Assembly: GCA_014529675.2 (NCBI GenBank)
Contig: CP076040.1
Location: 1,488,001-1,552,000 of the forward strand
DNA length: 64,000 bases
Source of the DNA: Opitutia bacterium ISCC 52
Lineage (GTDB): Bacteria > Verrucomicrobiota > Verrucomicrobiia > Opitutales > UBA2995
Direction of reading: 5' to 3'
Shown here piece by piece: positions 1 through 64,000 of the stretch. The notes under the pieces are model-generated. The model had not been told where the DNA came from, searched no databases, and saw only the letters and a list, made by a program, of their open reading frames with translations. Each line of letters opens with the position of its first letter. The stretch's first letter is position 1. A program made the position numbers and the translations under genes.

Positions 1-375
1 CGGCACGATAATGTAGTTCAGCGGTTATTGGCTAGGGATGAGCTCATCTGCTGTTTGATTCCAGATGGCATTCACCTGCCACCCTTTGTCTTACAAAACT
101 TCTTTCGAGCGAAACCTGAAGGTAAGGTATTCTTTACTACGGACTGCATGGCTGCAGCTGGGTCTCCTCCTGGAAGGTATACGATCGGTCCGCATGAACT
201 GGAAGTAGGGGAGGATGGTATTGTTCGTTTACCTGGAGACACTCGATTTGCTGGTTCATCGCTAACGCTCGATCAAGGAGTTGAAAATATTATTGATTGG
301 CTCGGCCTGGATCGGGAAGAAGCAATACGTCTTTGTTCGACACATGCCGCTGAGCATTTTGGAATTAGCTTATAA
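1..375 (+). CDS. nagA: N-acetylglucosamine-6-phosphate deacetylase, C-terminal part (cut by window start)
   Basis: This is the 3' end of a NagA amidohydrolase, which removes the acetyl group from GlcNAc-6-P in the cytoplasm so that NagB can act next. The reading frame is open from base 1, so the N-terminal two thirds lie outside the window. Visible family signatures are DGIHLPP (the DGxH substrate-binding stretch), TTDCMAAAG around the catalytic Asp (most homologues have Ala where Cys stands here) and the terminal FAGSSLTLDQGV helix. The stop codon is 5 nt before the nagB start, so the two genes are almost certainly co-transcribed. Confidence 0.93.
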   Translation, partial: RHDNVVQRLLARDELICCLIPDGIHLPPFVLQNFFRAKPEGKVFFTTDCMAAAGSPPGRYTIGPHELEVGEDGIVRLPGDTRFAGSSLTLDQGVENIIDWLGLDREEAIRLCSTHAAEHFGISL

Positions 376-380
376 CTTTT

Positions 381-1175
381 ATGTCAGACTCGAATCATCC
401 TTCACCTATTCGTGAGCTCTCATCCGATGCTCTTAACTCGGCCGTTTATCCTAACCGTGATGACATGGGGAAAGCGGCGGCTCTTTATGCCATAGATTAC
501 CTGAAATCGATTCAGGACTCGAAAGATGAAATTCGCATCGTTGTGGGTAGCGCTCCTTCGCAAGATGAATTTTATCATCATCTGTCCTCGTTGCCTGAAT
601 CCGAGGAGATTCAATGGTCCAAGTTCACTGTTTTCCACATGGATGAGTATGTAGGGATTAGCGCTGATCATTCTGCCAGTTTTCGAGCTTACCAGCGCGC
701 GCATTTTGTGAGCAAAGTTCCCCTCAAGGCATTTCATGAAATCAGAGGGGAATCGGAAGACCCTGAAGCTGAATGCAAGCGATTGAGTGGGCTACTCTCA
801 GAGGCGCCGATCGATTTGGCTTGTTGTGGAATAGGAGAAAACGGGCACTTGGCCTTTAACGATCCTCCGGTCGCTGACTTTGACGACCCGGTGGAAGCCA
901 AGGTGGTGGCGTTGGATGATATTTGTCGTCAGCAGCAGGTGAATGATGGTTGTTTCCCTGATTTTGATTCAGTGCCGACCCATGCCATTACGCTTACCTT
1001 GAAAGTCTTCAAGGAAGCTAAGGTTCTGAGCTGTGTAGTTCCGTCACCGACCAAAGCAAAGGCGGTAGCAGCCACTATTAACGGTCCCATCTCAACCGAT
1101 TGTCCTGCTACCTTGATGCGTTTGCATCCGAATGCTCGGATGTTTTTAGAACCGGACTCAGCGGCGTTGGTTTGA
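381..1175 (+). CDS. nagB: Glucosamine-6-phosphate deaminase
   Basis: The 264-residue protein converts glucosamine-6-P to fructose-6-P plus ammonia, feeding amino sugars into glycolysis. The diagnostic motif GIGENGHLAFNDPP is present, including the ring-opening His, and HMDEYVG carries the catalytic Asp of the family. The length is normal for NagB. It lies directly behind nagA with a 5-nt gap, forming a standard amino-sugar catabolic pair. No regulatory site is visible because the operon promoter is upstream of the window. Confidence 0.95.
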   Translation: MSDSNHPSPIRELSSDALNSAVYPNRDDMGKAAALYAIDYLKSIQDSKDEIRIVVGSAPSQDEFYHHLSSLPESEEIQWSKFTVFHMDEYVGISADHSASFRAYQRAHFVSKVPLKAFHEIRGESEDPEAECKRLSGLLSEAPIDLACCGIGENGHLAFNDPPVADFDDPVEAKVVALDDICRQQQVNDGCFPDFDSVPTHAITLTLKVFKEAKVLSCVVPSPTKAKAVAATINGPISTDCPATLMRLHPNARMFLEPDSAALV

Positions 1176-1185
1176 TTTGTTTTAG

Positions 1186-1266
1186 CTGTAGGAGCGGATT
1201 TATCCCGCGATTATCCTGATGCTTATTGGTTAAAAAATCCATCGAGGGCTAAGCCCGCTCTTACAG
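1186..1266. repeat. Inverted pair of REP-like hairpins (family C)
   Basis: Two related units face each other: CTGTAGGAGCGGATTTATCC from 1186 on the plus strand and CTGTAAGAGCGGGCTTAGCC ending at 1266 on the minus strand. Each has a GTAG or GTAA head followed by a short GC-rich hairpin. The right unit reaches into the convergent gene, whose TAA stop (1261-1263) is part of the repeat head. The arrangement resembles REP pairs and may also end transcription of the convergent genes. Confidence 0.7.
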
Positions 1267-2655
1267 TTTCAATTTTTCCAGTTGAACTAACTGAATCTCG
1301 TAAGCGATCTCATCGGTCTCAGCTGGACCTGCTTGTCTCCGAGCAGCACGAATCTTTTTTCCCTGAGTCGGATCTATAGTTTCGACCCATGCCACGGTGT
1401 AGAGGTGGCCATCGGCGCCCATCGCAATGCTCTCGGTAAAGAAAATGCGACGTCCGGTTTCCAAAGTAAGCGGACCATGGTCCATGAAGCTTTTTGAATC
1501 AATTTGGTAGGTGAGCAAATGTACGGACGATTTTAAGTCTACTCTGCCTTGGACCTTTTGGCCAGGAGCATGCCCCAGGTAGTAGAGGGTGTTGTTCGGT
1601 CCGAGCATGAACCCAAGTTGAGTCCGCATAGGATTTCTTTGAGAATCTTGAGATACCCCATCTGCTTTGAAGGAGTGAATCGACGATAAAGAGTTCTTGG
1701 AGGGTGAATACTCGAAGAGTTGTGTGCTGCCTCCGTGTAATCCCCAGAAGCTGTTCGTTTTTTCATTCCATAAAATGGTTCTCCAGCCCTGCCAGTAATA
1801 GTGGGGTTCTGGAAGGATTTTAAAGGCTGGATCCCGATCGGGAACGACTGAGTTGAGATCAAGGTCGGTGCTGTAGTAAATCGGACGCTGCTTACTAGTA
1901 TTCAAATTCCAAACACGGCCTCTGTCCGTGGATCCGTATAACGTCCCTTGTCCATCAATCCCCAGCTTCCGGCAAATGAAACTCCATTCACTTCCCAGGT
2001 GGCCCCATTCTCCTCGCTCCTGGGTGGCTCCCCAATTGCGTAATTGTTTGTCTTTGAGATTGTAGCTGATCAGGAGTCCGGTCGGCCAGGTAAGTCCATA
2101 GAGGGTTTCGGTTTGTTTATCCAACTTCATGGTTATGATACCTTCATTGGGAAGTTGCAGTTTGGCTATTGCCTCGAACTTTCCGCTTTTCAAATGGTAG
2201 CGAACAAAATGACCTCCTGGATAGGGAGAGCGACCTTTCGGATTCAAATTGGGCAAGTTGCCGTCATAGGAGGAGGTATGAGTGGCGAAATATAAATAGC
2301 CTTCATGCTCAATGAGACCTGAATGGATTTTGCCATGTGGTGTTTCGCGGTCGATTTGCGTTCCGAGGATGTCTTCCAGATCACCTACCTGTTTAGTTTT
2401 TTCGCTCTCAGGATCAAATTGAAATATGCGAGCGGAAGATTCTTCTTGGTGAGTACTGACTGAAAAATAGAGCTTTCCGTCTGAAGCCGCGGTTAAGCTA
2501 TGGTAATTACAATCGCCTTCCAGAAAACCTGGATCGAACAACTGTGTTTCCACATTCCCTTCTACGCATATCCCGAGTAAAAAAATGGACTGGAGTAGAA
2601 TTAGTCTGAACGATGATTTAACAAAATTCATTTCTGGTCTTTTGCGGATTACCAT
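1261..2655 (-). CDS. Secreted beta-propeller-like protein of unknown function
   Basis: The product has about 464 residues and a hydrophobic signal segment (FRLILLQSIFLLGICVEG), so it is probably exported. The rest is rich in repeated beta-strand units such as DGKLYFSVST, EGYLYFATHT and NNTLYYLGHA, typical of a propeller that reads out values along a blade, but no catalytic motif is recognisable. ATG 2655 is preferred because AAGGGG lies about 8 nt upstream, inside the end of the transporter gene; ATG 2631 is a reasonable alternative. It starts 6 nt after the SSS symporter, so the two are probably one operon and may share a substrate. Function unknown. Confidence 0.7.
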   Translation of the reverse strand: MVIRKRPEMNFVKSSFRLILLQSIFLLGICVEGNVETQLFDPGFLEGDCNYHSLTAASDGKLYFSVSTHQEESSARIFQFDPESEKTKQVGDLEDILGTQIDRETPHGKIHSGLIEHEGYLYFATHTSSYDGNLPNLNPKGRSPYPGGHFVRYHLKSGKFEAIAKLQLPNEGIITMKLDKQTETLYGLTWPTGLLISYNLKDKQLRNWGATQERGEWGHLGSEWSFICRKLGIDGQGTLYGSTDRGRVWNLNTSKQRPIYYSTDLDLNSVVPDRDPAFKILPEPHYYWQGWRTILWNEKTNSFWGLHGGSTQLFEYSPSKNSLSSIHSFKADGVSQDSQRNPMRTQLGFMLGPNNTLYYLGHAPGQKVQGRVDLKSSVHLLTYQIDSKSFMDHGPLTLETGRRIFFTESIAMGADGHLYTVAWVETIDPTQGKKIRAARRQAGPAETDEIAYEIQLVQLEKLKL

Positions 2656-2660
2656 TTTCG

Positions 2661-4367
2661 TTACCCCTTTGAGATCCAATACACGAAAAGTATGATCGTG
2701 ATGACGCAGAGCCAACCCACTGAAAAACCCGTAATGGAACGTTTGCTGGGAATGGGGATTTCAAGATCTGTTTGCGGAAAGAAAACAGTCCGGGGGAGGG
2801 GGGTTGAGCCTTCGGGTAATTGGCAGGGGTCCTCGGTTTGTGGCTCTTCCTTATTCACGGGAGTTCTCAGAAGTGCGTAGAAGCGATCTATCTTTTCAGG
2901 ATCGGTCGGACGAGTGAATAGACTGACTATCACTCCCGCCAGAATACCAGCTGTTAGATAGAGGATCATTTGCCAGGGGAGCGGAATCGTTGCGACATCT
3001 CCTACTTGAGTAACGATACCCATAAATTCAACGCCTGGGATATTACTCAACCAGCTGGCGAAGAATGATTGTGTTCCCAGCCACCACGCCAGTAATGCGC
3101 TGAGGGTCGATGCCCAGGCTGAAGCGGGGGTAGCTCGTCTCCAGAAAAATCCAAGCCAGAAACAAATACCCATCATGGGGCCAATTTTCCAAAGAATTTC
3201 TAATCCTTGAATAACTCCATCGAGCCAATAGGCGTAAAGTACCCCTAAAATCACTACGCCAAGAGACGCGATTCTTGCTACCCAGAGGTAATGTTGGTCG
3301 CTTTTCTTTGATGCTACAGGTTTGTATACATTGCGGGTAAATAGAGCTGACGCTGCGATCATAAATGAATCGCATGAACTCATGACGGAAGCGAGGAGGG
3401 TGGCGATAAAAAGTCCTAAGGCGCCCGGTACCAATTTGGGGAGGAACTCATTCGCTAAAAGACCATAAAGGTGATCGGGATGAACGTCTCGTCCAGCAAA
3501 GTAGGCGACGCCGGCTAAGCCAGTAAGACACCAGGCGACCGTGCAGAACCGTTTAGTAAAGCTCCCAACCATGAAACCGAACTGGCCGTCTTTCTCAGTT
3601 TTTCCGGCAGCGCAATTGGCCAGGATGTGGGGTTGAGTAGCTATGCCGATCAAAGCATTTACTGATATGACTGCGATATAAAATACACCGATACCAGCAG
3701 GTGCGGCCAAGGAAAACATCGTTGGATCAGTGATCGTTGCGCGCATGCCTTCCATGCCTCCTACAGCTGCCATAACCGAAGGCAGAAGAAGAAAGGAAAA
3801 GAGGATGGTCAGGATGCCTTGAACAAAATCGGTAACAATCGCCGCGCTAAGTCCTCCTGCGGCTCCGTAGGCAACAAAAAGAACTGTCATAAAAGCAATC
3901 GCCAGATTGGGATCAATAGCTCCTCCGCTTGCTCCTGAAATCACCGCACCCGATCCTTTGAGCATCAACCCAATGGTGGTGATCATCATGCTCATGCTTA
4001 TCAGTGCATACAGCGTAGCTACACTACGATTATATCTGAGTTCAAAAATGTCTCCTGTGGTTAGCGCTCTAAATCTGCGCATCACAGGTGCAATCAACCA
4101 ATAGAATGGAGTACCGAAGAGATAAAGCCACTGATACCAGATGCCAGACAGTCCACTGGTATAAGTTTTGGAAGCGACTCCTACGGCCTGGTCCGAATGG
4201 GTTCCGCTCCCAAATGCATGCAAAGTCAGCATCCATTTCCCAAATCGACGAGGCATGATGAAGTCATTCACTCCGCGGACCTTTTTCATTGTGTATATGC
4301 CCAGAAGCGTAACGCCCAACAGGTAGAGCAGAAGAACGATGATGTCGAAGAAGCTTAGGCCTAGCAT
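2661..4367 (-). CDS. Sodium:solute symporter (SSS family)
   Basis: The roughly 568-residue inner-membrane protein has about 13 to 14 hydrophobic segments and begins with the typical first helix FFDIIVLLLYLLGVTLLGIY. Family features include the early GRFGKWMLTLHAFGSGTHSDQ region and the FGTPFYWLIAPVMRR segment. SSS proteins import sugars, amino acids, vitamins or organic acids with sodium; the substrate cannot be read from the sequence. ATG 4367 is chosen because it begins the first membrane helix, although the frame is open to a TTG at 4385. The C-terminal soluble stretch (DPEKIDRFYALLRTPV) is common in verrucomicrobial members. Confidence 0.88.
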   Translation of the reverse strand: MLGLSFFDIIVLLLYLLGVTLLGIYTMKKVRGVNDFIMPRRFGKWMLTLHAFGSGTHSDQAVGVASKTYTSGLSGIWYQWLYLFGTPFYWLIAPVMRRFRALTTGDIFELRYNRSVATLYALISMSMMITTIGLMLKGSGAVISGASGGAIDPNLAIAFMTVLFVAYGAAGGLSAAIVTDFVQGILTILFSFLLLPSVMAAVGGMEGMRATITDPTMFSLAAPAGIGVFYIAVISVNALIGIATQPHILANCAAGKTEKDGQFGFMVGSFTKRFCTVAWCLTGLAGVAYFAGRDVHPDHLYGLLANEFLPKLVPGALGLFIATLLASVMSSCDSFMIAASALFTRNVYKPVASKKSDQHYLWVARIASLGVVILGVLYAYWLDGVIQGLEILWKIGPMMGICFWLGFFWRRATPASAWASTLSALLAWWLGTQSFFASWLSNIPGVEFMGIVTQVGDVATIPLPWQMILYLTAGILAGVIVSLFTRPTDPEKIDRFYALLRTPVNKEEPQTEDPCQLPEGSTPLPRTVFFPQTDLEIPIPSKRSITGFSVGWLCVITIILFVYWISKG

Positions 4368-4513
4368 AGAAGAGATGGGTCTCAAAATGGAACAGGCGAT
4401 TGGGAACCAGTCTATCGCCAGATAAACAAAACCAATTGATGGTTCGAAGACTGGCGTATTCCTTGGTTACTGTAAACCTCACACTCGCGGAGTGAGGATC
4501 TACTTTTTTGACT

Positions 4514-5323
4514 TTAGGCGTGAGCTAGGCTTCGTTTTTGAGGCTTCATGGCCCTACAGAGGCGGCCAGGGTATTTGGCATAAAATGGCTGTTTACCTAG
4601 ATTGCGTTCAATCAATTCATTTTCGACTTTGAACAGTTCATTTTCACCAATATCGTTCTCATCTGGAATAACAACGGAAGTTGGATTCTTCCAATTGCAG
4701 CTGTGTCGAAGTGATTCAATGTAGTTGAACGGCGCTGGTGTTAGTCCTGCATTATAAATGCGATAGCTATGTTCTGTATGTCCATCTCTGCGAAGTTCCT
4801 GAAAACAAGGATGCCAACCGCCAACCGTTTCCAATGCAGATCTTGTGAAGAAGTTAACTTGGGCACTCCCGTAATTTGCATGTCGAATAACTATTCCCTA
4901 TTCTGTTTCCGTCGAATTCTGTTCGTGAAGTAAACGCTCTGGTCCATGTAAGCTAAAATGATGTATGCCCGTGGTCTTGAATGCTTCAATATGTTTAATG
5001 AATAGATCCGAATCTAGGACTTCCACGTCATCCTCGATGAAAAAGTAAAAGTCGTATTCAGGCAGCAAGGACACAACACGGTTTTTTGATATACCAACAC
5101 CCTCGGACTCATCGGCCACGATACAGTCTACCTCCAATTCTTTTGCGAGTATTAAGCTCTCCTTGTTGGCAGGTGCGGTTAATCCATCGATGGAAGCAAC
5201 TAAGTCAAATGCTTCCAATTCCTCCAGGCTACCTTTGATGCACTTGAGGTTTTTTTTGAGCAAGTGTGGGCGCTCGCAGGTCGTGAATACGACCAGGGAA
5301 TTTGCTTGGTTTCTTATTCCCAT
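4514..5323 (-). pseudogene. Glycosyltransferase (GT-A type) interrupted by one in-frame TAG
   Basis: One reading frame of about 269 codons runs from ATG 5323 to the stop at 4514 and is broken only by TAG at 4898-4900. The first part has a GT-A nucleotide-sugar fold: LVVFTTCERPHLLKKNL at the start and the acidic metal site FFIEDDVEV. After the TAG the frame continues as GIVIRHANYGSAQVNFFTRS and GHTEHSYRIYNAGLTPAPF, which look like the acceptor half of the same enzyme. Without the second half the enzyme is unlikely to work. A CAG to TAG change would explain the break. A sequencing error or suppression cannot be excluded, but TAG is an ordinary stop elsewhere in the window. Confidence 0.75.
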
Positions 5324-5584
5324 GTGAATGGGGGAGGATTTGAGAGCTTACTGTGCGGAGTTTAGTTAATTGGCTACATGTACTCTGCATAAAACAGATT
5401 AGGACACGTTTCAGGATTGATGAGTTTCTCACACCCTTGGATAGATATCTTTATGCGTCTCCCTTTTATCATAGTTATTCCGCGATATTTACGTTCTCTT
5501 TTCAATTTTTAGCCGAAAACAACTCTGATTCAGATGGCATTTGGATTGAAGTGAGGGAATCAATACCTTTGAATCCTGCTTGAT
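5324..5584. other. Intergenic region, no gene recognised
   Basis: About 260 bp of AT-rich DNA separates the divergent glycosyltransferase remnant and the carbon-nitrogen hydrolase. A 76-codon open frame (5353-5583, plus) has no recognisable protein character. The promoters of both flanking genes are expected here, but no convincing -35/-10 pair stands out. Confidence 0.5.
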
Positions 5585-6919
5585 ATGAAAGCTACCCCGG
5601 CAACTCTTTTCTTTTTCTTTTTCACAAACAGCCTACTCTCCAGTAGCGTAAACCCACAAAACGATTGGACGCCACAATACCCAAGGGAAGAAATAGCTCC
5701 TCGGTTTTCTACCACGGAGGAGGGGCATCTAGTCCTTAGCTCTGAGCAATCCGGTACCAATGGCCATTGGAGGAAAGTATTCCCTGTTGAGGGTGGTAAA
5801 AGTTATCAATTTTCTGCCTGGCGAATAGCCGAGAACATTCTTCATGAACGCCGCAGCTGCGTGGTGCGGATCGAATGGTATGGCTCCAATGGCGAGCTTG
5901 TAAAAAGTCCTCACAAGGTGAACCCGGTCTACTTGGGAAAAGATACTGATATGGCCCGGCCCGATTATCCAAGAGATTGGGAGCGGCGAAAAGATGGCTC
6001 CGTACTGGTGAAGGACACCTATATGGCTCCGGCCGATGCAACTGAAGCGCAGGTTCAACTACATTTGCGTTGGACTGAAGGTGGCAAGGTGACTTGGAAG
6101 GAGGTCTCTTTTGCGAAAACGAAACCATTGCCGCCTCGACTGGTTAAGCTAGCTGCGGTGCATCACAATCTGTCTGGCGATGGCAGAAACACGATCGAAT
6201 CAAATCGAAAGATGGTGGTGCCATTGATCGAGGAGGCGGCTCGAAAAGGTGCCGACTTGGTTGTCTTGGGAGAAATGGTTTCCTGCAAAGGAGTAACGAA
6301 TATATTCGCTGAAGAAGCTGAGTCGATTCCTGGACCGACAACCGGTTTCTACGCTGCGGTGGCAAAGGAGAATGACTGCTATATTGTGCTTGGTCTTCCC
6401 GAACGAGATGGTCACGAAGTATACAATGCATCCGTTATGCTGGGACCTGAAGGAGAGCTTGTGGGAAAGTATCGCAAAGTAACACTGCCGCGTGAAGAAA
6501 TCCAGCAAGGGATCTCACCAGGCTATGAGTATCCGGTTTTCAATACACGTTTTGGAAACGTAGGCATGATGATTTGCTACGATGTCTTCTTCCCTGAGGT
6601 GGCCCGGGAGTTGGCTATGAATGGGGCCGAAGTTATCGCCTTACCTATTTGGGGAGGTAACCCCATGCTAGCTGCTGCCCGTTGTGCCGAGAATGGGGTT
6701 TTTCTCGTGAGTTCCACCTATACCCATCATGAATCGAATTGGATGAAGACAGCCATCTGGGACCGGGAAGGAAATCGCCTTGCCGAAGCAGATGAATGGG
6801 GAACCGTTACGATAGCGGAAGTCGATTTGAACAAACCGACCTACTGGCCATTCATGGGCGATTTCAAATCACGGATTCAGCGCGAGTCGCCTGTGAGGAG
6901 CGCAGAAAAGGACGGCTGA
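5585..6919 (+). CDS. Secreted carbon-nitrogen hydrolase (nitrilase superfamily) with N-terminal beta-sandwich
   Basis: The 444-residue protein begins with a phenylalanine-rich signal segment. Residues 25-180 resemble a carbohydrate-binding-like beta-sandwich (GHWRKVFPVEGGKSYQFSAW). Residues 185-430 are a nitrilase/amidase domain with the full catalytic triad: Glu230 in VVLGEM, Lys298 in KYRKVTLPREE and Cys331 in MMICYDVFFPE. Such enzymes cleave amide or nitrile bonds; the substrate is unknown. Export plus a sugar-binding-like domain is unusual for this mostly cytoplasmic superfamily and suggests action on an extracellular amide, perhaps on a glycan. The gene converges with a sulfatase 13 bp away. 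Confidence 0.85.
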   Translation: MKATPATLFFFFFTNSLLSSSVNPQNDWTPQYPREEIAPRFSTTEEGHLVLSSEQSGTNGHWRKVFPVEGGKSYQFSAWRIAENILHERRSCVVRIEWYGSNGELVKSPHKVNPVYLGKDTDMARPDYPRDWERRKDGSVLVKDTYMAPADATEAQVQLHLRWTEGGKVTWKEVSFAKTKPLPPRLVKLAAVHHNLSGDGRNTIESNRKMVVPLIEEAARKGADLVVLGEMVSCKGVTNIFAEEAESIPGPTTGFYAAVAKENDCYIVLGLPERDGHEVYNASVMLGPEGELVGKYRKVTLPREEIQQGISPGYEYPVFNTRFGNVGMMICYDVFFPEVARELAMNGAEVIALPIWGGNPMLAAARCAENGVFLVSSTYTHHESNWMKTAIWDREGNRLAEADEWGTVTIAEVDLNKPTYWPFMGDFKSRIQRESPVRSAEKDG

Positions 6920-6932
6920 GTAAACTGGAAGT

Positions 6933-8429
6933 CTATTTAGCTTTTTTCACCGATGCTGGACCGCGACCACTTTTCCACAGAACAATATCCTTAACATCGT
7001 TTTGCGATGCAGGGCCGGAGGTGCTTCGTCCGGCGTGTACATCCTCGGTCATGAGTGCGAGCAAGCGCTTCGCGATGTTGGGATGACTGGTATAAAGATT
7101 GGTTTTCTCACCGGCGTCTTTTTCCATGTCGTAGAGTTGAGCTTCCAATGTACCAGCTTCAACTTGTCTTTCATTGGGTGCCGACCATCCGCCTGATCCT
7201 CTGGCGAGTAAGAGCTTCCATTTGCCATGGCGGTAGGCGAAATGCCCTGAGTTTGAATGATGGATGACGCCATTGCGTGTAGATTCAATCGGTTTGCCTG
7301 ACAGCGCTGGTAGAAAACTGACGCTGTCTTCACCACTACCTGAAGGGAGCCTCACTCCGAGGATCTCCGCAGTCGTTGACAATAAATCTGTCAAGCAGAT
7401 CAGTTGATCGCTTTTTGATCCAGGTTTTACATAACTCGGCCAGCGCACGATGAATGGGATGCGATGACCACCGTCCCAGAGATCAGCCTTGGAGCCGCGC
7501 AAGTGAGCGGAAGGAAAATGACCTTGTGCTTCGAGTCTTTCAATACCGGCCGCCTTGGAGGTGCCATTGTCGCTGGTAAAGATGACCAGGGTTTTGTCTG
7601 TCAGACCTTGTCGCTCGAGCGCTTTTGATACTTCAACCACGACGTGGTCAGTCTGCATGACAAAATCAGCGTGTGGGCTAAGGCCGCTTTTGCCCTGCCA
7701 CTCGGGACTCGGTACGATCGGGTTGTGGGGTGATCCGAGTGGGATGTAGAGAAAGAATGGTTTATCCTTACCTGCTCTGGAATCAATGTAATCGACCGAC
7801 TTTTCAGTGAGCCGGGGCAGCATATTGATCTCATCATCGTGTTCAATGACTCGATCATTCTCGATGACGGCCTTCATATTTCTCGCATGATGAAACCCAT
7901 GATAGAAATCGAAACCCCGGGTAAGGGGTCCATCAGGAATCTTTGCGCCAACAGGTGGGGTTTTGTGATCCTTTTTTTGGTAGGCTTCTCCTGATACGGG
8001 ATCGTGATACTCAAAATTTAAATGCCACTTTCCGATAATCGCCGTATCATAGCCTTGGTGCTTTAGGAAACTCGCCACGGTTGGTCGATCTTCCGCGATC
8101 AGGTTGGGAGCGAATCCAGTCACGACGCCTTTTTGTAACCGTGTGCGCCAACTGTAACGGCCGGTCATGATTCCGTATCGTGTGGGTGTGCATACGGCCG
8201 AGCCGCTGTGTGCCTCTGTAAAGATCATTCCCTGGGCCGCCAGCTGATCGGCGCCAGGAGTAGGGATCTTGGACGTTTTGGGAGCCAGTGCATGAATCTC
8301 ACCGTAGCCAAGATCGTCGCAGATAATGTAAACGATATTGGGCTTTGAGCTCTCGGCAGCTATGATTGCTGGGAAGAGTCCTGAGAGTAAGAAGATTAGA
8401 ATACGGGAAGTGGGTAGTATGATTTTCAT
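6933..8429 (-). CDS. Secreted sulfatase (formylglycine type)
   Basis: The 498-residue protein has a signal peptide (ILIFLLSGLFPAIIAAES) and the alkaline-phosphatase-like sulfatase fold. Metal-site residues appear as YIICDDLGYGE. Cys80 in CTPTRYGIMTGRY is the residue converted to formylglycine, and it fits the CxPxR consensus. DNGTSK and LRGSKADLWDGGHRIPF are further sulfatase blocks. It removes sulfate esters, most likely from polysaccharides outside the cytoplasm; specificity cannot be read. No maturase gene is present in the window. Confidence 0.92.
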   Translation of the reverse strand: MKIILPTSRILIFLLSGLFPAIIAAESSKPNIVYIICDDLGYGEIHALAPKTSKIPTPGADQLAAQGMIFTEAHSGSAVCTPTRYGIMTGRYSWRTRLQKGVVTGFAPNLIAEDRPTVASFLKHQGYDTAIIGKWHLNFEYHDPVSGEAYQKKDHKTPPVGAKIPDGPLTRGFDFYHGFHHARNMKAVIENDRVIEHDDEINMLPRLTEKSVDYIDSRAGKDKPFFLYIPLGSPHNPIVPSPEWQGKSGLSPHADFVMQTDHVVVEVSKALERQGLTDKTLVIFTSDNGTSKAAGIERLEAQGHFPSAHLRGSKADLWDGGHRIPFIVRWPSYVKPGSKSDQLICLTDLLSTTAEILGVRLPSGSGEDSVSFLPALSGKPIESTRNGVIHHSNSGHFAYRHGKWKLLLARGSGGWSAPNERQVEAGTLEAQLYDMEKDAGEKTNLYTSHPNIAKRLLALMTEDVHAGRSTSGPASQNDVKDIVLWKSGRGPASVKKAK

Positions 8430-8649
8430 TAGAGTAGGAAACTTATGGTTATTATCGGTAGCTAAGAGAAGAACAAATAATCGTTTCAGTCACCTAGGGG
8501 CATCGATTGAGAATCGGATGTCTATGGGGTGGGAAGATCTTAAGGATTTGCCAGGTATGTCGTTGATTCTTTTTCGGCAATGATCACCTTAGTCATTTTC
8601 AGAAATGGGTATCACGGCGCGATTGAGTCGATGAAAGCCCTGACTTAAT
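8430..8649. other. Intergenic region between divergent sulfatase and rsmG
   Basis: About 220 bp that must hold promoters for both directions. No clear hairpin, repeat or conserved promoter pair is visible to me. Confidence 0.4.
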
Positions 8650-9300
8650 ATGATTGATCAAGCGCTACGAGACACATTTCCAACTATAACTGGCGATACT
8701 TGGGCAATATTGACCGAGTGGGCCGTCCTGTTGCGTGACTGGAATGAGAAGATCAATTTGATCTCGAGGAAGGATATAGATCACCTTGAAGATCGGCATT
8801 TGTCGCACTGTTTAGCTATAACAAACCACCTAAAGCTCAGGAAGGGTGCTCGGGTAATGGATGTGGGTACAGGAGGAGGCTTCCCGGGGATATTGATGGC
8901 TATTTGCTATCCGGAAGCGCGCTTTACTTTGATCGATTCAATTGGCAAGAAGATCACGGTCGTTCAGGATATAGCTGATAAACTTGGATTAAAGAATGTC
9001 GAGACACGTCATTGCAGAGCCGAGGCGGTGAAGAAGGAGTTTGATTTTATTACGGGAAGGGCTGTGAAAAACCTGCAAGAGTTTTTCAGCTGGATTAGAA
9101 AAAATCTTCGTCATGGAGACCGATGCTCCATTCGTAATGGTGTGCTTTATTGGAAAGGTGGCGATTTAGATGACGAGTTTGACCGCTTGGGATTTCGACC
9201 ACGCATGACGATTCGGCTGCAAGATGAATTGGCTGATCCGTTTTTTGAGGAGAAGTATATTCTACATTTTGATGTGCGAAATGTGCGTGCTGGTAGGTAG
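8650..9300 (+). CDS. rsmG: 16S rRNA (guanine(527)-N7)-methyltransferase
   Basis: The 216-residue protein matches RsmG/GidB, which methylates G527 of 16S rRNA using SAM. The entry signature [16 protein letters not shown], the glycine-rich SAM loop [13 protein letters not shown] and the [13 protein letters not shown] stretch are all present in order, and the length is normal. The gene stands alone here, without the mnmG or parAB neighbours often found beside it. Loss of RsmG is known to give low-level streptomycin resistance in other bacteria. Confidence 0.93.
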
Positions 9301-9411
9301 ACTGAATTCTCCATTTGGTTGGAGTCCATAATCCATCAATCCTCAAAAAATCTACTGGAATAAATTACTACTTCTTACCAACATCGTCCTCTATATTTTA
9401 AATGGATCTCT

Positions 9412-10431
9412 ATGAGTGATCAGGCATTGAAAACAGAAGGAGGGAAAACCTCCAAAAGACGCGAGACGTGGAACCACACCACGCCGGTGGTATTTTCACC
9501 CTTATTCGATTGGCCTCCCAATCTGAAGGGCTCCATTCTAGCGTTAACCAAACGCTGGGTGACTATCTCGAGGAATGTGCTGTTCTTGATGATGGCTTGG
9601 CTCGTCTATCGATTCTTCTATCCTGATATGACACACCTGCAGTCCTTATCAGTTGGTTGGGTAGGTGCCATTTTTCTGAGGAATATTCTATTCATGCTGC
9701 TGATTACGGGAGGCCTGCATCTGTACTTATTCACCTTTCGTTTCCAGGGTAAGCGACTCAAGTATGACCATAAGGAAGAACTGGATAAGAGCCGGAAATT
9801 CTCATTTAAAAATCAGGTTTGGGATAACATGTTATGGTCCTTGGCAGGAGGGGCGACTATTTGGTCGGCCTATGAGGTGTTTTATTTCTGGGGACTGGCC
9901 AACGGAGTTATTCCAGGTATTAGATTTCTCGTTCACCCGGTTATTTTTGTGCTGTGGTTGTTGGTGATCCCTGTTCTGACGTCCTCTCACTTTTATTTGA
10001 TTCACAGATTGCTTCATTGGCCACCGCTCTACCGGAGAGTCCACAGTGTGCACCATCGCAATATTCACATTGGTCCTTGGTCCGGTATGTCGATGCACCC
10101 GGTGGAGCAGCTCATCTACATTTCATCCGTGCTCGTTCATTTTGTGATTCCATCTCACCCCGTCATATTTTTGGTGCATATTTATGGCCGGTGCTTGGGG
10201 CCTTCATTTTCTCACTCAGGATTTGAGAAGTTACTCGTGAAGGATAAGAGTGTATTGGAGGCGGCCGACTTTCACCACCAGTTGCATCATCGATTTTTCG
10301 AATGTAACTACGGCACGGTCGACGCTCCCTGGGACCGTTGGCTTGGATCATATCATAATGGATCTGATGAGGACACCGTCCGCGTCCGGGAGCAACGCAA
10401 GCGAATGTATCGAAACAAGCTGCCGGCTTGA
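9412..10431 (+). CDS. Sterol desaturase / fatty acid hydroxylase family membrane protein
   Basis: The 339-residue protein has several membrane segments and the histidine clusters that bind a di-iron centre: HRLLHW, HSVHHRN and FHHQLHHRFFECNYG. The family hydroxylates or desaturates lipids such as sterols, fatty acids and carotenoids using oxygen. The N-terminal 50 residues are hydrophilic and not conserved. The GTVDAPWDRWLGSYH ending is typical. Neighbours do not reveal the substrate. Confidence 0.88.
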   Translation: MSDQALKTEGGKTSKRRETWNHTTPVVFSPLFDWPPNLKGSILALTKRWVTISRNVLFLMMAWLVYRFFYPDMTHLQSLSVGWVGAIFLRNILFMLLITGGLHLYLFTFRFQGKRLKYDHKEELDKSRKFSFKNQVWDNMLWSLAGGATIWSAYEVFYFWGLANGVIPGIRFLVHPVIFVLWLLVIPVLTSSHFYLIHRLLHWPPLYRRVHSVHHRNIHIGPWSGMSMHPVEQLIYISSVLVHFVIPSHPVIFLVHIYGRCLGPSFSHSGFEKLLVKDKSVLEAADFHHQLHHRFFECNYGTVDAPWDRWLGSYHNGSDEDTVRVREQRKRMYRNKLPA

Positions 10432-10626
10432 TCGTTTTTGCGTACGAACCCCACTTTCTGGCCTGACGATTAATCCTGAAAGTCTTTAGCCTCGTTAGAT
10501 TCGAAATCTTTAACCGGGAGCTAAATTTCCTTACTTTTGATTGGTCTGACAGATATTAGAATGAGTAAGGCAATGCCGCTGTGGTGGAATTGATTGTAAC
10601 TGCCAACTTATACTCTATCATATTAT

Positions 10627-10646
10627 GATCTGCAGTTAAGCAGATC
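10627..10646. promoter_or_regulatory. Perfect inverted repeat upstream of a GNAT gene
   Basis: GATCTGC (10627-10633) and GCAGATC (10640-10646) form a perfect 7-bp stem around a 6-nt AGTTAA loop. It ends 16 bp before the start of the acetyltransferase gene, a position suited to an operator or a leader hairpin that overlaps the ribosome-binding region. No run of T follows, so a terminator is unlikely. Confidence 0.4.
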
Positions 10647-10662
10647 CCGGGAGTACACTGCT

Positions 10663-11208
10663 ATGGACATCATTAAAGAAAATATTCGTATCGCGATGAT
10701 CCACAACGATCTGGAAAAGGCTCCGCATTATTCGGTTCCGGAAGGATTCTCCCTCCGTATCTATCAACCGGGATACGAAAAAGCGTGGGTCGATATTCAC
10801 AAGGCAGCAGATCCTTGGAACGATATCGACCTCAACTGTTTCGCTGAGATATTTAGTGAGCATCCATTGCCTCTGGCGGAACGACAACTCTATCTGTTTG
10901 ATTCAAACAATGAACCCATCGGTACTGCTACCGCTTGGGAGCGTGAGCGGGAGAGGACGATGTGTGGGTCGGTGCATTGGGTAGCCATCCATCCAGCCTA
11001 TCAGGGAAAAGGGCTTGCGAAACCTCTTTTAAGTGCAACCCTCGCCCGCCTCATGGAGGTCGGTTATGAGGATGCCTTTCTTTATTCTTCCACCGCTCGC
11101 ATGCCTGCTATCAATCTGTATTGGAAATTTGGATTCAGGCCGCTTATAACTGATCACAACGAAATGGAAGCTTGGGACAGTGTGACTGCTCATTTACTGA
11201 TTGAATAG
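10663..11208 (+). CDS. GNAT-family N-acetyltransferase
   Basis: The 181-residue protein has the acetyl-CoA binding motif A of the GNAT fold, WVAIHPAYQGKGLAKPLL, followed by the conserved C-terminal LYWKFGFRPL strand-helix unit. It transfers an acetyl group from acetyl-CoA to an amine; the acceptor is unknown. The length fits a single GNAT domain with a short N-terminal extension. A perfect inverted repeat lies just upstream. Confidence 0.88.
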   Translation: MDIIKENIRIAMIHNDLEKAPHYSVPEGFSLRIYQPGYEKAWVDIHKAADPWNDIDLNCFAEIFSEHPLPLAERQLYLFDSNNEPIGTATAWERERERTMCGSVHWVAIHPAYQGKGLAKPLLSATLARLMEVGYEDAFLYSSTARMPAINLYWKFGFRPLITDHNEMEAWDSVTAHLLIE

Positions 11209-11290
11209 GGCAGAGCCCAAGTTAGTTCATTGCATTTTTTAGTATTCTGCTATCGCAAGTTTGTGACGTAGAGGTAGAAATACATGCATT

Positions 11291-11590
11291 ATGTTAATAG
11301 ACATACGAATCTACCAAACCAAGCCAGGGATGCGAGAAGAGCATTTTGACCTTTACGAAAAATACGGTCTGGCTCCTCAAAGCCGTATTCTAGGAGCACC
11401 CTATTCCTACGTGAAGTCGATTGAAGATCCCAATGAATTCATTCTCATGTGGAGTTACGAAGACATGGCCGATCGTGAAGCCAAGCGTGTTCTCATGTGG
11501 AATGATCCAGAATGGCAGGTGTATGTAACCCACAGTAAAGCCTTGGGGGCTGTGGTGTCGCAGCATAACAAATTGGTAGAAACGGTTTAA
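11291..11590 (+). CDS. NIPSNAP family protein
   Basis: This 99-residue single-domain protein starts IDIRIYQTKPGMREEHFDLYEKYG and contains EFILMWSYEDMADREA, the usual layout of the NIPSNAP ferredoxin-like alpha/beta barrel. The biochemical role of bacterial NIPSNAP proteins is not established. It follows the GNAT gene by about 80 bp on the same strand and may share its transcript. Confidence 0.8.
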   Translation: MLIDIRIYQTKPGMREEHFDLYEKYGLAPQSRILGAPYSYVKSIEDPNEFILMWSYEDMADREAKRVLMWNDPEWQVYVTHSKALGAVVSQHNKLVETV

Positions 11591-11657
11591 GTCGGCTGAA
11601 CTTCTCCGCTGAACTCCTCTTCCCGCCTGAAAATCCGACGGAAGAGCTGCTGACGAA

Positions 11658-13061
11658 TTAAACTTCCGCCAAGGTATGGCTGCTGCCACCAAAGCTATCA
11701 GTCTCCACTCCGAGCTTGTGAAGCATGGTGAGGTAGAGGTCTGAAAGGGGAAGCTCTTCGAAGTCCATTTCTCCGCGCCAGCCAACATCGGTGCGGATCC
11801 CGGAGGTGGCTTGGTTGTCTTCATTGCCAGAGCCATACTTGAGATACTGGCCGTGCTTGAAGCCCATGTTCTTGCCGCCGGCGAGGATCAATGGGTAGTT
11901 ACGAGAAAGGTGGAATGCGCTCGATGCGGATCCGAATAAAAGGACGGTGTTGTCCAGCATGTTGCCGGTGCCTCCAACCTCTGGAGTAGATTTCAGCTTG
12001 GTAAGGAATCGGCCATATTCTTCACTCAGGAAATTACAGTAGGTGCCAAAGTTTTTATAGCCATCTGGTTCCTTGGTTTTGTGACTGAGTTGGTGGGTTA
12101 AATTGAATCCGATGGCACGTGCGAGGTAGTCACTGACCCCCACGCCATTTTCCCGACCGAGTTGGTAGGTGACCGTGCGAGTAGAGTCGGTTTTGAAGGC
12201 CAGGTAAATGAGCTCATACATCGTTTGCAGATAGACACGTGGATCTTCTGGTGTGATATCGAGGGTTAGATGGTCGACATCAACTTGAGGGAGCGGAATG
12301 TCCATCCAGCGTTTGGCCTTTTCGATTTTGATTTCGGTATCGCGAACCGAATCCAGGTATTCTTGCAGTGTTTCTTGGTCGTGCTTGGACAAGCTTCTTT
12401 TTAAAGAGCGTGCATCGGCAACTAGGTCATCCAGAGCAGACTTGCTCATGGCCAACCGGCGGGCTGCATCTTTGCTACTCTTTACGAAGAGCATGTCGAA
12501 GATATGCTTCGGCTTGTGTTCCGCAGGTATGGGCCGGCCTTGTTCATTAAATGAAATAGTGTGCGTACCGCGTGGAGACCCAGTACCTCCGTCTGTAGAT
12601 AGAACCATGGATGAGAAACGGGTATGTTCTCCTTCCTGTGCAGCAAATAATTGATCCAGTGAAATACTGTTTTCATAATCTCCGTAGTCTCCCGTATCAG
12701 CTCCGGTAAGAAACTGATCTGCATTCGAGTGACCGTGAACACTTCGTGCTGCGGGGTGGGACAATCCACCAAACACGGTTACTTCATCGCGCAAGGGCTC
12801 GAGTGGATCCAGGCACTTGGTAAAGGTAAAATCTTTCCCTCTACCATGAGGGAACCAGCTCCAATCCTGGTAGGATGGATCCTCCTTCAGTGGCATGGGC
12901 ACACCATCTGGCATGTAAAAGGCAGCCAAACGTTTTTTGTTCTTCGGCTTTGCGGCATGTGCCAATCCTGAAAAGGTTTCGAAGGCAGGGAGGGCAAGGG
13001 CGAAGCCGCCCAGACCTCGAAGGAATTTACGACGGTCGATAGTGGCTAAATTTACTTTCAT
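11658..13061 (-). CDS. DUF1552 protein with Tat-type signal
   Basis: The 467-residue protein starts with a twin-arginine leader (RRKFLRGLGGFALALPAF) and carries the DUF1552 pattern: AAFYMPDGVPMP, FGGLSHPAARSVHGHSNADQFLTG and LLFGSASSAFHLSRNYPLILAGG. It lies 69 bp downstream of a DUF1592-type cytochrome protein on the same strand, the pairing seen across planctomycetes and verrucomicrobia. The family is thought to be a periplasmic partner of the cytochrome protein in breakdown of complex organic matter; its reaction is unknown. Confidence 0.9.
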   Translation of the reverse strand: MKVNLATIDRRKFLRGLGGFALALPAFETFSGLAHAAKPKNKKRLAAFYMPDGVPMPLKEDPSYQDWSWFPHGRGKDFTFTKCLDPLEPLRDEVTVFGGLSHPAARSVHGHSNADQFLTGADTGDYGDYENSISLDQLFAAQEGEHTRFSSMVLSTDGGTGSPRGTHTISFNEQGRPIPAEHKPKHIFDMLFVKSSKDAARRLAMSKSALDDLVADARSLKRSLSKHDQETLQEYLDSVRDTEIKIEKAKRWMDIPLPQVDVDHLTLDITPEDPRVYLQTMYELIYLAFKTDSTRTVTYQLGRENGVGVSDYLARAIGFNLTHQLSHKTKEPDGYKNFGTYCNFLSEEYGRFLTKLKSTPEVGGTGNMLDNTVLLFGSASSAFHLSRNYPLILAGGKNMGFKHGQYLKYGSGNEDNQATSGIRTDVGWRGEMDFEELPLSDLYLTMLHKLGVETDSFGGSSHTLAEV

Positions 13062-13130
13062 GACATTTGGGGCGAAGGGCGTGTGACTGGGGTATAGCAG
13101 GTTTTAGGTTTCTGTGTCCGGGTATCCAGA

Positions 13131-15806
13131 TTACTTGGTGAGGAAAAGATCGGTAGTGACGATAAGTGAAATGAGGTCTGCAAGTCCATCTCCTTTATTG
13201 CGGAGTTTGGCGGTGATTTCTTCGATACTGGCGCGGTCGGAAAAGCTGAGCGGACGACCTAGGGCGTAGGTGGTTAGCTTATGAGCCATGGCGCGGGCAA
13301 ATTGATCCTGTCGATTCTCAAGCAGGAAGCGTTTTAGGCCGTCGATACCATTTAGCTCCTGCTTGTTGAAAAGCTTACTGGATGCGTCGACCGGTTTTTC
13401 TCCAATCGTTTCGCGCCAGCTACCGGTGGCATCAAAATTCTCAAAAGCTATCCCCCAGGGATCGATCTTGGCATGACAAGAGAAGCAGGCTGGGTCGTTT
13501 CTATGATCTTCCATGCGTTCCTTGAGTGTCATTTTGAGTATCTCAGGATCACTTAGGTCAATTTCGGGTACAGCTGCCGGCGGCGGCGATGGTGGATCGT
13601 TGAGCAGGCTTTCGAGTAACCAGATTCCTCGTTTGAGTGGATGAGAATCTTTGCCATCGGAATTCATCGCAAGTAGCCCCGCCTGCGTCAGTAGGCCACC
13701 TCTAACATCCTCTGGCTGGAGGGCAACTTTTTGGAAGGCAGTTCCATAGACTCCAGGGATTTCATAGTGCTGAGCCAGTCGTTCATTGACCATGGCATAA
13801 TCAGCATGAATGAAATCCATCACGCTACGATTCTCGCGCATTACTTCTTGGAACAGGGCGATAGACTCGTTTTGCATGGCCTCTTTTAAATAGTCATCAA
13901 AGTCACCATACAGGTCTTCGTCCACATCCAGGTAATCGAGCAATTGCATGCCCAACCATTGACGAACGAAGTGTTTGGAAAATCGCTTGGCTCTAGGATC
14001 GCTTAATAGGCGTTCCGTTTGACGAGTAAGGACCCGGGGATCGCTGAGCTTTCCCTTCTTTGCAAGAGTGAGGAGCTCTTTGTCTGGCACACTCGACCAG
14101 AGGAACATCGAAAGACGTGTCGCTATCTCATAATCGCTTAAGCTTGTTTCGCCTTGCTTGCCTTTGGCCGGTTCTGATTGGACCAGGTAGAGAAATTGAG
14201 GGGAGGAGATGACGCCGGCTAGCACCTCGATCATCGCTTCCTGGAAATCATCACAGACGGGACGTACTTCTTTGAAGAGTTTGAGCTTTTGATCGATTTC
14301 CGACCTCGTGACAGAGCGCCTCCATGCACGTGGCATAAAGGATGCCAAAACTTCTCTGGCGTACTTGCTCTCATTGCCTTTGTTTCTGCTGTCTACAAAA
14401 ATCCGACTGTGTGACTCAGGTGGCCATTGTGGGTATACCGGGGCCGTAACTTCTACATAGTCGATTTGAATGCCTGATGTTGATTGTTTGGAGTCATCTT
14501 GGTGAATGTTCTGAAATTCCAGAAACTCGGTTGGATTAGGGATCTGTCCCATCTTCTGGATTCCGCGAAATAGATTCCTAGGTGTCTCGCCTAAAGGAAT
14601 AGTCCATTCATAAATCTGTGGATTGCCTGGTGCAGCCATGATTGCCGTATCCTTAACGCCAATACGTCGAATACCTTCTGAATTGTTGCTGGCCTGGAAT
14701 CCAAAGAAAAGTCGCAGGCTAGGGTAACTCTCTTCCTCGGTAGTAGTACGTGAGGCGCGAACGCGGACGCGAAGATCACCGGTGTCTGGGAGCCAGTCTC
14801 CCAGATCAAATTTGATTTCCTGTTGAGCAGGAACGATGGCTACTTGCGAGGACGGAGGAGGCACATCTGGAACTTCCGCTACAGGTGCATGTGATTGTTT
14901 TGCTCCATGATAGCGGTAGGCCGCTCTATAACCCTCGCCGGTATTCAGATCCAGATAGTGAGCCTGATTTGTGTTTTTTGCGTACCGTTGAGTTTGCTTT
15001 TCAATTTCTTCTTCACGCTTTTCCGGGGCGAGTTGTTCTTTTCTGATTCGATCATCAATATCCGTAACGATCCGCTTCCGTAACTTCTCCATGGCTTCAC
15101 CAATGTGAATGGAATAAAATACCATGTCCGGACGCACCCCACGAACCGTTGCTTTTTCCAACGCGCTTCTTCCCAGCTGTCTGTATTGCTCAAATTGCTT
15201 TACCGACATTTGCAGCATTTCTGAGCTGTTCTGAAACCCATCCTCCGAAGCCGTTTCCGGAGGTAGATTCTTGGCGAAGTCGTAGGGGAGTCCCAGTAGG
15301 TCCTGCAACGCATAGTTATATTCGTAGCGCGTCATGCGCCGGAAGGAGGAATGGCCTTCTTCGCTACGACGAACCTGCGAAGCTACTTGAACCTCCTTAG
15401 TCAGCCAGTTGACGATCGTTCCACGGTCTTCATCGCCCATTTCAAAGTCCGCATCTTCCGGAGGCATTTCGCCATTGGTTATGACATCCATAACATCCAA
15501 CCACCACAGTTCGTCGCCACTGTTGATCAGGTCCGGGTTCAGTGTGTCTATTCGAAAATCTCCTTTTTGTTTATCGGGACCATGGCATTGGTAGCAGTTA
15601 TCACTAAGTAATGGCTCAATTTTTCTGTGAAAGGCCTCCAGGTTGGCTTCAGGCACGTTGCTAGATGCGACTGGAATAGTCTTGTTTCGATAACTCGATC
15701 GGAGTGCACCGTTGATCTTAGCTTCATCTAATGACGAGGAAGCAGCATGAGCGTATGTGGCACAGGCGCTCAGCAATGCACTGATAAATAATAGGGATCT
15801 GAACAT
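13131..15806 (-). CDS. Planctomycete-type cytochrome protein, DUF1587/1592/1588/1585/1595
   Basis: The 891-residue secreted protein has a signal peptide and two haem-binding CxxCH motifs: CYQCHGPDKQKGDF near residue 70 and CFSCHAKIDPWG near residue 780. Between them is the usual modular order: a DUF1587-like start (FRRMTRYEYNYALQDLLGLP), a carbohydrate-binding-like beta module around residues 330-460, DUF1595/DUF1592 (PRAWRRSVTRSEIDQKLKLF, SPQFLYLV) and DUF1588/DUF1585. It probably moves electrons during oxidation of a substrate outside the cytoplasm. Its partner DUF1552 gene is directly downstream. Confidence 0.9.
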   Translation of the reverse strand: MFRSLLFISALLSACATYAHAASSSLDEAKINGALRSSYRNKTIPVASSNVPEANLEAFHRKIEPLLSDNCYQCHGPDKQKGDFRIDTLNPDLINSGDELWWLDVMDVITNGEMPPEDADFEMGDEDRGTIVNWLTKEVQVASQVRRSEEGHSSFRRMTRYEYNYALQDLLGLPYDFAKNLPPETASEDGFQNSSEMLQMSVKQFEQYRQLGRSALEKATVRGVRPDMVFYSIHIGEAMEKLRKRIVTDIDDRIRKEQLAPEKREEEIEKQTQRYAKNTNQAHYLDLNTGEGYRAAYRYHGAKQSHAPVAEVPDVPPPSSQVAIVPAQQEIKFDLGDWLPDTGDLRVRVRASRTTTEEESYPSLRLFFGFQASNNSEGIRRIGVKDTAIMAAPGNPQIYEWTIPLGETPRNLFRGIQKMGQIPNPTEFLEFQNIHQDDSKQSTSGIQIDYVEVTAPVYPQWPPESHSRIFVDSRNKGNESKYAREVLASFMPRAWRRSVTRSEIDQKLKLFKEVRPVCDDFQEAMIEVLAGVISSPQFLYLVQSEPAKGKQGETSLSDYEIATRLSMFLWSSVPDKELLTLAKKGKLSDPRVLTRQTERLLSDPRAKRFSKHFVRQWLGMQLLDYLDVDEDLYGDFDDYLKEAMQNESIALFQEVMRENRSVMDFIHADYAMVNERLAQHYEIPGVYGTAFQKVALQPEDVRGGLLTQAGLLAMNSDGKDSHPLKRGIWLLESLLNDPPSPPPAAVPEIDLSDPEILKMTLKERMEDHRNDPACFSCHAKIDPWGIAFENFDATGSWRETIGEKPVDASSKLFNKQELNGIDGLKRFLLENRQDQFARAMAHKLTTYALGRPLSFSDRASIEEITAKLRNKGDGLADLISLIVTTDLFLTK

Positions 15807-15900
15807 ACTTAGGGTAGAAGGGTATTGTTTGGAACTAATGGAATATCCAATCGGGAATGTCTAACAATAAAATCGTTACCAGTTTGTGAATGAGATCAAC

Positions 15901-15950
15901 AACGCTGCGCTTGATACTGCTTCGCAGCAACAGGCTAGAACTACGTTCTA
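15901..15950. repeat. Two adjacent small hairpins, repeat-like
   Basis: GCTGCG (15904-15909) pairs with CGCAGC (15923-15928), and TAGAAC (15936-15941) pairs with GTTCTA (15945-15950) across a 3-nt loop. Read on the minus strand the second hairpin contains GTAG, as in the other repeats of the window. It lies directly after the end of a decaying gene. Confidence 0.4.
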
Positions 15951-15957
15951 ACAGGAA

Positions 15958-16320
15958 TTAGTCTGAATAGAGACGTTTGATCTCTAGCTTAGGAGATCCG
16001 AAGTTTATTAGAAGTCCTTGTTTGAATCGTCCAGCCTTTAGATAGTTGATGAGTTGAGTGGAATTATTTGGATGCAATTCTTTAGTCGCCTTGAGTTCGA
16101 TAACTATTTCGTCAGAAACGACAATGTCGGCGAAGTAGTGACCAATTGGGTGGTTTCTAAACAGCACTTCAACTTTTTGTTCTCTTTTGCTATCGAGACC
16201 CATTTCATCCATTACGAGTTTTAGCGCTGTTTAATAGACTTGTTCGAGAAAACCATGACCAAGTTCGTTATGAACTTCGTAGGCTGCTTTGATTGTTTGG
16301 GATGTTGTTTTAGTTTCCAT
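15958..16320 (-). pseudogene. GxxExxY family protein, inactivated by a nonsense codon at position 30
   Basis: A 120-codon frame from ATG 16320 encodes a GxxExxY protein. It begins ETKTTSQTIKAAYEVHNELG, continues HGFLEQVY, is then stopped by TAA (16231-16233), and resumes in the same frame as TALKLVMDEMGLD through HYFADIVVSDEIVIELKA to the normal end. Homologues have Glu where the TAA lies (VYExAL), so a single GAA to TAA change explains the break. A shorter product from an internal ATG near 16212 would lack the GxxExxY motif. The family is related to PD-(D/E)XK nuclease folds, and its function is unknown. Confidence 0.8.
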
Positions 16321-16364
16321 GAATTGTAGATATTTCAAATCATGTGGAAACTCAACCGAATCTT

Positions 16365-16440
16365 GTTGGAGCTTTGCTCCATCTTGTTGACGAAGTCATC
16401 CAGGCGCGTAGTGCCGATGTTTTAATATCGGTGTAGTGAG
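16365..16440. repeat. REP-like hairpin cluster
   Basis: TGGAGC TTT GCTCCA forms a compact hairpin near 16369-16383. GTAG at 16408 heads a second hairpin, CCGAT (16414-16418) pairing with ATCGG (16427-16431). The region lies between the GxxExxY remnant and the SGNH hydrolase. The GTAG head matches the other REP-like units here, but no second copy of this exact sequence was seen. Confidence 0.35.
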
Positions 16441-16458
16441 TGGATCTTAAATATCTGC

Positions 16459-17199
16459 TTATTCTTCCATCAAACCGCTAAGGGTCGGCAGCATTGCCTC
16501 AGACCATAGGTCGTAGCCATGCGCGTTGGGGTGCAATAAGTCGGGCATGATGTCCCTGCTTAGTATTCCTTTCTCATCCAGAAAGGCCGGTCCGATATCG
16601 AGGTAGGTCACCCATTCGGGGAACTTATGGTTTTCCAAGACCGCATTGGTATTGTCGACAATAGCGCGTTTCTCTTCACCCGGATTGTTGCGAGGAAAGA
16701 CGGCCAGAAGCAGAATCTTGGTCTGTGGCAGTTTGTTGTGAATCGCATCGCACACGGCAATCACGCCTTCTGCAATCTCAGCCGGTTTATTAGCGCTCCA
16801 GTTATTGGTGCCTATCATAACTACGGCTACTTTTGGAGCAATGCCATCAAGTGCCCCATGATCGATGCGCCACAAAACATGCTCGGTCTTGTCGCCACCA
16901 AAACCCATGTTAACTGGATTCCATTGTGCGAAGTCCCGTTTCCAAACCGCATTGCCGGTTTTTGGGTTATCAAATCCATGGGTAATGGAATCACCCAGAA
17001 AGACTAGATCTACTGGGTTCTTTTGGATTTTCACCAGGATCTTGCCGTGACGCTCCATCCAGCCCAGGTCATCACGGTTCTTCCAATAGTGTGTTAGGCG
17101 CGGAACGGGTTCGATGGCAGTATTGGCTAATAGGGTTTGCTGAAAGGAGAGGCCTGAAAAAAGAATGCCGAGCCCGAGTATGAGTCTTAAGGATTTCAT
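16459..17199 (-). CDS. Secreted SGNH/GDSL-family hydrolase
   Basis: The 246-residue protein has a signal peptide and the four SGNH blocks: Ser in VFLGDSITHG, Gly in MGFGGDKTEHVLWR, Asn in VMIGTNNWSANKPAEI, and Asp and His in DLLHPNAHGY. The pattern is closest to platelet-activating-factor acetylhydrolase-like esterases, which often remove acetyl groups from sugars. Secretion and the sulfatase-rich surroundings are compatible with polysaccharide deacetylation, but the substrate is inferred, not shown. Confidence 0.9.
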   Translation of the reverse strand: MKSLRLILGLGILFSGLSFQQTLLANTAIEPVPRLTHYWKNRDDLGWMERHGKILVKIQKNPVDLVFLGDSITHGFDNPKTGNAVWKRDFAQWNPVNMGFGGDKTEHVLWRIDHGALDGIAPKVAVVMIGTNNWSANKPAEIAEGVIAVCDAIHNKLPQTKILLLAVFPRNNPGEEKRAIVDNTNAVLENHKFPEWVTYLDIGPAFLDEKGILSRDIMPDLLHPNAHGYDLWSEAMLPTLSGLMEE

Positions 17200-17337
17200 A
17201 ATGAATATCGTGGTACTTGGCTTTTATTCTGGGAGAGGATTTGGGGAAGTCTAACTTTAAGTGATTGCTCTCTCAAATCCTCGACTGATTTTCACGATGA
17301 TCTTGTCTCATGTAACTAATTTCATAACCTTTATTAC

Positions 17338-17901
17338 ATGAGTCGCTATCCTATCGAAATTCATGGTTTGGTCATTGCTCCTGAGCATCGAGTATTCGGC
17401 GCAAGTGGTAGGGATGTAAGTGGTAGGGATGTAAGTGGAGCGGACCTGATCTCAAGAACGAGTGTGAATGTGATTGCGGGCTCCGGTATCGAAGGTGATC
17501 GCTTTTGTCGGCACCGCCCGGACTACAATGGGCACGTGACTTTCTTTAGTCAGGAGGTTTGGGATGAAGTGAGGGATATACTTGGATTGTCAGAGGCCAT
17601 GGGCCCTGAGCTCACGAGAAGAAACGTTATTGTGTCCGGTGTTGATCTGAAGGCTCTCTACGGAGTTCCTTTTGAAATAGATGGTATACGATTCCTGGGT
17701 ACGATTCATTGTGCCCCCTGTCCGGCTATGAATCGAGTGTTTGGGGATGGCGCCACCAGGGCGTTGCGTGGCCGAGGAGGCTTACGTGCTCAAGTGAAGA
17801 CCGATGGAACCTTGAGCGTAGGACCTGCGGATTTGGTCACGAATGCCTCATTCGATCCAGAGAGTGCAAGTGCTCAACCCATTCCGCCTAAGCTTCCTTA
17901 G
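17338..17901 (+). CDS. MOSC domain protein
   Basis: The 187-residue protein is a single MOSC domain, recognised by GIEGDRF, GHVTFFSQEVWDEV, LTRRNVIVSGVDLKALYG and the conserved cysteine in HCAPCPAMNRV. MOSC proteins handle molybdenum-cofactor-bound or pyridoxal-bound sulfur. An exact tandem duplication of 15 bp (17404-17433) gives the repeated peptide SGRDVSGRDV in the N-terminal loop. It ends 5 bp from the convergent PhoD-like gene. Confidence 0.87.
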   Translation: MSRYPIEIHGLVIAPEHRVFGASGRDVSGRDVSGADLISRTSVNVIAGSGIEGDRFCRHRPDYNGHVTFFSQEVWDEVRDILGLSEAMGPELTRRNVIVSGVDLKALYGVPFEIDGIRFLGTIHCAPCPAMNRVFGDGATRALRGRGGLRAQVKTDGTLSVGPADLVTNASFDPESASAQPIPPKLP

Positions 17902-17906
17902 TCGAT

Positions 17907-20237
17907 CTAACTTAATCGATTTTCTCCTCGATTCTCTTTCTGGTGAATCGTCACGGGCCAGCCTGGATATTGATTGGACGCTATGCTATCGGTGGCATCG
18001 ACCATGAACTTGAAGCAATCCAGATGGTAGGTGCGAGCCTCGGTATCGATGGTGACAAGCCCAAAGCCACTGGCTTTTTGGTGGGCAAGCTCGTAACGGT
18101 TTTTCTTTTTACCAACTTCCGGATTACCCACGGCGTAGACGTAAACTTTATTGCCTAGTCCGTCATTCATTTCACCCGTATTGGGATTATCATGACGGGG
18201 ACGATTCTTGTGCGGCATACCAAGTTCGTCGGGTCGCCACCAACGAGGATAACCTGCGGAGATGGCGGGTACGCAAAAGGACCAGTTGCTGTCTCGCTGA
18301 TTGTCGACGCCGTATTGAACTAAGGATGTTAGGTGTTGATCACCATTCACGTGTAAGGGCATCGCTTCGCGCAAAATATTTATCGCATTGTTTCGTGCTG
18401 TCTGTGGCCAACCACCACTATCGAGATCGGCTTTGAGATAGTTATTAACTTTTCCATGATGCGTAGCCATGCCAGCGAACACGGTTTGGCTGAGTAGGAC
18501 TTTCATTTCATGACCGCGCCAATCCTTGGTCCAATGTTTGAGAAAGGCTTCCTGGCGATCTCCAAGGAGTTTAAGCCCGGGTTTGTCTAGGGTTGATGTA
18601 TCAAAGTCTGGATCCGGGACATGATCAGCGCGACCAGGGCCGGTATCCACATTCTCAGGACCATTCTTGAATTGCCGATCTCCCAGAATGGCGAAGCTCA
18701 CATTGCCGTAGACCATATCTCCGTAGTAGACACTGATGTCCTGTTTGACTGGAGTCGGGTCAAAATAGTCAGGATGATGCCCGGCGTTAGTACGGTGAAC
18801 GGCATTTACCATACGAGCGGGTTCAATATAACCGCCTTTGCTGGAAGTCCCACCAGCGGTATTCTTCATGGCTGCGCCACCTTCGCCCCAGATGTTTCCA
18901 TGAAAGACATCATGATCGTCAGGAATGCATAGTGTGGGGCGATCACGCATGGATTCTCCAAACGCCCACCCGAACATATAAAACTTACGGAGATAGTTGT
19001 GAATGGCCAATCCAGCCGGGTTGCGAATCAGTCCATATCCTCCGTGGTTCTCATAAAGTTGGTCTCCGGAAAAGTAGAGTAGGTCAGGATCGAGATTAAC
19101 CAAGTTGTTGGCCACAGGTTCGTAGGGGAACCCATAGTCCTTTTGGCAGGTAAGTGCACCCAGGCGAAGCGGTCTGTCTTCAGGGTTGGCTTTAATTATG
19201 CCAGAACGAATATGATCACTAGTGGAGCCATCTGAGTGATCTTCACGGTAAACCAATTGGAAAGCTGTTTCCTCTTTTTCATTCCAGTTAGGAATGCGGA
19301 AGATTGCGGTCCAGGCATCTTCGTCGAAGCTGGCCGTGCTTATAGTTGTCCAGTGACCATTCTTTTGAATCTGCAATTCTACCTCCTGGTTGCTGTCTGG
19401 TCCCAACGGACCTGAAAGCGCACTCAGTTTTAGGACAAATCCTTCGTCACTCCGAGAATCGCTAAGTGAGTACATCGACCAAAGGATCGGACCAAACTTG
19501 CGTTCTGAACGAACGGTGAATGCATCGCCGGAAACATCCCAGTGCTTGAAGGCATAGCGAGCTCCTTGTTCATTTTTCAGCTTTGCATCGAAATTACTGA
19601 CCAGAGACACATTGCCAAGTACGGCATTTTGTTCAACCGATGTGGAGAGACTAGCGATCTGTGAGCCTTGTGCAGTGGAAACGCTTAGAGTCAGCTTGTA
19701 GTCATTGCTTTGCGATTCACCTTTTAGATGAAGCAGATAGCCGGCGGAAGGATCAACGCGAACAGCCTTGCTTGCTTTTCCCAGTGTAAGTTGGCCGTTG
19801 ATGACTCCTGCATCCACGCCACCGTTAGAAAAACTATTGGAGCGGTACTCATTGAGCTCGCTTTTTCGGCCCACTCGGAAACCGGCGCCCCCGTCTTTCT
19901 TTCCGCCTTCAACGCGTTGGACGTGAACAGACATTTCCAAACTGCCACTCGTATTTTCCAGTTGGTGCGTGATGAGTTGTATATTGCGGTCACCACCACC
20001 GGTTCTAGTTTCAGCGGCTCCATTGGAAACGCTCCAATCTTCCATGGGATTCGCCCAGAAGGACTCTCCCAGGAAGGTCCTGTCTTTTGTTCGCTGCCAA
20101 TTGCTTTTGAAAGTGCTCGAAGAAGAGGTAGCAGATGAATTATTCTGCGCATTGCTGGTCCGTGCCCAGGCGAAGGGTAGGGACGCCAGGCCTAGCAGTT
20201 TTATAAATAAGCGACGGGGTAGTTTTGGTATGCTCAT
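17907..20237 (-). CDS. PhoD-like metallophosphatase, Tat-exported, with N-terminal extension
   Basis: The 776-residue protein has a twin-arginine-like leader ([18 protein letters not shown]). Residues 35-210 look like a concanavalin-like beta-sandwich. The C-terminal half is PhoD-like: [43 protein letters not shown] and [15 protein letters not shown] supply the metal-binding Asp and His residues. Such enzymes cleave phosphate mono- or diesters in the periplasm. The large size and added N-terminal module set it apart from the second, smaller PhoD-like gene at 46.6 kb. Confidence 0.88.
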
Positions 20238-20615
20238 AGGGTAGTGGTAGTAATGTGACCTTCTTGAGTTAAGGATCTGATCGAATAACTTTGAAACGGT
20301 AGAACGGTTTTAAAGTCAATGCCTCAAGCTTATAGCTTGTCGTGTAGGGAGTGATTCTTTCTTCGGGGTCCTTTGCGATTTATACGCACTAAAAGGTAGG
20401 GCAAGAGCGTCTCGCTCCGCCGCTCTACCAATCTTGAACAGAAGCAAACAAAGGGAGCGAAGAATGTCTGCACTCAAAATCTCTGTTACCTCCGTTGCCT
20501 TCTGTTCAATATTAACTTTAATTAGGTTCTAAGAGGGGCCAGAGAAACTCGTTATTCTAATTTATTGGAGAACCGCTTTCGCGTCCTTTTGCGCATTTCG
20601 TAGTAGGGTTCCTGC
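20238..20615. other. 378-bp intergenic region with a REP-like hairpin
   Basis: No gene is visible. The region contains a family B repeat at 20395-20429, a small CAAGC/GCTTG hairpin near 20325-20339, and otherwise AT-rich DNA. It separates two minus-strand units, so it should hold the promoter of the PhoD-like gene. Confidence 0.6.
20395..20429. repeat. REP-like unit (family B)
   Basis: The unit starts GGTAGGGCAAGAGCGTCTCG and ends CGCTCTACC. GAGCG and CGCTC form the hairpin, and GGTAG/CTACC close the ends. The same head and hairpin recur in the pair at 25774-26034 and, with a changed hairpin, at 22590-22662. Confidence 0.65.
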
Positions 20616-21581
20616 CTATGGCGTATAGCAGACCTTAATCGCTTCTTGATTCCTCAGCATCTCTACCCCTTCGGCATATCGCTCCAGCGGAAGTGTGGCG
20701 GTTATCAGAGGATCGAGTCGTAGACGGCCTTCCACTATATGAGCTAGGGCAGTCCTTGCCGCAGCTCGATTGTGAGCTCCGTAGCCAACCAGGTGAAGTC
20801 CGCGGCACCAATGGGTGAAACCAAAATCTACATTGTCGCGAAGGACACCGAACAATGCGACTACGTCCACCGTCCGATGCATGAGGTATTCGACCGAAAT
20901 CTTGAGGCCCGTGCAATCCACGGCCAAATCAATCGCCTCTGGGCTAAACCGATTGTGCGGAAAAGCTTCTTCGTTAGTTGGGTCCAGAACACGATCGGCG
21001 CCCAGGCTGCTTGCTAGTTCACGTCGGGATGCGGTGGGATCAAACGCTATCACTTCTCTCGCTCCGTAGGTCTTGGCCAGTTGAACTGCCAATAATCCGG
21101 CTGGCCCTAATCCGGCTACCGCAAAGCGAGTACCTTCAATGGCCTTCACGTTTAGGATCTGATCGAACGAAACCTGGATGCACATCGCCAACTCCAGGGA
21201 TGCGATTTCTTCAGGTGCTAAACTCGCTGGTATCTCCAACAGGTTCCCAATATCTGCGACGACGTATTCCGCATAACATCCTTGTGGAGCTCCCGCTTGG
21301 TCCTGCCAAAGGGCAGCTTTCATACCGATGGTAAATGGTTCTGAGTTCGGTCCTGCGGCAACCACTTCGCCCATAGCTTCGTGCCCGGGTTGTCCGGGTG
21401 TGTATGGGTATTCAACCGTACCTCCCGGAACCATGGAAATGCCATCCATTATATGGAGGTCCCAGTGCGGACAGGTTGCAATGCCTTCTATCTTTAAGAG
21501 AACTTGCCCTTCGCCTGGCTCAGGGATGGGCAGTTCGACGATTTCGGGTCGGCCTTTTTCAATGTATTGTATCGCTTTCAT
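20616..21581 (-). CDS. MDR-superfamily alcohol dehydrogenase-like protein
   Basis: The 321-residue protein has the medium-chain dehydrogenase layout: a GroES-like N-terminal domain (ELPIPEPGEGQVLLKIEGIATCPHWDLH with Cys and His at the catalytic zinc positions, PGQPGHEAMGEVVAAG) and a Rossmann domain (FAVAGLGPAGLLAVQLAKTYGA). It oxidises or reduces an alcohol or carbonyl with NAD(P). ATG 21581 overlaps the stop of the upstream dehydrogenase as TAATG, which points to translational coupling. Substrate unknown. Confidence 0.85.
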   Translation of the reverse strand: MKAIQYIEKGRPEIVELPIPEPGEGQVLLKIEGIATCPHWDLHIMDGISMVPGGTVEYPYTPGQPGHEAMGEVVAAGPNSEPFTIGMKAALWQDQAGAPQGCYAEYVVADIGNLLEIPASLAPEEIASLELAMCIQVSFDQILNVKAIEGTRFAVAGLGPAGLLAVQLAKTYGAREVIAFDPTASRRELASSLGADRVLDPTNEEAFPHNRFSPEAIDLAVDCTGLKISVEYLMHRTVDVVALFGVLRDNVDFGFTHWCRGLHLVGYGAHNRAAARTALAHIVEGRLRLDPLITATLPLERYAEGVEMLRNQEAIKVCYTP

Positions 21582-22567
21582 TACCACTCCAGAACTACCC
21601 CCATAACCGGTTCGCTTTTTGTTTCAATGAGTTTCCAGGCTTTTGCCGCCTCAGCAACGGGAAACCGGTGCGTAATGAGTGGCAGTGTTTCCAGGGTGCC
21701 CTTGGCGACCAAGTCCATGGTTTGCTCCAGGCGATCAGGAGTAGCTCCTGAGACCAGGTCGATGGAAAGTTCTTTGTAACGGGGGGGCTGCAGCGCCATG
21801 CAATCCTCGGTACCGTAGAAACCCGCTGACACCAGGTGCGCGAACCGTCGCATGCTATCCCGTAGTTGATCCATCACTACTAATGAACCTACTGTATCGA
21901 CGCCTACTTGGATACCGTCTGGAAATCTCTCTTTGATGGCTTCCACCCAGCCGCCTTGATTTTCTAGCATCGTTTCGCCTTGTTTGAAGTGAGCAAGCCG
22001 ATCTTCGTGGCGACCAATCATAATGACTTCTGCTCCTCGGGAGGCCAACATCTGGCCAGCCCATTGACCTACGAGTCCATCTCCTACCACCACTGCTGGT
22101 TCTCCTGCTTGGATGCGTGGTCGCTCACCACAGTTGTAACCTACTTGCGTTAAAACCAAGCCTGAATAAGCGACCGGATCCAGTCCCGGGGGAATCTTTA
22201 TGGCTGCGCCTCTTCCGGAAACAGAAGGGGAAATATGGCCGCCGCGTGGTTCAAACATGTTGTCGATTTTGCTGACGGATACAAAAACGGAGTCTCCTGG
22301 AACCAGGTCGTTTACTTCGGACCCGACCCAATCGACAATTCCAACTTTCTGATAACCAGCTGCGACAGGGAAGGGAGTTGGGTCGCCAGGTCTCCAAGGT
22401 GTGTCCCCCTCAATTCGTTCTCCACGTAGATAAGATCCTTCGGTTCCATTGCTGATCCAGGAGTGGGTGATATTGACCACGATATCTCCAGTGCCTGGTT
22501 CAGGGCAATTGACCTCTTGGAAGGAAACTTGGTTGGGGCCAGTAAATACGACAGCTTGGGTCTTCAT
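21581..22567 (-). CDS. MDR-superfamily dehydrogenase, BchC-like
   Basis: The 328-residue protein belongs to the same superfamily as its downstream neighbour but lacks the structural-zinc cysteines and resembles the branch with SWISNGTEGSYLRG near the start, seen in BchC-like and sugar dehydrogenases. The nucleotide-binding stretch is AVVVGDGLVGQWAGQMLASRGA. Two divergent MDR enzymes translated from one coupled message may act in sequence or on related polyols; this is inference. Confidence 0.82.
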   Translation of the reverse strand: MKTQAVVFTGPNQVSFQEVNCPEPGTGDIVVNITHSWISNGTEGSYLRGERIEGDTPWRPGDPTPFPVAAGYQKVGIVDWVGSEVNDLVPGDSVFVSVSKIDNMFEPRGGHISPSVSGRGAAIKIPPGLDPVAYSGLVLTQVGYNCGERPRIQAGEPAVVVGDGLVGQWAGQMLASRGAEVIMIGRHEDRLAHFKQGETMLENQGGWVEAIKERFPDGIQVGVDTVGSLVVMDQLRDSMRRFAHLVSAGFYGTEDCMALQPPRYKELSIDLVSGATPDRLEQTMDLVAKGTLETLPLITHRFPVAEAAKAWKLIETKSEPVMGVVLEW

Positions 22568-22833
22568 ATGCTAATTATATTGATTACGGCACTGCAGGGA
22601 TGCAGTGGCCCTACCTTTAGTGTCGATTGTGGTAGGGCAATCGCGCGTGCCCTGTCACAGCGAATTGGCGGCGGCTGGTCCTCGCGATGCCGTCGATGTT
22701 CTGTGAGTAAAATCTGCCGAGTTTGGTTCAGTCGTCCAAAGTCCATACATTTTACGGTATATCTCAAATCGAAACAGTGAACGCTTTACTCCTACTAGAG
22801 AAGCTTTGAAGATCAAGCGGTTCTTCTTTCACT
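22568..22833. other. Intergenic region between divergent units, with repeats
   Basis: About 266 bp between the MDR pair and the Asp-box propeller gene. It holds the REP-like pair at 22590-22662; the remainder, 22690-22830, is AT-rich and probably carries the promoter for the propeller gene. No gene seen. Confidence 0.5.
22590..22662. repeat. Divergent REP-like pair with GGTAGGGC heads (family B related)
   Basis: The left unit (minus) is a CACTGCA/TGCAGTG hairpin (22590-22607) followed by GGCCCTACC; the right unit (plus) starts GGTAGGGC at 22631. The heads face each other across about 15 bp, the same head-to-head geometry as in the RAYT-linked elements at 49957 and 50632. Confidence 0.55.
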
Positions 22834-23865
22834 ATGAGACCCATCCCATTTCTAATTATCTTACTAGCCTGTGGAGCCTTGTGTGCGAAGGCAGTTGCTC
22901 AGACTGCCAATCACGACTTCTATGTTTGTGCTGCCGTAAACAAAAACTACGTAATCGGTTCGAAGATTGTCACCACCAGTGGCATTCATCTTCAAACTGA
23001 GTCGGGTGAGTGGCAGCATGTAGGCATTAATGATCCGAGTATTTTTCAGGTGTCCTTTGATCCGCGCGATCACAATGTATTTTATACAGCCGCTCTAAAT
23101 GGAGCCCTGCGGACATTGGACGGAGGTGAGAATTGGCGCATCTTAACCAGCTGGGACATTACTGAGCCAAAGGACATCTGCGTAGATCCCTTTAATCCAG
23201 ACACTGTGTATCTGGCCCATCCTGGCGGAATTGCTGCTTCATTTGATCAAGGTATGACATGGTCGCCCATTGAGAAGGGCCTTCCCGATCGTGGAAAGTA
23301 CACCCAGACCATTGAAACAGATCGTTCACGCGAGGGGCGCATTCTGGCGGGTTGTGAATCGGGGATTTATATGACTACGAATGGAGGTAAATCCTGGCGT
23401 CGGGTTTTGAAAACGAAGGAAACGGTCAATGACCTGCAACAGTCACCCCACAATCCCGATACCTGGGCTGCCGTGACTCAAGGGGATGCGGCATGGGCTT
23501 CCATCGATGGGGGGAAAACCTGGAAACAATTTCCCGATGTTCCTGGCGATGCCGCTCTCTACAATATTACTTTTGATGCCACGGACCCCAAACGATTGGC
23601 GATCGGAAGTTATACCTATGGAATGATGACTTCGGAAGATCGTGGAGGTAGCTGGACCTATCGAAATGAAGGGTTGCCGGATCCACATCGTGTGTGGCGG
23701 GTAGGAGTTCACCCTGATACAGGGCGTCTCTATGCTAGTGTGTATCAGAATGCTTTATACGCTTCGGGCGACTTCGGGCGGACTTGGCAAAGGGAAGGCT
23801 TGGAGGGGTCGGCCATTAATAGCTTTGTGTTTCTGAAGAAAGGGGGAGCAAACGATGCTAAGTAA
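22834..23865 (+). CDS. Secreted Asp-box (BNR/sortilin-type) beta-propeller
   Basis: The 343-residue protein has a signal peptide (FLIILLACGALCAKAVAQ) and six clear Asp-box turns: TLDGGENW, SFDQGMTW, TTNGGKSW, SIDGGKTW, SEDRGGSW and SGDFGRTW. Asp-boxes mark sialidase-like and VPS10-like propellers. No sialidase arginine triad can be assigned, so a binding or lyase role is as likely as a glycosidase. It overlaps the next gene by 11 bp, so the two are translationally coupled. Confidence 0.85.
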   Translation: MRPIPFLIILLACGALCAKAVAQTANHDFYVCAAVNKNYVIGSKIVTTSGIHLQTESGEWQHVGINDPSIFQVSFDPRDHNVFYTAALNGALRTLDGGENWRILTSWDITEPKDICVDPFNPDTVYLAHPGGIAASFDQGMTWSPIEKGLPDRGKYTQTIETDRSREGRILAGCESGIYMTTNGGKSWRRVLKTKETVNDLQQSPHNPDTWAAVTQGDAAWASIDGGKTWKQFPDVPGDAALYNITFDATDPKRLAIGSYTYGMMTSEDRGGSWTYRNEGLPDPHRVWRVGVHPDTGRLYASVYQNALYASGDFGRTWQREGLEGSAINSFVFLKKGGANDAK

Positions 23866-25768
23866 AATAAAAGTCTTCTCTACAGTGATATTCCTGATCG
23901 GATGGTTTGCTACGTCTTTATTCTCTCAAAGATCCTACGAAGGACCGCACCCGAGTTTGGAAGTGATTGAGGATGCTGCTCAACGCAGGTCCGAATACCT
24001 GGATCGTGTAAACGAAGTGATCGAGTGGCGGGCCAATGTGGTTGAACGGGGTGATTCTGAGAAAATGGATCTATCCTCGGTATCTGCGAATTTGCTGTTG
24101 GGGCGGAAGTTGGAGGAATGCTCGGCACGGGTCATTGAAATAATGGAGACACCCGGCTCAGGGCCGTTTTGGATGCTTCCTTTGGTGGCCGTTACTTTTA
24201 CTGGAAAGGAATTGCTTAGCGATGAGGCTCACGCAGCCATACGAGAGACTTGGCGTTCAGCTTATCAACTACGTGGTGACACCGAAAACCATTTCGCCAT
24301 GTATTACACCATGCTTTATCTTGTATCCGAGCTGTATGCGGATGAGCCGGGTGAGACCTGGTATACTGGAAAGAGTTCGCAGGAGAACCTGGAGGAGTCA
24401 CGGGAGTATCTTATCGATTGGATGGATATCATGACGACCATTGGTCAGGGAGAATTTAACCCCACCAACTACATGGCTGAATATTCGATCCCCATGCTCT
24501 TTTTGTTTTCCTGGGCAGAAGATCCGGAAATGCGTATTCGTGGAGAGATGGTTTTGGATTGGTTGTATGCCGGTCTCGCCGCCAATACCTTGAATGGAAT
24601 TCTTCGTGGCCCCAATGCCCGTTCAGATGACAGAGCAATTGTAGAACGATGGAACAGCCTGGCGTCTGTATTTTCCTGGCTCAATTTCGGCAATACGCCG
24701 CCCATACGAGGATTCAGTTGGGGCAACTATTATTCACTCGTGGCAAAGAACTACGAAGTTCCCGAGGTCATCTACCGAATAGCTATGGATCGTGAAGGGC
24801 CGTTTGAGCAGCGTGATCTCAAGCGTTCTCGCCACAAATGGCGTTACAGCGATGTAGGAAAAATGCCGGTCTACAAAACAACCTATATCACCGATGACTA
24901 TGCGGTTGGTTCCTACCAAGGTGGTATGGCCGATCCTATTCAAACTCACGTGTGGGATGTGACCTGGGCAACGCCAGATCCGCGTGGCATTCATCCGACG
25001 ATGTTTTCAGTTCACCCATACTCAGCCTCAAAAGGCATGCAGACTTACTTCAATGTGCGTCCCGATACCATGGTCACCGCTGTGGCCGCGGAAGGAAAAC
25101 CCTCCTATGATGTGGCAGATAAGTTGTTAGGCTGTTCACCTTACGAGCAGGTTGTTCAGGTCGAGGATACGATCATTGCGCTCTACGATATTCCCAAAGG
25201 AACGCGTTTTGAACAAGTGAACGGATTTTTCTCAAAGGATCTTAAGCATATGACCGAAGATGCGTCGGGTTGGATTTTTGCTGAGGGAGGAGATACTTAT
25301 TTAGCCTACTATCCAATGGCGCCTTATCGCTGGGAGGCGCATATGTCGTACGCACGTCTTCCAAATCTTGGAAATGGTTATCGCTATGAGCGAGTTGAAA
25401 GCGGTAGCCAGGTCCTGGTCAGTCCGCATCTTAAAAATGGCACGATCGTTCAGGCCGCTTCAGTATCTGAGTTCAAGAGCTTTGATCACTTCAAGCAGAC
25501 CATTCGTGAGCTCCCACTTGAAGTGCGACTCAATTCGTCTCCAAAAGTGACCTTCAGAACCCTCCGTGGAAAGCAGTTGGTATTCGAGTTTGGAAAAACG
25601 CCTTCGGTGAATGGGAAACGTATCGATTATTCGAAGTGGAAATTATTCGAGGGACCGTATCTGAACGCGGAGAAAGGCTCCCGGAAATTAACCATCACTC
25701 ATGGGCGCCTGGAGCGTACCCTTGATTTCAATACGTTGACGATATCGGATCAGGTATTGGCACGTTAA
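23855..25768 (+). CDS. Large secreted protein, possibly alpha/alpha-toroid carbohydrate enzyme
   Basis: The 637-residue protein has a signal peptide (VIFLIGWFATSLFSQ). Residues 60-340 are helical with aromatic-rich segments (NHFAMYYTMLYLVSELYADE, FSWGNYYSLVAKNYEVPEVI). Residues 350-637 are beta-rich (YAVGSYQGGMADPIQTHVWD, TYLAYYPMAPYRWEAHMSY). This helical-toroid then beta-sandwich order recalls polysaccharide lyases and related glycan enzymes, but I recognise no family signature. It is coupled to the Asp-box propeller gene. Treat the enzyme class as a guess. Confidence 0.6.
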   Translation: MLSKIKVFSTVIFLIGWFATSLFSQRSYEGPHPSLEVIEDAAQRRSEYLDRVNEVIEWRANVVERGDSEKMDLSSVSANLLLGRKLEECSARVIEIMETPGSGPFWMLPLVAVTFTGKELLSDEAHAAIRETWRSAYQLRGDTENHFAMYYTMLYLVSELYADEPGETWYTGKSSQENLEESREYLIDWMDIMTTIGQGEFNPTNYMAEYSIPMLFLFSWAEDPEMRIRGEMVLDWLYAGLAANTLNGILRGPNARSDDRAIVERWNSLASVFSWLNFGNTPPIRGFSWGNYYSLVAKNYEVPEVIYRIAMDREGPFEQRDLKRSRHKWRYSDVGKMPVYKTTYITDDYAVGSYQGGMADPIQTHVWDVTWATPDPRGIHPTMFSVHPYSASKGMQTYFNVRPDTMVTAVAAEGKPSYDVADKLLGCSPYEQVVQVEDTIIALYDIPKGTRFEQVNGFFSKDLKHMTEDASGWIFAEGGDTYLAYYPMAPYRWEAHMSYARLPNLGNGYRYERVESGSQVLVSPHLKNGTIVQAASVSEFKSFDHFKQTIRELPLEVRLNSSPKVTFRTLRGKQLVFEFGKTPSVNGKRIDYSKWKLFEGPYLNAEKGSRKLTITHGRLERTLDFNTLTISDQVLAR

Positions 25769-25773
25769 AAAAG

Positions 25774-26034
25774 GGTAGGGCAAGAGCGTTCTGAATGGCA
25801 CTACCTTAAGCGTATTTTATGAAGATCATTTAATACGAAACCGGCGTTGGGGTCATTCCTTGTAATCTTGACGAAGCTTGCGAAGTCAACCGATTCAAGG
25901 TTTGACCCCATTGGAATGTAAACGGCCCACGAATTCATCGAAATGTGCCTTAAGGTAGTGCCATTCACAGCGTCCTCGCTCTGCCGTGTATTTGTGCAGG
26001 CTATGGCGGCAGAGCGGGACGCTCTTGTCCTACC
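25774..26034. repeat. REP pair (family B), split by an inserted element
   Basis: The left arm is 25774-25789 plus 25974-25986; the right arm is 26007-26034 on the opposite strand. If the insert and one GCGT are removed, the left arm reads GGTAGGGCAAGAGCGT then CCTCGCTCTGCCG and matches the reverse complement of the right arm almost base for base. Each arm has a GGTAG head and a GAGCG/CGCTC hairpin. Confidence 0.75.
25790..25969. mobile_element. 180-bp MITE-like element with 21-bp terminal inverted repeats
   Basis: The left end TCTGAATGGCACTACCTTAA and the complement of the right end TGTGAATGGCACTACCTTAA differ at one position; both are followed by G, giving 21-bp repeats. The sequence GCGT stands on both sides (25786-25789 and 25970-25973), consistent with a 4-bp target duplication. 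There is no coding capacity, so movement would need a transposase supplied in trans. The inserted site is the REP pair around it. Confidence 0.72.
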
Positions 26035-26152
26035 AATAAAATGAATTGCCAATCCCGTTCTTATCCGTCCCGGGGTCTTTAAAACATGACGCTCTCTAAA
26101 AGAAGAGGGCGCCACAACTACAACTAGAACGAACTAATAGATACTACTAAAC

Positions 26153-27793
26153 TTAATAGCCTTTAAAGTGTACCGGATCATCTTCCTGACGGTAACGCGT
26201 GACGTAGGTTTTGTTACTGGCTGCCAGCTTGAGAAATTTGTCGAGGGCGACCACTTCGACTGGGCCTTCCAGGTTTTCAACCACGGTGACCAGGCTGTTG
26301 ACATCGTTTGACTCTCGCACGTGGACGAGCAAGAAATAGGGCAGGTTGCTATTGAGAGCGATGAGCTCATTGAGGTCCGCAGTGACTTCCTCGCGCGGGC
26401 GCTTAGGATCGATATAGTAATCGTAGGAAATCATGGGCTGATCTCCTCGCAGGTCCCGTGTGCGTGCTGGGCCATAACCATTGATGAATCCAATGACATC
26501 AGGGAATGCCTTGTAGTAAGCATCAACCGTTTCTTCCCACAGATCGACCGTTCCTACATTTCCATCAGCGACGGAGTTATCCATGATCTCCATGACATGT
26601 TCATCGAGAATCTCCATCATTTCCTTGGCTTCATTCATGAGGACCGGGAAGCGATCTTTGGGGATGTTGTTCGGATACATGTAGCCGGGGCCGGATAATC
26701 CGCCGATGAAGTAGTCGTTGGGAGTCGCTGATTCATGGAAATACTCGAGAGCCGCAGGGGAGAACTTGGTCCAGTTCATGGTCACCTGCCAGGCAAAGGG
26801 AAGCTTTCCACGTCCTGGTTTGGTCCAAACGCCAATGCCGATGCTGTCAGATTGAACAAAGGACATGTAGACCTTCTGCTCCGCCTCCAGTTTTGCATCG
26901 AGATCGACATGGTGGTTGTTGGTGAACTTAAAGCCTTTGGTGAACTCAAACTGACAGTTGTAGCTCAGATTTGGAAGATTGTGCAGTCCTTCCATTTTGT
27001 GGCCGTAGCTCGAAAGGAGCATGGTAGACTGCTCCTCAGTATCCGTTCCATAAGGATGCCATCCGAAGACGGTGGCTCCGACGTTTAGGTCCTCAAGTAA
27101 TTTTCGATTGAGGGCCACTTCGTCGGCTTCTTCCGGGTCAGCCGACAGTTCATGAAAGAACATCTTTTCGCGAATCCCCCAATCGGCCATGGCCGGTTGC
27201 ATGACGCGGCCGCGATGACCACCCATAAGCAAAATTTTATCCCGGTTGCATTGATCCCAATAGCGCTCGATGGCATCGGCATAGATTTCCGCATGCGTCT
27301 GACCGGTGTAGCGGCCTCGTAGATCGTCGATGAGCTTTAGCCCATGTTTTTTCACTAAAGGAATTAAGTCCTCGGTGACCACTACTGCGTCTTCGAGACC
27401 GGCAATGGTGAAAGCTACGTTGGAGGTCGTTCCAATGTCCTTGTCCCAGACCACGTAGCCTTTGGCGTACTTCTTGAAAAGACCCAAAGCTTCATCGGCT
27501 GTGGCTACTTCTTCGAATCGGATGCCATGCTTCCGTTTGTAGAAATCGTAGAGGGGTTCTGTAATCTCCCATTGGAAGTCGGGTGGATGAACGATGTAGA
27601 GGCGAGCCTCGTCACGATTGGCCAAGCCCTGAAGACTCACAAGCATGGCTTTTTCGGGCATGCCACCTGCCGTGTTCCAGTCGCCATCGAAACGCATGAC
27701 ATAAGCATCCTTAGATGGCTCAGCCTGTGAGCAGGCCCACAGCGTCGTGAGAGTTAAAACAGAAAGAAGTGAAGTTCTTAGAAAAGCTTTCAT
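26153..27793 (-). CDS. GxGYxYP-family putative glycoside hydrolase, lipoprotein
   Basis: The roughly 546-residue protein starts with a lipoprotein leader whose lipobox is LWAC, so it should be membrane-anchored. The family-naming motif is seen as GGLSGPGYMYPNNIP near residue 375. Other conserved blocks are LVSLQGLANRDEARLYI, YVVWDKDIGTTSNVAFTIAG and FGWHPYGTDTEEQSTMLLSS. The family is a predicted glycosidase common in gut and marine polysaccharide degraders, with no firmly known substrate. ATG 27793 is preferred over the in-frame GTG at 27799. It follows the small secreted gene by 5 bp. Confidence 0.85.
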   Translation of the reverse strand: MKAFLRTSLLSVLTLTTLWACSQAEPSKDAYVMRFDGDWNTAGGMPEKAMLVSLQGLANRDEARLYIVHPPDFQWEITEPLYDFYKRKHGIRFEEVATADEALGLFKKYAKGYVVWDKDIGTTSNVAFTIAGLEDAVVVTEDLIPLVKKHGLKLIDDLRGRYTGQTHAEIYADAIERYWDQCNRDKILLMGGHRGRVMQPAMADWGIREKMFFHELSADPEEADEVALNRKLLEDLNVGATVFGWHPYGTDTEEQSTMLLSSYGHKMEGLHNLPNLSYNCQFEFTKGFKFTNNHHVDLDAKLEAEQKVYMSFVQSDSIGIGVWTKPGRGKLPFAWQVTMNWTKFSPAALEYFHESATPNDYFIGGLSGPGYMYPNNIPKDRFPVLMNEAKEMMEILDEHVMEIMDNSVADGNVGTVDLWEETVDAYYKAFPDVIGFINGYGPARTRDLRGDQPMISYDYYIDPKRPREEVTADLNELIALNSNLPYFLLVHVRESNDVNSLVTVVENLEGPVEVVALDKFLKLAASNKTYVTRYRQEDDPVHFKGY

Positions 27794-27798
27794 GATCA

Positions 27799-28335
27799 CT
27801 ATGGGCGTGAGCTGTCTCCTTCCGGAAGTTTGGTAAACCGATAAACAAGCGGGTTGTTCCGTGTTGAATGAAGTTCGATCAGCGTGAGTGTGTCTCCGCC
27901 GACTCCAATCCGGTATTCACTATAGATACGTATCGAGGCATCCCCTTGAGACACTTCTACAGGAACCAGGGCTTCGACTCTCAGGGTTCGACCTTCGTCT
28001 AGCCATTCTGCTGAAACGGGCGTTTCCGAATCCTTAGGAGGGTAGACGGCCATGTGCCGCTGCTCGATTCGGAAAAAAATGGGGATTTTGACTACTTTGC
28101 GCGTGTTTACCGAATTCGTTTCCACGACCCTAGTGGTTCGCCAACGCATATCGTGCGTTATATCCACGGTTTCCCCATTCGTTTTGAGGACTAGATGCAT
28201 GTTGGTATAACCATCGAGAGCGGAGCTTCGGTCTGGAACCAGTTGCCAGCGTCCGTCAAAATGGGATTTCGCTGCTGAAAGTCCACTTGGCAAGAGGACG
28301 GATAGCAGGGTTAAGGAAAAAAGAAGCGCTTTCAT
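27799..28335 (-). CDS. Small secreted beta-barrel-like protein of unknown function
   Basis: The 178-residue protein has a clean signal peptide (LLFSLTLLSVLLPSGLSA). The mature part is beta-rich, with FDGRWQLVPDRSS at the start and repeated strand patterns like those of lipocalin-like domains. No catalytic residues stand out. It is the first gene of a pair with the GxGYxYP lipoprotein and may be its accessory. Confidence 0.65.
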   Translation of the reverse strand: MKALLFSLTLLSVLLPSGLSAAKSHFDGRWQLVPDRSSALDGYTNMHLVLKTNGETVDITHDMRWRTTRVVETNSVNTRKVVKIPIFFRIEQRHMAVYPPKDSETPVSAEWLDEGRTLRVEALVPVEVSQGDASIRIYSEYRIGVGGDTLTLIELHSTRNNPLVYRFTKLPEGDSSRP

Positions 28336-28691
28336 GGAATAGCTTTTAGAATCCTTTATCCAAGGCTTCAGGGAGGCTATGCAAATATCGTTTTACTATA
28401 AAAACTAGAGGAATGGCCTTTGGGGCTTAAGCCTTTGTTTGCTCTGTGGAGTCTCAGCTGCGAATTCACCGGTAAACCATTAAGAGAGTATTTGCCCAAC
28501 AGAATAAGCTCTCGACCTTCGAGTCATCAGTTTATCCTCGATTGCGACCGTAAAGGATTTTGCTTGGACCAGAGCAGTCATAGTTTCGCCTCTAGTTGAG
28601 GTGATAACCTAATGGAATTCCGAAACTATATTTCATAAATATCACTTATTCTAAGTTTGACTGATGTGCTGATTCCCAATGACCTGGTACT
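28336..28691. other. 356-bp divergent intergenic region with a spaced inverted repeat
   Basis: No gene visible. ATAGTTTCG (28580-28588) and CGAAACTAT (28621-28629) are perfect 9-bp inverted arms 32 bp apart, a spacing suited to a dimeric regulator binding two sites or to looping. The rest is AT-rich and must hold promoters for the two divergent units. Confidence 0.5.
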
Positions 28692-29591
28692 ATGAATAAA
28701 CTAGTTATTGGACTCTCCTCATTCCTAATAACAATCTTCAACCTTGAGATCTGTTTTGCGGATCAAATAACTGGTCCGGGAACGAACCTGGCCCCATTTG
28801 TGGTTCCCACCGCAGAGAATTCTGACATCGATTTTTATTCGATTGTGACCGCTGCGGATGGCGAACCGATGTTCGACGGTTACTTCCACACGGGTTCTGC
28901 TGACGGAACAGCCGCCTACGATAACGGCGATGGGACGTTTACCATACTTGTAAACCACGAGATTCCCTACATCCCAACGATCACAGTTCCATTTCCACTG
29001 AACGCCCAAGTTCCTTCCTATGAGAACAAACTACGAGTGCTCGCTCATGGTGGGCAGGGTGCTCATGTTGCAAAATGGATTCTTAATCGGTCCGACCACG
29101 CAACCGATCCTCTGAAGGTCATATCCGGAGAGGATCTGATAACCTCGGTCATGATTTGGGATAAGACTGCAAACTCAAGAGCGGGTGGATTGGTTGTTTC
29201 CCCTGCGGAGAACATCACCGTCCTTTGTTCCTCTGACATGGCTCTCCAGGCAGCATTTTACAATTCGAGAACAGGCAATGGTACACAATCACGTATCTAC
29301 ATGACAGGTGAAGAGTTCTCGCCCTTCGATGTAGCAGCTGGAATTGCCGAATCCGTGGGATTATCAAGAGAGCTGGTAGTCTCCCAGATCAAAGGCTCGG
29401 ATTTCGCACGGCTCGATGGTGGACGTCCTTTCGCCATTATGGTCGATGGCCTGATTAAAAAGGAAATCGCCGACCAGTTGGACATCAGTCTACATACGGT
29501 GAATTCTCACATCCGTAGCATTTACGACAAACTACATGTGAAAACTAATACTGCCGCGGTGGCCAAAGCCATCCGGGAAGATATTGTGTAG
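28692..29591 (+). pseudogene. Chimera: signal peptide and PhoX/DUF839-like N-terminus joined to a LuxR-type HTH
   Basis: The 299-residue frame starts with a signal peptide (LSSFLITIFNLEICFA) and a DUF839/PhoX-like extracellular part (DGYFHTGSADGTAAYDNGDG, LVNHEI, VISGEDLITSVMIWD, TQSRIYMTGEEF). This part breaks off after the GEE motif. From about residue 249 (29436) the frame becomes a standard LuxR/NarL helix-turn-helix: LIKKEIADQLDISLHTVNSH and IRSIYDKLHVKTNTAAVAKA. An exported DNA-binding domain makes no obvious sense, so this is most likely a deletion fusion of two genes. Expression is uncertain. Confidence 0.7.
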
Positions 29592-29602
29592 CCTCCTTTC
29601 AA

Positions 29603-29620
29603 ATCACTCGATCGTGTGAT
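29603..29620. promoter_or_regulatory. 18-bp near-perfect palindrome upstream of the DUF1080 operon
   Basis: ATCACTCGATCGTGTGAT has matching ATCAC/GTGAT arms around a CGATCG core, with one mismatched pair. It lies 34 bp before the DUF1080 start codon and 12 bp after the chimera. A symmetric operator with a central CG is typical of LacI-family sites. A weak terminator of the upstream frame is the alternative. Confidence 0.4.
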
Positions 29621-29654
29621 AGTATTTCCGGCCATTATTATATATAGTGCTTAC

Positions 29655-30611
29655 ATGTCTTCCATTATATCTACGTGCACCCTGTTCTCAAGAGCGCTTC
29701 CATTTGTGGCTACGATGTTGACCGTATGCGTGTTCTCCTCTGCCTCGGCCAATCACCACAAATCACCCGATGACACGCCGCCGGAAGGATTCCGGAGCCT
29801 GTTTGACGGCAAAACGCTGGATGGCTGGAAAAAGATGCCTCGGCTCCCCGTTCCAAAGTATCCTGGGGCTCCCTTTAACGTGGATCCCAATGGGGAATGG
29901 ATAAAAAACGCTCGCAAAAACGTCGGCAAGTGGACCGCGGTCGACGGTGCCATTGTGGGAGAGCAGGATCCGCCGGCCAGTGGGGTGGGGGCCTATCTGG
30001 TTTCGGAGGAAACGTTCGACGATTTCGAGTTATTGATCGATATGAAACCCGACTGGAGAACCGACACTGGTTTCCTAATTCGCACAGCGCCGGGCGGGAG
30101 TCCCGGACTTCAGGTTTTATGTGACTTTCGTCCTCAAGGTGGGATTGGAGGATTTTACGGAAATGGTCTGGCCGGTATCCATGGCATGTCCTTTGCCATC
30201 GATGCCATTGTGGATGAGGACAGCGTTCCGATTCGGGTCATTTCAGCGGATCCGAATAAAGGTCGTGCAGAACTCCGTGACCAGACTCGGGCCATTCTCA
30301 AGTATGCCGTGGACGTAGAGGAATTTCTGAAGGTTTGGAAAGTCGGAGAATTCAACACCTTTAAGGTGCGTTGCGAAGGCCGCATTCCGACCGTGACAAC
30401 TTGGGTAAACGGACTCAAGATCGCCGTGCTGGATTTGGCCGAAATCGAATGGCCGAATTATGATGCGGAAGCCATCGCGAAAATGACCGGTGGCAGGGGC
30501 CACATCTCTCTGGAAGTCCACAACAATGGTCGTAGGGATCCTCAAGGCCAGGAACGCTGGTGGCCGGGGGCTCAGGTACGTTGGAAAAACATTTTTATCA
30601 AAGAACTCTAA
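29655..30611 (+). CDS. DUF1080 (3-keto-disaccharide hydrolase-like) secreted protein
   Basis: The roughly 318-residue protein has a signal peptide and a DUF1080 concanavalin-like domain: GFRSLFDGKTLDGWKKM at the start, DFELLIDMKPDWRTDTGFLI, FYGNGLAGIHG and GHISLEVHNNG near the end. Characterised relatives cleave 3-keto-glycosides outside the cytoplasm, so a similar role is likely here. ATG 29655 is chosen because it starts the signal peptide. Its stop overlaps the next gene as TAATG, coupling it to a paralogue. Confidence 0.88.
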   Translation: MSSIISTCTLFSRALPFVATMLTVCVFSSASANHHKSPDDTPPEGFRSLFDGKTLDGWKKMPRLPVPKYPGAPFNVDPNGEWIKNARKNVGKWTAVDGAIVGEQDPPASGVGAYLVSEETFDDFELLIDMKPDWRTDTGFLIRTAPGGSPGLQVLCDFRPQGGIGGFYGNGLAGIHGMSFAIDAIVDEDSVPIRVISADPNKGRAELRDQTRAILKYAVDVEEFLKVWKVGEFNTFKVRCEGRIPTVTTWVNGLKIAVLDLAEIEWPNYDAEAIAKMTGGRGHISLEVHNNGRRDPQGQERWWPGAQVRWKNIFIKEL

Positions 30612-31525
30612 TGCTGATTCCACATTTCATTAAGCCATTATCGATATTCGGTTTGGCGGCTTTGTTATCGCTCACTGCTTGTTCCAAAAAGCCGGAGACC
30701 ATCTCCCTGTTCGATGGCAAGACCCTGGATGGCTGGCACGCCATTCCACGCCTCTACGCTCCCAGAACGGAGGAATTCGACAAGATTCCATCCGGCAGAT
30801 TAAAGGATGCTGTCGTCCAGCATCACCGGGAGCACCCTGAAGCCTACATGCGTTCCAAAGTCTACAACCTCGGAGTGTGGAAAGTTGAGGATGGAGCGAT
30901 TACCGGTGGCCAGGTTCCAGGAACGGTTCTGGGTGCCTACCTAATGTCTGATAAGAAGTATGGAGACTTCGACCTGACTTTCGAAGCCCGGCCGGACTTT
31001 CCAACCGATACCGGAATTATGATTCGGGCCCATGAAGTTGGAACCATTGGATTTCAGATATTGCTCGATTACCGCCCGAACGGAGCCATGGGAGGCATTT
31101 TTGGAAATGGTCTTTGGGGATTTCGTGCATTCCCCTTCGTGATCAACGGAGACGAACAAGCGAACTATAAAGTCACCAACCTCCGGGAAGGACATCTGGA
31201 TAGACCGCAATTCAAGCCGGAATACGCGGCCCCGATAGAAGACTTTCTTAAAGCATGGAAACTGGATGACTGGAATACCATACGTGTACGTTGTGTAGGA
31301 AAGATACCGGTTATCGAAACCTGGATCAATGGGGTACCTATTGCAAAATTTGATACGGCCAAACTGGGAGACCATATCGATGGATTTGATCCGGAGTTTC
31401 TGAAAGAGCGACTCGGAAGCAAGGGGCATATAGCCCTCGAAGTTCATGACAGTCCCAATAGTCGGGAGCGTTGGGCCCCCGGTGCGGTCTGTCGCTGGAG
31501 AAACATCCAAATTAAGAAGCTGTAG
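30611..31525 (+). CDS. DUF1080 (3-keto-disaccharide hydrolase-like) lipoprotein, paralogue
   Basis: The roughly 304-residue protein repeats the architecture of the preceding gene (ISLFDGKTLDGWHAI, DFDLTFEARPDFPTDTGIMI, GIFGNGLWGFRAF, GHIALEVHDS) but has a lipobox (LTAC), so it should be anchored to a membrane rather than released. ATG 30611 sits in the TAATG overlap with the upstream stop. A soluble and an anchored paralogue side by side suggest division of labour or different linkages. The frame is open further upstream, but those residues overlap the first gene. Confidence 0.88.
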   Translation: MLIPHFIKPLSIFGLAALLSLTACSKKPETISLFDGKTLDGWHAIPRLYAPRTEEFDKIPSGRLKDAVVQHHREHPEAYMRSKVYNLGVWKVEDGAITGGQVPGTVLGAYLMSDKKYGDFDLTFEARPDFPTDTGIMIRAHEVGTIGFQILLDYRPNGAMGGIFGNGLWGFRAFPFVINGDEQANYKVTNLREGHLDRPQFKPEYAAPIEDFLKAWKLDDWNTIRVRCVGKIPVIETWINGVPIAKFDTAKLGDHIDGFDPEFLKERLGSKGHIALEVHDSPNSRERWAPGAVCRWRNIQIKKL

Positions 31526-31535
31526 GGGAATTTTA

Positions 31536-34325
31536 ATGACACAACCTATCGCAACACGTTTGGTTCAGAAGCTTCGGGTTTTCCTGTTGCTACTGGGTGT
31601 TTCCTCGCTTCATGCTCAATCGGACTCTGTCAGCTTCAGTCGTGATATCCGTCCGATTCTGTCAGGTAAGTGCTTCAAGTGTCATGGACCGGATCGTGAA
31701 ACGCGCGAGGCGGAATTCAGACTCGATCAACGTGAGAGTGCGATTCGAGCCGATATCTTTGTGCCAGGTAATCCCGACGAGAGCTGGATCCTGGATGTGG
31801 TAATGTCAGATGATCCTGATTTGCGTATGCCTCCAAAGGGTGATCCCTTGAGTGAGCAGGAAATTGCCCATCTACGAGCCTGGATCGAGGATGGAGCCGA
31901 ATACGAAGCGCATTGGTCGTATCAGGATCCGAAGTTAGCGAAACGTCCCAGAGTGAAAACCCGCAGGTGGACTAGTAGTCATCTGGATTACTATGTCCTG
32001 AGTCGCATGGAAGAGCTGGGCCTCAAACCAGCACCCAAGGCAGACCCAGCGGTTTTGCTGCGACGCCTCTATCTTGACCTTATAGGTCTCCCGCCCTCGG
32101 TGGAGGAAGTCGAGGCCTTTGAAAAGAAACCAACGAAAAGGAATTTTGAGGCGCACGTTGACCGATTGCTGAAGTCACCTCGTTTCGGAGAGAAATGGGC
32201 CAGCGGTTGGTTGGACCTGGCTCGTTACGCGGATTCCAATGGCTACCAGCACGATGACCTGCGGACCATGTGGCCCTATCGTGACTGGGTGGTGGATGCC
32301 TTGAATGCGGACATGCCATTTGACCAGTTTACTATTGAGCAACTGGCGGGCGATCTGCTGCCGGAGCCAACGAGTAGTCAGTTGATCGCGACCGGATTTA
32401 ATCGAAATGTGCCCGTAAACTTTTCGGGAGGCACAAAGGTTCCTGAAGTGCGCGCCAATGTGTTGCATGACAGAGTGGCTACCACCGGGGCAGTCTGGCT
32501 AGGTCTGACTCTAGAGTGCGCTCAATGCCACGATCACAAGTTCGATGACATTTCTCAGAAGGAATACTACGAACTCTACGCCTTTTTCAATAAGGCCATT
32601 CGCGAATTCGATCAACAAGGTGATGGCATGTTTCGCAAGCATTTCATCGGAAGAGATGTGCTTGTATATGCAAATGAGGCGGACGAGCAAAAGGGACAAG
32701 AGCTCGAACGAGAAATCGCCTTAGTAGAAGAGCGAATAGCGGCTTTAGTGGAACGGAGTGAAGAAGACTCAAGCCTGGTCGTGAGTGAAGAAGTGGTTCT
32801 ATTGAACTTTGAAGGAACCGACCCTTTTAAAAAGCACATTGCAACAAGACCAGCCACTACCTCGGTGGTAGAGTATGTGCCGGAAGGTGGAGGAGCGTTT
32901 GCAGGCAAAATTGTGGCGGAACCAGTAACGGAAACCAAAGGCTTCTTTGGAACCGGCTTTCCCATTCCCAGCAGTGATCTGTCCGGCAACAGCGAAATCT
33001 CTTTCTGGATCAATACCGACATGGTCAGTCAGTTTAACCTTCAGGTTCATTCGGGCAGAAGACAGGCGAGTGTCTTCGGGTTTTCCACCATGGAATCTGA
33101 GCCCGAAACCTGGATCAAGGTCGTAGCTCCCCTGGCAGATTTCAAGAAGCCTGAGTGGTCCACCGCAGCGGTGGATTGGACACGTATTGATAAAATTCAG
33201 ATCACGGCCTACGGGAGTGGTCCCTACGAAGGTCACTACATCATGCTCGATCAAGTGCGGGGTGTAACCTCCTCGGAAAAAGCCTTGCTTGAAAAGCGAG
33301 TAGCAGATCTTCGCGTGCAATTGACCGAGCTCCAGACCGCTTCCATGGTGATGCAGGATTCCATGGAGCCATCCCAAACCCACATCATGATGAGAGGGGA
33401 CTACACCGCGCCAGGTGATCCGGTTGAAACCGGTGTTCTGGAAAGCCTGCATCCCTTGGATCCCGATCTACCACCGAATCGACTGGGCCTGGCCCAATGG
33501 CTGGTCGACGAGGATAATCCGCTGACGCCCCGCGTGGTCGTGAATCGCATCTGGGCGGAGATCTTTGGTCGTGGAATTGTCAATACACCAGAAGACTTCG
33601 GTATGCAAGGTGAGCTCCCAAGTCATCCACAATTGCTCGACTGGTTGGCGATTCAGTTCGTCAAGAACGACTGGTCCGTGAAGGACATGATCAAAACGAT
33701 CGTCCTGTCATCTACCTATCAACAAAGCTCTGCTGCTTCGGCTGAAAAGATCCAACAGGATCCGCAAAATGTGTGGCTTTCCCGGGGACCACGCTTCCGA
33801 CTTTCCGCTGAGCTAATTCGCGATAATCTCTTATCCATCTCCGGTCTGCTGTCAGACAATATGGGCGGACCTGGCGTGTATCCTCCTCAGCCGGAGGGTC
33901 TGTGGAATCAAATCTCCACCGCAGATGTTACGCACTATCCGACCTCCGAGGGCGAAGATCGATACCGCAGAGGACTCTATACTTTCTTGCGACGCGGCAA
34001 TCCCAACCCCATGTTTCTGAATTTCGATGGCTCTGAGCGATCCGTCTGCACCGTCAATCGGGATCGCTCCAATACCCCCGTCCAGGCTCTCAATCTGCTC
34101 AATGATCCTTCATATGTTGAGGCAGCGCACACCTTGGCAGATTGGATTGTTACTCAACCTGGAGATAATGAGAGCAGAGTAGTCGCAGCATTCCGAGCAG
34201 CGGTATCGCGTAAACCTTCAAAGGACGAGACAGCAGCTTTGCTCGCTCTCTATCAAAAACACAACTCCTGGTTCTCAGTCGCCCAAGTGATACTGAATCT
34301 CGACGAGACCCTTTCAAAGTCATGA
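31536..34325 (+). CDS. PSD1-type cytochrome protein (PSCyt1, DUF1549, DUF1553)
   Basis: The roughly 929-residue secreted protein has a signal peptide and one haem-binding CFKCHGPD motif in the PSCyt1 domain, then DUF1549 ([40 protein letters not shown]) and DUF1553 ([34 protein letters not shown]). Between them, residues 440-570, is a beta-sandwich-like module. ATG 31536 follows an AGGGGA ribosome-binding site. It probably couples electron transfer to glycan oxidation with the DUF1501 partner, whose start codon overlaps its stop (ATGA). Confidence 0.9.
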
Positions 34326-35767
34326 ACGTTTTTTCTAAACACATCCAAGGCATCAAAAGACGAGAGTTCCTGAAACAAGGAACGCTGGGAATTGGATCGC
34401 TTGCGCTATCTCATCTGCTGAGCAAGGAGCTCACAGCATCCCCATTCGGCAAGGCTACGAAGGACACGTCCAGCCTTCCTCACCACACTCCCAAAGCGAA
34501 ACGTGTAATCTTTCTGCATATGGTGGGAGGTCCGTCCCAGATGGATACTTTTGATCCTAAACCCGAGCTGGATAAGTGGGCTGGTAAAAGTCTCCCACCC
34601 GAGATCACGCGCGGCCAGAAATTTGCTTTCATCACTCCGGATGCGGGAGTCATCAAGTCTCCCTACAGTTTTGCTCCCCGAGGTGAGTCGGGTATGATCA
34701 TGTCGGAGTTGTTTCCTCACCTGGCCACCGTTGCGGATGAGCTGACGATGATCCGTAGCATGAAAACCAACGAGATCAATCACGGATCGGGAGAGATGTT
34801 CTTGCACACCGGACACGGTCGCTTTGGTCGACCGACCTTTGGAGCCTGGACATCCTACGGCTTGGGAACGGAAAACTCGGATCTTCCATCCTATGTTGTG
34901 CTGAAAGACAAACCACCCAATTCCGGGCCGGCAGGATGGGGCAGCGGTTTTCTTCCATCCAAGCATCAGGGAGTACTATTTCGAACGGGGGAAAAACCAC
35001 TCTTCTATCTCGATAATCCGGAAAAGGTTTCCATGGAACAGAGAGGTGATGTGATCGACACCATCGGCCAACTCAACAACCACGCCTACAATCATTACCA
35101 GGATCCGGAAATCCAAACGCGCATTGCCCAGTATGAACTGGCTTACCGGATGCAAACCTCAGTTCCCGAACTCGCCGGTCTAAATGAAGAGCCGGAACAC
35201 ATCTTAAATATGTATGGCCTCGATCACGATGGCCAAGGAGGGGACTTTGCTAAAAACTGTTTGCTTGCCCGGCGATTGGTTGAGCGAGGGGTTCGTTTCG
35301 TCCAGGTTTTTAACAAAGGCTGGGATCACCACGCCAACATCTATGGTGCGTTGCCACGACAAGCCGAGGCCGTCGATCAGGCCTGTGCAGGACTTATCAC
35401 CGATTTAAAACAACGGGGCATGCTGGATGACACGCTGATCATTTGGGGTGGCGAGTTTGGCCGGACCCCCATGGTACAGGAACATAATGCCGGAACGGGT
35501 GAGCTAACACCACCGGGCCGTGATCATCACAAAGAGTGCTTCAGTATCTGGATGGCAGGAGGCGGTGTGAAAAAAGGTTTCACCTACGGCAGCACCGATG
35601 AATTTGGATTTGGCGTCACTGAGGACGAAGTTCACGTCCACGACTTCCACGCCACCTGCCTGCATCTCCTGGGGATTGATCACGAAAGATTAACCTATCG
35701 CCACCAAGGTCGTGATTACCGTCTTACTGATGTTCACGGTCACGTCGTGCATGATATCATCGCATAG
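34322..35767 (+). CDS. DUF1501 protein, Tat-exported
   Basis: The 481-residue protein starts with a twin-arginine leader (KRREFLKQGTLGIGSLALSH) and has the sulfatase-like DUF1501 fold: VIFLHMVGGPSQMDTFDPKP, EINHGSGEMFLHTGHGRFGR, WDHHANIYG and IWGGEFGRTPMVQ. It overlaps the PSD1 gene by 4 bp (ATGA), the standard coupling of this pair in PVC bacteria. The exact reaction of DUF1501 is not known; metal-dependent chemistry in the periplasm is likely from the His and Asp clusters. Confidence 0.92.
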   Translation: MNVFSKHIQGIKRREFLKQGTLGIGSLALSHLLSKELTASPFGKATKDTSSLPHHTPKAKRVIFLHMVGGPSQMDTFDPKPELDKWAGKSLPPEITRGQKFAFITPDAGVIKSPYSFAPRGESGMIMSELFPHLATVADELTMIRSMKTNEINHGSGEMFLHTGHGRFGRPTFGAWTSYGLGTENSDLPSYVVLKDKPPNSGPAGWGSGFLPSKHQGVLFRTGEKPLFYLDNPEKVSMEQRGDVIDTIGQLNNHAYNHYQDPEIQTRIAQYELAYRMQTSVPELAGLNEEPEHILNMYGLDHDGQGGDFAKNCLLARRLVERGVRFVQVFNKGWDHHANIYGALPRQAEAVDQACAGLITDLKQRGMLDDTLIIWGGEFGRTPMVQEHNAGTGELTPPGRDHHKECFSIWMAGGGVKKGFTYGSTDEFGFGVTEDEVHVHDFHATCLHLLGIDHERLTYRHQGRDYRLTDVHGHVVHDIIA

Positions 35768-35870
35768 AAGGTTGAGTTGATTAGGGAAGCGGATTAATGA
35801 CAATGCTCCTAACTGCTTTGAATTTATCGTTTTTCCCATCTACCTTCTAAGATGTCCAACCATCCAACTA

Positions 35871-37379
35871 ATTAACAAAAAGTCTCTTATAGAATTTACC
35901 CTGATTACCGCCCTGTTGTGGGGATCGATGATCTCGGCTGCTCACTCGGCGTCGCTGGATACCTACGGTGGCTTCACCGATATCAATGGAAAGGAAACCG
36001 GCTTCTTTCACGCTGAAAAGATCGATGGGCGTTGGTGGTTGGTTACACCCGAGGGCAATGCCTTCTGGGGGATTGGGATGGCCCATCCGGTTACGGATTA
36101 TATGCAGGGCGCTATCACCTTCACTTATGGTGGCGACCAGGAGGCCTGGTTGCGAGGAACCATTCAGCGGATGCGAGACTTGGGGTACAACTGCGTGTGG
36201 AGTGGCCCCTATTGTCCTGAGCGCATGCGAGTGGGTTTTGTCGATAAGGAATTGGCGGAACGCATTTTCGCGGAGAGCGAAATCCCTTACGGGTTTCCAA
36301 TCCCGCTCATCAAACACAATGTCGAGTTAAAGCCAGGAGAAAAACAGCCTGACGTATTCAGTGATGAATACATTACATACGTCAATGACCTCGTCGCCAA
36401 ATACGTGCCCAAGCTGAAGGACAATCCGTGGATAATGGGCTATTATTACGGGTTTGGATCTTGGGATCGAGAGGTTGGCTGGATAAATTCTACGATCGAG
36501 CGAATCGGCAGTCCCGGGCGATCCCGCCTACTGGGCCTGTTGGAAGACCGCTATCAGGGTGATATCGATTCCTTGAACAAAGTTTACGGCACAGAGTTTC
36601 GGTCCTTCGGACAGCTGAAGCAGTCGGGATCTCTAGTCTATCCAGAATGGATACGGCTGCTCAAAATGAGTCTCGCGCAAATGCCCGACGAGCTGGGCGC
36701 TCAAGCAATGTTTGATGATGCTCAAGTCTTGCTGGGCGAGATCATCGAGCAGGTCTATCGTCTCGGGCATGAGGCCATCCGGAAGTATGACCAAAACCAT
36801 ATGATTTTCGGGTCCTATGTCAAAGAGGCCACTTTGAACATGGATATGTGGCGACGAGTCGACCCCTACATCGATGTGATCGCGCCTCAGCACGTCAGTA
36901 AGGTTTTTCCTATTCGGCAAGTCGTGGAAGCTCTCGATAAGCCGGCTCTCATCAGCGACCAGCCGTTCGGAAACGTGTACGAGCCGAATCTCATCCGAAA
37001 GGGCGGGACGCCTGGCCCGGTTCCTGACCACATAGACCGGCTCGTTCTTTACGATATCTTATCCGATCGAATCTCTCAGGATCCGGATTACATTGGAGTA
37101 GATTTTTGCGCCTGCCTATTCGATCAGTTCCCAACCGAGAAGGCTTATGATCGGGGGCAACCAGGCTTTTACACAATCGATGGCGAGCCTCAGTCGCACC
37201 TCATAAGAACAGTACAACAATTTAATACGCGGATGCTGGACACGGTAAAAGTCTCACATGAAGATTCCACAATCCAGGCTTTGGATACAAAGTTTCACGA
37301 AACGCTGCAACGATATCGCCAAGTGGTAAGTGACCGCAGAGCCTTTCTTAGAAAGAGTCCCACGATTGAGTATCCGTAG
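35871..37379 (+). CDS. Secreted agarase-like glycoside hydrolase-fold protein, start codon uncertain
   Basis: The mature protein resembles agarase-type TIM-barrel enzymes (GRWWLVTPEGNAFWGIGMAH near the start, YNCVWSGPY, NPWIMGYYYGFGSWD). The usual Asn-Glu acid/base pair after the GYY strand is not seen. The frame encodes a good signal peptide (LIEFTLITALLWGSMISAAH) upstream of the first canonical start (TTG 35916); the only plausible codon ahead of it is ATT 35871. Either a rare AUU start is used or the true start was lost by a small indel. The gene follows DUF1501 by about 100 bp. Confidence 0.7.
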   Translation: MNKKSLIEFTLITALLWGSMISAAHSASLDTYGGFTDINGKETGFFHAEKIDGRWWLVTPEGNAFWGIGMAHPVTDYMQGAITFTYGGDQEAWLRGTIQRMRDLGYNCVWSGPYCPERMRVGFVDKELAERIFAESEIPYGFPIPLIKHNVELKPGEKQPDVFSDEYITYVNDLVAKYVPKLKDNPWIMGYYYGFGSWDREVGWINSTIERIGSPGRSRLLGLLEDRYQGDIDSLNKVYGTEFRSFGQLKQSGSLVYPEWIRLLKMSLAQMPDELGAQAMFDDAQVLLGEIIEQVYRLGHEAIRKYDQNHMIFGSYVKEATLNMDMWRRVDPYIDVIAPQHVSKVFPIRQVVEALDKPALISDQPFGNVYEPNLIRKGGTPGPVPDHIDRLVLYDILSDRISQDPDYIGVDFCACLFDQFPTEKAYDRGQPGFYTIDGEPQSHLIRTVQQFNTRMLDTVKVSHEDSTIQALDTKFHETLQRYRQVVSDRRAFLRKSPTIEYP

Positions 37380-37456
37380 GGTTTGAGTAATCAGTGATCA
37401 GTAATCGGTGAACAGAAACGAGAGATTAGTAATAAGCATCTAAAACCAAGAAATTT

Positions 37457-38635
37457 ATGAATCGTAGACAATTTATTGAACGCTCCGTTGCCGCAGGGCT
37501 GGGACTAACGCTGGGATCCCGGTTGATGGAGGCTGCCCCGGCCAAGACGACACAACTAGACTCCGAAGGCTTTTTTACCTTGGGACAAGTGGATGGCCAC
37601 TGGCTGTTGATTACCCCCGATGGAAAACCGTTTTTCACCTTGGGCCTGAACCATATCGATCCGGCCAGTTTGCGCTATCCGGAAAATATCCATATCTGGG
37701 AAGACAAGTATGACGGCAGCACTATAAAATGGATTGAGGAGTCGGTAGTTCCCAATCTTAAGGCCTGGGGTTTCAACTCCGTCGGTTGGGTGCAGGAGGT
37801 CACGGTTCGAAAATGGCGGCACTCACGCCCCTTTACGGTGGATGAGTATAGAGCTCTGGATATGCCATACTGCCATCTGCTGCCTTTCATGGAATCGCAT
37901 CAGTGGGAGAAGCATACCGTGCACTACGACTTCTTCAGTGACGATTGGATTGAACGTTGTGACTACATCGCTCGAGATCACTGCGCGGAGTTGAAAGACG
38001 ATCCCAACCTGATTGGTTATTTCTACAGTGACTGTCCCACCTGGACCCACGACCGTGCTGAGAACAAATGGCGTGGACCGATCTTTGACCCTAAAAAGCT
38101 CGATTCTGAAACTGGTCGTGACGAGCTGAGAGCCCTGGCCAAGCAGTATTATAAAACCACGCACGACGCCATTCGCCGTCACGACAAGCATCATCTGATT
38201 CTGGGCGATCGTCTTGAAGCGAATGCCCATATCGCCATACCACTGATTGAAGCGGCCTCGCCTTACATCGATGTGCTTTCGTTTCAGGACTTTCGTGATC
38301 CGATCAAACACCTGGAATACTGGCACAAGGAAACGGGCCTGCCAGTGCTACTGGCCGATGCGTCCGGTATTCAACGAGGGGAGAATAATTTCACACGGGC
38401 CGACGGAAACTGGTATGCGAAAGTAATGGACGGATTAATGGAGAATACGGGATGCATCGGTTTCCACCTCTGTGGAGCTTACCAACGCAACAAGGCCAGG
38501 AGGCGAGGGCTGCTCGACGAGTTTGAGAAGCCGGATCTCGAAAACGTTCAGCTCATTCAGGCCGCCAATGAAAAAGCATCCCGTTGGATGCAAGGATTGC
38601 GGTTTCACCGTAAGGAGCTGAGGGAGTCGGATTAG
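37457..38635 (+). CDS. Tat-exported agarase-like glycoside hydrolase-fold protein
   Basis: The 392-residue protein has a twin-arginine leader (NRRQFIERSVAAGLGLTLG) and the same entry motif as the previous gene (GHWLLITPDGKPFFTLGLNH), then NPNLIGYFYSDCPTWTHD, HHLILGDRLEANAHI and PLIEAASPYIDVLSFQDF. GYFYSDCP stands where agarase-like enzymes usually have an Asn-Glu pair, so the catalytic layout may differ. It is distantly paralogous to the preceding gene and likely acts on the same glycan. Confidence 0.78.
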   Translation: MNRRQFIERSVAAGLGLTLGSRLMEAAPAKTTQLDSEGFFTLGQVDGHWLLITPDGKPFFTLGLNHIDPASLRYPENIHIWEDKYDGSTIKWIEESVVPNLKAWGFNSVGWVQEVTVRKWRHSRPFTVDEYRALDMPYCHLLPFMESHQWEKHTVHYDFFSDDWIERCDYIARDHCAELKDDPNLIGYFYSDCPTWTHDRAENKWRGPIFDPKKLDSETGRDELRALAKQYYKTTHDAIRRHDKHHLILGDRLEANAHIAIPLIEAASPYIDVLSFQDFRDPIKHLEYWHKETGLPVLLADASGIQRGENNFTRADGNWYAKVMDGLMENTGCIGFHLCGAYQRNKARRRGLLDEFEKPDLENVQLIQAANEKASRWMQGLRFHRKELRESD

Positions 38636-38855
38636 CCTATATCAATTCTCTAGATTAGAGATAGTTGGTGAAATAAGGGGGGACCACTCTTCGCTATGCG
38701 GCAATCGGGCGAAAGATTAAATTGTTAGGAATTTAATCTAAGTGTTTTTCTCTGCCCTATAATTCTTTATCAAATGAGGAAGAGGAAGAGTTCCGAGGAA
38801 AGAAATGACGACAAGACCGGGCACGCAGTAAACCGGAACAAGAGGAAGAACTTAA

Positions 38856-38942
38856 TGGTACCCAGGGCGGGAATTGAACCCGCACGCCCTCACGGGCAAT
38901 GGATTTTAAGTCCACAGCGTCTACCTATTCCGCCACCTGGGC
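38856..38942 (-). tRNA. tRNA-Leu (anticodon UAA)
   Basis: The 87-nt gene folds as a class II tRNA: acceptor GCCCAGG pairs with CCTGGGT (G:U at 1:72), the anticodon loop CTTAAAA gives UAA, a long variable arm TGCCCGTGAGGGCG is present, the T-loop is GGTTCAATTCC, and the 3' CCA is encoded. Read on the minus strand. Confidence 0.95.
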
Positions 38943-38958
38943 CCATTAAAAGAAAGCG

Positions 38959-38986
38959 AAGTTAGTAAGGGCTTTTCTCAGTGCAA
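38959..38986 (-). promoter_or_regulatory. Candidate sigma-70 promoter for tRNA-Leu
   Basis: On the minus strand TTGCAC (38981-38986) is separated by 16 bp from TAACTT (38959-38964), which ends 16 bp before the mature tRNA 5' end. The position is right for a strong short-leader tRNA promoter; the -10 is a weak match. Confidence 0.35.
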
Positions 38987-39038
38987 GCCTTGATTGTGGG
39001 AGATTGTGACTCGGCGGCTTCGGCGAAGCACGCCATAC

Positions 39039-39668
39039 CTAAAACCAGCCTTTGACGATCTCTTTGAGTTCATCGACTCCTTGCAAGCCGTAGTAGCTGA
39101 TGGCCCAGAATACGCCGACGTAAAGGAGAACAGCGCAAATGGCTAAGCCGCAGGAAGCGAGCATGCCGAGACCGTCGTCTTCGGTCATGGCGACACCGAT
39201 GACAAATATGACCATGGCGGGGGCCGTGTTGGTTAAGGGAATGGGCAGAATCATGAGGCAGGCCATGACGATAATGAGGATGCCTGCGAAAATGTGACCA
39301 CTCTTGGCCAGGACCCATCCCCAGCGAGGTTTGATGAGGTGTTCCACTTTGCCGAAAAATTTGGAGGCGGTTCCGATCATGCGTTCAGCCATTTTGCGAC
39401 CAATCCGTTTTTTAGCGGCCCATTGGGGGAGCCATGGAGATTGTCGACCGGCCATCATCTGGATGGCCAGGATGGTGATCATAATGCCAAAGGGGGTGCT
39501 GTAGCCCGGAGCTGGAATGGGCAGGGCACTGGGAAGGGAAAGGATGATAAAAAGGAGTCCGAAGCCCCTGTCTCCCAGAGCATCGACGAGGTTGGACATG
39601 GTGATGCCCTCGTCGTTTCCATGAAGGAGGAGGCCTTTTAGGTCTTCGGATAAATTACTATGCGCCAT
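39039..39668 (-). CDS. ExoD-family membrane protein
   Basis: The 209-residue protein fits the exopolysaccharide-synthesis ExoD family: cytoplasmic helix MSNLVDALGDRGFGLLFIIL, LPSALPIPAPGYSTPFGIMI, SPWLPQW, and a C-terminal hydrophobic region with several membrane segments (ILIIVMACLMILPIPLTNTA). Its molecular role is unclear; the family is linked to polymer export and alkaline tolerance. ATG 39668 is chosen over an upstream in-frame TTG. Confidence 0.83.
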   Translation of the reverse strand: MAHSNLSEDLKGLLLHGNDEGITMSNLVDALGDRGFGLLFIILSLPSALPIPAPGYSTPFGIMITILAIQMMAGRQSPWLPQWAAKKRIGRKMAERMIGTASKFFGKVEHLIKPRWGWVLAKSGHIFAGILIIVMACLMILPIPLTNTAPAMVIFVIGVAMTEDDGLGMLASCGLAICAVLLYVGVFWAISYYGLQGVDELKEIVKGWF

Positions 39669-39874
39669 ATTGGATATATCACCAGATGTCGGCAAACGGT
39701 TGAAGAAACAAGTTGTGACCGTTCATTTTTAGCGGTGAAAGTCTGTATTTTCTAAAAGTTGGGAGATGAGATGCAGTCAGTTGAGTTTCATTCTTTTCCT
39801 ATGGAAAGAAAAATTTCCCTTTCCTTTCCCGTGAAAGTAGTAATTCGTCTGAGTTTTACATTTTTGCACACTCT

Positions 39875-40477
39875 ATGAGCCATTCTCCAAAGTCAGTTGC
39901 CATTTTAGGTGGATCTTTTGACCCGGTCCACCTGGGGCATATATCCTTGGCGGATGAAGCGTACAAGCAATTGGGGTTAGATGAGGTTTGGTTCATGCCA
40001 GCCGCCCAATCTCCATTGAAGAAGCACCAGACATTTCTTGGCGCTGAGGAACGGATTGAACTCCTGGAGGCAGCTGTTTCGGGGAATCCTGCCTATAAGG
40101 TGAATCGCAGCGAAATTGATCGTGGGGGTGTTAGTTTCACGGTCGATACGGTGAAGCGACTTAAGGCTACCCATCCGAAAACGGAGTTCAGTTGGATAAT
40201 CGGCGGTGATCAGTTGCAATTGCTCGAAAAATGGAAAGATATCGAAGAGCTGTGCAGCTTAATGAAGTTCAGTGTGAAGTCTCGACCTGGATACGAGATT
40301 GACAGAACAAAAATTCCTGCCATCCCAGGGTTGCGATTTTCGGAGGTAAAATCCCGCATCTTGGACATCGCCTCATCCGACATTCGCCGTATGATCGCGG
40401 CTGATGAATCGGTGAATCACCTGTTGCCAACAGCCGTTCACGAGCTTATCGTGGCTAAAAAATATTATCGAGATTAA
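39875..40477 (+). CDS. nadD: Nicotinate-nucleotide adenylyltransferase
   Basis: The 200-residue enzyme joins ATP and nicotinate mononucleotide to make deamido-NAD in NAD synthesis. The nucleotidyltransferase signature GGSFDPVHLGH is at the N-terminus and the second ATP-binding site ASSDIRRMIA near the C-terminus. FSWIIGGDQL is also family-typical. It is followed by rsfS, an order (nadD-rsfS) conserved in many bacteria, here split by a 265-bp repeat-like region. Confidence 0.94.
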   Translation: MSHSPKSVAILGGSFDPVHLGHISLADEAYKQLGLDEVWFMPAAQSPLKKHQTFLGAEERIELLEAAVSGNPAYKVNRSEIDRGGVSFTVDTVKRLKATHPKTEFSWIIGGDQLQLLEKWKDIEELCSLMKFSVKSRPGYEIDRTKIPAIPGLRFSEVKSRILDIASSDIRRMIAADESVNHLLPTAVHELIVAKKYYRD

Positions 40478-40742
40478 CCTAAAGTTTCAATCGACTGCAA
40501 AAGTGAAAGATATAAATGATTGAATAATAGCGCGTAATGGAAATTTGTATCCCGTATGCAGAATTAGTGAAGAGGACGAAATCTAAGACCCGCTTTTGCA
40601 GTCTAAATTCTGCATCCGCGAATAACAGCGTTGCAGCTCACAATCCGCTTGGTCACGTAGTTGTCTACGCTCCCTCGCATTTTCGCGAACTGCACCTTGT
40701 TCTTCATCACATCTAGAATTTTTTAAACTTTTACGTAAATAT
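40478..40742. repeat. Intergenic region with repeat-like structured element
   Basis: The stretch 40553-40725 contains a perfect 10-bp inverted repeat, ATGCAGAATT (40556-40565) and AATTCTGCAT (40606-40615), followed by a segment without a gene that looks like a conserved intergenic element rather than random spacer. A short open frame on the minus strand (40583-40795) runs through it into rsfS and is not supported. A noncoding RNA or repeat is possible. Confidence 0.4.
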
Positions 40743-41132
40743 ATGGATTTTAAGGAGATTCCTGAGGAATTAGAACTCGTCCTCAAAACGACCATCCGTG
40801 CATTGGATGACCGAAAAGCAGAAGACTTAAAGGTGCTCTATGTCGGCGAGTTATCCTCGATCACCGATTTTTATGTTCTGGCCACCGGTAATTCCGAACC
40901 CCATCTGAAAGCTCTGATCAACAGTGTGTCCCGTGATATGAAGGATGAGAAGATCCAGCTTGTCGGCAGTGATCTGGGGCAGGGGACAGGCTGGGCTGTG
41001 ATTGATGCCTTCGATGTCATGATCCACATGTTTTTGCCTGAGCAGCGTGAATTCTACCAACTAGATGATTTGTGGAAAGACGCCGAGGCGGTTGATCCGG
41101 AGCAGTTTCTAGCCGTTGAGGCTGGGAAATGA
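40743..41132 (+). CDS. rsfS: Ribosomal silencing factor RsfS
   Basis: The 129-residue protein binds uL14 on the large ribosomal subunit and blocks subunit joining in poor growth conditions. Family motifs are VLYVGELSSITDFYVLATG, HLKALINSVSRDM, and GWAVIDAFDVMIHMFLPEQREFYQLDDLW. Length and order after nadD are typical. Confidence 0.95.
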   Translation: MDFKEIPEELELVLKTTIRALDDRKAEDLKVLYVGELSSITDFYVLATGNSEPHLKALINSVSRDMKDEKIQLVGSDLGQGTGWAVIDAFDVMIHMFLPEQREFYQLDDLWKDAEAVDPEQFLAVEAGK

Positions 41133-41353
41133 GTCCTTGCAGTGGTCAGTGGTCAGTGAATTCGGCTTCTTTGTCTTCCTTTTACTCTTTGTCTTTCTCT
41201 CCTGAATGTGTGCCTTCTGTCTTTGTGCAAGGCTAGCTCTTAACGCGGTTGGCGAAGCCTCTTGAGAAGTAGATAGGTGTTCAGTTATCCGTGATCCGAA
41301 GTGGGAGCTCAGTGTCCTTTGTAATTGGCTCCTACAAAATACCTTGTGAGTCC
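41133..41353. other. Intergenic region with short CAGTGGT phrase repeats
   Basis: About 220 bp between convergent genes. CAGTGGTCAGTGGTCAGTG (about 41139-41158) is a short tandem of a 7-bp unit, followed by pyrimidine-rich DNA. A related phrase CAGTGATCAGTAATCGGTG occurs near 37391. No gene seen. Confidence 0.5.
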
Positions 41354-42430
41354 CTAAAACGTATAGATCATCGAGCTGCTTAGCAGCGTTTCTTTCTGAG
41401 GCACGTTTCTCGCCACAATATTGTCGAAGCTGTATTCGTAACCTAACCGGACGGTGAAGCCATTGGTGATTTTACCGTCCAGCTTGACTTCAAACCGGTA
41501 ACCCCAGTTTTCATTATCATCGGGTGCTATATAGGCTTCAGCTTCCTGGACTAGTGAGTAGCTCTTGCCGATGTCATAAACAGAATCCTGGAAGACGGAA
41601 GTTAGAAACTCGAACCCACCTAGATCGCTGCTGCCATTATTGAAGTCTTCGAACTTTATCGCAGCTTCACCACCCACTGAATATTCAAAAGAAGGTGAGA
41701 CCTTTTTCTTCCAACCTCCACCGAGGCCTTGTTCGATCATGTGATTGATTTTTCTAAGGGGATCCCGGCGGTATGAGGAAGAAGCCTGGATGAAAAGGTC
41801 TCTTTGCTGTTGTCGGCGAAATCGAAAAATACCGCTGTAGCGATCAGCACTCGTATCACCATCTGTTTCGCTGTAACGGTAGTCTGAATCTAGTCGGTAT
41901 TCACTTTTTCCGTTTTTCCAACGGCTGTTGTAGAAGATTCGAAAGTCAGTCTGATCCCTGCGGCTGGCTCGATCGGTGAATGAAAAACCGAATCTTGAGT
42001 TCATCCGCTTCAATGTTTCAACCAACTCCTTGGGTGTGTTCCGCACGTAAATCGGAATTTGCTTCACGATAGGTTTAACTCCGGATGCCTCTCCCTGATC
42101 TTTTGGTTCGAGTTCCTTGGGTTCCTTTGACTCCGCCAACTCTGGTTTGGAAACCTTTTTCGTTTCCTCAGCTTTTGGCTTCTCAGCTTTAGGCTCAGAG
42201 CTGGCTATAGCCGGTGCCACTGGATGCTCGAGCAAGGGCCATTCGGCGAGGTCTTTCTTCGCAATCTCGATCTCACCCAGGATTGGATGACGCAGAGTGA
42301 GATGGTCATCCGATTCAACGACGAGATCGCCTTGTAAGCGGTCGCCATTCTTCAGGAAAATTTCAATTCCCGAAAGGGAGGACGTGGTGATAATTAAGGA
42401 TAAGAGCAAGCAAGCAGGTCGCAAGTGCAT
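41354..42430 (-). CDS. DUF481 outer-membrane-type protein
   Basis: The roughly 358-residue protein has a signal peptide, an N-terminal small beta domain (IEIFLKNGDRLQGDLVVESD), a Lys/Glu/Pro-rich linker at about residues 85-130, and a C-terminal DUF481 region of alternating strands (QTDFRIFYNSRWKNGKSEYR, YRYSETDGDTSADRYSGIF) ending in an aromatic residue (SSSMIYTF), as in outer-membrane barrels. The function of DUF481 is unknown. ATG 42430 starts the signal peptide. Confidence 0.8.
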   Translation of the reverse strand: MHLRPACLLLSLIITTSSLSGIEIFLKNGDRLQGDLVVESDDHLTLRHPILGEIEIAKKDLAEWPLLEHPVAPAIASSEPKAEKPKAEETKKVSKPELAESKEPKELEPKDQGEASGVKPIVKQIPIYVRNTPKELVETLKRMNSRFGFSFTDRASRRDQTDFRIFYNSRWKNGKSEYRLDSDYRYSETDGDTSADRYSGIFRFRRQQQRDLFIQASSSYRRDPLRKINHMIEQGLGGGWKKKVSPSFEYSVGGEAAIKFEDFNNGSSDLGGFEFLTSVFQDSVYDIGKSYSLVQEAEAYIAPDDNENWGYRFEVKLDGKITNGFTVRLGYEYSFDNIVARNVPQKETLLSSSMIYTF

Positions 42431-42595
42431 GATGGGCCTATGTATTTGCACGAAGCTTTTTCAAAAGCCTAGGATAAAATGGATGGTTTTGGGATTATTT
42501 AGGGCTTCAATTAGTCTTAACTCCTGAAAAATCAAGTTCCCTTCTTATTTCTCGAATAAGTTGCACTAAATCCTTCGGAAATCGTTCTAACTTCA

Positions 42596-42625
42596 TTGAC
42601 TCCACACTTGGCTGTTACCTTATTT
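42596..42625 (+). promoter_or_regulatory. Candidate promoter of the cytochrome c assembly operon
   Basis: TTGACT (42596-42601) and TTATTT (42620-42625) are 18 bp apart and lie about 60 bp before the lipoprotein start. The -35 is good and the -10 is weak, so this is tentative. Confidence 0.3.
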
Positions 42626-42684
42626 ATCTGGCCAAAATCGGGGATCTTTTTTCCGATGGCCCGTCTTCCAGCCCTATTGTGCGC

Positions 42685-43284
42685 ATGAAACTAACAAAAA
42701 CCGCATTGTCCGCGATCGTATCGGTGATCCTGTCGCTGTTCATCGCTTGTTCAAAAGAACCCTCGGTGCAGAAATACAAGGTAAGCAAAACCGCCGTGCC
42801 TCAAGCGGATGTCATGGCATCTGCAGGTGCAGGTAGCGGCACTGTAACCGACACGGGTTTACCTTTTACCTGGGTAACTCCAAGCAGTTGGGTGGAAGGG
42901 AAATCCTCATCCATGCGCTTGGCTAGTTACGATGTGCCATTATCGAACGGAGAAACAGGAGACTTCTCGCTGGTTCAGCTCGGAGGTGGAGCAGGGGGAA
43001 CCATGGCGAATATCAATCGCTGGCGTGGTCAGATTGGTCTCGGTCCTGCCCAACCGGAGGAATTGGCCCAAGTGGCTCACCTCCATAATACAGCCCAAGG
43101 TCAACAGTACCTGCATATCACCTTGATCAATCCGGACAATCCATCCAGCGCGATCGCGGCTGGCATATTCGAGCAACCCGAATTTGTTCTTTTTGCGAAG
43201 TTTACCGCTACGGCAGCTGGCCTTGAAGAAGCACGACTAGATTTCGAAGCCTTCTGTAACTCAATCGCATTTAAAAATCTTTAG
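42685..43284 (+). CDS. Hypothetical lipoprotein at head of cytochrome c assembly operon
   Basis: The roughly 199-residue protein has a lipoprotein leader with lipobox FIAC. The mature domain (GLPFTWVTPSSWVEGKSSSM, LVQLGGGAGGTMANINRWRG) is a compact fold seen in small verrucomicrobial lipoproteins. No catalytic motif. It ends 10 bp before resB, which suggests a role in, or dependence on, c-type cytochrome maturation. ATG 42685 is preferred over a GTG two codons upstream. Confidence 0.72.
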   Translation: MKLTKTALSAIVSVILSLFIACSKEPSVQKYKVSKTAVPQADVMASAGAGSGTVTDTGLPFTWVTPSSWVEGKSSSMRLASYDVPLSNGETGDFSLVQLGGGAGGTMANINRWRGQIGLGPAQPEELAQVAHLHNTAQGQQYLHITLINPDNPSSAIAAGIFEQPEFVLFAKFTATAAGLEEARLDFEAFCNSIAFKNL

Positions 43285-43294
43285 ACCCAGTTGT

Positions 43295-44440
43295 ATGAGT
43301 GATAGAAAGACAAAATCAGGAGCTCAAAAGCTCATCGATTTCCTGGCGACCCCGGAAATCTTTTTCTATACCGCGATCTGGATGATCGTATTGCTGGTCT
43401 TTGGAACAATAGATCAAAAATACGTGGGGCTCTATATGGCCCAGCACAAATATTTCTCGTCGTGGTTTGTGTGGGTAATTTTCCCAGGTGGTCGATTGGC
43501 CATGACGGTGATGTTCGTTAATCTATTTTGTAAGTTGGTTTTTAAGAGCCCATTACGGTGGAATCGATTTGGAACCTTGGTGACTCACTCGGGCATGCTG
43601 CTGCTGCTGCTAGGTGGATTTTTTACTGCTTACTTTTCAAAAGAAGGAAGAATGGTAATTCCTGAAGGGGCGACGACTTCCTACTTTGATGATTTTCACA
43701 TCCTCGAGATCGCGGTCATCGACAAATCACCTGAAGATCACGACGCAGTCATCGCTTTTTCGAATGAATACATTCAAGAGGGTGCTGTTATTTCGGATCC
43801 AGACTTTCCGTTTACAATCACCTTGGAGAGCTATCATCGCAATGTAGACCTTGGTCAGATGGAAGGCGAAGCCGCTGGTCATTTGCGAGGAGCTGCAAAA
43901 CGGTTTCAGCTTGTTGAGAAAGAGCTAAAGCTGGAGCATGAAACGAATATGGCCGGGATGCTCATCTCGATCAAAGGGTTAGATGGCGATGCAGATGGCA
44001 CCTACCTGGTGTTTCAACACATGAGAGTGCCTCAAGTAGTTACAGCCGGTGGAAAGGAATACGTGATTGAACTGCGAAACAAACGCTATCAATTGCCTTT
44101 CGCTGTTGAGCTGATCGACTTCGTGCAAAAAGTTTATCCTGGGACCAATACACCTTCGCACTACAGTTCACTCGTAAATGTCGTAAGTGGCGATTTTAAA
44201 CGGGAGGTATTGATCTCGATGAATGAACCTCTCCGCAATCTCGACTACACCTTTTATCAATTCTCCTTCTTTGAGGAGACTTCGGATGAGGGAACTGTGC
44301 TTCAAGTAGTGCAGAACGCCGGGCGCAATTATCCTTACATCTCGAGTTGCATCATGGCGCTTGGGCTCTTCCTCCATTTAATCATTCAAGTTCCAAAATT
44401 AATCGTACGGTCCAAACATAAAAAGGAGGTTTCGGCGTAA
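43295..44440 (+). CDS. resB: Cytochrome c biogenesis protein ResB (CcsB-like)
   Basis: The 381-residue membrane protein is the ResB half of system II cytochrome c synthesis, which holds apocytochrome and, with CcsA, attaches haem outside the membrane. It has helices near residues 25-55, 65-85 and 95-115, a large external domain at about 120-345 (YFSKEGRMVIPEGATTSYF, NLDYTFYQFSFFEE), and a last helix (SSCIMALGLFLHLIIQV). Its stop overlaps the CcsA start as TAATG. Confidence 0.87.
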   Translation: MSDRKTKSGAQKLIDFLATPEIFFYTAIWMIVLLVFGTIDQKYVGLYMAQHKYFSSWFVWVIFPGGRLAMTVMFVNLFCKLVFKSPLRWNRFGTLVTHSGMLLLLLGGFFTAYFSKEGRMVIPEGATTSYFDDFHILEIAVIDKSPEDHDAVIAFSNEYIQEGAVISDPDFPFTITLESYHRNVDLGQMEGEAAGHLRGAAKRFQLVEKELKLEHETNMAGMLISIKGLDGDADGTYLVFQHMRVPQVVTAGGKEYVIELRNKRYQLPFAVELIDFVQKVYPGTNTPSHYSSLVNVVSGDFKREVLISMNEPLRNLDYTFYQFSFFEETSDEGTVLQVVQNAGRNYPYISSCIMALGLFLHLIIQVPKLIVRSKHKKEVSA

Positions 44441-46341
44441 TGAAAACATTTCTGTTAAGCTTTATTGTTTGCCTGGGTGCATTAGTCGCTCATGGGGGGT
44501 CTTACGAGTCACCCGTCAAAGCCGGAGATCTGGCTGCGTTGGTCGTTCAAGATCAAGGCCGTCTCAAACCTTTGGATACGTATGCACGGTCGCAGCTATT
44601 ATTGTATCGCAGTAGTGCCTCCATCGACGGGCAAAAGGCTATTGATTGGTTGTTGGAGTTGTGGCTGTTTCCCGAAATTGCCTATGAGCGTAAGGTGTTC
44701 AGGATGCTGGACGAAAAAGATGCGATCATTGGATTGGGAATCGGTTTCAATCGCAAGGATCCTTATTACTCTTTCCGCACCTTGAGTGAGGCCATCAACG
44801 AGCGTATGGAATCTTTGCGCCAGTTGAGTGAAAAAGACCCCGAAGCTAGGACGCGAGCTGAGACGCAGACCTTGGTCGTTTATCGCAAGGTCATGCAATA
44901 CTTGGCGCTTAGCAGAGCATGGACAGCCCTGGAAGCGGACATTACGATTAGTAATGCAGCGTTAGCTGATGCTATCGGTCTGGAAGCTGGAAAAGCATAC
45001 ACTTATCGAGAGTTCATGGAATCGCGCGAGGCTTTGGCGGCTGAACTACAGGCGTTGCAGGGGCGGCAAGCGGGCGATGACATTAATGAAAAAGAAAGTG
45101 CCATGGTGGGTCTGGTTCAAGTCTTGCAAGTCAAGATGGCAGATCAGTCCGCGGATATATTGCAGGTATTAAAGCCAGAAGGAGATCAAGAAGAAAGCCT
45201 TTGGACATCCGTTTGGGGCATCATGGATGGGCGTGTTTTTTCAGATTGGGAAGCGTCGCGAATCCAGGAACTGGAAGCGATCTATGCGGCCTTTAAAAAC
45301 GATCCATTCGCGGACGTGTCCGGGTTGGTTGAAACGGCCAATGCTTCTTTGACAACCGATGTGCGTTACAGCTCTGAGTTATTCTATAATAAGTCTAATC
45401 TGTTTTTTATAAGCACGCTCCTTTACACATTCTCTTTTCTTCTTCTGCTGCTTAGCTACATGTTCAATAGTAAGTGGTTAAGTATTGGTTCGCTTGCTTG
45501 TCTAGTTGCTGGATTATGTATCCATATGGGCGGCATAGCGATGCGTGTCTATATTATGGCTCGTCCGCCGGTGGGCACACTCTACGAGTCTATTATCTTT
45601 GTATCCGCATTTTTGGTACTGGTGGCCGTCGTTATAGAATTTATTCGACGAGATACTCTGGGACTGATTCTCGGATCCGTTGCTGGTGTCATACTCAATT
45701 ACATTGGTTCGCGCTATGCATTGGATGGAGATACCAATCAAATGTTGGTTGCGGTATTAAATACCAAGTTCTGGTTGCTGACTCACGTTCAGACTATTTC
45801 GATTGGTTATTCAATTGCGCTTTTGGCAGGTCTAGCAGCCCATGCCTATTTGTTCATTCGCGTGATAAAGCCTGATGATCGGGAACAGCAATTGAGTATA
45901 TTTAAGGTGTCTTATGGCGTTGCTTTAGTCGCGGTGTTCTTCACCACGTTTGGCACAATTCTTGGAGGTATCTGGGGTGACCAATCCTGGGGACGCTTTT
46001 GGGGTTGGGATCCCAAGGAGAATGGGGCGTTACTCATTGTTCTGTGGCTCTTGGCGGTCGTTCACGGGCGACTGGCTGGTCGTTTAAAAGAATTGAGCTT
46101 CTCAGTAGCCTTGGCTCTTACGCCGATAACTGTGGCTGTCGCCTGGTTTGGGGTGAACCTACTACAAGTGGGCTTACACAGTTATGGCTTCGACGATGGA
46201 ACGGCCAAGAAGTTACTATGGTTCTGTATTTTTGAAGTGGTCTACGCCTTTGGTTTGGGATTCTTCATTCATTTCAGAAAGAAGTCCGGCAAAAGGTCTA
46301 CGGGAAACAAGAAACTTAATACGTCTCCTCAAACCAGTTGA
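44440..46341 (+). CDS. ccsA: Cytochrome c biogenesis protein CcsA
   Basis: The 633-residue protein is the haem-handling partner of ResB. After a signal-like start there is a long external N-terminal region (about residues 20-310) containing many helices, then about eight membrane segments. The haem-binding tryptophan-rich motif is seen as WGDQSWGRFWGWDPKENGAL. Conserved histidines occur in LLTHVQTISIGY and VNLLQVGLHSYG. The long N-terminal domain is larger than in classic CcsA and typical of the fused or extended forms in Bacteroidetes and PVC bacteria. It suits a genome full of haem-containing DUF1592 and PSD1 proteins. Confidence 0.9.
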   Translation: MKTFLLSFIVCLGALVAHGGSYESPVKAGDLAALVVQDQGRLKPLDTYARSQLLLYRSSASIDGQKAIDWLLELWLFPEIAYERKVFRMLDEKDAIIGLGIGFNRKDPYYSFRTLSEAINERMESLRQLSEKDPEARTRAETQTLVVYRKVMQYLALSRAWTALEADITISNAALADAIGLEAGKAYTYREFMESREALAAELQALQGRQAGDDINEKESAMVGLVQVLQVKMADQSADILQVLKPEGDQEESLWTSVWGIMDGRVFSDWEASRIQELEAIYAAFKNDPFADVSGLVETANASLTTDVRYSSELFYNKSNLFFISTLLYTFSFLLLLLSYMFNSKWLSIGSLACLVAGLCIHMGGIAMRVYIMARPPVGTLYESIIFVSAFLVLVAVVIEFIRRDTLGLILGSVAGVILNYIGSRYALDGDTNQMLVAVLNTKFWLLTHVQTISIGYSIALLAGLAAHAYLFIRVIKPDDREQQLSIFKVSYGVALVAVFFTTFGTILGGIWGDQSWGRFWGWDPKENGALLIVLWLLAVVHGRLAGRLKELSFSVALALTPITVAVAWFGVNLLQVGLHSYGFDDGTAKKLLWFCIFEVVYAFGLGFFIHFRKKSGKRSTGNKKLNTSPQTS

Positions 46342-46543
46342 GGATGGGATCTCTGATTTCGTTGAACCAGAAGGCAAGTGAGTCTTTGTCGGCTAGATCT
46401 ATGCGAACGGAGCTTATTTGTCCGTTTCACTGACTGGACAGTCTATCGATTACAGCTTGTGTACTGATTGGGTTCTTCTCGCCATCAATAAACAGAATGG
46501 GTTGAGCTGCTTTCTCTGTCAGTCTGACGCATTTCCTTGCCAT
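46316..46543 (-). pseudogene. Remnant of an alpha/beta hydrolase-like gene
   Basis: A minus-strand frame reads MARKCVRLTEKAAQPILFID, GEKNPISTQAVIDRLSSQ, then TGA (46427-46429), then NGQISSVRIDLADKDSLAFW and FNEIRDPILNWFEETY to a TAA. The pattern resembles the C-terminal part of an alpha/beta hydrolase, where the Asp of the catalytic triad lies in a GEKDP-like turn (Asn here). The frame is broken by one stop, has no N-terminal half, and overlaps the end of ccsA. Probably decayed. Confidence 0.35.
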
Positions 46544-46570
46544 CAAGTTGAGGAATGAAAACGTTAAGGC

Positions 46571-48046
46571 ATGTCCTGTCGCTATATCCCCTGTATGGCT
46601 TTCCTTTCGGTTTGCTTATTCTTCCAATCGTGTGGTGTTTTGAAAAAGCCGATGGCTGGCCAGGGAGTTCTGGTAGGGGAAGTCACCGATACGACGGCCC
46701 TCGCTCAAGTTCGACTGACTGAGTCGGATACTTTGGTTGATGGCGACGTACCCGGAATGGAGGGAGTCGTGGTGTTCACCTTGATTCGTGAATCCGACCA
46801 GAAGGAGATCAGCCGAACGCAAGTCGACGCAGTGGAATTTCGTGACTTCATTGCCCGAGCAGCGTTTGACGAGTTAGAGCCGAACACCTCTTATCGGATT
46901 GATACAGAGATCGGGACCAACCTCCGTATGATGAATGAGGGTCCTTCTGCACATTTTAAAACGCATCCAGGTAAGAATATGTCAGTGCCTGTTCAGTTTG
47001 CCGTGGTGACTTGTATGAACTATGCCAAGTTTCACGGCGACAACCGGATCGATAAAGAAATCCATCTTCTCCATAACGCGACCGAGTTGGCGGATCCCTA
47101 TGATGGTCCTGATAAGCATCTTGGGTATCCTGGACTCGAAACACTCTTAAAAATTAAGCCCGACTTTATAGTCGGTGCTGGTGATACGGTTTACTACGAT
47201 ACGCCGAAAGAGCCCCGCGCCGAAACGGTGCCGGAGATGCGCCAGAAATGGCACGAGCAGTTCGTCCAGCCACGCTTTCGTGATTTGTTTGCTGAGGTTC
47301 CGACGTTCTGGGAAGTCGACGATCACGACTATCGTATTGATGATGGAGACATCACGGGAGATTATCTGCCTACACCGGGGGATGCTCGGCGCATGTTGCT
47401 GGAACAGTTGCCGTTTGGAGAACATGGTGACATGGATGTAAAGACCTACCGAACTTACAGAGTTTCTAAAGAGCTTCAGGTGTGGTTCGTGGAAAACCGG
47501 ATGTATCGATCTCCCAATGCCATGGAAGATGGACCCGAAAAAACCATTTGGGGGGCAGAGCAAAAGGCATGGCTCAAGCAGACACTTCAGGCAAGTGATG
47601 CTCCCTTTAAAATAATGATATCTCCGACGCCGATGATCGGTCCTGATTCACTGCACAAGTTCGACAATCACACCAATATTCTAGGTTTTAGGCATGAGAG
47701 GGATGAGTTCTTTAAATGGCTGGTTGATACCGGAATTGGGCACGATAATTTTTACCTGATTACGGGTGATCGTCATTGGCAGTATCATTCGATTTCTCCA
47801 GAAGGAATTCAAGAGTTCGCCTGTGGTGCTTTAACGGATACCAACTCTCGGCTGGGAGTGAATCCGGGAAATCCGAATGGAACGGATCCGGACGCACTCG
47901 TGAATCAGGTTTATTCCCAGAATCCTAAATCGGGTGGATTCCTTTTGGTGAGAGTGGAACCAAATGGAAGTGGAGGAAAGCCAGAGCTCATCTTTGACTT
48001 CCGAGACGAAAAGGGTGTGAAGCTCTATCATCAATCAAAGCAATAA
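46571..48046 (+). CDS. PhoD-like metallophosphatase, lipoprotein
   Basis: The 491-residue protein has a lipobox-like leader (FLSVCLFFQSCG). Residues 35-135 form a fibronectin-like N-terminal domain (GVLVGEVTDTTALAQVRLTE); the rest is the PhoD phosphoesterase: FIVGAGDTVYYDTPKEP, FWEVDDHDYRIDDGDI and ITGDRHWQYHSISPEG supply metal ligands. It is unrelated in detail to the longer PhoD-like gene at 17.9-20.2 kb. It lies 4 bp before a sulfatase, so the two are probably one operon acting on the same phosphorylated or sulfated material. Confidence 0.87.
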   Translation: MSCRYIPCMAFLSVCLFFQSCGVLKKPMAGQGVLVGEVTDTTALAQVRLTESDTLVDGDVPGMEGVVVFTLIRESDQKEISRTQVDAVEFRDFIARAAFDELEPNTSYRIDTEIGTNLRMMNEGPSAHFKTHPGKNMSVPVQFAVVTCMNYAKFHGDNRIDKEIHLLHNATELADPYDGPDKHLGYPGLETLLKIKPDFIVGAGDTVYYDTPKEPRAETVPEMRQKWHEQFVQPRFRDLFAEVPTFWEVDDHDYRIDDGDITGDYLPTPGDARRMLLEQLPFGEHGDMDVKTYRTYRVSKELQVWFVENRMYRSPNAMEDGPEKTIWGAEQKAWLKQTLQASDAPFKIMISPTPMIGPDSLHKFDNHTNILGFRHERDEFFKWLVDTGIGHDNFYLITGDRHWQYHSISPEGIQEFACGALTDTNSRLGVNPGNPNGTDPDALVNQVYSQNPKSGGFLLVRVEPNGSGGKPELIFDFRDEKGVKLYHQSKQ

Positions 48047-48050
48047 GGGA

Positions 48051-49457
48051 ATGATGAACCATCTTCGAATCTTCTTACTGGTTTCATTCCTGTCGGTTTC
48101 GATTAACCTCACAGCTCAGATACCAAAGCAGCCCAATGTATTATTTATCGCTATTGATGATTTAAATACTCGTCTTGGTTGCTATGGCTTTGATCGCATT
48201 ACGTCTCCCCATATTGATCGCCTGGCTTCAGAAGGAGTGCGCTTCGATCGTGCCTATTGTCAGTATCCCTCATGCGGTCCCAGTCGAACGTCTGTGTTAA
48301 CTGGACTGCGTCCGCAAACAACCGGCATGATCAATAACCGGATGTCCTTTCGTGAGTTGGCTCCTGACGCGGTGACCTTGCCACAACTTTTTAAAAAGAA
48401 CGGCTACTTTACCGGGCGCGTGGGAAAGATTTTTCACCAACGGGTGCCATTGGATATTGGCACGAGTGGCCCCGATGACCGTGCCTCCTGGCATGAAGTC
48501 GTAAATCCCAGGGGTCGGGATGTAGATGACAAAGATCTTATGACTATTTACACCCATAAATTGGCCATTACTGACACGATGGGTTTTCTCAAAGCGGAAG
48601 GCGAAGATGCCGAACAGACCGATGGGAAAGTGGTGGATGAAACGATTCGCATGTTGGAACAGCGGAAAGACGAACCCTTCTTTATCGCTGCCGGACTCTA
48701 TCGTCCGCACACGCCCTACATCGCACCCAAGAAATATTTTGAACTCTATGACCTTGAAACAACCCAGGTTCCTTATTTGCCTCCCGAGTATCGTGACACG
48801 GTTCCGGCTGGTGCATTGAGCTCGACCGCAGATTGGCCTAATTTCGGAACGACTGAAGATGAAGCACGCGATTGTATACTCGCTTATGATGCCTGTATTT
48901 CCTTTGCGGATGCGCAGATAGGACGCTTACTCGCGGCAGTCGACCGCCTTGGCTTGCGTGACAACACCATCGTCGTTCTGTGGGGAGACCACGGGTATCA
49001 CTTGGGTGAACACGGACTTTGGCGAAAGAATAGTTTGTATGAGGAATCCGCTCGAGCTCCGTTGATTTTTCGCGTTCCTGGAATGGAAGCCTCTCCAAGT
49101 GGCAGTCCCCGTATCGTAGAGTTCGTGGACATCTATCCGACTCTCGCAGATTTGGCAGATCTTAATCCACCGAGTGAGCTGGAGGGAGTGAGCTTACGTC
49201 CGTTGCTGGAAGACCCAAAGATGGCCTGGAGTCGACCTGCCTTTATCCAAACTCTTTATCTGGATACACCTGGCTATAGTGTGCGTACCGATCGATGGCG
49301 TTATGTGGAGTGGGGGACCGCAGGTGAAGCGGGGTTCGAACTTTATGACCAAGCGTTCGATCCACTGGAAATGAATAATTTGGCTGGTGATGAACTTTAC
49401 CAGGAGGTGTGCGTACAATTGAGCGCTTTGGCAAATCGGAACTGGCCATCGCGCTAA
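48051..49457 (+). CDS. Secreted sulfatase (iduronate-2-sulfatase-like)
   Basis: The 468-residue protein has a signal peptide (FLLVSFLSVSINLTAQ), the metal site LFIAIDDLNTRLGCYG and the formylglycine site Cys75 in CGPSRTSVLTGLRP, a CxPxR motif. VVLWGDHGYHLGEHGLWRKN is the block typical of iduronate-2-sulfatase-like subfamilies. It probably removes sulfate from algal or animal glycans. Coupled to the preceding PhoD-like gene and followed by a RidA-family gene after 21 bp. Confidence 0.92.
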   Translation: MMNHLRIFLLVSFLSVSINLTAQIPKQPNVLFIAIDDLNTRLGCYGFDRITSPHIDRLASEGVRFDRAYCQYPSCGPSRTSVLTGLRPQTTGMINNRMSFRELAPDAVTLPQLFKKNGYFTGRVGKIFHQRVPLDIGTSGPDDRASWHEVVNPRGRDVDDKDLMTIYTHKLAITDTMGFLKAEGEDAEQTDGKVVDETIRMLEQRKDEPFFIAAGLYRPHTPYIAPKKYFELYDLETTQVPYLPPEYRDTVPAGALSSTADWPNFGTTEDEARDCILAYDACISFADAQIGRLLAAVDRLGLRDNTIVVLWGDHGYHLGEHGLWRKNSLYEESARAPLIFRVPGMEASPSGSPRIVEFVDIYPTLADLADLNPPSELEGVSLRPLLEDPKMAWSRPAFIQTLYLDTPGYSVRTDRWRYVEWGTAGEAGFELYDQAFDPLEMNNLAGDELYQEVCVQLSALANRNWPSR

Positions 49458-49478
49458 GAACTTTGAACATCATTAACT

Positions 49479-49940
49479 ATGAGTGCAGAAGCAAAAATTA
49501 AAGAACTTGGACTGGAACTTCCACCCCCACCACCTAAAGGCGGTGTTTACAAGCCAGTGGTGGTTGTAGACGGCCTGGCCTATTTTTCAGGACATGGACC
49601 CTACAAGAGTGATGGATCCTTGTATGTAGGAAGAGTGGGCGACCAAGTAGACCAGGAATTTGCAACTCAGGCTGCGCGGCAAACCGGGCTCGCCATCCTA
49701 GCTACTTTGCAGGACCAGCTAGGCTCGCTGGATAGAATCAAAAGTGTAGTGAAATTATTGGGACTCGTGAACAGCGCTCCTGATTTTTACAGTCATCCAG
49801 CCGTAATCAATGGCTGTAGTGAACTATTTGCAGATGTTTTTGGTGAGGACGCGGGTGTTGGTACTCGATCCGCTTTCGGTGTGGCTGCTCTTCCTGGAAA
49901 TATTTCCGTGGAGATTGAAGGCATCTTCGAGGTTGAGTAA
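49479..49940 (+). CDS. RidA/YjgF/YER057c/UK114 family protein
   Basis: The 153-residue protein is a single RidA-like domain of the longer subtype (GLELPPPPPKGGVYKPVVVV, YFSGHGPYKSDGSLYVGRVG, VGTRSAFGVAALPGNISVEI). RidA proteins hydrolyse reactive enamines or imines; members of this subtype often lack the catalytic Arg, although R in TRSAFGV is in the expected place here. It ends 16 bp before the REP cluster. Confidence 0.85.
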   Translation: MSAEAKIKELGLELPPPPPKGGVYKPVVVVDGLAYFSGHGPYKSDGSLYVGRVGDQVDQEFATQAARQTGLAILATLQDQLGSLDRIKSVVKLLGLVNSAPDFYSHPAVINGCSELFADVFGEDAGVGTRSAFGVAALPGNISVEIEGIFEVE

Positions 49941-49956
49941 CCTGGGATTGGAAGAC

Positions 49957-50013
49957 CCATGGTGTTACGACCATGACTACAATAAAAGTGTAGCGATGCT
50001 CGTGAGAGCATTG
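49957..50013. repeat. REPIN-type repeat pair left of the RAYT gene (family A)
   Basis: Two REP units with GTAG heads face each other: the left hairpin CCATGGTGTTACGACCATG is followed by ACTAC, and the right unit is GTAGCGATGCTCGTGAGAGC. It lies 2 bp from the end of the RAYT gene. The same pair occurs on the other side at 50632-50688. Confidence 0.85.
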
Positions 50014-50014
50014 A

Positions 50015-50557
50015 TTAAGTAGAGCACACAAGTTTGTTGTGAATTCTCCAAAATAATCCCCAGAAATTATGCTTTCTTGGATCCAAGTCGAAATAGCCTG
50101 GAACCACACAACCTTTAAATGGATAGTCCTTCCAATTCTCGACCAAGTTTTTGCGAATTGGATTTTGCAGTATGTAATGGGCAACTGATTGAAAGGCAGA
50201 TCTCTCCAGTTCTTCTTCCCGAAGCACATGATCATGTGCCTGGGATTGTAATTTATGGGGACATATTAACCCATTGAACTCCTTCCTGAATAGCTTCGTA
50301 AATCGGAGTTGATCCGATGACGCATCAATTCCTGAAATGAGGAGATGAATGTGGTCGGGCATTAGACAGTAGACCGGGCAGATGGCGGAATATCTCGCCA
50401 GCATATGACAGAGAAGTTCTCTGAATGATTGGTGAAATGAGGGGGTCAACCATCCAGTGTTTCGGTTGTGGATGGTGTGGGTCCAAAAAACGGAGACATG
50501 TCCCAAATATGCCTCTTTGGTTAATCGTGGAAGCGACCGTTTTTCAGGGGGAGGCAT
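50015..50557 (-). CDS. REP-associated tyrosine transposase (RAYT, TnpA-REP)
   Basis: The 180-residue protein is an IS200/IS605-like Y1 HUH nuclease of the RAYT class. The HUH metal site is His69-Ile-His71 in LMPDHIHLLI, and the nucleophile Tyr128 is in VAHYILQNPIRKNLV. These enzymes cleave single-stranded REP hairpins beside a GTAG tetranucleotide, and this gene is bracketed by exactly such elements (49957-50013, 50568-50591, 50632-50688). No insertion-sequence ends or second orf are present, as expected of a domesticated RAYT. No ribosome-binding site is evident before ATG 50557. Confidence 0.9.
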   Translation of the reverse strand: MPPPEKRSLPRLTKEAYLGHVSVFWTHTIHNRNTGWLTPSFHQSFRELLCHMLARYSAICPVYCLMPDHIHLLISGIDASSDQLRFTKLFRKEFNGLICPHKLQSQAHDHVLREEELERSAFQSVAHYILQNPIRKNLVENWKDYPFKGCVVPGYFDLDPRKHNFWGLFWRIHNKLVCST

Positions 50558-50567
50558 GGTCTAGATT

Positions 50568-50591
50568 CCATGGTCTTACGACCATGGCTAC
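50568..50591 (-). repeat. Single REP unit right of the RAYT gene (family A)
   Basis: On the minus strand the unit starts GTAGCCATGGTCGTAAGACC and ends ATGG. It is the solo form of the left half of the pairs at 49957 and 50632 and lies 11 bp upstream of the RAYT start codon. Confidence 0.8.
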
Positions 50592-50631
50592 AACGCAAAA
50601 AACATTTTTGGGTAAGGGTATGTTGAAAGGT

Positions 50632-50688
50632 CCATGGTCTTACGACCATGGCTACGACGATATTGTAGCGATGCTCGTGAGAGCATTG
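50632..50688. repeat. REPIN-type repeat pair right of the RAYT gene (family A)
   Basis: CCATGGTCTTACGACCATGG followed by CTAC (minus-strand head), a 9-bp spacer, then GTAGCGATGCTCGTGAGAGC on the plus strand. The two hairpins differ at compensating positions (ATGGTC/GACCAT against ATGCTC/GAGCAT), so both stems stay paired. Confidence 0.85.
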
Positions 50689-50750
50689 AAAATGGGTTCC
50701 GCTTGACTAAGTAACGGCTTCACGTCCATTAACTAGCCACTTTTTTCAAG

Positions 50751-52001
50751 ATGAACGCCGACCTTCCATTGCCCGAAACTGAGTTGCTTGCACCTGCGGG
50801 TTGCTACCCTTCCTTGCAGGCGGGTATCGCTGCGGGTGCTGATGCCGTGTATTTTGGCCTGGCTCAGCTTAATATGCGGGCCCGTTCCAGACGCTCGTTT
50901 GGCGTGCAGGATTTGCCCGAAATAATGGATATTTGTCGTGAGGGCGGAGTGAAAGCCTGCTTGACGCTGAATACCTTGCTCTATGACCACGACTTGAAAC
51001 TTGTTTTCAAACTGCTTGAATCAGCGGCTGAAAACAAAGTCGATGCAGTCATTGCTTCGGATATGGCCTGTATCATGCGAGCGCGTGAGTTGGGTCTCGA
51101 AGTGCATTTATCGACTCAGCTCTCTGTATCCAATTTTGAGTCCTTCAAATTCTACACCCAATTTTGTGACCGCATCGTTTTAGCGCGTGAGTTGAACCTC
51201 AGCATGATTCGTAAACTCTACGAACAGGTGGTTGAAGCTGATTTGCGTGGCCCCAATGGACGCCCCGCAGAAATCGAAGCCTTTGCTCACGGTGCATTGT
51301 GTATCGCGGTGTCGGGTCGTTGTGGCATGTCTCAATATACGGACAATGCCTCTGCCAATCGTGGAGCCTGTGTTCAGAATTGCCGTAAGGAATACGATGT
51401 AGTCGACAAGGAGACCGGTAAGAAGCTGACCATCGACAACAATTTCGTCATGTCTCCAAACGACATTTCTACCATCGATTTTCTCGACCAACTTCTGCAT
51501 TCCGGGATCAAGGTTTTGAAAATTGAAGGGCGTGGACGAGCTCCTGAATACGTGCATACCGTGATCACCGCCTACCGTAGAGCGATCGATGCTGTGCATG
51601 CTGGTACCTATAACCAGGAGTTTGTGGAAGAGCTGCTCGTAGATTTGAAGTCCGTTTATAACCGCGGGTTATCCGATGGTTATTACCTCGGTCGTGAGCA
51701 GGGTTGGTCAGGGAACTACGGTTCTAAGGCTACCAAGCAAAAGATTCAGGTCGGTAAGGTTTCTCATTTCTACAACAAGCTCGGTGTCGCTGAAATTACC
51801 TCGACAGGGAAAGTTAATGTCGGTGATGAATACGTCATCATAGGTGATACCACTGGGGTAGTGGATGGGAAAATTGAAGAAATGCGTCTGGATGCAGGCG
51901 TCATCGAAACTGTGAAGCCCAAAGATGTCTTCTCTATTCGCGTATCTAAAAAGGTGCGAAAGAATGATAAGATCTATCTGATGAAGCCGGTCGGCACCTA
52001 A
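50751..52001 (+). CDS. trhP: U32 family protein, TrhP (YegQ)-like tRNA uridine 5-hydroxylase
   Basis: The 416-residue protein belongs to peptidase family U32, whose TrhP branch uses prephenate to hydroxylate U34 of tRNAs, the first step to cmo5U. It begins [20 protein letters not shown]. The U32 signature is [16 protein letters not shown] at residues 176-191. Cys184, Cys191, Cys207 and Cys211 (GACVQNC) are placed to hold an iron-sulfur cluster. A ferredoxin gene follows after 7 bp, and CmoB, the downstream enzyme of the pathway, is encoded 6 kb away, which supports the TrhP reading over other U32 roles. Confidence 0.85.
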
Positions 52002-52008
52002 TGCCAGA

Positions 52009-52233
52009 ATGCTTAGAATTATCCATAAACAACCAGAATGCATTGGCTGTGATGTCTGTTGCGATGTGGCGCCCAATTATTGGTTTATGAACGATGAAGG
52101 GTTGGCTGAGCTACATTCCATTCTCAAAGTCAAAGATACGCTCCAGTTTGGCGAAGGGTTTGAAGAAGACCGTGAAGCGTTGAAGGAAGCCGAAGAAAAT
52201 TGCCCAGTTAATATTATTCGGATTGAAGATTGA
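52009..52233 (+). CDS. Small 4Fe-4S ferredoxin
   Basis: The 74-residue protein has one cluster-binding site: CIGCDVC near residue 11 and a distant CPV near the C-terminus (ENCPVNIIRIED). An acidic, charged middle replaces the second cluster of two-cluster ferredoxins. It starts 7 bp after the TrhP-like gene and so is probably co-translated with it; supply of electrons to the iron-sulfur tRNA enzymes of this island (TrhP, QueE, QueG) is a reasonable but untested idea. Confidence 0.85.
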   Translation: MLRIIHKQPECIGCDVCCDVAPNYWFMNDEGLAELHSILKVKDTLQFGEGFEEDREALKEAEENCPVNIIRIED

Positions 52234-52272
52234 GGCTAAGGGTTTCATAAGCCTAGCTGCATTATTTTGATT

Positions 52273-52989
52273 ATGCCGGAAGCACCTATACATTTAGTCG
52301 GACTCTTTATCTTTATCACGATCGGTCTATGGTATGGATTTCGTATCTCGTTAATGCGGGGGATATACCAAGATGGATCTATACCGGCCTCCAAGGGGCT
52401 CATGATGTCCTTCGTTATCGGCGTTTGGTTGGCGGGAGTGGCAATGATGGCTAACCAAGGCCTCCTGCAGGATTTCGATAAGTCTCCACCCATGATTTTA
52501 GTCGTGGTGGGGATGTCACTCATCATGACGATTGCAGTCGCTCAGTCTCGGATCGGTTTGTTAGTCATCAAAGGAGCGGGTATCACTTGGCTGATTACTT
52601 TTCAGGGCTTCCGGGTATTGGTGGAGGTATTTTTGCATCAAATGTATTTGGAAGGCGTTGTCCCGAAACAAATGACCTACACCGGACTCAATTTTGATAT
52701 CCTCGCTGGGCTGAGCGCTTTGGTGATGGCCTACCAGTTTTCTCGAAAGAAAGTGGGCGCTAAAGCTATCTTTGTCTGGAATGTGCTCGGGCTGCTTCTC
52801 CTTATAAATATTGTGGTGATTGCGGTTCTTTCAATGCCGCTCCCATTTCGATTTTTCTTCAATGACCCCGCCAACACCTTTGTCACTCATGTGCCTTATG
52901 TTTGGTTACCTACGTTTCATGTGCAGGCAGCATTGTTTGGCCATTTGTTGATATTCCGTGCGCTAGGTCGGGGCATGGTTCAAGACTGA
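52273..52989 (+). CDS. Unknown multi-pass membrane protein in the tRNA-modification island
   Basis: The roughly 238-residue protein has about seven hydrophobic segments (LVGLFIFITIGLWYGFRISL, ILVVVGMSLIMTIAVA, ITWLITFQGFRVLVEVFLHQ, VLGLLLLINIVVIAVLSM). Conserved-looking polar residues are few. I recognise no family. It ends 2 bp before tgt and 39 bp after the ferredoxin, so it is embedded in the operon. A transporter for a queuosine precursor is a natural hypothesis given its position, but it does not resemble YhhQ/QueT. Confidence 0.6.
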   Translation: MPEAPIHLVGLFIFITIGLWYGFRISLMRGIYQDGSIPASKGLMMSFVIGVWLAGVAMMANQGLLQDFDKSPPMILVVVGMSLIMTIAVAQSRIGLLVIKGAGITWLITFQGFRVLVEVFLHQMYLEGVVPKQMTYTGLNFDILAGLSALVMAYQFSRKKVGAKAIFVWNVLGLLLLINIVVIAVLSMPLPFRFFFNDPANTFVTHVPYVWLPTFHVQAALFGHLLIFRALGRGMVQD

Positions 52990-52991
52990 GT

Positions 52992-54116
52992 ATGCCCGAC
53001 AAAAGTTATACATTGTTGAGGCAGGACGGGGATGCGCGTCGCGGCGTTTTTCATTCCTTTCATGGAGATGTTCAAACTCCATTTTTCATGCCTATCGCAA
53101 CCGTAGGAGCGATCAAAGGGGGCGTAGAAGCTATGGAGGTCCGTGACCTCGGGTTTGAGCTGATCCTGTCCAATACCTACCACTTGCATGTGCGACCCGG
53201 TGAAGAGCGTGTGAAGGCCTTTGGTGGCCTTGCTAAGTTCATGGGGTGGGATGGTCCGATCTTAACTGATTCTGGTGGATTTCAAGCATGGTCCCTTGCG
53301 AAAATGAATCAGATCACAGAAGAAGGAATTACCTTCAAATCGCATTTAGATGGGAGCCCTATCACCCTGACTCCAGAAAGCGTGATCGATATCCAGCGTT
53401 CGCTGGGGATTGATGTCGCGATGGCTCTTGATGAGTGCACGGATTATCCCTGTAGCTATGACAATGCCAAAGCGTCCATGGAGCGCAGTATGCGTTGGGC
53501 TGCGCGATGCAAGAAGCACTGGCAAGACACGGGGGCCGATGAATCCATGTATCTCTTTGGGATCGGGCAAGGTTCCTTCTTTGAAGACCTACGCTCCGAG
53601 TCCGCGAAGATTTTAGCTGACCTGGATTTGCCAGGTTATGCGGTTGGTGGAGTGGTGGTTGATTTTACTCGAACGCACGAAGCTATCTTACCCTCGATGC
53701 CACATCTGCCCAAGGACCGTCCTCGCTACTTGATGGGGGTCGGTACGCCACTAGACATTCTCAATGCGGTTGAGCTGGGTATAGACATGTTTGACTGTGT
53801 TTTACCGACACGAAATGGGCGACACGGAAAAGTATTCACCACTTACGGCGATGTGAACTTAAACGCGGCCAAGTGGAAAGATTCGGACCAGCTCATCGAT
53901 GAAGAGAACGACCATCCCGTGAGCAAAAAGTATACTCGCGGATACCTGCGCCACCTCTTTCATGTAAATGAATCTTTAGGCGGCCGTCTCGCAACTTTGC
54001 ACAACCTGTCCTTTTATGGGAATCTGATGAAGGGAATTCGTCAGAGTATTGACGAGGGTCGCTTTGCGAAATTCAAAGCCAACTTCATCGAGAAGTATAG
54101 TTCGGGAAATGCCTGA
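52992..54116 (+). CDS. tgt: tRNA-guanine transglycosylase, divergent (no zinc cysteines)
   Basis: The 374-residue protein matches bacterial Tgt in length and core: general-base Asp93 in LTDSGGFQ, nucleophile Asp268 in IDMFDCVLPTRNGRHG, DEC at 147-149 and GIGQGSFFEDLR. Tgt swaps G34 for preQ1 in GUN-anticodon tRNAs. Two deviations stand out. The zinc motif CxCxxC is replaced by Asn306, His308 and Ser311, leaving only His337. The recognition loop GGLAVGE reads GGVVVDF, so the preQ1-contacting Glu is Phe225. ATG 52992 follows the membrane gene by 2 bp. It overlaps queA and is likely functional or specialised rather than decayed. Confidence 0.85.
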   Translation: MPDKSYTLLRQDGDARRGVFHSFHGDVQTPFFMPIATVGAIKGGVEAMEVRDLGFELILSNTYHLHVRPGEERVKAFGGLAKFMGWDGPILTDSGGFQAWSLAKMNQITEEGITFKSHLDGSPITLTPESVIDIQRSLGIDVAMALDECTDYPCSYDNAKASMERSMRWAARCKKHWQDTGADESMYLFGIGQGSFFEDLRSESAKILADLDLPGYAVGGVVVDFTRTHEAILPSMPHLPKDRPRYLMGVGTPLDILNAVELGIDMFDCVLPTRNGRHGKVFTTYGDVNLNAAKWKDSDQLIDEENDHPVSKKYTRGYLRHLFHVNESLGGRLATLHNLSFYGNLMKGIRQSIDEGRFAKFKANFIEKYSSGNA

Positions 54117-55146
54117 TATGGAAACTGCCGATTACGATTTCGTGCTTCCTCAAGAGTTGATTGCACAAGATCCTGTTGTTCCTCGAGACCATTCGCGGAT
54201 GATGGCTTTGGGTCGGGCGACGAACTCCATCTATCATAAGCGGTTCTACCACTTGCCTGAGTGTCTTCAAGCGGGTGATGTGTTGGTTATTAACGATACC
54301 AAGGTGGTGCCTGCCAGATTGTTTGGCACTATTCCCGAAGTCGGATCAGGAAAAGTAGAAGTTCTCCTGTTGAACGAATCCGTCCATGGGACTCAACGGG
54401 TCATGGCGAAGCCTGGGAAGAAATTCCAAGTTGGGAGATCGGTGGTATTCGATGACCAACTACAGGCTGAAGTGGTTGGGCTGGAGGAGGATGGTTGCCG
54501 CTTGCTTCAGTTTAATTGTTCTCCCAGTGAACTTCAACTTCACCTGGATCGCATCGGACATGCCCCGATTCCGCCCTATATTAATCAATCTACCGCCACC
54601 CGAGAGCAGTATCAAACGGTCTATGCGCGTGACCCTGGAAGTAGCGCAGCGCCCACCGCGGGTCTTCATTTTACGCCCGAAGTTTTTAAAGCATTGGAAG
54701 AAAAAGGAGTGACGGTGGAGAAGGTAACCCTGCATGTCGGCCGCGGCACTTTTCAAGACGTTAAAGCGGATAAACTCGAAGATCACGTTATGCATTCTGA
54801 GCATTATGAATTAAGCTCAGAGGTAGCGTCTCGCTTAAATGAAGCTAAGCAGGCCGGGCGAAGAGTGATTGCGGTGGGTACGACTTCCGTTCGAGTGCTC
54901 GAGAGTTCTGCGAACGAAGCGGGTCTATTGACTCCTCAAGTATCGGATACCGAAATCTTTATTTACCCAGGATACCGTTGGAAGTTCGTGGATGCACTGC
55001 TGACAAATTTTCATTTACCAAAAAGTACGCTCATTATGCTTGTGAGTAGCTTTGCCGGACAGTCCTTTGTTCAGGAAGCTTATTCAGAAGCCATCCGTGA
55101 AAAGTATCGTTTCTTTTCGTTTGGGGATTGTATGCTCATTCAATAA
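54109..55146 (+). CDS. queA: S-adenosylmethionine:tRNA ribosyltransferase-isomerase
   Basis: The 345-residue enzyme builds the cyclopentenediol epoxide of epoxyqueuosine on preQ1-tRNA from SAM. Family blocks are FVLPQELIAQDPVVPRDHSR, VINDTKVVPARLFG, SAAPTAGLHFT, HVGRGTFQDVK, HSEHYELS and TNFHLPKSTLIMLVSSFAG. ATG 54109 overlaps the last 8 bases of tgt; ATG 54118 is an equally possible start. Downstream queF begins after 18 bp. Confidence 0.95.
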   Translation: MPDMETADYDFVLPQELIAQDPVVPRDHSRMMALGRATNSIYHKRFYHLPECLQAGDVLVINDTKVVPARLFGTIPEVGSGKVEVLLLNESVHGTQRVMAKPGKKFQVGRSVVFDDQLQAEVVGLEEDGCRLLQFNCSPSELQLHLDRIGHAPIPPYINQSTATREQYQTVYARDPGSSAAPTAGLHFTPEVFKALEEKGVTVEKVTLHVGRGTFQDVKADKLEDHVMHSEHYELSSEVASRLNEAKQAGRRVIAVGTTSVRVLESSANEAGLLTPQVSDTEIFIYPGYRWKFVDALLTNFHLPKSTLIMLVSSFAGQSFVQEAYSEAIREKYRFFSFGDCMLIQ

Positions 55147-55164
55147 TACTCTTATTTCTTCATT

Positions 55165-55500
55165 ATGAACATCGACATATTTGATAATCCAAAACCAGAC
55201 CGTGATTTCGTAATCCAACACGTTGCTGAAGAATTCACTTCGGTATGTCCAGTTACCGGACATCCTGACTTCGGCAAAATTAAGCTCACCTACATTGCTG
55301 ACGAGAAGTGCATTGAGCTGAAGACTTACAAAGAATATCTTCAGGGGTTCCGCAATGAAGGGATTTACTATGAGGCCGTTACAAACAAGATTCTAGATGA
55401 TCTGGTTGGTCTCTGTTCGCCAAGATGGATGAAGATCGAAACCATCTGGACCGGTCGTGGTGGTATTCACTCCAATATTACGGCTGAGTACAAGAAGTAG
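55165..55500 (+). CDS. queF: NADPH-dependent preQ0 reductase QueF, short (type I) form
   Basis: The 111-residue enzyme reduces the nitrile of preQ0 to preQ1. The catalytic thioimide Cys28 lies in EFTSVCPVTGHPDF with Asp35 as the acid, and ECIELKTYKEYLQGFRNEG-type substrate contacts follow at residues 50-70. The length is that of the unimodular QueF. It is the last gene of the plus-strand run tgt-queA-queF and converges with queE. Confidence 0.94.
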   Translation: MNIDIFDNPKPDRDFVIQHVAEEFTSVCPVTGHPDFGKIKLTYIADEKCIELKTYKEYLQGFRNEGIYYEAVTNKILDDLVGLCSPRWMKIETIWTGRGGIHSNITAEYKK

Positions 55501-55540
55501 GCTTCTTTAGTTTAGCCTGTTGGAGGTCGCAGGACTACTA

Positions 55541-56218
55541 TCAGGTGTCGTTCGGTGACAAGCGAAGTTCTGTGGTCGGTTTGCTGCGTGAGTCTTCCTC
55601 GTCGACTGCAAAGAGCTTATGCAGTTGGTAGCCGGCTCGATAGTCGTATTGACTATTCTTAACTGTCGAATTAATGGTCCTCAAGATGAGTGGATCGGCA
55701 CGTTGCGACCATTCAGGATTGAGCCAGACCGGACGTTTAGAAAGTTGGTCCCCCAGTGTGGCTTCCCAGAACTCGATCGTTTCTGCCTTATCTACGATCA
55801 CCTTGAATTCATGAGCGAGCGCCAGGTTTTCGTCCAGTGGATGTTCCCACTCTTTGGGACTCAATGTAATCCAGTCAAAGGATCCTCGGATGGGATAAGC
55901 CCCAGCAGTTTCCAGGTTGACCTTGAGGCCTGCGGTTTGGAGGGCGTGGGTTAACTCGGTCAAATCATGAATACAAGGTTCGCCGCCTGTGATAACCACG
56001 ATGGCAGGCTGATGTTCCTTGGCCTGAGCCACTAAGGCTTCAACACTGATTTTTTCAATGGTCTCGGGTACGAAATCAGGATGCCAGGTTCCTGCAGAAT
56101 CGCACCAGGGGCATTTAATGGGGCAGCCAAAAAGTCGGATGAAAAATGCGGACTTTCCCATGTGGCAGCCTTCTCCCTGCCAGGAGTAAAACGTTTCATA
56201 GATCGGTAAAGATTTCAT
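55541..56218 (-). CDS. queE: 7-carboxy-7-deazaguanine synthase QueE (radical SAM)
   Basis: The 225-residue protein has the radical-SAM cluster motif in FGCPIKCPWCDSAGTWH (Cx3Cx2C) preceded by YSWQGEGCHMGKSAFFIRLF, and the SAM-binding VVITGGEPCIHD. It converts 6-carboxytetrahydropterin to 7-carboxy-7-deazaguanine. It follows queC with a 1-bp gap and is therefore part of a queC-queE unit. The substrate-making QueD is not encoded in this window. Confidence 0.94.
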   Translation of the reverse strand: MKSLPIYETFYSWQGEGCHMGKSAFFIRLFGCPIKCPWCDSAGTWHPDFVPETIEKISVEALVAQAKEHQPAIVVITGGEPCIHDLTELTHALQTAGLKVNLETAGAYPIRGSFDWITLSPKEWEHPLDENLALAHEFKVIVDKAETIEFWEATLGDQLSKRPVWLNPEWSQRADPLILRTINSTVKNSQYDYRAGYQLHKLFAVDEEDSRSKPTTELRLSPNDT

Positions 56219-56219
56219 C

Positions 56220-56924
56220 CTACTTTAATCTCCAATCGTTGCTGATCATGACATCAAGAGTAGGTGCCTCAGTGCTGTATTCAGTTGGATCTTCCACGCC
56301 GGCCAGGTGAAATGCTTCTCTGCGTTCAATACAAGTACCGCAACGACCGCAGTGCACTTCTTGTCCTTCATAGCAGGACCAGGTTTGTTCAAAAGGAACA
56401 TTGAGCTCAGAGCCGAGTTTTACGATGTCAGCTTTAGTAATATCAACGAAGGGTCGGTTTAAATAGACTTCCTGCCAATCGGCTAACCGGATCGCTTTAT
56501 CCAGAGCTTCCGCGAATTCATTCCGGCAGTCGGGGTAAATGGCATGATCTCCCGAGTGTGCGGCATAGGAAACGCTGTCCGCTTTTTTGGAGACCGCCCA
56601 AGCAGTTGCGAGGGACAATAGAATCATATTCCTGTTAGGAACTACGGTAGACTTCATGTTGTCCTCTTCGTAGTGACCATGAGGAATCGCTATGGAACTG
56701 TCCGTCAGGTTTGATCCTTCAAGAAGTTGATTGATGGAGCTAAGATCTACCTCGCGATGTTCGATCCCAAGAAGATCCGTATGGATCTGAGCGCATTCCA
56801 ACTCTTTGCTGTGGCGTTGACCGTAGTTCACGGACAATGAAAAGACCGATGCCTCGGCTTTCTTCAAGTGATAGAGGAGGACGGTCGAGTCCAAGCCTCC
56901 GGAATAAACGATTACAGTTTTCAT
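56220..56924 (-). CDS. queC: 7-cyano-7-deazaguanine (preQ0) synthase
   Basis: The 234-residue ATP-dependent enzyme makes preQ0 from 7-carboxy-7-deazaguanine and ammonia. The PP-loop [17 protein letters not shown] is at the N-terminus, the zinc site [20 protein letters not shown] near the C-terminus, and [16 protein letters not shown] between them. First gene of the queC-queE pair, divergent from queG with 204 bp between them. Confidence 0.95.
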
Positions 56925-57024
56925 GGAAATTCAGTGCTTTATTGCTTCGGTGCAACGCCTGGGAATTTATAGCAGGCTCGGGAGACCATGGATTTTGACC
57001 TTACTTTGGCAACCTTATTTTGGA

Positions 57025-57112
57025 GGGGTGAGGGACGGGGGCGAGAGACGAGGGTCGCGTGGGAATGAAACCTAATCTTGATCCTGGTTCTGATCCTGAT
57101 CTTAATCCAAAT
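57025..57112. repeat. Low-complexity repeats in the queC-queG divergent region
   Basis: A GA/GGGACG-rich stretch (57025-57059) is followed by repeats of a GATCCT/GATCTT hexamer (about 57073-57112). No riboswitch-like fold for preQ1 is recognisable in this region. Confidence 0.5.
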
Positions 57113-57128
57113 CTATTTTTGTTAACTT

Positions 57129-58151
57129 ATGGACTCCACCGCAGCGCTTACCGCACAATGCAGAGAGCAAGCCCTTGAATTGGGGTTTGATGTCTGCGGT
57201 TTTTCGTCGGTGGATGTGGAGCTGCATCGGGACTATTATCTAAAGTGGATTGAGGAAAAACAGCATGGGACGATGGAATGGATGGAGCGGAATAATGACC
57301 GCCGTCTTGAGCCTCGAAATATCTTACCTGAAGCTCGGTCCATTGTGGTGGTGGGTTTGAATTATTACCAAGATGCGCCAGAGATGCGTGGGACGATTGC
57401 CAAATACGCTTTAGGCAAGGACTACCACAAAATTATGTATAAACGCCTAAAGCGATTGTGCAGTTGGATGCGTGAACAGGGAGGGGCTCAGAAGCCCTAT
57501 GTCGATACAGGGCCCGTTCTCGAGAAACCGATCGCCGCTGAAGCCGGCCTGGGATGGGTGGGAAAAAGCACGCTCTTACTTCACCGAAAGTTTGGAACGT
57601 TTATGTTTTTAGGGGCGATAGTAACTACCTTGGATTTGAAGGAAGATTCAGTAGAGAATAACCATTGCGGATCCTGTACCCGATGTTTGGATATCTGCCC
57701 AACCAATGCCTTTCCTGCTCCTTACAAACTGGACGCCACAAAATGTATTTCCTACCTGACCATTGAGCATCAGGGGTCTATTCCTATGGAGTATCGTGAA
57801 GCCATCGGTGATCGAGTCTATGGATGCGATGATTGCCTGGATGTCTGCCCCTGGAATCGTTGGGCGCAAAAGACTCGGGAAGCTCGATTTCTATTTCCTG
57901 GCCTGCCTGACCTGGCCGAGACCTTGGCTTGGGATGAAGAAACCTTCACAGAGCACTTTCAAAGGACGCCTATAAAGCGACTTAAGCTGCCACGCTGGAA
58001 ACGAAATGTCTGTGTGGTGTTAGGCAATATCGGAACGAGTAAAGATCTGAAAGCCCTTCAACCTCTCGCTCAATCAGAGGATGAGATGGTGGCTGAACAT
58101 GCTAGATGGGCGATAGACAAAATTGAGGAACGTTCTTCTGCTTGCAAATGA
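57129..58151 (+). CDS. queG: Epoxyqueuosine reductase QueG
   Basis: The 340-residue cobalamin and iron-sulfur enzyme performs the last step of queuosine synthesis, reducing the epoxide on tRNA. The N-terminal cobalamin-binding region includes NYYQDAPEMRGTIAKYALGK and DTGPVLEKPIAAEAGLGWVG; two 4Fe-4S clusters are supplied by CGSCTRCLDICPTNAF and GCDDCLDVCPW; the C-terminal HEAT-like tail (LQPLAQSEDEMVAEHARWAI) binds tRNA. Length is typical. Confidence 0.95.
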   Translation: MDSTAALTAQCREQALELGFDVCGFSSVDVELHRDYYLKWIEEKQHGTMEWMERNNDRRLEPRNILPEARSIVVVGLNYYQDAPEMRGTIAKYALGKDYHKIMYKRLKRLCSWMREQGGAQKPYVDTGPVLEKPIAAEAGLGWVGKSTLLLHRKFGTFMFLGAIVTTLDLKEDSVENNHCGSCTRCLDICPTNAFPAPYKLDATKCISYLTIEHQGSIPMEYREAIGDRVYGCDDCLDVCPWNRWAQKTREARFLFPGLPDLAETLAWDEETFTEHFQRTPIKRLKLPRWKRNVCVVLGNIGTSKDLKALQPLAQSEDEMVAEHARWAIDKIEERSSACK

Positions 58152-58256
58152 ACAGTAGGATTCAAATCAACCTGAGATGGATAGGGCCACTGCACATGTC
58201 TCGCCGTATTTTAAAGAAGCCGGATCCCTGCAGTGCCGACTTCAGTTAGTCGTGTC

Positions 58257-59225
58257 ATGAGCCAGCCCAACTACAGTTCATTCCTGGATTCGTTGCGTGA
58301 TTCACCATTAGCGGATTGGCGTCCTACACTGGAAAAGCAAATCCAGCCCAAGCTCTTCGAATCTAATGACGGACATCTAGAAGGGTGGTTGAAAGCGCTC
58401 GATTCATTGCCCGGATTTAACTGCCAAAAAATAGAACTTGCTGCTGAGCTCAAACTCGAGGGTTTATGTGATTCGTCTATAGCTGAGTCTACGCTGAGGA
58501 CCTTTCATCCCTGGAGAAAAGGGCCGATGCACCTGGGAGGGGTCGATATCGATACCGAGTGGCGCTCCGATTGGAAATGGGATCGTCTCAAAGATGAAAT
58601 AGCTCCCTTAATAGGTAGAACGGTTTTAGATATTGGTTGTGGGAATGGCTACTACCTCTACCGCATGCTGGGAGCTGGTGCCAAGCTGGCCGTGGGCATT
58701 GATCCTTTCCTGTTATTTGTCATGCAATTCTGGGCGATTAAACACTTTGAGCCTGAAGTGTTGCCAGCTTGGGTGCTTCCATTGGGTTGGGAAGACCTGC
58801 CAGATGTGTTACCCCATTTCGATGCGGTATTTTCTATGGGCGTATTGTATCATCGACGTAATCCAGATGCCTTTCTTCGACAGTTACAGAACTACATTCG
58901 ACCCGGAGGTGAGCTGATTTTGGAAACGCTCGTGATCGAAGGCCAAAAGGGCGCAGTACTCGTTCCAGAAGGTCGCTACGCCAAAATGAGGAATGTGTGG
59001 TATATTCCATCGGTGGCGACGCTTGAGGCCACACTCACTCAATCGGGCTGGGAAAAAGTTCGTTGTATCGATGTTACGCCTACATCCATAGATGAACAAC
59101 GATCGACCGATTGGATGACTTTCGAGTCCTTGCCTCATTTCCTGGATCCCAACGATCAGACAAAAACCATCGAGGGCTACCCGGCACCCGTGAGGGCAGT
59201 CTTTCTTGCAAATAAACCTGGATAG
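58257..59225 (+). CDS. cmoB: tRNA U34 carboxymethyltransferase
   Basis: The 322-residue protein uses carboxy-SAM to turn ho5U34 into cmo5U34 in tRNAs for six amino acids. The diagnostic HPWRKGPMHLGGVDIDTEWR and SDWKWDRL region and the methyltransferase core TVLDIGCGNGYYLYRMLGAG, SMGVLYHRRNP and YAKMRNVWYIPS all match CmoB, and length equals that of the E. coli enzyme. ATG 58257 is preferred over GTG 58233. CmoA, which makes carboxy-SAM, is not in the window. CmoB is best known from Gammaproteobacteria, so transfer into this lineage is possible. Confidence 0.93.
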   Translation: MSQPNYSSFLDSLRDSPLADWRPTLEKQIQPKLFESNDGHLEGWLKALDSLPGFNCQKIELAAELKLEGLCDSSIAESTLRTFHPWRKGPMHLGGVDIDTEWRSDWKWDRLKDEIAPLIGRTVLDIGCGNGYYLYRMLGAGAKLAVGIDPFLLFVMQFWAIKHFEPEVLPAWVLPLGWEDLPDVLPHFDAVFSMGVLYHRRNPDAFLRQLQNYIRPGGELILETLVIEGQKGAVLVPEGRYAKMRNVWYIPSVATLEATLTQSGWEKVRCIDVTPTSIDEQRSTDWMTFESLPHFLDPNDQTKTIEGYPAPVRAVFLANKPG

Positions 59226-59292
59226 CGATTTTCGGCCTCGTTGATCCAATTTATTATTGGATGAGAAGTTTTCCGCTAACTGAGGCAAATTG

Positions 59293-59721
59293 CTACTTAA
59301 TCCAACCCTTGTTCTGGGATTGGCTGGCGTACCAGGCCAGGAAAGCGGCGACTACCAATGGTATGACCATCATCATAAGGAGTTCGCCAGCGGAGAACTG
59401 TACTTTTCCCGCGAGATTAAAATTTGGTATCAGGTGAATCATTACGCCTAGAAGAGAGGCCACGAATAAATACAGCGCTGCGGCTTTCCGCATCATAAGT
59501 AGAATGCAACCAATGGCTCCGCCAAACACGGCCAACGCAAATGAGATGGTTCCCCAGATTGGGCGACCGTTAATGATGGCTTGGTGCGATTCTGCCATCG
59601 AAGCGACCATTTTAGGACTCATCTGGCCGAAGAAATTGATGACACCCATCAGATTCCAGATTAATGCAAGAACAGCGACGAGCCAGAAGCTGATGTGGGG
59701 TTTGTTTGAGCTATCGGTCAT
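59293..59721 (-). CDS. Small membrane protein, four predicted helices
   Basis: The 142-residue protein has four hydrophobic segments (ISFWLVAVLALIWNLMGVIN, IWGTISFALAVFGGAIGCIL, LYLFVASLLGVMIHL, LLMMMVIPLVVAAFLAW). I recognise no catalytic motif. Similar short four-helix proteins are common in marine bacteria with unknown role. It is flanked by the 59.7-59.9 kb inverted repeat. Confidence 0.7.
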   Translation of the reverse strand: MTDSSNKPHISFWLVAVLALIWNLMGVINFFGQMSPKMVASMAESHQAIINGRPIWGTISFALAVFGGAIGCILLMMRKAAALYLFVASLLGVMIHLIPNFNLAGKVQFSAGELLMMMVIPLVVAAFLAWYASQSQNKGWIK

Positions 59722-59736
59722 AAAGAATTTAAGGAG

Positions 59737-59899
59737 TTAACCACGAATGGGCACGAATGAACACGAATAAGTTAAGGAACTGGGAAACCGTAAGATACGT
59801 TTATTTCTCCTTTTATTTTCGTAAAGTGGTTTCTCCTTTAATAGTTTAAGATAGAGCTGTTAGAAAAATTCGTGTCAATTGGTGTCCATTCGTGGTTAA
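59737..59899. repeat. Composite inverted repeat with period-10 CACGAAT units
   Basis: The left arm TTAACCACGAATGGGCACGA (59737 on) and the complement of the right arm TTAACCACGAATGGACACCA (ending 59899) match at 28 of 32 positions. The left arm contains CACGAAT three times with a period of 10 bp. The arms enclose about 98 bp of AT-rich DNA without coding potential. It may be a mobile or recombinogenic element, or a paired protein-binding array. Confidence 0.7.
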
Positions 59900-59920
59900 T
59901 TTTTTATCTGCTCAACAGAT

Positions 59921-61414
59921 TCACCACTCGAGTCGTTTTTCGTTAGGACTCAGTTTGCCTGGGGTGCGTAGATTATTGCCAGTGGTTTTCGTTAGCTTGT
60001 CGCCTAGCTCTTCGCGGTAACGGTCCGCGGCGGCAGAGAGTTGTTTGAAGATTCCAGGATACTGGTCTTTGACATCGGTGGTTTCTGCTGGGTCGGCATC
60101 CATATTGTAAAGGGCCAGTTCAGCCGTGTTTGAGTCGTACTTAACAGGGAAACCATCTTTACCGCCTGGGCGTCCATTGAGTGCGCTATATCTGTGTGGG
60201 AAAACCAATTTCCAACTTTCGGAGCGTATTGCTTGAAGCTCACCTCTTCCATAAAAGGGAAAGAACTCATGGGGTGTTGCATTGCTCCCTTGGAGGAACA
60301 TGAGGCTGCGAATATCTTTTCCGTCAATTTTGTGAGCAGGTAGCTCGGCACCGATTAGCTTGGCGATGGTCGGAAGTATATCTACGGTTGAGCTGAGAGC
60401 GTCGCAATTCGTGTTGGCGGGGATACGCCCCGGCCAGCTCATGAGGGCAGGAACCCGGTTTCCGCCTTCCCAGTTGGTGTGTTTGAAGCCGCGGTAGATG
60501 CCAGCGGAACCCGCATGATCTCCATAGGAGGCCCAATGGCCATTATCGGTTGTGAAAATAACGAGTGTGTCTTCTCGGATGCCATGATTCTCAAGGGACT
60601 TGATGACTTCGCCGACTGACCAGTCCAGTTCCATGACTACATCACCGAAGAGTCCGGCTCCGCTTTTTCCCAGAAACCGGTCGCTGGCGAAGATGGGCAC
60701 GTGGACCATGGAGTAGGGCATATAGATAAAGAAGGGCTGCTCGTGGTTTTTATCGATAAACTTGAGGGCTGATTCCGTGGCCCAACGGGTGAGCAAGGCT
60801 TGATCCTCGGGTTGGAGGTCTGGGTTTACTACCTCCTCGTCCTTCACGAAAGGGAGGCGTTTATAGACTTTGAAGCGCTCAGGGTCATCGGGAGCCAGGT
60901 GTGCGTATCTAGGGTGTTGGGGCCACATGTCGTTTGAGTAGGGGATGCCTTCGTATTCATCGAACCCTTGGCTTGTGGGTAAAAACTTTGGGTTATGTCC
61001 GAGGTGCCATTTGCCATACGCCGCTGTAGCATAGCCTTTTTGCTTCACGAGCTCAGCAATGGTCATTTCGTTGGGATTGAGCCCTTCGATGGCCTTAGGG
61101 CTGTAGGCGCCGTTGATACCCAAGCGGACGTTGAGAACTCCTGTCATCAAGGCTGCTCTGGAGGCCGAACAAACCGGGGCACTCACGTGAAAATCAGTGA
61201 ATCGTCTGCCGCTATCCGCCAGAGCGTCCAAATGGGGAGTCGGGTAGTCGCGGGCACCAAACGGGCCAATATCGGCGTATCCCATGTCATCTACGAAAAA
61301 TAGGACGATATTGGGTGAATTATCGCGGTCTGACGCGGCTTTCAGGCTGATGGATGAGGTTGATAGCCCCAGCAAACACAGGGTAATTAGAAGTCGGGTA
61401 GCTCTTGATGTCAT
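59921..61414 (-). CDS. Secreted arylsulfatase-type sulfatase with CSASR active site
   Basis: The 497-residue protein has a signal peptide (LITLCLLGLSTSSISLKA), metal ligands in LFFVDDMGYADIGPFGA and an active-site Cys82 in CSASRAALMTGVLNVRLG. The CxAxR form departs from the CxPxR consensus of oxygen-dependent FGE and fits the broader specificity known for anaerobic radical-SAM maturases. FTTDNGHWASYGDHAGSAGI and WEGGNRVPALMSWPGRIP complete the sulfatase pattern. Substrate unknown. Confidence 0.9.
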   Translation of the reverse strand: MTSRATRLLITLCLLGLSTSSISLKAASDRDNSPNIVLFFVDDMGYADIGPFGARDYPTPHLDALADSGRRFTDFHVSAPVCSASRAALMTGVLNVRLGINGAYSPKAIEGLNPNEMTIAELVKQKGYATAAYGKWHLGHNPKFLPTSQGFDEYEGIPYSNDMWPQHPRYAHLAPDDPERFKVYKRLPFVKDEEVVNPDLQPEDQALLTRWATESALKFIDKNHEQPFFIYMPYSMVHVPIFASDRFLGKSGAGLFGDVVMELDWSVGEVIKSLENHGIREDTLVIFTTDNGHWASYGDHAGSAGIYRGFKHTNWEGGNRVPALMSWPGRIPANTNCDALSSTVDILPTIAKLIGAELPAHKIDGKDIRSLMFLQGSNATPHEFFPFYGRGELQAIRSESWKLVFPHRYSALNGRPGGKDGFPVKYDSNTAELALYNMDADPAETTDVKDQYPGIFKQLSAAADRYREELGDKLTKTTGNNLRTPGKLSPNEKRLEW

Positions 61415-61552
61415 TGACCAAACACTAGGTCAGGCGTGGCCTGGAATACAATGCGCGATTGGCGTAAATTTGTAAAATTTGGCCATATCAAGCTCATTTT
61501 TTGTTTCTTACTGTGAGTTGCTTTTTTCAAAAAGCATTTTTAGGAAAGTGCT

Positions 61553-62770
61553 ATGTTTATGCGTGGAATCGTGTTCACATCACTCATTTTAGCCAGCCAG
61601 CTCGCTTCTGCGGACTGGACGCAATGGCGTGGATCTGCAGATGGGCAGGGCGTCATCACTGGTAAAGCACCGGTCACAGAATGGTCTGAAACCAAGAATG
61701 TGATTTGGAAATCTAAAATTCATGGTTCGGGGAGTTCTTCACCCGTGATTGTGGATGGAAAGATTTACCTGACAGCCGCTGACCCCCAGACAGATAAGTT
61801 TTTCCTGCACTGCTATGACCAAAAGACAGGTAAGCAATTGTGGGAGCGAATCGCGTTCTGGGGGGAGCCGCTCGAGAATTTGCATAAAAACAACACGCAC
61901 GCTTCAGGATCAGCAGCTACCAATGGTGAAGTGATCACCACGCTTTTTGGGCTCAAGGATGCGCTTTGGTTGGCCGGTTTTACCTTAGATGGTAAAAAAC
62001 TGTGGGATGCGGAAGTAGTTAAAGTTCAATCTCAGTTTGGTACCGGAACCAGTCCTGTAGTTTACAAGGACAAGGTGATTGTTATGAACGACATGGAGCC
62101 GAACCAGATGATTGTCGCCTACGATATTAATTCAGGCAAAAAACTCTGGCAGACCCGACGCAATGAAGCGAACAAGTCCGGTTTGCATAGTTACTCCACT
62201 CCTCGCTTATTTAGTGTTCAAGGAAAAGACCGTCTCGTAACCACGGGTTTGGAAAAGGTGGTAGTCTACGACCCTGAAACTGGGAAAAAAGATTGGGAGA
62301 TGGATGCGGGATCTAATGTTACCGTCGGAACACCTTTGATTAATCGCCGTTACCTTTACGTAAACGGGGGATGGCCTCAGTCGGGATCCACAGCAATTGA
62401 TTTGCGGAAGAAAGAGGTGATCTGGAAGAATCGGGTCAATACTTACATCTCTTCGATGGTTTTTTATAAGGACCATATTTATGGTACTACCAACCGAGGC
62501 GAATTCTCCTGTGTAGATGCAAAGAATGGTATAGTGGTTTGGAGAGAGCGTTTCAAAGAAGATGTTCAGGCATCCCCATTTGTTGCGGGAGGGCATATTT
62601 ATCTGACTTTGCGCGGTGGGGTGACTAAGGTTATTAAGGCTGATGGAGATAAGTATGTTGAAGTATCCGAAAATGAGATACGGGGGACGACGGATGCAAC
62701 ACCGGTCGTGATTGATGGCCTGATTTATTACCGTGGAGACGATACGCTTTATTGTATCGGAAAGTCGTGA
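61553..62770 (+). CDS. Secreted PQQ-type beta-propeller protein
   Basis: The 405-residue protein has a signal peptide (FTSLILASQLASA) and repeated blades such as DWTQWRGSADGQGV, SPVIVDGKIYLTAADPQ and RLVTTGLEKVVVYDPETGKK with WEMD, i.e. the tryptophan-docking pattern of PQQ-like propellers. It need not bind PQQ; such proteins in this phylum mostly have unknown or scaffold roles. ATG 61559 is a possible later start. Confidence 0.85.
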   Translation: MFMRGIVFTSLILASQLASADWTQWRGSADGQGVITGKAPVTEWSETKNVIWKSKIHGSGSSSPVIVDGKIYLTAADPQTDKFFLHCYDQKTGKQLWERIAFWGEPLENLHKNNTHASGSAATNGEVITTLFGLKDALWLAGFTLDGKKLWDAEVVKVQSQFGTGTSPVVYKDKVIVMNDMEPNQMIVAYDINSGKKLWQTRRNEANKSGLHSYSTPRLFSVQGKDRLVTTGLEKVVVYDPETGKKDWEMDAGSNVTVGTPLINRRYLYVNGGWPQSGSTAIDLRKKEVIWKNRVNTYISSMVFYKDHIYGTTNRGEFSCVDAKNGIVVWRERFKEDVQASPFVAGGHIYLTLRGGVTKVIKADGDKYVEVSENEIRGTTDATPVVIDGLIYYRGDDTLYCIGKS

Positions 62771-63219
62771 ATACGAAATGCGCTTCGAAAAATTTAATAG
62801 TGCTGGTAAGTCTTTTAAGTCTGTTAAGCACGGTCAAGGCCTTTCCCAGTGATTGGCCCGAGTGGCGCAGCAATGGTCTGGATGGCGTTGTCCGGGAAGT
62901 TGGGTTTCCAAAGCAATGGTCGGCCGACGAAAATATTCTTTGGGAGGTAGACTTACCTGCACCTGGAAACTCATCTCCCATCGTTTTTGAAGATCGGATA
63001 TTTGTTACTTGCGCAACTGAAGACGGAGCTGAGCGAGGACTACTTGCTTTCAATCGGGGAGACGGAAGCTTGCTCTGGCACCGGAGTATTTCGTATCAAA
63101 ACGACGATCCCACTCACGCAAATACATGCGCTCCCTCGTCAATCAGTCGTCAAGCTCGACATCTAGATCCCATCAGAGCCGCAGAAAGAGCTCGCGGGTA
63201 TGATGAACTCACCGATTAG
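62767..63219 (+). pseudogene. Truncated PQQ-type propeller paralogue
   Basis: The frame starts at GTG 62767, overlapping the previous stop (GTGA), with a signal peptide (LIVLVSLLSLLSTVKA) and the first propeller blades (DWPEWRSNGLDGVVREVGFP, NSSPIVFEDRIFVTCATEDG). After YQNDDPTHANT the family sequence ends and an unrelated tail (CAPSSISRQARHLDPIRAAE) runs to the stop at about residue 150, whereas full homologues have roughly 400. A downstream deletion, next to REP-like repeats, is the likely cause. Confidence 0.75.
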
Positions 63220-63255
63220 CGATTGTGGAAAAGTGCCTGTTATGGGATTTCTAGA

Positions 63256-63391
63256 GTAGCACAGGCATCTTGCCTGTGTATGTTCCGCAAACTAACGCTT
63301 CCGATGAGCTTTAGTTTGGTCAGGAAATCCAACCCAATCGATTGCGAAACAAAATCCTTGTTCCACTACACAGGCAAGATGCCTGTGCTAC
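63256..63391. repeat. Inverted pair of REP-like hairpins (family D)
   Basis: GTAGCACAGGCATCTTGCCT starts at 63256 on the plus strand, and the same 20 bases end at 63391 on the minus strand. CACAGGCA/TGCCTGTG gives a perfect 8-bp stem with a TCT loop, headed by GTAG. The pair lies between the truncated PQQ gene and the regulator. Confidence 0.8.
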
Positions 63392-63401
63392 ATCCATAAA
63401 T

Positions 63402-64000
63402 CTACCTAATCGTAAACCCTTCGACGAAGTCGCCACGAAGTACTGTCGTTCGTGGTTTAGTCAGCTCACCACGTTCGTTGTTATACAAACGTTCCGACAC
63501 AATGTTAGTTGCTACCTCTGCCATTTCTTCGTGGCATTGGCGATAGCCAGAACAACCATCGGTGCGTGATGACCAGTTCAAAACCATGTAGCCAAATTCA
63601 TCTGGAACTTTGTAACCCAGGCTCGTGAAGTAATCTAAGATTTTGGAGCGAAAGGTGATGATGACATCCGGCTTGTATTGTTTGTGCCATACGTGCATGG
63701 CTTCGTAATCCGGTTTTTCAAACAGTAGCTCGGGTTTATGTATGTGTAAAATGGGTACGCGGTCTTTTTCTTTGATGAGCCTATTTTGATATTCCAGGAA
63801 ACCTGCGTTCCAAAGGTGACCGCCTCTTGTCTCGTTTTCAGAGTCGGTGATGAAGCCTGGGCGTTTGTAGCCGCGCTCGCTTAAGAAATCGAGGATGTCC
63901 TGCATGCACCGAAAATTATCGTAGAATACGCTGGGTATGTTTCCCAAGGGATCGGAGAATCCGATTGAGGCGACTGCAAACGGAGACCAGTCTAGTTTTA
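63402..64000 (-). CDS. LacI-family-type regulator, substrate-binding part (cut by window end)
   Basis: The frame is open to the window end, so the N-terminal DNA-binding domain lies outside. The visible part is the periplasmic-binding-protein-like effector domain: VASIGFSDPLGNIPSVFYDN, RCMQDILDFLSERGYKRPGF, WHKQYKPDVIITFRSKILDY and the C-terminal VATNIVSERLYNNERGELTK with PRTTVLRGDFVEGFTI. This pattern is that of LacI/GalR-type sugar-responsive regulators. It may control the sulfatase/PQQ locus or genes beyond the window. Confidence 0.78.
   Translation of the reverse strand, partial: KLDWSPFAVASIGFSDPLGNIPSVFYDNFRCMQDILDFLSERGYKRPGFITDSENETRGGHLWNAGFLEYQNRLIKEKDRVPILHIHKPELLFEKPDYEAMHVWHKQYKPDVIITFRSKILDYFTSLGYKVPDEFGYMVLNWSSRTDGCSGYRQCHEEMAEVATNIVSERLYNNERGELTKPRTTVLRGDFVEGFTIR

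Follow-up and report, generated by a model that had tools for sequence, protein, structure and literature searches.

A bacterial tRNA guanosine(34) transglycosylase with neither the zinc cysteines nor the recognition-loop glutamate, encoded in a queuosine island

The Tgt of Opitutia bacterium ISCC 52 carries replacements at all three zinc cysteines and at the recognition-loop glutamate of the bacterial enzyme. We consider it likely that this protein is a working, zinc-free, preQ1-inserting bacterial Tgt, a homodimer with a shortened loop in which Asp224 would serve for Glu235 (Z. mobilis numbering). Of the two changes, that in the loop is truly rare, being conserved in its own family alone, and it is the part of the finding that deserves attention. 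The window, i.e. the whole analysed stretch of 64,000 nucleotides (contig CP076040.1, positions 1,488,001 to 1,552,000), contains the gene and its sites as follows.

52992..54116, + strand: tgt, tRNA guanosine(34) transglycosylase, 374 aa, sole Tgt of the genome
53268..53270, + strand: codon 93, Asp, equivalent to the general acid/base D102
53646..53666, + strand: loop GGVVVDF, codons 219-225 (Z. mobilis 229-235, GGLAVGE), with Glu235 replaced and two residues short
53793..53795, + strand: codon 268, Asp, equivalent to the nucleophile D280
53907..53924, + strand: NDHPVS in place of the zinc motif CxCxxC, codons 306-311
54000..54002, + strand: codon 337, His, the former fourth zinc ligand (H349), kept

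The open reading frame, start codon and reading frame at 52992-54116 were checked and found to be correct. The protein scored 443.6 bits against TIGR00430, the NCBIfam model of bacterial Tgt (cut-off 306.75), and 462.9 bits against PF01702. Its residue numbering was set against an alignment with Z. mobilis Tgt, in which D93 corresponds to D102, D147 to D156, C149 to C158, Q193 to Q203, G220 to G230, V223 to V233 and D268 to D280. The catalytic Asp102 and Asp280, the base contacts Asp156, Gln203 and Gly230, and the preQ1-type pair of Val233 and Cys158 are all present, and Met260 (Z. mobilis numbering) is retained as well. The alignment agreed with the original prediction that Asp93, Asp268 and Gln193 remain. 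That prediction had also described a full fold length; the Tgt is indeed full-length, but the two missing loop residues had been overlooked.

The window's family comprises two genera with eight genomes, six of which gave a Tgt match; the two without a match are both fragmented and less than 90% complete. As had been noted, the loop reads GGVVVDF for GGLAVGE, so that the motif GGxxVGE with Glu235 is absent, and the two-residue gap falls just after or inside the loop. Gly234 is replaced by Asp and Glu235 by Phe in 6/6 family Tgts. The amino acids of the loop (219-225) are invariant among these six whereas the codons differ silently, which makes either chance or a sequencing error untenable. Glu235 was found in 134/134 Tgts of the normal loop type within a sample of 149 from outside the family, and in all 20 additional Tgts from the phylum; among the sampled Tgts it was absent only in the window's family and in most insert-type Tgts of the same order, which are described below. 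The GGVVVDF loop was sought outside the family as an exact DNA pattern in 373 genomes of the order, and the matches that were translated (all except a few lower-listed ones) were not Tgt. It was reported that the Leu231-Ala232 peptide of Z. mobilis is stabilised by Glu235 in two opposite orientations, one when guanine is read and one when preQ1 is (PMC3660597), and a crystal structure of the E235Q variant is available (2z1v). The GGVVVDF loop amounts to a natural experiment on how a single pocket reads guanine first and preQ1 second, which has so far been addressed mainly through mutants of one enzyme.

The pathway genes around tgt are listed below.

50751..52001, + strand: TrhP-like protein of the U32 family, first gene of the conserved block
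54118..55146, + strand: queA (TIGR00113, 413 bits, cut-off 267)
55165..55500, + strand: queF (type II), preQ1 synthase (TIGR03139, 149 bits, cut-off 87)
55541..56218, - strand: queE-like radical SAM gene, scoring under the model cut-offs
56220..56924, - strand: queC (TIGR00364, 211 bits, cut-off 150)
57129..58151, + strand: queG, epoxyqueuosine reductase (TIGR00276, 381 bits, cut-off 200)
58233..59225, + strand: cmoB, another wobble-34 modification enzyme, final gene of the conserved block

The block at 50751-59225 groups the wobble-34 genes for the U32/TrhP-like protein, tgt, queA, queF, queE, queC, queG and cmoB. With queA, queF, the queE-like gene, queC and queG adjoining tgt, the queuosine island can be called complete, as originally proposed. 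Elsewhere in the genome there are genes for a QueD-family protein and for a PF02592 transporter. The order tgt-queA-queF-queE-queC-queG is kept in both family genera, although some copies are cut by contig ends, and the trio QueF, QueA and QueG is kept across the family. The four target tRNAs, for Asn, Asp, His and Tyr, all have U33-G34-U35. A preQ1 riboswitch was searched for near the island genes and none was found. Several neighbouring features were also recorded. Immediately 5' of tgt (52267-52989) lies a predicted membrane protein with no Pfam or NCBIfam match, which was matched at 65-93% in three same-genus genomes and was not detected in the sister-genus locus L252. An ORF with a PDHIHLLI motif and no Pfam match (50015-50557, - strand) is located between the Rid and U32 genes and resembles REP-associated transposases. 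An alphaproteobacterial contig (L043) has the same order of tgt, queF, reversed queE and queC, and queG, with queA on the opposite side of tgt.

The original prediction had offered acceptance of a different base as one outcome, and the altered loop might indeed let the enzyme insert preQ0, queuine or a different 7-deazaguanine, either in place of preQ1 or alongside it. The loop governs base choice in known Tgts (PMC3660597; PMC11570991), and the PF02592 family, represented in this genome, imports Q precursors. Moreover, the order contains other loop variants that lack Glu235, and these accompany the loss of QueA and QueG, that is, a changed substrate. These variants are the insert-type Tgts (L112-L126), 15 of the 149 sampled and all from the same order, which have an insert of ∼20 residues and a loop of the form GG-(S/C)LGx. 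Glu235 is missing in 14/15 of them, and QueA and QueG are absent from all 15 genomes, so these Tgts are probably queuine-using and serve queuine salvage. Queuine salvage is known from Chlamydiae, outside which the insert-type Tgts lie; we take them to be Chlamydia-like. The comparison showed that, within one order, the type of loop is linked to the pathway, with the window's family on the QueA/QueG side. A queuine-type Tgt would have a small residue for Val233 in a genome with neither QueA nor QueG, whereas here V223 is kept and both enzymes are present. In Z. mobilis the choice between preQ1 and queuine is set by Val233 and Cys158, the bulk of Val233 blocking queuine (PMC3660597). Because both residues are retained, and because the genes for QueF, QueA and QueG lie next to tgt and accompany it throughout the family, a shifted base choice appears unlikely. 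As a separate observation, a second Tgt in one genome (G025; L111:2667-4700) carries a fused MnmC2-like methyltransferase domain, so that one protein unites two wobble-34 enzymes.

Another explanation is that the peptide switch has been lost, with the loop fixed in one orientation and preQ1 still used at a different discrimination or turnover. Since it is Glu235 that keeps the peptide of Z. mobilis stable in either orientation (PMC3660597), its replacement by Phe in a loop two residues shorter might have this effect, and the following helix is also predicted to be shorter (225-232, versus 232-245 in the canonical control). However, Tgt must take guanine 34 and preQ1 in turn, and the invariant acidic residue one position earlier suggests that the role has moved, not vanished. 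Loss of the switch is hence considered improbable to a similar degree. More broadly, it is possible, although rather doubtful, that this lineage has rebuilt the loop without the Glu235 switch and reads guanine and the incoming base in a new way, perhaps with a shifted preference, while keeping the full pathway.

The AlphaFold model of the window's Tgt had a mean pLDDT of 92.7 and superposed on Z. mobilis Tgt with a TM of 0.95. The former zinc region was predicted with a pLDDT of 95-97. The loop was the least sure part, with a pLDDT of 67 against 91 in the canonical control, so the placement of Asp224 in the model is guesswork. Four residues separated the GG pair from the next helix, compared with six in the control. 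Judged from sequence, the invariant Asp224, one place before the lost Glu235, is probably the stand-in. In the preferred reading, that of a zinc-free preQ1-inserting Tgt, the protein would fold as the usual homodimer, with its former zinc site held by the packing and hydrogen bonds of Asn306, Ser311 and His337. Asp224 would take the role of Glu235 by holding the peptide that follows the GG pair and flips, which would allow guanine 34 to be bound first and preQ1 second, and QueA and QueG would then complete queuosine.

The alignment placed Asn306, His308 and Ser311 at C318, C320 and C323 of Z. mobilis, in agreement with the original prediction, and His337 at H349, leaving this His as the sole survivor of the zinc site (CxCxxC plus His). 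Among the six family Tgts, position 306 is always Asn, 311 is always Ser and His337 is invariant, while 308 is His, Asn or Ser, suggesting that the site is kept by packing and hydrogen bonds and not by metal. A displaced set of cysteines that could substitute for the zinc site was looked for in the alignment of the family's Tgts, and none was seen. A metal might still be held at the old site through Asn, His308, Ser and His337, two of which are histidines in the window's own protein; but the variation at 308 in close relatives and the fact that neither Asn nor Ser binds zinc well make this highly unlikely. Folding without zinc, the other outcome originally suggested, is regarded as probable.

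The view of the zinc loss as remarkable, which the original prediction implied, was not supported. Among the 149 Tgts outside the family, all three zinc Cys were found in 73, two in 1, one in 48 and none in 27; two or three were thus missing in 75/149, a fraction that is not a census because the sample is biased towards similarity to the window's Tgt. CxCxxC is accordingly not a defining feature of Tgt in practice. On a tree of 69 rows the character changed five times or more. Bacteroidota, Hyphomicrobiales and the class to which the window belongs all include Tgts with losses, whereas most of the 20 further Tgts drawn from across the phylum kept the motif. Loss of the zinc Cys in Tgt is ordinary. 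Reviews term the zinc residues highly conserved (PMC4425180) and describe Tgt as zinc-requiring (PMC9508795); contrary to these, the present sample suggests that many Tgts of bacteria do not need these residues, a point that could be easily tested. Bacterial GluRS provides a precedent of a natively zinc-bound domain functioning without zinc (PMC4381286).

The genome (one contig, 4.8 Mb) contains a single PF01702 match, and the profile search revealed no second Tgt, of the zinc type or otherwise. The dN/dS of tgt was 0.028 between the two closest family sequences and 0.126 between both members of the other genus, the two usable pairs, as the remaining ones were saturated at synonymous sites. 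Mere decay had been called unlikely from the outset, and the protein is not decaying: several textbook residues are missing, but strong purifying selection, the invariant loop, the lack of a second Tgt and the conserved island with QueA and QueG make a non-functional enzyme hardly credible.

Outside the family, no relative of its Tgt above ∼51% identity was found in the samples searched. The family's Tgt and QueA both branched outside the clades of the order in trees, but a single clade with the order was not rejected by AU tests (p of 0.18 and 0.076, respectively), so a horizontal origin of the island stays a suggestion; transfer of the island and fast divergence are both possible causes of this placement. 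No match above 60% identity was obtained in plasmid and phage collections, and no relative was found in viral contigs.

Compared with the preQ1 Tgts of Z. mobilis and E. coli (TIGR00430), the window's Tgt shows ∼47-50% identity, the same fold, Asp pair, Val233 and Cys158, and queA likewise beside tgt. It differs from them in the absent zinc Cys, the substitutions of Glu235 by Phe and Gly234 by Asp, the shorter loop, and one additional Gly in the loop-helix motif after Lys52. The zinc-poor Tgts found in Bacteroidota, in Hyphomicrobiales and in the class of the window have likewise lost CxCxxC wholly or mostly, but retain the GGxxVGE that the window's family lacks. The insert-type Tgts of the same order share a shortened loop with the window's Tgt; in contrast to it, they carry the insert, lack Val233, come from genomes without QueA and QueG, and mostly retain the zinc Cys.
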